From contig JASHTQ010000211.1 in assembly GCA_030040475.1 (NCBI GenBank), positions 1 to 17,710 of the forward strand: a DNA stretch of 17,710 nt, read 5' to 3'. The notes below the pieces were generated by a model that was given only the letters and a program-made list of their open reading frames with translations, did not search any database and was not told where the DNA came from. Source of the stretch: Streptosporangiaceae bacterium. GTDB taxonomy: Bacteria; Actinomycetota; Actinomycetes; Streptosporangiales; Streptosporangiaceae. Made by a program: the position numbers and the translations under genes. Position 1 is the first letter of the stretch. Each line of letters starts with the position of its first letter. Positions 1 to 17,710 of this stretch are shown here, piece by piece.

Positions 1-848
1 CGCTCGGGGAAGCCGCTGGCGACCACGGTCTCGGCGGTCACCTTCGGCGGCGCGGTCGCGCTCTCGGTCAGGCTCAGCCGGACCACATCGCCCTTGTAGA
101 CCTCCGTGCTGTCGCTGCTCTTCGGCGTGATGCCGAACAGGGTGTTGGCCACGAACAGCGTCGCCGAGCTGCCGTGGTCGCTGACCGTCTCATCCCACGG
201 CCCGTCCAGATAGGACCCGGAGATCGCGCCGGCCAGCTTGCCGGTCGGGGACAGCACGATCAGGCAGCCCGCCCCGGCCGTGTCGATGGTGCCGTTCGTG
301 CTCGGCAGGCTTCCGACGATCACCCACCCGGTCGTCAGCTGCACCATGGCCGTGGTCAGTCCCACCCCGCCGGGACAGCCGCTGATCGTCTGCGGCAGCT
401 GGGCGAACACGGTCAGGTTGCCGCCGGGGTGCAGGTCGACGATGGTCGTGCCGGTGCCCTGGTTGTTGGAGGCGTTGTTGAAGTTGTCCACCAGCACGTC
501 GCCCGCCTTGACGGAGCCGATCGTCTCGGTCACCGGCCAGATCGCGTAGGGGTTGATGTCCCCGTTGACCGGCGTGGTCGAGCCCAGCAGGGTAACCGCG
601 GTCTTGCCCGCCAGGAACGAGCCTGGCGCCGGCTTCAGCACGGTCGCGGCGGCCGCGTTCTCTTGCGCGTAGACGGTGTTCGCCGGAGCGCCCGCCTCGG
701 TGCCGTTCAGCCCGGCCGGCGTGACCGGGCCGGAACCGGATCCGCACGCGGCCACGGCGACGCACGCCGCGGCGGCCAGCCCCGGGGCAGCGATGATCCG
801 CCATCTCGGCAAGACGGCGTTCCTCCGCCCGGGCAAGTAGATACGCAT
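1..848 (-). CDS. Putative iron-regulated lipoprotein, possible beta-propeller (3' end cut by window)
   Basis: Open reading frame entering the window edge, so the C-terminus is missing; 282 codons are visible. The ATG at 848 follows a strong GAGGAGG Shine-Dalgarno 5 nt away. The N-terminus has basic residues (about 1-17), a hydrophobic stretch and a lipobox ending VAAC with Cys about residue 35, then a Gly/Ser linker. This is a type II signal peptide, so the protein should be exported and lipid-anchored. The mature part is rich in Gly, Thr, Val and Asn with repeated strand-like blocks (for example NLTVFAQLP, CLIVLSPTGKLAG, TLFVANTLFGI), which resembles NHL/six-bladed propeller proteins. I do not recognise a defined family, and it is not an obvious FepB-type siderophore-binding protein. 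Tandem IdeR boxes upstream imply induction under iron starvation. Function unknown; the lipoprotein call is firm and the fold call weak. Confidence 0.8.
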   Translation of the reverse strand, partial: MRIYLPGRRNAVLPRWRIIAAPGLAAAACVAVAACGSGSGPVTPAGLNGTEAGAPANTVYAQENAAAATVLKPAPGSFLAGKTAVTLLGSTTPVNGDINPYAIWPVTETIGSVKAGDVLVDNFNNASNNQGTGTTIVDLHPGGNLTVFAQLPQTISGCPGGVGLTTAMVQLTTGWVIVGSLPSTNGTIDTAGAGCLIVLSPTGKLAGAISGSYLDGPWDETVSDHGSSATLFVANTLFGITPKSSDSTEVYKGDVVRLSLTESATAPPKVTAETVVASGFPE

Positions 849-881
849 GCGCGGCCTCCTCGGCACCTGCCTTACGGCAAG

Positions 882-920
882 TATGGTTAGGCTTACTTTA
901 ATTAGGTAAGGCTAACCATA
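882..920 (-). promoter_or_regulatory. Tandem IdeR/DtxR boxes upstream of the lipoprotein gene
   Basis: Two 19-bp sites lie side by side: TTAGGTAAGGCTAACCATA (902-920, 16/19 to the DtxR/IdeR consensus TTAGGTTAGSCTAACCTAA) and TATGGTTAGGCTTACTTTA (882-900, 14/19). Their centres are 20 bp apart, about two helical turns, so two IdeR dimer pairs could bind the same DNA face. They end 33 bp before the ATG at 848, where the promoter should be, so iron-dependent repression is the simple reading. Confidence 0.85.
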
Positions 921-942
921 GGGCTGTCCGGACCTGGCCTGC

Positions 943-998
943 AAGGGCGTTGCGCCCTTTCGGTCAGCTGTCCTTGCCCGGGACTGGCCGCCGGGCAA
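943..998 (-). terminator. Paired hairpins after the siderophore operon
   Basis: Two perfect inverted repeats lie just past the operon's stop codon at 1015. TTGCCCGG (974-981) pairs with CCGGGCAA (991-998) across a 9-nt loop, and AAGGGCG (943-949) pairs with CGCCCTT (953-959) across a 3-nt loop. Neither has a T-run, which is common for actinobacterial terminators. Their place between the operon end and the next promoter (882-920) supports a terminator role. Confidence 0.55.
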
Positions 999-1014
999 TG
1001 ACAGGTCAGCGGGT

Positions 1015-1860
1015 TCAGGCGCCGTCATCGCCGCCGATGGCCCGCGACCCGGCCAGCCGGATCCGCGCGTAGCTGGCGGCCTGCTGGTCTCGCGGCTGGC
1101 CGGCCTGGCCGCGGTAGCGGTCGGGCGTGATCTCGCCGCGCTCGTAGGCGGCAATGGCGGCGGCCGCGGAATCGTCGTCGACCGGGCCGTAGTAGAGGCC
1201 GTGCGGCAGGATCACCAGGTTGGCCGCGTACCGGTGGCCGCCGACGTGCGTGGTCTCCCACACCCGGCCGGGGTGATGTGCGGCCAGGACGCGGGCGAGC
1301 GGCCCGCCCAGGCGCGCGCAGCAGACGTCGCGCCGGCCGTGCGCGCAGACAAGAAACAGCGGCGCCCCGGCCGGGCGGCCGAACGCTGGCGCCTGACCAT
1401 CCGCCAGGCCTGCCAGTTGGCCGGCTAGTTCGCCGGCGTCGGCCACGTTGCCGCGGCGCAGCCAAGGCGAGGAGCCCGCGGCCCAGCCGACGAACACCGA
1501 GGGAAGGCTGCCGTCGGAGCCCGCGGCGGCCCGCGGCCTGCGACGGCCCGGCCTGCGGATGAGCTGGACGCGGATGCCCAGGGCCTCGGCGCGCTGCGCC
1601 GCTTCCTTGAGCGGCGCGGGCAGCACCGCGTCAGCCGCCTGTTCGGGCCACGGCCCGGCGTGCTCGATGAGGAGCCAGGCCCGTGAGCCCTCAGGCGCGG
1701 TCGCCGCAGCGGGCTCGGTACCGTCGTGGCATCCCGCGCCGTGCGCGCATCGAGCTGCTGCTCCCGGTACCTGGCATGATCCGGCCGCCAGCCGGGCGGG
1801 GGCTGCGGCGCCCGCGTCCGGGCCGGCCGGGCGTGCCGTGCGCTGCCGCGATGTGGTCAT
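1015..1860 (-). CDS. Sucrase/ferredoxin-like (Apd1-type) [2Fe-2S] protein, probable ferric-siderophore reductase
   Basis: 281 aa, ATG at 1860 inside an ATGA overlap with the decarboxylase gene, so translation is probably coupled. The C-terminal half is a thioredoxin-like Suc_Fer domain. Cys172 and Cys180-Cys181 sit in FLVCAHGRRDVCCARLG, and His205 and His209 in THVGGHRYAANL. This matches the Apd1/Aim32 family, which binds a [2Fe-2S] cluster with two Cys and two His; the nine-residue Cys spacing (172 to 181) and the HxGGH pattern both fit. The N-terminal 50 residues are low-complexity, with extra Cys at 29, 38 and 44. As the last gene of a siderophore operon, its most likely job is cytoplasmic reduction of the ferric siderophore to release iron. 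Family call strong; substrate inferred from context. Confidence 0.85.
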   Translation of the reverse strand: MTTSRQRTARPAGPDAGAAAPARLAAGSCQVPGAAARCAHGAGCHDGTEPAAATAPEGSRAWLLIEHAGPWPEQAADAVLPAPLKEAAQRAEALGIRVQLIRRPGRRRPRAAAGSDGSLPSVFVGWAAGSSPWLRRGNVADAGELAGQLAGLADGQAPAFGRPAGAPLFLVCAHGRRDVCCARLGGPLARVLAAHHPGRVWETTHVGGHRYAANLVILPHGLYYGPVDDDSAAAAIAAYERGEITPDRYRGQAGQPRDQQAASYARIRLAGSRAIGGDDGA

Positions 1861-3134
1861 GAGGAGTCGCCTCCGTGGCGGGTCGCTGCGGGTACGCCGT
1901 CGGCACCGGGGTAACGCAGGTAGTGGAAACCGGGTGGCGGGTGCATGAGGAAGTCGTGCGCGGAGATGTTCCAGGCGTAGGCGCCCGCCAGGCCGAAGGC
2001 CACCAGGTCGCCGGCCCGGAGCCGGCTGATGTCGGCGCGCCGGGCCAGCACGTCCTTCGGCGTGCATAGCTGGCCGACGACCGTCACCGGCATCATGCGG
2101 GCTTCTGGCCTGGCCCAGGGAGCGGCCCAGGATGCGACGGGTATCACCGCGAACGGCTGGTCGTGTCCCTTGGCGGCGGGTGTGCGCAGGTGGTGGGTGC
2201 CGCCGGCGACCACGGCGAACGCCTCCCCATAGCTGCGCTTGACGTCCAGCACCCGGGTGACGTACCAGCCGCAGTAGGCGGCGACGGCGCGCCCGGGCTC
2301 GATCCGCAGCGTCTCCCCTGGCTGGGTCAGGCCGGCAAGCCCGTCCCCGTATCTGGGCCAGTCGAACGGGGTGTCCGGCCGCTGGTAGTCGACCGCCATT
2401 CCGCCGCCGAGGTTGAACTCCGGCCGCGGTACGCCGTGCCGGGCGCACCAGCGGCGGCCGAACGCCAGCACGCGGGCCGCGACCTCGAGCAGGGCATCAG
2501 CGTCCAGCCCGCTGGCCAGGTGCGCGTGCAGTCCGCGCAGGCGCAGCAGTCCCGATGCGCTGGTGTCTTCGGCTAGCAGGTCCGCGCAGTGGCCGAGCGC
2601 GGCCGGTTCCATGCCGAACGGCGCTGGCCTGCCGCCCATCGTGAGCACCTCGCCCGGGCCGCGGGCCGCCTGTCTTGCGGCCGCTCCGGCTGCGGGAAGG
2701 TTGGCCCTGAGCAGGACGTCCACCGGGCGCCCCGCGGCCCGGGCGGCCGCGGCAAGCAGGCGCAGCTCGTGCGGGCTCTCCACGTGGATGCTGGCTCCGG
2801 CGGCGAGCGCCGCGGACAGCTCGGGGCTGGTCTTGCCCGGCCCGCTGCAGGCGAGGCGGCAGCCGGGCACGGCCGCGGCGGCGTGCCGGAGTTCGCCGCC
2901 GGAGGAGACCTCGAGCCCGTCGACGTGCCGGGCGACGGCGCGCAGGACGGCCGGGTCGGGGTTGGCCTTGACCGCGTAGTACACCTGGACGGTGGCGGGC
3001 AGTGCCGCCCGGATGGCGGCCGTATGCGCGGCGAGCAGGTCCAGGTCGTAGACGTAGGCGGGTAGGCCGTCCGGGTCGCGGGACAGCCGCCGGGCCAGGC
3101 CGCGGACCAGGGGTGGCGCGGTGATGCCCGTCAT
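1857..3134 (-). CDS. PLP-dependent fold-III decarboxylase, PvsE/SbnH/LysA-like, siderophore biosynthesis
   Basis: 425 aa, ATG at 3134 in an ATGA overlap with the upstream NIS gene. It looks like a complete alanine-racemase-fold (group IV) decarboxylase. YAVKAN carries the Schiff-base Lys56, followed by SGGEL (78-82), SGPGKT (97-102), HAHLASG with His203/His205, the phosphate-binding NLGGGM loop (241-246), EPGR (279-282), the GQLCTPKD active-site Cys357 and AGAYA (383-387). The family includes diaminopimelate decarboxylase, BtrK and the siderophore enzymes PvsE (vibrioferrin) and SbnH (staphyloferrin B). Lying directly behind two NIS synthetases, it should decarboxylate a citryl-amino acid or other tethered intermediate, as proposed for the serine-derived ethanolamine of vibrioferrin, rather than free diaminopimelate. 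Enzyme class near certain; substrate inferred. Confidence 0.9.
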   Translation of the reverse strand: MTGITAPPLVRGLARRLSRDPDGLPAYVYDLDLLAAHTAAIRAALPATVQVYYAVKANPDPAVLRAVARHVDGLEVSSGGELRHAAAAVPGCRLACSGPGKTSPELSAALAAGASIHVESPHELRLLAAAARAAGRPVDVLLRANLPAAGAAARQAARGPGEVLTMGGRPAPFGMEPAALGHCADLLAEDTSASGLLRLRGLHAHLASGLDADALLEVAARVLAFGRRWCARHGVPRPEFNLGGGMAVDYQRPDTPFDWPRYGDGLAGLTQPGETLRIEPGRAVAAYCGWYVTRVLDVKRSYGEAFAVVAGGTHHLRTPAAKGHDQPFAVIPVASWAAPWARPEARMMPVTVVGQLCTPKDVLARRADISRLRAGDLVAFGLAGAYAWNISAHDFLMHPPPGFHYLRYPGADGVPAATRHGGDSS

Positions 3135-4807
3135 GCCGGGCCATCCACGCCGATCCGCTGGGCCGGGCGGCCGAACGGGCTGGGCGCGGGCACGTAGGCC
3201 GCCTGCCGGTCGGCTGCGCGCGCCCATCGCGCCCTCAGGTTCGCCTTGGCCGGCAGCGGTACCCCCGCCAGGATGGCCCGGAGCTGCGGCGGCGAGCCGT
3301 GCTCGCGCGCGAAACTGGCCAGGAGACGGCGTGCCCGGTCCCACAGGTCGGCTTCCGTCCGCTCTTCGCGTCCGGGGCAATGGTCGGCGATGGCCGCGGC
3401 TATCTCGTTCAGGTGGTTGACGAACAGGCAGTAGGCGATCCGGTTCCAGCCGCGTTCGGTGTCGTAGGCCAGGGCACGGGCGATGCCCGGGGCAAGTCCG
3501 GCTAGCAGGTCGTCGCGGCGCGGGGAGACGAGCTTGACGCCCTCCAGGTCGCGGAAGATCACCTGCCCGGGCTGGCCGTCGGCGCCCACGCCGACCAGGA
3601 CGTTCTGCAGATGCGGTTCGAGCACGACGCCGTGCCCGGACAGGGCGTACAGCACCGGGAGCGCGACCACGCGCAGGTAGGCCTCCCACCATGCCACCAG
3701 CCAGTCTGGGTCGCGGGCGCCGAACAGCCCCGGCGGCTCGCCGGGCACCGGGGGCCGCGGCTCGGCGAGGGACGCCGCCAGCAAGGGGGTGGTACCGGGG
3801 GCCAGGTGCCGGCGCAGGCCGTGCCGGACGATGACAGCCAGGCCCTCATAGGCCTTGCGGTCGGCCAGCGCCGCGGTCCGGTATCCCGGCTCGCCGAGCA
3901 GCGCGGTCCCCGGGAAGCGGCCGGCGACCTCCGCCAGGACAGGTGCCAGCCGCTCGGACAGCGCGACCGCCCCGGCCAGCTCGTACCAGGCGCTGGTCCG
4001 CACGCAGTTGGTGATCCGCACACTCAGGCTGAACTTGCAGAACACGTCGGCCGCCGGGTCGTAGACGGTGCGCACAGACGAGGTCGGCACTACGTCCCTG
4101 CGGCCCGGGCCGAGGTCGAGCAGGAGCCGGTCCCGGATGGCCCGCGCGAGCCATGGTCGGCGTCCCAGCAGCCGCAGTTGCCAGGGATGCGCCGGCAGCA
4201 GCCGGTAGCCGGGCGGCGGCACCGGGCCGCCGAGCGCGCCGAGCGCCGCGGTGTCGCCCTCGCAGGCCAGCACGTCGTCGCGGACGCCGAGGAAGCGCAG
4301 TGGGAACCGCGCCCCTGCCTCCGGGGCGTAGCGGAGCCACTCGCGCGGAGCGGACTGGCGGGCCTTGGGGGCGGGGTGGAACCTGTGCCCGGTGATCAGG
4401 GCCTGCTCGCTGGCCAGGTACCGGCGGATGTGAGAGTCGCCGGGCAGCCGGGAGGGCCGCCGGGCGGCCAGGATCGCGGTGAGTGCCGCATGACTGTCCC
4501 GTACCTGGCCCGGGAACTCCTCGTTTTCCGCGCCCGTGGCCAGGGCCAGCTCGTCGGCGATCAGGCTGGCCAGGCGTTCCCACCCGAGCGGGCGCCACCC
4601 GGCGCCGTGCCGGACCTGGACGTCGCCGGTCAGCCGCGGGCTGATTCCGGCCGAGGGGCGCCGGAGTGCGGCTCGCAGCAGCCGGCCCGACCTGGCCAGC
4701 CGGATCATCAGGTGGCCGCCGCTCTCCCAGGCCTGCTGCTCCGGGCCGGACACCTCGCGGACGAGGCAGTTCAGCAGGGCCTGGCTGGTCAGCGTGCCCG
4801 GGTTCAC
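3131..4807 (-). CDS. NIS siderophore synthetase, IucA/IucC family (PvsD-like position)
   Basis: 558 aa; the GTG start at 4807 shares a GTGA with the stop of the preceding synthetase gene. An in-frame upstream start at 5098 would read through that whole coding overlap and is rejected. Family motifs are intact: GHRFHPAPKAR (His144, Lys148, Arg150; nucleotide-binding HPxxK motif), AHPWQ (206-210), SSVRT (243-247) with Lys258 in FCKFSLSVR, LEPHLQN (396-402) and FRDLEG (418-423). NIS enzymes adenylate a carboxylate of citrate or a citryl intermediate and couple it to an amine or hydroxyl. By order in the operon this matches PvsD, proposed to join citrate and L-serine in vibrioferrin synthesis. The family is certain, while substrate and NIS subtype are not readable from the sequence alone. 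Confidence 0.92.
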   Translation of the reverse strand: MNPGTLTSQALLNCLVREVSGPEQQAWESGGHLMIRLARSGRLLRAALRRPSAGISPRLTGDVQVRHGAGWRPLGWERLASLIADELALATGAENEEFPGQVRDSHAALTAILAARRPSRLPGDSHIRRYLASEQALITGHRFHPAPKARQSAPREWLRYAPEAGARFPLRFLGVRDDVLACEGDTAALGALGGPVPPPGYRLLPAHPWQLRLLGRRPWLARAIRDRLLLDLGPGRRDVVPTSSVRTVYDPAADVFCKFSLSVRITNCVRTSAWYELAGAVALSERLAPVLAEVAGRFPGTALLGEPGYRTAALADRKAYEGLAVIVRHGLRRHLAPGTTPLLAASLAEPRPPVPGEPPGLFGARDPDWLVAWWEAYLRVVALPVLYALSGHGVVLEPHLQNVLVGVGADGQPGQVIFRDLEGVKLVSPRRDDLLAGLAPGIARALAYDTERGWNRIAYCLFVNHLNEIAAAIADHCPGREERTEADLWDRARRLLASFAREHGSPPQLRAILAGVPLPAKANLRARWARAADRQAAYVPAPSPFGRPAQRIGVDGPA

Positions 4808-6618
4808 CGGCCACCGCCGCGGATGCCCGTCTTGAGGTAGTTCGGCCCGCTGGTGGCGTAGAACTTGTTGATGTCGCGGGCGCCGCTGCGCGCCTTGGAC
4901 AGCAGTGTTCCCGCGGTCAGCATGGACTTGCCGGGCAGGCGCTCCGCGTCGAGCACCCGGGCCCGGAGCAGCGCGGCCGCGGGTGAGCCGGCATGCCGGC
5001 CGAGTGCGTCGTCCAGGGCATCGCGGATCAGGGCTAGCAGCCGCGGCAGCGGCGCGGCGCCCCGTTCGGCCAGCCCGAACGCGAGTGCGCCCGCGCACAG
5101 GTGCACGGTGATCGTGATGAACACGTCGGCGAGCGCGTCGTCCGACCCGGTGAGCAGGCGCGGGTCACCGAAGGCGGCCGGGCCGGGCGCGGCCGCGCCG
5201 AGCGCCGCGGCCAGCCGGGCATGGTTGATCATCGCGCCGTCGAAGTCCTTGACCAGCAGCCGGGGTGATGCCGACCCGGGCGGCCCGAAGACGAGCGCCG
5301 CGTTCTGCTGATGTGCCTCAAGGGCGATGCCGTAGCGGACGAACAGGTCGACCTGGGTGCCGAACAGCAGGCTGAGGTAGGCGGTCAGCAGCCGGGTCAG
5401 GTCACCGTCGTAGAACTGGCCGGCGAGTTCCTCGACGACTAGCGGCCGACCCTGGCAGTCTGCCTGCGGGCCGGGCGCGAGCAGTGCGGCGAGCGGGACG
5501 ATCCGGCACCGTTCCAGGCCTTCCGGCATACGCCGCAGCAGGTAGCCGAGGTAGGGATGGCCGGCGTGGGCGTAGCTGCCGTCGTCGGCGGCCAGCAGGG
5601 ACCCGGCCAGCAGGGATCCAGGCAGCAGGGATCCGGCCAGCAGGGACCCGGGCAGCGCGCCGCCGGAGGCTGCCCCGGCCACGATCGCGCCGATCAGGGC
5701 GCCGTCGGCCAGCGTGCCTGGCGCTATCGAGCGGCGGTTGCGCAGGCCCAGCGTGCTGGTGGGCAGCGGCAGCTTGAGATGGCAGCCGGGATCGCCGTCT
5801 ACCGCCACGGTCCTAGTCGACAGCGTCGGGATCACTCGCAGGTGCGGTTGCGGGGCGGTCACCGCCGTGTTAGCCAGCCCGCTGGCGGCCAGGGCCCGGC
5901 CGAGTTCCGTGCGCGCGGTGAGCGGGTGAACCGGCAGCAGGGCATGGGTCGCGGTCAGGGACGCAGGCAGGCCTACCTCGGTCGGGGCGGGCCACCACGG
6001 CGGGCGCGCCGGGCCGGCCCTGGTCAGCGCCGCCTCCGGCACTGCCACCCAGCGGAGTTCGAACCCGGGCAGGTACTCCGGCGCGTACCGCAGCGAGTCC
6101 TCGTCGCTGAAGCCCAGCCTGCACGCCGAGGCCGGGTAGACCGGGTGCGGCATCGCGGCGGCCAGCGCGTCGTAGCGGCACTGCCCGCCCGGCCCGAGCC
6201 ACATGGCGGGCCGGGTCTGGGCGTGGCGGGCCAGCCGGGCGCGGACCGCGGGCAGGTGGCGGTCCCGCAGCCGGAGCGTGGCAAGTGCCTGACGGCACTC
6301 CTCGGCCAGCGCAGCGGCTCCCTCGCGGTCCCGCGGGTCCGACATCACCGCCAGGGCGCGACGGAGGTCGTCGATGGCCAGTGTCGGCGCGGGGCGGCGG
6401 ATGCGCAGGTCGGCGAGGAACCCGTCCGGCTCGAGCGGGAGCACGAGGCCGGGCTTGCCGCAGTCGGCCGGCAGGTGCAGCGCGGTCCCGCCCGGGCGGG
6501 ACCGCACCCTGCCGGACAGGCTCGCGTAGTCCTCCCGCAGCAGCGCGTCGATGACCGCGGCAACGAGCCCCCGTTCGGCTGCATCCGGGTGGCCGTCACG
6601 GGCCGACCCGGCGGTCAC
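4804..6618 (-). CDS. NIS siderophore synthetase, IucA/IucC family (PvsB-like position), with internal repeat
   Basis: 604 aa; GTG start at 6618 within a GTGA overlap with the ATP-grasp gene. Core motifs are seen at LLPVHPL (227-233), PTLSTRT (264-270) with Lys282, EAHQQN (434-439) and KDFDG (457-461). Two oddities stand out. The HPxxPxxKxRxG motif reads HPVYPASACRLG (158-169), with Ala165 where the usual Lys lies. Residues 324-343 are four GSLL[AP] pentapeptides encoded by a 15-bp tandem repeat, in what should be a surface loop. The operon position equals pvsB, whose product is thought to be a type B NIS enzyme handling 2-oxoglutarate; a changed substrate pocket would suit that, but this is inference. 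The C-terminus is otherwise full length and the frame unbroken, so I expect an active enzyme. Confidence 0.9.
   Translation of the reverse strand: MTAGSARDGHPDAAERGLVAAVIDALLREDYASLSGRVRSRPGGTALHLPADCGKPGLVLPLEPDGFLADLRIRRPAPTLAIDDLRRALAVMSDPRDREGAAALAEECRQALATLRLRDRHLPAVRARLARHAQTRPAMWLGPGGQCRYDALAAAMPHPVYPASACRLGFSDEDSLRYAPEYLPGFELRWVAVPEAALTRAGPARPPWWPAPTEVGLPASLTATHALLPVHPLTARTELGRALAASGLANTAVTAPQPHLRVIPTLSTRTVAVDGDPGCHLKLPLPTSTLGLRNRRSIAPGTLADGALIGAIVAGAASGGALPGSLLAGSLLPGSLLAGSLLAADDGSYAHAGHPYLGYLLRRMPEGLERCRIVPLAALLAPGPQADCQGRPLVVEELAGQFYDGDLTRLLTAYLSLLFGTQVDLFVRYGIALEAHQQNAALVFGPPGSASPRLLVKDFDGAMINHARLAAALGAAAPGPAAFGDPRLLTGSDDALADVFITITVHLCAGALAFGLAERGAAPLPRLLALIRDALDDALGRHAGSPAAALLRARVLDAERLPGKSMLTAGTLLSKARSGARDINKFYATSGPNYLKTGIRGGGR
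5593..5652. repeat. 15-bp tandem repeat, 4 copies, in frame inside an NIS synthetase gene
   Basis: Four contiguous copies of CAGCAGGGAYCCRGS start at 5593, 5608, 5623 and 5638. They differ only at the Y/R/S positions, and the block ends at CAGCGCG. On the coding (minus) strand each copy encodes a GSLL[AP] pentapeptide. The unit is a multiple of three, so copy-number change would keep the frame. Confidence 0.95.
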
Positions 6619-7892
6619 GGCTGGGGCTCCGCGCGGATCTCCCAGCAGGCCCGTTCGCGGAAGGCCGCGATACCGCGTGCCACGGCCGCCTGGCCCGGCC
6701 CCATCGCGCTGATGACCCCCAGGTAGTCACGGTTGGCGTGGGTCAGCGTGATGCGCTCACCGGGATGGCGGAGCGGCCGGTAGCCGAGCACGACGCCGGG
6801 CTCGGCGCTGGGCTGGGCGCCTCCCGGCGGGGCGGCGGCGAGCACGCCGGGCCGGTCGGCGACCACGTAGTCGGCGATCGCGCAGCTCAGCGGGCCGGGT
6901 GGGGCCGGTGGCGGGCCAGGCGGCAGAGCCTGCCCGAGGTACACCTGCAGGGTGAGCTCGAACAGGTCCACGCCCAGGAGATCGGAGAGCAGGAAGTCGC
7001 AGTCGTCGCCGATCAGCCGGTCGTTCACCTCTACCAGCCGTGCCCCGCCGTCCGCGTCGGCCACGAACTCGGTATGACAGGCGCCGAAACAGACACCCAG
7101 ATCGCCGAGGGCACCCAGGACGTGCCCGGCGGCCGCGGCGGGAACCGGGGCGTCCCAGGTGAGCCGCTCCTCGATGAAGAACGGCGGGGCGGACACCTGC
7201 GTCCGGAAGCCGCCCAGCACCCAGGTGGTCACGCCGTCGCCGAGCGTCTCAAGCGTCCGAAGCGCGCCGGGCAGGTACTGCTCCGCGACGAGCCGCTCGC
7301 CGGGACGGCGGGAGAAGATCTCCCTGCAGCGGCTGGCTAGGTCGGCCGGATCACTGGCAAGCACGACGTCCTCGCTGGCCACTCCCCCGGCTGGCTTGAG
7401 GACCACCGGGTAAGGCAGGCTGTGCACCGGGTGCGCGGTGGCGGACGTGATCTCGGCGGCCACCACATCCTCGGCGCCGGTCTGGCGGAGATGGCGGCGC
7501 ATCAGCGCCTTGTCCTTGGCCCGCAGGGCCGAGCGCCAGTCCTTGCCCGGCAGGCCGAAGTACTCCGCCGCCAGCGCGGCCTGCACCTGGAGATGGTCGG
7601 AGTTGGACAAGACCGCGTCTGGCGTCCCCAGCGACGCCATCTGCGCGATGAGCGTGCGGACGTCCCAGGGATCGCACCTCACCAGCCGCGCCGACGCCCG
7701 ATCCGTCCCGCGGGCCGCCGGGCGGACAGCCGGACCCGGGCAGCCCTCCGTCTCCACTTCGGCAAGGGCGCACTCGTGCGCTTCCGGCTGGTCTGTCAGC
7801 ACGCTGACGTCAAGGCCCAGCCGCGCCGCTGCCGGAAGGAAACCGAAGGTCACCGAATCAGTCGGTTTGGAGGCGATCAGGTGAAGCCGCAC
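6615..7892 (-). CDS. ATP-grasp ligase, first gene of the siderophore operon (PvsA-like)
   Basis: About 425 aa. I prefer the GTG at 7892, because GGGAG (7898-7902) then sits 5 nt upstream; the GTG at 7898 is also open but would abut that Shine-Dalgarno. From the 7892 start, the pre-ATP-grasp region is about 1-115. ATP-grasp features follow: RAKDKALMRRHL (Lys126, Lys128), PVVLKPAGG (Lys166), VAEQYLPG, and the metal-binding ExNxR in VEVNDRLIG (Glu288, Asn290, Arg292). Such enzymes form an acyl phosphate and couple it to an amine, as in D-Ala-D-Ala and L-amino-acid ligases. In vibrioferrin clusters PvsA is the ATP-grasp enzyme, linked to adding alanine. It lies first behind an IdeR box and its stop overlaps the next gene by 4 nt. 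Fold secure; substrate inferred. Confidence 0.88.
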   Translation of the reverse strand: MRLHLIASKPTDSVTFGFLPAAARLGLDVSVLTDQPEAHECALAEVETEGCPGPAVRPAARGTDRASARLVRCDPWDVRTLIAQMASLGTPDAVLSNSDHLQVQAALAAEYFGLPGKDWRSALRAKDKALMRRHLRQTGAEDVVAAEITSATAHPVHSLPYPVVLKPAGGVASEDVVLASDPADLASRCREIFSRRPGERLVAEQYLPGALRTLETLGDGVTTWVLGGFRTQVSAPPFFIEERLTWDAPVPAAAAGHVLGALGDLGVCFGACHTEFVADADGGARLVEVNDRLIGDDCDFLLSDLLGVDLFELTLQVYLGQALPPGPPPAPPGPLSCAIADYVVADRPGVLAAAPPGGAQPSAEPGVVLGYRPLRHPGERITLTHANRDYLGVISAMGPGQAAVARGIAAFRERACWEIRAEPQP

Positions 7893-7904
7893 GGTCACTC
7901 CCGT

Positions 7905-7923
7905 TTAGGTAAGCCTAACCTAA
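7905..7923 (-). promoter_or_regulatory. IdeR/DtxR box controlling the siderophore operon
   Basis: TTAGGTAAGCCTAACCTAA matches the DtxR/IdeR consensus at 18 of 19 positions. It ends 2 nt before the Shine-Dalgarno (7898-7902) of the ATP-grasp gene. Bound IdeR would therefore cover the transcription start and block the whole five-gene operon when iron is plentiful. Confidence 0.93.
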
Positions 7924-8030
7924 CTCGGTGATCATAGCGGGCGCGTAGGTCTCCCGCCGCGCTTCGGCTACAAGGAGCAACCGCGCCGGGCCGGCTGGCA
8001 CGGCACGCGGTGGAGGGGCGGACCGGGGTG

Positions 8031-8744
8031 TCAGGCGGTCGCTGCCGTCATATCCCCGGCTGCGACGACGAAGATGTGGGCGGCAGCGGCATCGCCGATC
8101 TCGACGCTTGCCGGCCCGTTGCCGATGCGGACACCGGCGTCTGCGCGGGCGATCGTCACCGTGGCATTCGGCTGGAGCCCGGCGTCGCGCAGCCGGGTCA
8201 GCAGGGCCGTGTCGGACTGAAGCGACTCGCCGATGCGGCGCACGACCACGCTGCCGGTCTCGGCGGGTATCTCGGTCAGCGGCACCACGACGCCGGGAAG
8301 CTCCCCGTTCCCTTCCTCGCCCAGCTCCGCGAGCCCGGGGATCGGGTTTCCGTACGGCGACTGCGTGGGATGACCGAGGACATCGAGCACCCGGCGTTCC
8401 ACCGTGTCGCTCATCACGTGCTCCCACCGGCACGCCTCGTCGTGGACCATGTGCCACTCCAGGCCGAGGACGCTGACCAGCAGGCATTCGGCCAGGCGGT
8501 GCTTGCGCATGACGCGGATGGCCGCGGACCGGCCGGCCGGGGTGAGCTCGATCTGCCGGTCGCCGGTCAGGGTGAGCAGGCCGTCACGTTCCATCCGGGC
8601 AATCGTCTGCGACACCGTCGGGGGGGTGTGCCCGAGCCGCTCGGCGATACGGGCACGCCGTGGGACGACGCCTTCTTCCTCGAACTCGAGCACCGAGCGC
8701 AGATACATCTCTGCGGTGTCGATGAGGTCGTCCTGATGATTCAC
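8031..8744 (-). CDS. ideR: Iron-dependent transcriptional repressor, DtxR/IdeR family
   Basis: 237 aa, close to DtxR (226) and IdeR (230). I chose the GTG at 8744: GGGGA lies 6 nt upstream and the product begins with the family's DLIDTAEMYL. A TTG at 8780 would only add a non-conserved extension. The winged-helix domain spans about 1-75 (RARIAERLG, PTVSQTIARMERDG). The metal/dimerisation domain includes MRKHRLAE and HDEACRWEHVMSD. Metal ligands equivalent to DtxR Met10, His79, Glu83, His98, Cys102, Glu105 and His106 are all present (here Met13, His82, Glu86, His101, Cys105, Glu108, His109). A C-terminal SH3/FeoA-like domain fills about 150-237. It should bind Fe(II) and repress from the TTAGGTTAG-type boxes found around it. 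The intact metal sites favour iron sensing over an MntR-type role. Confidence 0.95.
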   Translation of the reverse strand: MNHQDDLIDTAEMYLRSVLEFEEEGVVPRRARIAERLGHTPPTVSQTIARMERDGLLTLTGDRQIELTPAGRSAAIRVMRKHRLAECLLVSVLGLEWHMVHDEACRWEHVMSDTVERRVLDVLGHPTQSPYGNPIPGLAELGEEGNGELPGVVVPLTEIPAETGSVVVRRIGESLQSDTALLTRLRDAGLQPNATVTIARADAGVRIGNGPASVEIGDAAAAHIFVVAAGDMTAATA

Positions 8745-8823
8745 GTGCCATCCCCGGCCCTGTCCCGGCCGTTGCGTCAAATGCGTGCGGCTGGCGGCCG
8801 TCTGGGTGAAGAACCGCCGATGT

Positions 8824-8842
8824 CCAGCTTAGCCTCGCCTGG
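8824..8842. promoter_or_regulatory. Degenerate IdeR-like palindrome upstream of ideR
   Basis: CCAGCTTAGCCTCGCCTGG keeps the central TTAGCCT and both outer half-site cores but matches the consensus at only 12 of 19 positions. It is about 80 bp before the ideR start codon, so weak autoregulation is possible. The rest of the 234-bp gap (8745-8978) between ideR and the stop of the DUF2470 gene shows no other recognisable signal. Confidence 0.3.
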
Positions 8843-8978
8843 GAACCCGCCGACAGCATGAATCGCGCAGCCCCGGGGCGCCGAATGGCGGCACGCGAAC
8901 GTGCCGCTGAACGAGCGCGGCGTGGGTCGGTGCCTGCGGCTCCTCCGCTTTCCTGCATCGGCAGGTCACGGCAGGGGA

Positions 8979-9686
8979 CTACTGGCCGGCGGCGGGCCGG
9001 GTGTGGTGCTGGCCGGGTCCGGACTGACAGCGGCACGTCAGCGCGGTGCGGATGGAGGCCGGGACCTGCTGCAGCGATGCGACCGGGCCGTCCGGAAAGG
9101 AAAGCCGGACCCCGGCGGTCCCGTCCGTGGTGAGCACGAGGAGTTCCAGGCCGTAGCGGTCCAGGCCGCAGGGGATCACCCAGTCGGCCTGGTCCATGCC
9201 GTGGGCGCGTACGCAGCCGATGAGGTCGGCCATGTGCCCGCGCTCGAGGTGTCGCAGCACTCCGGGTGCCACCCGCCATAGCGGGTCCGGCGCCGCGATC
9301 CGGTACTCCTCGACCGGGATGGGCACGGACACGGCGCCGTCGAGCCGAACCGACCGCACGGCCACCGTGCAGGCGGTGATCCCGGCCGCACGGTCCTGGG
9401 CCAGCGGCCGGCATGTCCCGGTGAGGCGGAGGGCCGAAAATGGCACCCGCGCCGGCACGCACACGGTCACGGGTCCGGGGGCCGAGGCCAGCCACTGCTC
9501 CGCCAGCGTCCCGGTGGCGGGCAGCAGCAACGGGCTGCCGTCCCGCGCGGCCCGGACGGGAACCGGCCCGGCGGCGGCCGGGACGCCCGCCGAGCCCGCT
9601 TCGCTGACGGTGGCGGCCGCGGCGCGGGAAAGAGCCGTGCGGGCCAGTTCCGGCAGGGAGGGCCCGGGGAGCACATCGAAGTTCAT
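8979..9686 (-). CDS. DUF2470 domain-containing protein, iron-regulated
   Basis: 235 aa; ATG at 9686 with AAGGA just upstream. The central part (about 73-140: VTVCVPARVPFSALRLTG to VPIPVEEYRIAAPDPL) and the C-terminal part (HMADLIGCVRAHG, 151-163; CGLDRYGLELLVL, 173-185; VRLSFP) match actinobacterial DUF2470 proteins. DUF2470 is also found at the end of HugZ-type haem-degrading and other FMN-binding split-barrel proteins, so a haem or iron role is possible but not shown. The tail has CRCQSGPGQHH, a possible metal-binding cluster. A near-perfect IdeR box sits in its promoter. It is cytoplasmic, with no signal peptide or membrane segment. Molecular function unknown. Confidence 0.85.
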   Translation of the reverse strand: MNFDVLPGPSLPELARTALSRAAAATVSEAGSAGVPAAAGPVPVRAARDGSPLLLPATGTLAEQWLASAPGPVTVCVPARVPFSALRLTGTCRPLAQDRAAGITACTVAVRSVRLDGAVSVPIPVEEYRIAAPDPLWRVAPGVLRHLERGHMADLIGCVRAHGMDQADWVIPCGLDRYGLELLVLTTDGTAGVRLSFPDGPVASLQQVPASIRTALTCRCQSGPGQHHTRPAAGQ

Positions 9687-9696
9687 GATCCTTATT

Positions 9697-9724
9697 AGAT
9701 TAGGTAAGGCTAACCTAAGTCAAC
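9697..9724 (-). promoter_or_regulatory. Promoter with overlapping IdeR box, DUF2470 gene
   Basis: Reading the minus strand, TTGACT (9724-9719) is a good -35 and TAATCT (9702-9697) a plausible -10, with a 16-nt spacer. The IdeR box TTAGGTAAGGCTAACCTAA (9700-9718, 18/19) fills the spacer and touches the -10. This is a direct promoter-occlusion layout. The remaining gap up to the next gene's stop (9725-9842) shows nothing else. Confidence 0.88.
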
Positions 9725-9842
9725 GGTCCTCGTGGAGATGGGCGGCCGGCCCGCCGCAGGCGCAGGGTAAGACGGGCGAGACCGGGCAGGCAGCAGGCGT
9801 CGTAACGGCTCGGTGCCGGTCCCGGCCGGCTGGGCGTGACGG

Positions 9843-10598
9843 TCAGGCGACCGCAGGACGTCGCAGGGAGTGCCTGACTGCCGCGGCGCATGCAGCAGCG
9901 GCGCGCGGGCTTGCCCCGTACCGGGGCGAGAGCGCGAGGACGGCGTAGCGGCCGACATGCTCAACCGAGGCCGCCCACCGCGCCGGGGTATCCATCGTGA
10001 GGTCGGCCTCGGCGGCCGACCGGGCGGTCCAGGCCACGGCGAGCGCCGCCCATCGGCGCCGGTCGGTCGCGCGCGAAGACAGCTGGGCGCCCAGCGCCCG
10101 GCTCGCGGTAACCGAAGCCAGGCGCCGCCGGGGAGCGAACGCGAGCAGCCGGCGCGCGCGTGCCGCATCCTGCGCAGCCAGCTCTGCCGCCTGGTCTGCC
10201 ACGGCCACGGCTGCCTCGAAGGCAGCCGCCACGTCCGCCGGTTCTCTCGCGCCACGGGCCCACGCCTGCGCTGTGCTGATCGCCGCGCCGATGCGGGGAT
10301 CAGCCATGCGAGCAGCCCGGACCGCGGCATCGGCCACGGTCGCGGCACAGCGGACGACCTCGCGCCGCTCCTGCTCCGTCCGCGCCATGCGCGCCGCGGC
10401 CCACAGCAGCCAATCCGGGCGCGGGCACACGTCCCAGCACGCCCCGAAGTCGGCGAACGGGGCGGCCCAGCCGGTGAACGGCCACGGTGCCGAGAGCTGC
10501 GCGAGGCGGGATTGCAAGCCTGGCTGGCTTGAACCGTCGGCGGCGGCCACGGGCGGCGTTCCCTGCGCGGGATGAGCCCAGGACCATCGCAGAGACAT
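9843..10598 (-). CDS. Ala-rich helical protein of unknown function, iron-regulated
   Basis: 251 aa; ATG at 10598 with GGAG only 2 nt upstream, so the ribosome site is unusually close. The protein is mostly predicted helix, with long Ala-rich runs (about 85-150 and 185-245) and one distinctive block, GACWDVCPRPDWLLWAAARM (52-71). Cys54, Cys58 and Cys84 are the only Cys before residue 200. It vaguely recalls the 'putative immunity protein' (Imm-5-like) helical family, but I cannot confirm that and assign no function. No signal peptide or convincing membrane segment is seen. An IdeR box covers its promoter, which shares the TTGACT layout of the DUF2470 gene, so both should be switched on together in low iron. 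Confidence 0.75.
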   Translation of the reverse strand: MSLRWSWAHPAQGTPPVAAADGSSQPGLQSRLAQLSAPWPFTGWAAPFADFGACWDVCPRPDWLLWAAARMARTEQERREVVRCAATVADAAVRAARMADPRIGAAISTAQAWARGAREPADVAAAFEAAVAVADQAAELAAQDAARARRLLAFAPRRRLASVTASRALGAQLSSRATDRRRWAALAVAWTARSAAEADLTMDTPARWAASVEHVGRYAVLALSPRYGASPRAAAACAAAVRHSLRRPAVA

Positions 10599-10606
10599 GT
10601 CTCCGT

Positions 10607-10634
10607 TTTATTAGGCAAGCCTAAGCTAAGTCAA
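10607..10634 (-). promoter_or_regulatory. Promoter with overlapping IdeR box, Ala-rich gene
   Basis: On the minus strand TTGACT (10634-10629) is followed by the box TTAGGCAAGCCTAAGCTAA (10611-10629, 16/19) and an AT-rich TAATAA -10 candidate at about 10613-10608. The AAGTCAACG next to the box (plus strand) is identical to that beside the DUF2470 box at 9717-9725, suggesting a common design or a duplicated promoter. Confidence 0.8.
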
Positions 10635-10778
10635 CGTCTCTGGGCCTGATCTTCCGCCGTCTGCCCTGCGGCACAGGTGGTGGCCGTACCCCGGCGCATG
10701 CTGGATCGCCGGCCCGGAGAGTCTGCAACGTCGAGGGGTCACCGATCAGCGGACGCCAGGGTTCCGCCAACCGGAAAC

Positions 10779-10797
10779 TTAGGTTAGCCTTACCAAT
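10779..10797 (+). promoter_or_regulatory. IdeR box upstream of bfd
   Basis: TTAGGTTAGCCTTACCAAT, 16 of 19 consensus positions, 27 bp before the bfd ATG. It faces away from the box at 10611-10629 across a 149-bp divergent intergenic region that shows no other clear signal. At this distance it should overlap the core promoter, favouring repression in high iron, although IdeR activates some storage genes from more distal sites in mycobacteria. Confidence 0.82.
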
Positions 10798-10824
10798 GTA
10801 TCGACCGAGAGGAGCCGCGAGGGA

Positions 10825-11019
10825 ATGTTCGCGTGTATCTGCTGGGCTGTGACATGCGACGAAGTCGGCGCGGTGCTCGACGAAGGCGCGGCGACGGTCG
10901 AGGCGGTGGCTGAGGCCACGGGCGCCGGGACCGGCTGCGGAACCTGCCGGGAGCGGATCGCAGCCATGATCGGCGAACGCGGCCAGCAGTGCCCGGTCCC
11001 GGCGCTGCGTGTCGCCTGA
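10825..11019 (+). CDS. bfd: Bacterioferritin-associated ferredoxin
   Basis: 64 aa, typical of Bfd. The four [2Fe-2S] ligands Cys4, Cys6, Cys38 and Cys41 fall at the same positions as in E. coli Bfd (MFACICWAVT and GTGCGTC). ATG at 10825; AGGAG at 10810-10814 and GAGGGA right before the start are both possible ribosome sites. Bfd docks on bacterioferritin and passes electrons to its haem, so stored Fe(III) leaves as Fe(II). It lies 31 bp before bfr on the same strand and behind an IdeR box, as expected for a gene that releases stored iron during starvation. Confidence 0.93.
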   Translation: MFACICWAVTCDEVGAVLDEGAATVEAVAEATGAGTGCGTCRERIAAMIGERGQQCPVPALRVA

Positions 11020-11044
11020 CCAGGCGGATGACAATCGCTAGGCT
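11016..11044 (+). promoter_or_regulatory. Candidate promoter for a leaderless bfr transcript
   Basis: CTGACC (11016-11021), a 17-nt spacer and TAGGCT (11039-11044) form a plausible housekeeping promoter that overlaps the end of bfd. The expected start point, 6-7 nt past the -10, is the A of the bfr ATG at 11051. No Shine-Dalgarno precedes that ATG, which suits a leaderless mRNA. GGCTGACCTGA also resembles the right half of an IdeR box (12/19 over 11033-11051). Confidence 0.4.
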
Positions 11045-11050
11045 GACCTG

Positions 11051-11530
11051 ATGCGCGGAGACGACCACGTCCTGGAATTGCTCAACGAGCAGCTCACTGC
11101 CGAATTGACCGCCATCAACCAGTACTTCTTGCACGCCAAGATGCAGCAGAACTTCGGCTGGGTGAAACTCGCCAGACATACTCGCGCGGAGTCCGTCGAC
11201 GAGATGCGGCACGCCGAGGTGCTCACCGACCGGATCCTGTTCCTGGACGGGCTGCCGAACTACCAGCGACTGTTCCCGCTGCGCATCGGCCAGACGATCA
11301 CCCAGATGCTCGAGGCGGACATGGCGGTGGAGACCGAGGCGGTGGACCGGCTCCGCCGGGGAATCGAGTACATGCGCGGCGTCGCCGATGTCACCAGCGC
11401 GAACCTTTTCGAGGCCATCCTCGCCGACGAGGAGCAGCACATCGACTACCTCGAGACTCAGCTCGGACTTATCGAGCAGCTTGGCGAGCAGCTCTACCTG
11501 GCGCAACTGGTCGAGCAGCCCGACAGCTGA
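11051..11530 (+). CDS. bfr: Bacterioferritin
   Basis: 159 aa, the usual length. Ferroxidase-centre residues Glu18, Glu51, His54, Glu94, Glu127 and His130 are present at E. coli Bfr numbering, and the haem ligand Met52 is present (DEMRHAEV). It should assemble into a 24-mer, oxidise Fe(II) and store it as a ferric mineral; inter-subunit haem works with Bfd for release. It lies 31 bp after bfd, probably partly co-transcribed, and may also have its own leaderless promoter. The 111 bp downstream (11531-11641) contain only small inverted repeats (for example CGTCG/CGACG near 11608) and no clear terminator. Confidence 0.96.
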   Translation: MRGDDHVLELLNEQLTAELTAINQYFLHAKMQQNFGWVKLARHTRAESVDEMRHAEVLTDRILFLDGLPNYQRLFPLRIGQTITQMLEADMAVETEAVDRLRRGIEYMRGVADVTSANLFEAILADEEQHIDYLETQLGLIEQLGEQLYLAQLVEQPDS

Positions 11531-11641
11531 AGGTAACGCCAAGTCCGCGGCTGCCTTCGGGGTCTAGGGCCATCATGTGCGTGTGCTGACCATCACCTGG
11601 TGGCCCGTCGTGCGACGAGGCGTTCCGTCAGGACTGGCGAT

Positions 11642-12050
11642 TTACACCGCTGCGAAGGCCTGGATGGCTCGGTAGTCGTCGGAGGTCAGGGCGACACAGG
11701 GGTCGAAGCCGGCCGTCCGGCAGGCCTGCCGGACGATGCGGAACCAGGCGCTGCCGGCCCGGCCGCCGACCCAGGTCTCCTCGGCCAGGGCCGGCAGGTC
11801 CAGCGCGGCGCCGCTGCGGGCCAGCCGGTGCCCGCGGGGCAGGACGGCCTGGAAGGCGTCGTCGAACAGGTAGACGTGGCCAGCGCCATGGGAAAGCTGC
11901 CGAACCGGAGCCGGCCGACCCGCTGGCCGGCGATCTCGGCCAGGTCCTGCTCGGCGCTGTCGAGGCGGGCGCTGATGGCCGTGCCGTGCGCGGTGGCGTC
12001 GGCGCCGTCTTCCTTCTCGGTGAAGACGCGGAGGATGCTGGTCCCAGGGA
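11642..12050 (-). pseudogene. Remnant of a LysR-type transcriptional regulator
   Basis: Two LysR pieces lie in different minus-strand frames. The first (about 12050 to 11880) carries the linker-helix and domain start, with ISARLDSAEQDLAEIAG and VGRLRFGSFPMALA. The second (about 11880 to 11642) carries effector-domain sequence: VYLFDDAFQAVLPRGHRLA, then ALTSDDYRAIQAFAAV and a TAA stop. Against a normal LysR protein, about 65-70 residues are missing at the frame junction, the N-terminal helix-turn-helix is gone and the C-terminal GLGV-type end is cut off. It is non-functional. Its broken N-terminal side abuts the start of the plus-strand STAND pseudogene. Confidence 0.75.
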
Positions 12051-12074
12051 GTCTGCCTGGAGAGGTAAGCCGCG

Positions 12075-14015
12075 ATGGACGAGCCGTCACCTGCCTTGCA
12101 CCGAGCGATCGTGGGCGTAGACGTCGAGGGATACGGTGCTCGGCTGGCCAATCCTGACCAGCTGGCGGTGCGCGACGGACTGTACTGGTGCCTGCATTGG
12201 TCGTTCGCTTCTTCAGGAGCTTTCTTCGGCTCTCCTGGCGCATAACAAGGAGCATGCGCCGGCGGCGAGAATCCGGGTGCGGCTCGCGCTGCATGCCGGA
12301 GAGGTCCATCGCGATGCCTACGGGGTCGCCGGCACCGCGGTCAACGTTGCCTTCCGGCTGCTCGAGGCCGCGCCGACGTGATCAGGAACATCCCGGCCGG
12401 TACCCCCGCTTCGTACCGCCAGGTGCGGGTCCGGGTGAAGGAAACCGAGACGATGGCGTGGGTTTGCCGGCCCGACGATCCTTACCCGCTGCTGGCGGAC
12501 GCGGCGCTCCCGCCGGCCCAGGTGACGGTGCCCAGGCAGCTGCCCGCAGCCCTCTACAGCTTCGCCGGACGGGAACGCGAGCTGCGGGCAATGTCCCTGG
12601 CGCTGGAGCGGGCCGCGGCTCCTCCCGGCACGATGGCGATCACGGTGATCGAGGGCACGGCGGGAGTAGGCAAGAGCACGCTCGCGGTGACCTGGGCACG
12701 CCAGATGGCCGACCGGTTCCCCGACGGGCAGCTGTGCGTGAACCTGCGCGGATTCGACCCGGCAGGAGCGCCGCTGGCACCTGCCGAGGCGATGCGGGGG
12801 TTCCTGGAGGCCTTTCAGGTTCCGCCCGAGAGCATCCCGGTCAGCCTGGAAGCGCAGGCCGCGTTGTACCGGAGCCTGCTCGGCGACCGGCGGATCCTGG
12901 TCGTCCTTGACAACGCCTGCGACGCCGGCCAGGTCCGGCCGCTGCTCCCCCGCCGGGGTGCGCCGTGGTGGTGACCAGCCGCAATCGGCTCACCAGCCTG
13001 GTCACCGCCGAGGGCGCCCAGCTCATCCCGCTGGACCTGCCAAGCGCGGCCGAGGCGGGGCTGCTGCTGGCACGACGTATCGGCACGGACCGGGTCGCGG
13101 CCGAACCGCGGGCCGTGGCCGAGGTCATCGCGTCGTGTGCGCGGCCGCCGCTGGCGCTGGCCGTTGTGGCCGCCCGGGCCGTCGCCCACCCGGCCTTCTC
13201 CCGCTGGCCGCCCTCGCCGACAAGCTCGCGGCGGCGCGGGGAAGCTTGAACGCCTTCGGCGGGACGGATACAGCGGCAGATCCCCGGGCGGTGTTCTCCT
13301 GGTCCTATCGTCAGCTCCCGGCCGAGGCCGCCAGGCTGTTCCGGCTGCTCGGGCTCCATCCCGGCCCGGCCGCCTGGGCCTGGTTCGAGGCCGAATTCCC
13401 GGTGCTGTTGCACGCCGTCGAGACTGCCGCGGCCAACGGGTACCTTGCGCACGCCTGGCAGCTTCCCGCCATGATGACGGAGTTCCTGGACCGAAGCGGC
13501 CGCTGGCAAGACTGGGTCGGCGTCTGCCGCACCGGCCTGGCGGCCGCCGAGCGCGCCATGAGTCCCTACGGGCGGGCGCACGCCCACCTCAACCTTGGCC
13601 GCGCCTGCCATTGGCCGGCGAGAAAGACGAAGACCGCGTGCATTTCCGCCGCGCCCTTGACCTCTTTGAAGAAATCGGCGATCTGGCCGGCCAGGCCTGC
13701 GCCCATATCGGGCTTGCCCACGCGTACGACCATGAAGACCGTTACCAGGCCCGGCTGGGCTCCCCTGACCAGGCGATCGTCAACTGCAAGCAGTCACTGG
13801 CGCTGCACCAGCGGATCGGCGACCGCCGCGGCCAGGCCCACACCCTCATCTACCTCGGCGACAGCCAGCACGCGGCGGGAAATCCGGCAGCAGCCGGCCG
13901 GTCATGGCAGCAGGCCCTGAATATCCTTGACCAGCTCGGCCACACCATCCGCGCCGACGAAGTGCGGACCAAGCTAACCGAACTCGATGCCGCGGCCCCG
14001 CTGCACGCGGAGTGA
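12075..14015 (+). pseudogene. Decayed STAND regulator: cyclase-like / NB-ARC / winged helix / TPR
   Basis: One ancestral gene is spread over several frames. Pieces in order: HRAIVGVDVEGYG from an ATG at 12075 (stop at 12243); a second frame to 12381 with ELSSALLAHNKEHAP and RLALHAGEVHRDAYG (nucleotide-cyclase-like domain lacking its central EDRGDG-type part); VRVKETETMAWVCRP and NB-ARC to 12974; VVVTSRNRLTSL to about 13200; FSWSYRQLPAEAARLFRLLGLHPGP, then a jump to FEAEFPVLLHAVETAA; finally TPR helices from about 13620 to the TGA at 14015. Frame changes near 12205, 12378, 12960, 13200 and 13615, with deletions at several joins, show true decay rather than base-calling errors. Intact relatives are large actinobacterial SARP/AfsR-like proteins. 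Confidence 0.8.
12378..12974 (+). pseudogene. NB-ARC segment of the STAND pseudogene
   Basis: The longest open piece (198 codons). It holds the end of the cyclase-like domain (RVRVKETETMAWVCRPDDPYP), the SFAGRERELRAM entry to NB-ARC, the P-loop EGTAGVGKSTLA, NLRGFDPAGAPL and the Walker B-like RRILVVLDNACDAGQVRPLLP. It then shifts out of frame (GAPWW, stop), and the expected VVVTSRNRLTSL continues in another frame from about 12963. It might still be called as a short NB-ARC protein by gene finders, but it lacks the sensor, winged-helix and TPR parts. Confidence 0.65.
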
Positions 14016-14112
14016 GGCGACCGATCGCGTCCGGCCGCCGGCGCGCCAGCCCGCTAGAGTTGGCGGACATCTTGCCGCCCCGTGGCGGGCGGCCCGAGGC
14101 GAGGGAACGATC

Positions 14113-15198
14113 ATGTGCCCGATGGCCGGAGACAGTGCGGCGCCCTCCGTTGCTCCGGGGTCCCGGCCCTCCCATCACTCCGGGCCGGGCTTTGTGGCCA
14201 ACCCCAAGGCGCCCGACTTCGAACTGGACGAGCCGCTGAGAGGCGCCGCGGCGCGGTGGCTCAACCTTGTTCCCGCCGGGCACCGGCGTGACGCCAGGGC
14301 ACCGGCGGAGGATGTCCTTCAGACGCTGCGAGAACACGCGCGCAGCTGCCCCGATCATCCGGTTGCCGCCCTGTGGGCGGCCCACCGCCACCTGGAGGAC
14401 CCGGCGCCGGCGGTCCGGATCGCGGCGCTCGTGCTGGCCTCGGAGGCGCTGTGGTGGCTCGGGCATTTCGAGGATGCGCGCAGGGCCGCGCAGGCGGCGG
14501 CGGACGCCGACCCGGCTTCGGCCCAGGCGCTGTGGCGTCTCGCGGTCGCGCTGTACCGCGAGGGCCGGTTCGAGGAGGCCGGTCAACGCCTCGATGACCT
14601 GCTGAAACTGGCCGACCGGTTCGCTCCCGGGTGGGCGCTGCGGGGCCAGGTCAAGGTCTGGCTCGACGCGGACAACCCTGCCGCGGGGCGGGCCGACTTC
14701 GCCTCAGCGGCGACGCTGACCGCCGGCCAGGGCACCTGGGTGGTGCCCTACCGGATGGCGGGTGCCGACTTCCAGGCGGCGGCCGATGCCGAGATCAGGG
14801 TGCACGACGCCGAGACGGGCGGCTCGGCCGGCGGCGTTGTCGACGTGGCGCTGCTGCCGGACAAGTCGCGGGTGCAGCGGGGCGTGGATCCCGATCGCCG
14901 GTGGCACTTGGAAGGGCCGAGCACGGGGGGCGGCGATTCGGACAGCTTGTTCGGCAGCCTGGGCGGGGACTTCGCCGCCGGGGCACGCTCGCGGGTCGAC
15001 TTCGGGGCGAGGTTCGTTCTTTACCAGCGGAACATCGAGAACCTCTGCAAGGACAGGGCGACCCTCCGCGAGGAGATCCGCAAGTCGGTGGCCGAGCTTT
15101 TCGACGCGGCTCTGGAGTCCCGCGCGGAGGTCGCGATCAAGGGTGCGCCCGAGGAGCACGCCGAGGGGGCGGACATCCCGGGTGACGAGGACCGCTAG
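14113..15198 (+). CDS. TPR protein with zincin-like C-terminus lacking HExxH
   Basis: 361 aa; ATG at 14113 with GAGGGA 6 nt upstream; a TAGAGT -10 candidate lies at 14055-14060. Residues about 80-205 form TPR-type helical pairs (HPVAALWAAHRHLE, LVLASEALWWLGHFEDARRAA, ALWRLAVALYREGRFEEA, FAPGWALRGQVKVWL). Residues 215-335 resemble the minimal zincin metallopeptidase family (PF06262-like): LLPDKSRVQRGVDPD, then FVLYQRNIENLCKDRATLREEIRKSV. Where that family has its zinc-binding HExxH, this protein reads AELFDAALESR. It is therefore probably a non-catalytic relative. The Asp/Glu-rich tail follows. No signal peptide. The gene is intact, unlike its upstream neighbour. TPR call is good; the zincin relation is from pattern memory and moderate. 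Confidence 0.75.
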   Translation: MCPMAGDSAAPSVAPGSRPSHHSGPGFVANPKAPDFELDEPLRGAAARWLNLVPAGHRRDARAPAEDVLQTLREHARSCPDHPVAALWAAHRHLEDPAPAVRIAALVLASEALWWLGHFEDARRAAQAAADADPASAQALWRLAVALYREGRFEEAGQRLDDLLKLADRFAPGWALRGQVKVWLDADNPAAGRADFASAATLTAGQGTWVVPYRMAGADFQAAADAEIRVHDAETGGSAGGVVDVALLPDKSRVQRGVDPDRRWHLEGPSTGGGDSDSLFGSLGGDFAAGARSRVDFGARFVLYQRNIENLCKDRATLREEIRKSVAELFDAALESRAEVAIKGAPEEHAEGADIPGDEDR

Positions 15199-15506
15199 CG
15201 CTGTTCGGCACCCGCCACCTCATAGTGCCTTACCGTGAGATCCCGCTCGATGAGGAACTGATCGTCGTCCGGGTAGAAGACGGCGGTGTCGATGTCCCGG
15301 CCGGCGAAGGCCTCGATCGCCGCCCGGGACTCCCACAGGCTCAGCGTGACGAACTCGGCGCGGTCGCCTTCGACCCGCCAGAGCAGCCAGGCGCCGCGGT
15401 TGCCCGCCGTGCTCTCGTAGCCTTCGATTCCGGTTCGCTGCACGTACTCCGCGTAGGCCGCTGCGTCTTGCGCCCGGACCGCTCCGCGCCAGATTCTCGC
15501 GATCAT
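15195..15506 (-). CDS. ABM-domain (antibiotic biosynthesis monooxygenase-like) small protein
   Basis: 103 aa from the ATG at 15506; a TTG at 15515 would add three residues but has no better ribosome site. The MIARIWRGAV start, AAAYAEYVQRTGIEGY, GNRGAWLLWR, EFVTLSLWESRAAIEAFAG and DTAVFYPDDDQFL blocks fit the dimeric alpha+beta (ferredoxin-like) barrel of ABM/YdhR-like proteins. Members range from quinone-forming monooxygenases to haem-degrading IsdG/MhuD and many of unknown role. I see no IsdG-type haem signature, so no substrate is proposed. Its stop codon overlaps that of the convergent TPR gene in a shared CTAG (15195-15198). Confidence 0.82.
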   Translation of the reverse strand: MIARIWRGAVRAQDAAAYAEYVQRTGIEGYESTAGNRGAWLLWRVEGDRAEFVTLSLWESRAAIEAFAGRDIDTAVFYPDDDQFLIERDLTVRHYEVAGAEQR

Positions 15507-15666
15507 CGCCTGCAACTGCCCGGCGGGGTCGGTGCTGAAACCGGTCTTTTACTCCGTTGACGGCAGCAGCGGTCGGCTGGACTGGTACCACGGCTCGTTC
15601 GGCTGAAAAATACGGCGGCCGGGTGGTGCGGGAGATCAGCGCGGCTGACGGGGTCGATGATGGCCA

Positions 15667-15704
15667 TCCCCCTGCGGAGGGACGGTCCTCCTCCTGCGGG
15701 AGGA
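15667..15704 (+). promoter_or_regulatory. Two TGCG-loop hairpins in the leader of the ABC transporter operon
   Basis: TCCTCC-TGCG-GGAGGA (15689-15704) is a perfect 6-bp stem with a 4-nt loop. TCCCCC-TGCG-GAGGGA (15667-15682) is a near copy with one mismatch in the stem and the same loop. They lie 91 bp before the transporter ATG in the 15507-15795 gap. That gap also has a TTGACG at 15557-15562 that could be a -35. The arms contain SD-like and anti-SD-like sequence. Role unknown. Confidence 0.4.
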
Positions 15705-15795
15705 TCCCCCGAATCATCACCGCGGCCGACGCGGGCGGGCGCGGCGGGCGGCCAGAATTGGCTGGGGCAGCTGTGAAGAGAAGAGGGCCATTTTG

Positions 15796-16725
15796 ATGAT
15801 TGAGGTGCGGGGCCTCACGAAGCGGTACGGCAAGAAGACCGCCGTCGACGGGCTGACGTTCGGCATCGAGCCGGGCCGGGTCACCGGCTTCCTCGGCCCG
15901 AACGGGGCCGGCAAGACCACCACGATGCGGTGCATCCTCGGGCTTGACTACCCGGACGCCGGGACCGTCACGGTGGACGGCCGCAGCTACCACGACCTGG
16001 GATACCCGATGCGCGAGGTTGGCGCGCTGCTGGACGCGAAGGCGGTGCACGGGGGGCGTTCGGCCTACAATCACCTGCTGTGCCTGGCGCAGACCAACAA
16101 CCTGCCCAGGCGGCGCGTCGGCGAGGTTCTCGAGCTCGTCGGGCTCTGCGAGGTGGCGAGCAAGCGGTCCAAGGGGTTCTCGCTCGGCATGAGCCAGCGG
16201 CTCGGCATCGCCGCGACCATGCTCGGCGATCCGCGGGTGCTGATGTTCGACGAGCCGGTCAACGGGCTGGACCCCGAGGGCATCTTGTGGATCAGGAACC
16301 TGATGAAGGCGCTGGCCGCGGAGGGGCGCACGGTCTTCGTCTCCAGCCACCTGATGTCGGAGATGGAGTCGACCGCCGACCACCTGATCGTGATCGGCCG
16401 GGGCAAGCTGATCGCCGACTGCTCGATGGCGGAGTTCATCGCGGGCTCGTCCGGGGCGGCCGTGCGGGTGCGCACCCCGCTGGCTGATCAGCTGATCAAG
16501 GCCGTGACCGCCGCGGGCGCGACGACGTCTGCCGGGGATGACGGTGCGTTCGAGGTCCGGGGGATGACCGCGGAGGCGGTCGGCGACATCGCGTTCGAGC
16601 AGGGCATCAGGCTGCACGAGCTGACCACGGTGCACGCCTCGCTCGAGGAGGCGTTCATGGAGCTGACCGCGAGCAGCGTGGAGTACCACGCCGGGGTTCC
16701 CGGCACTGGCGAGAGCGGGGACTGA
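15796..16725 (+). CDS. ABC transporter ATP-binding protein (ABC-2 exporter, DrrA/BcrA type)
   Basis: 309 aa; ATG at 15796 with AGAGGG 8 nt upstream. Walker A GPNGAGKT (34-41), a divergent signature FSLGMSQ (128-134), Walker B RVLMFDEP (147-154) followed by NGLDPEG, and H-loop His185 in SSHLMSEM. It has the GALLDAKAVHGGRSA segment typical of this exporter-ATPase subfamily and a C-terminal extension (about 215-309) ending in LEEAFMELT, as in drug-export and lantibiotic-immunity type ATPases. It drives the permease encoded 3 nt downstream. Substrate unknown; no iron box or iron-related motif is present, so a siderophore-export role would be speculation. Confidence 0.93.
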   Translation: MIEVRGLTKRYGKKTAVDGLTFGIEPGRVTGFLGPNGAGKTTTMRCILGLDYPDAGTVTVDGRSYHDLGYPMREVGALLDAKAVHGGRSAYNHLLCLAQTNNLPRRRVGEVLELVGLCEVASKRSKGFSLGMSQRLGIAATMLGDPRVLMFDEPVNGLDPEGILWIRNLMKALAAEGRTVFVSSHLMSEMESTADHLIVIGRGKLIADCSMAEFIAGSSGAAVRVRTPLADQLIKAVTAAGATTSAGDDGAFEVRGMTAEAVGDIAFEQGIRLHELTTVHASLEEAFMELTASSVEYHAGVPGTGESGD

Positions 16726-16728
16726 GCG

Positions 16729-17691
16729 ATGACCACTGTTACGCTGCTTCCCTCGCCGCTGCCGGCGGCCGCCGGGCGGGCCGGGCTGCGGGGCGCGATC
16801 GCCTCGGAGTTCACCAAGATCCGCTCGGTCCGGTCCACCTACTGGACGCTGGCGGCACTGCTGATCGTCTCGGTCGGCATCGGCGCGGCGATCACCGGGG
16901 GGATCGACGCCAACTTCTCGCATAACCCGGGGAACAAGGCGGGGTTCGACGCGACCCAGACGTCGCTGATCGCGTTCTTCGAGATCGGGCAGCTGATCAT
17001 CGCGGTGGTCGCGGCGCTGGCGATCACGTCGGAGTACTCCACCGGGATGATCCGCACCGTGCTGACCGCGGAGCCGCGGCGCGGCACGGTCTACGCGGCG
17101 AAGGCGATCGTGCTCACGTCGCTGACGCTGGTCGTGTCGCTGGTGACGTCGTTCGCCGCGTTCTTCGTCGGGCAGGCGCTGCTGGCGGGCAGCGGGGTGA
17201 GCGCGTCGCTGTTCCACTCGGTCACGATCCCGCTGAACGCGAACGTGACCTGCGCGGGAGGCCCGCATACGGTGCCGGACAGCGCCGGCCCGGGGCTGGC
17301 GCCCGGGTGCAAGGTGGTGTTCTCCGGCTCGTACGTGATCCACCCCGGCACCGTGCTGCTCGCGATTGTCGGGTGCGCGCTTTTCGTCACGCTGGTGGCG
17401 ATCATTGCGTTTGGGATCGGCGCGCTTGTTCGGCACACGGCGGGGACGATCGCGATCGCGATAGCGGCGCTTTTCATCATCCCGGTGCTCGAGCAGGCAC
17501 TGCCTGACCAGTGGCGGTGGGACATCATGCGGTTCCTGCCGGATGCCGCGAACCAGGTGGTCTCTACTACCTTCGGGCCGAACGCCAACGTGCACCTGTG
17601 GTCGGCGTGGCCGCAGCTCGGCGTGACGGCGCTGTGGGCGGCGGCACTGCTCGCCGCGGGCGGCTACCTGTTCCGCAGGCGCGACGCGTAA
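16729..17691 (+). CDS. ABC-2 type transporter permease
   Basis: 320 aa; ATG at 16729, three nt after the ATPase stop, with GGGGA upstream, so translation is likely coupled. After a cytoplasmic N-terminus (SEFTKIRSVRSTYW, typical of this family) there are about six membrane segments: near 39-58, 80-103, 126-152, 207-233, 236-256 and 296-315. ITSEYSTGMIRTVL (99-112) after segment two is the characteristic ABC-2 motif. A long loop between segments three and four (about 153-206) carries Cys175 and Cys194, a possible disulfide if outside the membrane. The tail ends in FRRRDA. It forms the membrane half of an exporter with the preceding ATPase; substrate unknown. Confidence 0.9.
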   Translation: MTTVTLLPSPLPAAAGRAGLRGAIASEFTKIRSVRSTYWTLAALLIVSVGIGAAITGGIDANFSHNPGNKAGFDATQTSLIAFFEIGQLIIAVVAALAITSEYSTGMIRTVLTAEPRRGTVYAAKAIVLTSLTLVVSLVTSFAAFFVGQALLAGSGVSASLFHSVTIPLNANVTCAGGPHTVPDSAGPGLAPGCKVVFSGSYVIHPGTVLLAIVGCALFVTLVAIIAFGIGALVRHTAGTIAIAIAALFIIPVLEQALPDQWRWDIMRFLPDAANQVVSTTFGPNANVHLWSAWPQLGVTALWAAALLAAGGYLFRRRDA

Positions 17692-17710
17692 GGGTCCTCG
17701 GCTGGGTCGG

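Follow-up and report, generated by a model that had tools for sequence, protein, structure and literature searches.

The window, which is the whole stretch of 17,710 nt from contig JASHTQ010000211.1 (Streptosporangiaceae bacterium) that was analysed, carries a minus-strand operon that is very probably under IdeR repression and directs the synthesis of a carboxylate siderophore built on citrate and structurally of the vibrioferrin class. The operon has no exporter gene, as is usual in many filamentous actinomycetes. The DNA itself shows four enzymes orthologous to the pvsA-B-D-E set, the overlaps between the genes and a predicted IdeR box. The operon runs from 7898 to 1015, and neighbouring operon genes share 4-nt overlaps. 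The features are:

8031..8744, minus strand: gene of a DtxR/IdeR regulator, just upstream of the operon (NF053665, Pfam Fe_dep_repr_C)
7905..7923, no strand assigned: predicted IdeR/DtxR-type operator, 0 mismatches to the consensus, 6 nt before the operon's GTG
6615..7898, minus strand: ATP-grasp ligase, PvsA type, 427 aa, GTG start (homology)
4804..6618, minus strand: NIS synthetase 1 (NIS1), PvsB position, 604 aa (PF04183 and PF06276; NIS tree)
3131..4807, minus strand: NIS synthetase 2 (NIS2), PvsD/AcsD type, 558 aa from GTG 4807 (best PDB match AcsD)
1857..3134, minus strand: fold-III PLP decarboxylase, PvsE/SbnH type, 425 aa from ATG 3134 (PDB 6knh; tree)
1015..1860, minus strand: Suc_Fer/Apd1-like protein, 281 aa from ATG 1860, last gene of the operon (PF06999)
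902..920, no strand assigned: IdeR-like box with 2 mismatches, downstream of the operon and before a lipoprotein-like gene (848-1)

The preliminary description had placed the ATP-grasp, the two NIS and the decarboxylase genes in this order behind an IdeR box, and the ORF starts, Pfam, homology and a box scan confirmed it. Regarding the ATP-grasp ligase, Pfam ATP-grasp_4 reaches only 20.1 bits, under the 27-bit cut-off. Nevertheless, its identity is clear from homology, because 96-99% of its length aligns with the ATP-grasp genes of twelve plasmid records; the NIS genes adjoin the ATP-grasp gene in all 11 of those records whose loci were examined. It is 39% identical over 99% to the ATP-grasp of Cupriavidus H16, 38% to a Pantoea gene annotated as PvsA and 33% to two Vibrio genes. 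As in the pvs-type sets, this gene directly precedes the first NIS gene.

Both NIS proteins match the Pfam families IucA_IucC (3.6e-20 for NIS1 and 1.3e-47 for NIS2) and FhuF. In the NIS tree, NIS1 fell in a starred clade of 25 rows (100*) that also contains the NIS at the PvsB position from four proteobacterial loci, and NIS2 in a set of 30 rows (98*) that includes four PvsD-position rows from proteobacteria and one AcsD-like row (the row L041_NIS1 repeats L041_NIS2 and was disregarded). As the AcsD-like row sits among the PvsD-position rows, NIS2 alone cannot separate the pvs type from the achromobactin type. The best PDB match of NIS2 was AcsD (1.8e-68, 235 bits), followed by the aerobactin synthetase IucA with 110 bits, and it keeps the AcsD positions S279, R281, K293, R305, H444 and D464 in the alignment, which we take to be functional residues. 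NIS1 has only weak PDB relatives, the best being IucC (4.5e-6). Both proteins are about 28-37% identical to their proteobacterial counterparts. At the NIS1 position that we ourselves equated with AcsD H444 (a tool alignment to AcsD was made for NIS2 only), His was found in 86 of the 87 actinomycete rows, the remaining row giving no motif, whereas the five proteobacterial rows all have Asn.

The decarboxylase matches Pfam Orn_Arg_deC_N (1.3e-20). A reading as LysA was ruled out on three grounds: it scores 166.5 bits against TIGR01048, whose cut-off is 297.9; its best PDB match is 6knh, presumably SbnH, at 4.1e-71 versus 1.9e-26 for the best entry outside the 6kn group that is named diaminopimelate decarboxylase; and a 100/99 branch splits it from LysA, in a tree where the program flagged adjoining long branches and whose PvsE side includes a long doubtful row (L148). 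The best NCBIfam model, TIGR03099, reached 216.8 bits, also below its cut-off. Among 76 genome loci long enough to judge, the decarboxylase had no match in 4 and lay on the opposite strand in 1.

Collinear pvs-type clusters were found on plasmids of Rhodococcus, Cupriavidus, Pantoea, Vibrio and Piscirickettsia. These clusters and the two trees bear out the pvsA-B-D-E type proposed beforehand, with anchor loci that are called pvs from annotation and gene order and that do not include the Pvs sequences of V. parahaemolyticus. Since the NIS proteins did not group with the RhbF-like rows and the decarboxylase did not group with LysA, the comparison of sequence and order supports the orthology of the four-gene set to the pvsA-B-D-E type clusters.

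Regarding the iron control, the 7905-7923 box, TTAGGTAAGCCTAACCTAA, agrees fully with the consensus applied, TTAGGTWAGSCTWACCTAA, and a perfect box there had an expectation of 0.00 in shuffles. The window holds five boxes with up to 3 mismatches, versus none in 200 shuffles. Of 89 related loci, 61 have a box scoring 16/19 or more in the 250 nt ahead of the ATP-grasp gene, versus 31 of 1780 random stretches, and in the scan of genome loci all 52 that were counted as having no MFS match had an IdeR-like box ahead of that gene. The adjacent DtxR gene scores 300.9 bits with NF053665 (DtxR; cut-off 290) and 1.4e-28 with Fe_dep_repr_C. By this predicted operator at its promoter, the operon would belong to the IdeR regulon.

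As had been claimed, the exporter gene is absent: no MFS gene appeared in the window by tblastn with three PvsC-position MFS proteins, no MFS family was reported among the 30 window ORFs scanned with Pfam, and no importer was found in the window either. However, this is not a peculiarity of the window. One scan retained 80 genome loci, all of them actinomycete and with the ATP-grasp gene beside NIS1; the MFS gene was absent in 50 and present in 28, and two (L015 and L077) stop too close behind NIS1 to tell, although they were counted as MFS-less in the box and NIS1-residue tallies. With 50 of 78 judgeable loci lacking it, the missing exporter is the usual form. We scanned 19 flanking genes in four MFS-less loci (L019, L020, L042 and L056) and found no shared transporter among them, just one EamA transporter (L056). 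These flanks also include NUDIX (L020, L042), M20 peptidase (L042, L056) and UvrD (L056, as is the EamA gene) genes.

The supposed rarity of such an operon in an actinobacterium was not borne out. In one actinomycete family NIS1 matched 195 of 297 genomes (E<=1e-3) and in another 69 of 150 (E<=1e-40), although in a phylum-wide sample only 3 of 396 genomes matched (E<=1e-40), one of them the centre genome. Therefore, the set is common in some families but not across the phylum. Moreover, the avsABCD genes of S. avermitilis (SAVERM7320-7323) were already called a 'vibrioferrin-like' polyhydroxycarboxylate siderophore system in the portion available of a 2022 paper (PMC9394381).

The Apd1-like gene described at the end of the operon is real (PF06999, 8.4e-20), and both it and the neighbouring dtxR gene were unmatched in 91 related loci. 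In an alignment of the window protein with 23 chosen relatives (24 rows), C172, C180, C181, H205 and H209 were invariant; the text available of PMC11126956 describes a 2Cys2His pocket in Apd1. Among the 120 matches listed each for the relatives of NIS1 and of Suc_Fer, the contigs longer than 10 kb (42 and 29) included 2 of exactly equal size versus 0.031 expected, and all contigs of the listed matches together gave three exact size matches (the third, of 2871 nt, between short contigs) versus 0.5 expected, which points indirectly to linkage of the two genes. However, the copies of both proteins that are nearly identical to the window's, P0008 (NIS1) and P0128 (Suc_Fer), lie on contigs of different sizes, 13074 and 3144, and thus this pair does not show linkage of NIS1 and Suc_Fer.

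The pathway could work as follows. When iron is short, IdeR would leave the box. NIS2 would adenylate citrate and join an amino acid to it, most likely L-serine as AcsD does, and loss of CO2 through the decarboxylase would then yield a half of the O-citryl-ethanolamine type. For the second half, the ATP-grasp ligase may combine an amino acid with a dicarboxylic or oxo acid; in vibrioferrin this half is alanine plus 2-oxoglutarate. NIS1 would couple both halves, and export and uptake would go through genes outside the operon. The Suc_Fer protein most likely would be a [2Fe-2S] electron carrier that aids iron release from the returned ferric siderophore. Enzyme assignments for vibrioferrin differ between sources, which counts against this reading: in the alternative given in the part available of PMC5577590, PvsE acts on free serine and PvsA forms the ester.

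As for the product, we found none for such an actinomycete gene set in the openly licensed literature searched, which omits most subscription journals. Vibrioferrin itself (citrate, ethanolamine, alanine and 2-oxoglutarate) is possible but somewhat doubtful. The same four biosynthetic genes in the same order argue for it, and the text available of PMC7527475 reports its tentative detection in acid soil, near the detection limit, although it gives cultures of Azotobacter as the soil source known before. Against it stand the low identity of both NIS proteins to the proteobacterial ones and the His/Asn difference in NIS1, because of which the product need not be vibrioferrin. A rather unlikely, tentative proposal is that the actinomycete pvsABDE set, with its changed NIS1 active site, makes a non-vibrioferrin citrate-carboxylate siderophore with unlinked export, to which the lineage of the window might add a ferric-siderophore reductase of its own in the form of an Apd1-type protein with a bis-His/Cys [2Fe-2S] cluster.

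A product of the staphyloferrin B or achromobactin type is very unlikely, even though the nearest solved structures are AcsD for NIS2 and 6knh for the decarboxylase. Clusters of that kind in Sodalis (L125) and Pseudonocardia (L126) each have three NIS genes, and the stretches shown contain no gene annotated as ATP-grasp, whereas the window has two NIS genes and an ATP-grasp gene, and neither sbnA nor sbnB was recognised among the ORFs scanned; in the tree, NIS1 stands apart from the second and third NIS of both loci. A hydroxamate operon (DesD/aerobactin-like) is hardly credible. Both NIS belong to the IucA/IucC superfamily, and the IucA match, with RhbC-like rows among the nearest outsiders of NIS2 in the tree, indicates that its type-A family also serves hydroxamate siderophores. 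Nevertheless, NIS2 reaches at best 33 bits with DesD versus 235 with AcsD, neither NIS groups with the RhbF-like rows, and the scanned ORFs of the window gave neither an N-hydroxylase nor an N-acyltransferase; the PDB scores and the NIS tree rule out the reading of the NIS proteins as the hydroxamate (IucC/DesD) kind.

Vibrioferrin-class carboxylate siderophores are usually discussed for marine and plant-associated proteobacteria. According to the loci reported here, filamentous actinomycetes commonly have this enzyme set too, behind an iron box. Should its product prove to be a weak citrate chelator, it would be relevant to the exchange of iron in soil, and if the Apd1-type reductase reading is true, this kind of protein would gain a role in siderophore use.

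Comparing with the known systems, the vibrioferrin-type pvsABCDE clusters of Vibrio fortis (L009), Vibrio sp. (L011) and Piscirickettsia salmonis (L010; the genes are named pvsA-E in the text available of PMC5199080) and the pvs-type cluster of Cupriavidus necator pHG1 (L007) share with the window the order of the genes for ATP-grasp ligase, NIS1, NIS2 and decarboxylase, which are orthologous. All four carry an MFS gene between the NIS genes, as had been stated for proteobacteria, and adjacent TonB-dependent receptors; neither was recognised in the window, which thus lacks the PvsC exporter of a vibrioferrin cluster proper. Unlike in the window, no box reaching 16/19 lies in the 280 nt surrounding their ATP-grasp start. 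The avsABCD genes, compared by annotation, are likewise from an actinomycete and comprise three genes for a 'siderophore synthetase component' and then a 'diaminopimelate decarboxylase'; the portion available of PMC9394381 lists no MFS, Suc_Fer or dtxR gene with them. The IdeR-boxed, MFS-less pvsABDE operons of Streptosporangiaceae, Actinomadura and Streptomyces (50 of the 80 loci, e.g. L020, L042 and L032) have the same genes, with the box directly before the ATP-grasp gene, but no match within the loci to the window's Suc_Fer or dtxR, and these two genes are the features particular to the window.

The order ATP-grasp, NIS, NIS and fold-III PLP decarboxylase behind an IdeR box, which the preliminary description had given for this operon, is indeed present and its box is a perfect palindrome. 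The Apd1-like gene claimed for the operon end is the fifth gene, which codes for a Suc_Fer-like protein. The features of the window are the following:

7898 down to 1015, minus strand: operon of five genes whose neighbouring stop and start codons overlap by 4 nt, with these products in order: ATP-grasp protein of 427 aa; the IucA/IucC-FhuF synthetases NIS1 (604 aa) and NIS2 (558 aa); fold-III PLP decarboxylase of 425 aa; Suc_Fer-like protein of 281 aa
7905-7923: perfect IdeR-type palindrome, 6 nt upstream of the operon's first start
8744-8031, minus strand: dtxR gene directly upstream of the operon (NCBIfam DtxR 300.9, cut-off 290)
1-848, minus strand: lipoprotein-like gene, incomplete at the window start, downstream of box 902-920
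8979-9686, minus strand: DUF2470-like gene (22.3 bits, cut-off 22), adjoining an IdeR-like box
9843-10598, minus strand: gene matching neither Pfam nor NCBIfam, adjoining an IdeR-like box
11051-11530, plus strand: bacterioferritin gene (TIGR00754, 214.6 bits, cut-off 125.55)
15793-17691, plus strand: ABC ATPase and ABC-2 permease pair

Five IdeR-like boxes with at most 3 mismatches were found in the window (902-920, 7905-7923, 9700-9718, 10611-10629 and 10779-10797; 0 in 200 shuffles). They lie within 10 kb around the dtxR gene as an iron-regulon island, the last two standing between the gene 9843-10598 and the bacterioferritin gene. The lipoprotein-like gene matched no Pfam family, and NCBIfam only below cut-off; it could code for an iron-related surface protein. 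The ABC pair is only a weak candidate for the siderophore exporter, because there is no IdeR-like box there.

GTDB genome contigs were scanned with an NIS1 alignment, at least 428 relatives were confirmed and the best 80 of these were retained, all of them actinomycete loci with an ATP-grasp gene adjoining NIS1. Since L015, L036, L039 and L077 end before the decarboxylase position, the remaining 76 of the best 80 were judged: NIS2 was present in 76/76 and the decarboxylase followed it on the same strand in 71. In L049 the decarboxylase is on the opposite strand, and within L050, L065, L071 and L076 none was matched; these five loci may form their product with the decarboxylation step left out, or rely on an enzyme for it that is encoded elsewhere.

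Regarding the exporter, an MFS gene separates the NIS genes in 28 of the same best 80 loci, 24 of them with a siderophore-binding-protein gene upstream of the ATP-grasp gene, and 50 have no MFS gene there, L015 and L077 ending too early to be judged. All 52 loci (the 50 plus L015 and L077) carry an IdeR-type box (at least 16/19) ahead of the ATP-grasp gene, where none of them has a binding-protein gene. A 6-kb upstream search, which had no control of its own, found a box in 25 of the 28 MFS loci, the other three holding less than 2 kb there. Within 250 nt before the ATP-grasp gene, a box of at least 16/19 was found in 61 of the 89 loci with enough upstream sequence (0/5 in the proteobacterial ones), compared with 31 of 1780 random stretches, which may themselves include true boxes. 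On a quick 92-row NIS1 tree, with L015 and L077 scored as MFS-less, the presence of the MFS gene changed at least 13 times, 9 of these changes being forced by starred branches. NIS1 relatives occurred in 195 of 297 genomes of one actinomycete family (that of G001; E<=1e-3, some of them being distant NIS), in 69 of 150 of another (that of G003; E<=1e-40) and in 3 of 396 genomes of an even phylum sample. Therefore, the window operon is typical of the exporter-less, IdeR-boxed form, which is common in some actinomycete families.

The set is also found on plasmids. A tblastn search of a plasmid collection with the ATP-grasp protein gave 54 records, 12 of them with a query coverage of 80% or more: Streptomyces, two Embleya, Nonomuraea and two Rhodococcus among the actinomycetes, and two Cupriavidus necator H16, Pantoea soli (whose relative is annotated PvsA), two Vibrio and one Piscirickettsia salmonis. 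The gene order of the first four operon genes was kept in the 11 loci compared (11/11), one of the two H16 records being left out. An MFS gene lies between the NIS genes in both Rhodococcus loci and in each of the five proteobacterial ones, and there is none in the other four actinomycete loci, as in the window. Passages of a study of P. salmonis name the genes of this set pvsA-E (PMC5199080).

The NIS tree had 71 rows and included 25 of the 91 pvs-type loci; one row (L041_NIS1) is a mis-extracted duplicate of L041_NIS2. The window NIS1 fell in a 25-row clade (SH-aLRT 100) with the NIS1 of actinomycete loci and of L007-L010, and NIS2 in a 30-row group (98) that comprised the NIS2 of these loci, an AcsD-like Sodalis protein and a single NIS from each of the Streptomyces plasmid loci L012 and L013. 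The nearest outsiders of NIS2 were RhbC-like rows and one NIS of the Pseudonocardia cluster L126; the other two NIS of L126, the second and third NIS of the achromobactin-type Sodalis cluster L125 and the RhbF-like rows lay outside both groups. Thus, the two synthetases do not group with hydroxamate types. Among solved structures NIS2 matched AcsD (1.8e-68), IucA (1.6e-30) and, at best 2.6e-7, DesD; NIS1 gave weak matches, the best to IucC (4.5e-6). In the alignment NIS2 conserves AcsD positions S279, R281, K293, R305, H444 and D464, which we take to have substrate-binding roles. Residue 436 of NIS1 (LEAHQQN), set opposite AcsD H444 (EPH444LQN) by motif and not by a tool alignment of NIS1 with AcsD, is His in 86 of 92 rows (86/87 actinomycete ones) and Asn in 5/5 proteobacterial ones (L007-L011), L055 giving no motif. 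This is a clean lineage difference between actinomycetes and proteobacteria, and because of it the operon product may differ from vibrioferrin.

The decarboxylase matched 6knh, which we take to be SbnH, at 4.1e-71, against 1.9e-26 for the best other diaminopimelate decarboxylase. In a 38-row tree that included 23 of the 91 loci, and for which the program warns of long branches, a 100/99 branch sets four LysA rows apart from it and from every row at the PvsE position, so it does not group with biosynthetic LysA; two of the 'TIGR01048' rows on the PvsE side, L147 and L149, are located at the pvs loci of their own genomes. On a route modelled on the roles that we presume for AcsD, SbnH and PvsD/PvsE, NIS2 would join citrate and an amino acid, the decarboxylase would act after this step, the ATP-grasp protein would make the second half and NIS1 would join the halves. 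Parts of a review assign the Pvs enzymes other roles (PMC5577590).

The window Suc_Fer, dtxR and downstream lipoprotein-like genes had no match of at least 40 bits in 123 loci (91 pvs-type, most with flanks, two other NIS and 30 short). One NIS1 relative, P0008, is 98% identical and presumably from the same species; apart from it, the closest among the matches listed (P0009-P0127) were at most 67% identical. Among contigs longer than 10 kb, two exact lengths (17866 and 17270 nt) occur in both the NIS1 and the Suc_Fer match lists, with 0.031 expected among the 42 and 29 listed contigs compared and two reached in 1/2000 trials. These two coincidences are an indirect sign that relatives of the window organism keep Suc_Fer next to the operon. 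The near-identical pair P0008 (NIS1) and P0128 (Suc_Fer) is listed on contigs of unequal size. In an alignment of the window protein with 23 relatives, picked from the best 120 of 933 found, C172, C180, C181, H205 and H209 are invariant, which is compatible with an Apd1-type 2Cys2His [2Fe-2S] pocket like the one described in passages on yeast Apd1 (PMC11126956). C38, H40, C44 and H45 are nearly invariant (C-x-H-x3-C-H, N-terminal half; 1749-1726, minus strand), and residues 38-45 could be a further metal site, separate from the 2Cys2His one.

Other NIS clusters were seen as well. L126, on Pseudonocardia plasmid pBCI2-1, is a staphyloferrin B-type cluster in an actinomycete (sbnA, three NIS, MFS, aldolase), near a metal-dependent regulator gene. 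L012 and L013 hold other NIS pairs, with one NIS 53% and 44% identical to the window NIS2, respectively, and no ATP-grasp or NIS1 match within the loci; in L012 a PvsE-like decarboxylase follows. An aldolase/citrate lyase family gene, presumably comparable to SbnG, adjoins the pvs-type clusters L005, L006, L007, L008, L035, L054, L059 and L063 and had no match within the window.

Among known actinomycete relatives, avsA-D of S. avermitilis is called, in sections of one report, a vibrioferrin-like polyhydroxycarboxylate cluster of three 'siderophore synthetase components' and one 'diaminopimelate decarboxylase', with transcription enhanced overall in a pteF mutant (PMC9394381), and an extract on another Streptomyces lists an antiSMASH region 'vibrioferrin 18%' (PMC7385001). 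Since these precedents have been reported, and the open-licence literature searched gave no product of an actinomycete pvs-type gene set, the window operon is assigned to a known kind, and its additional gene is specific to the lineage.
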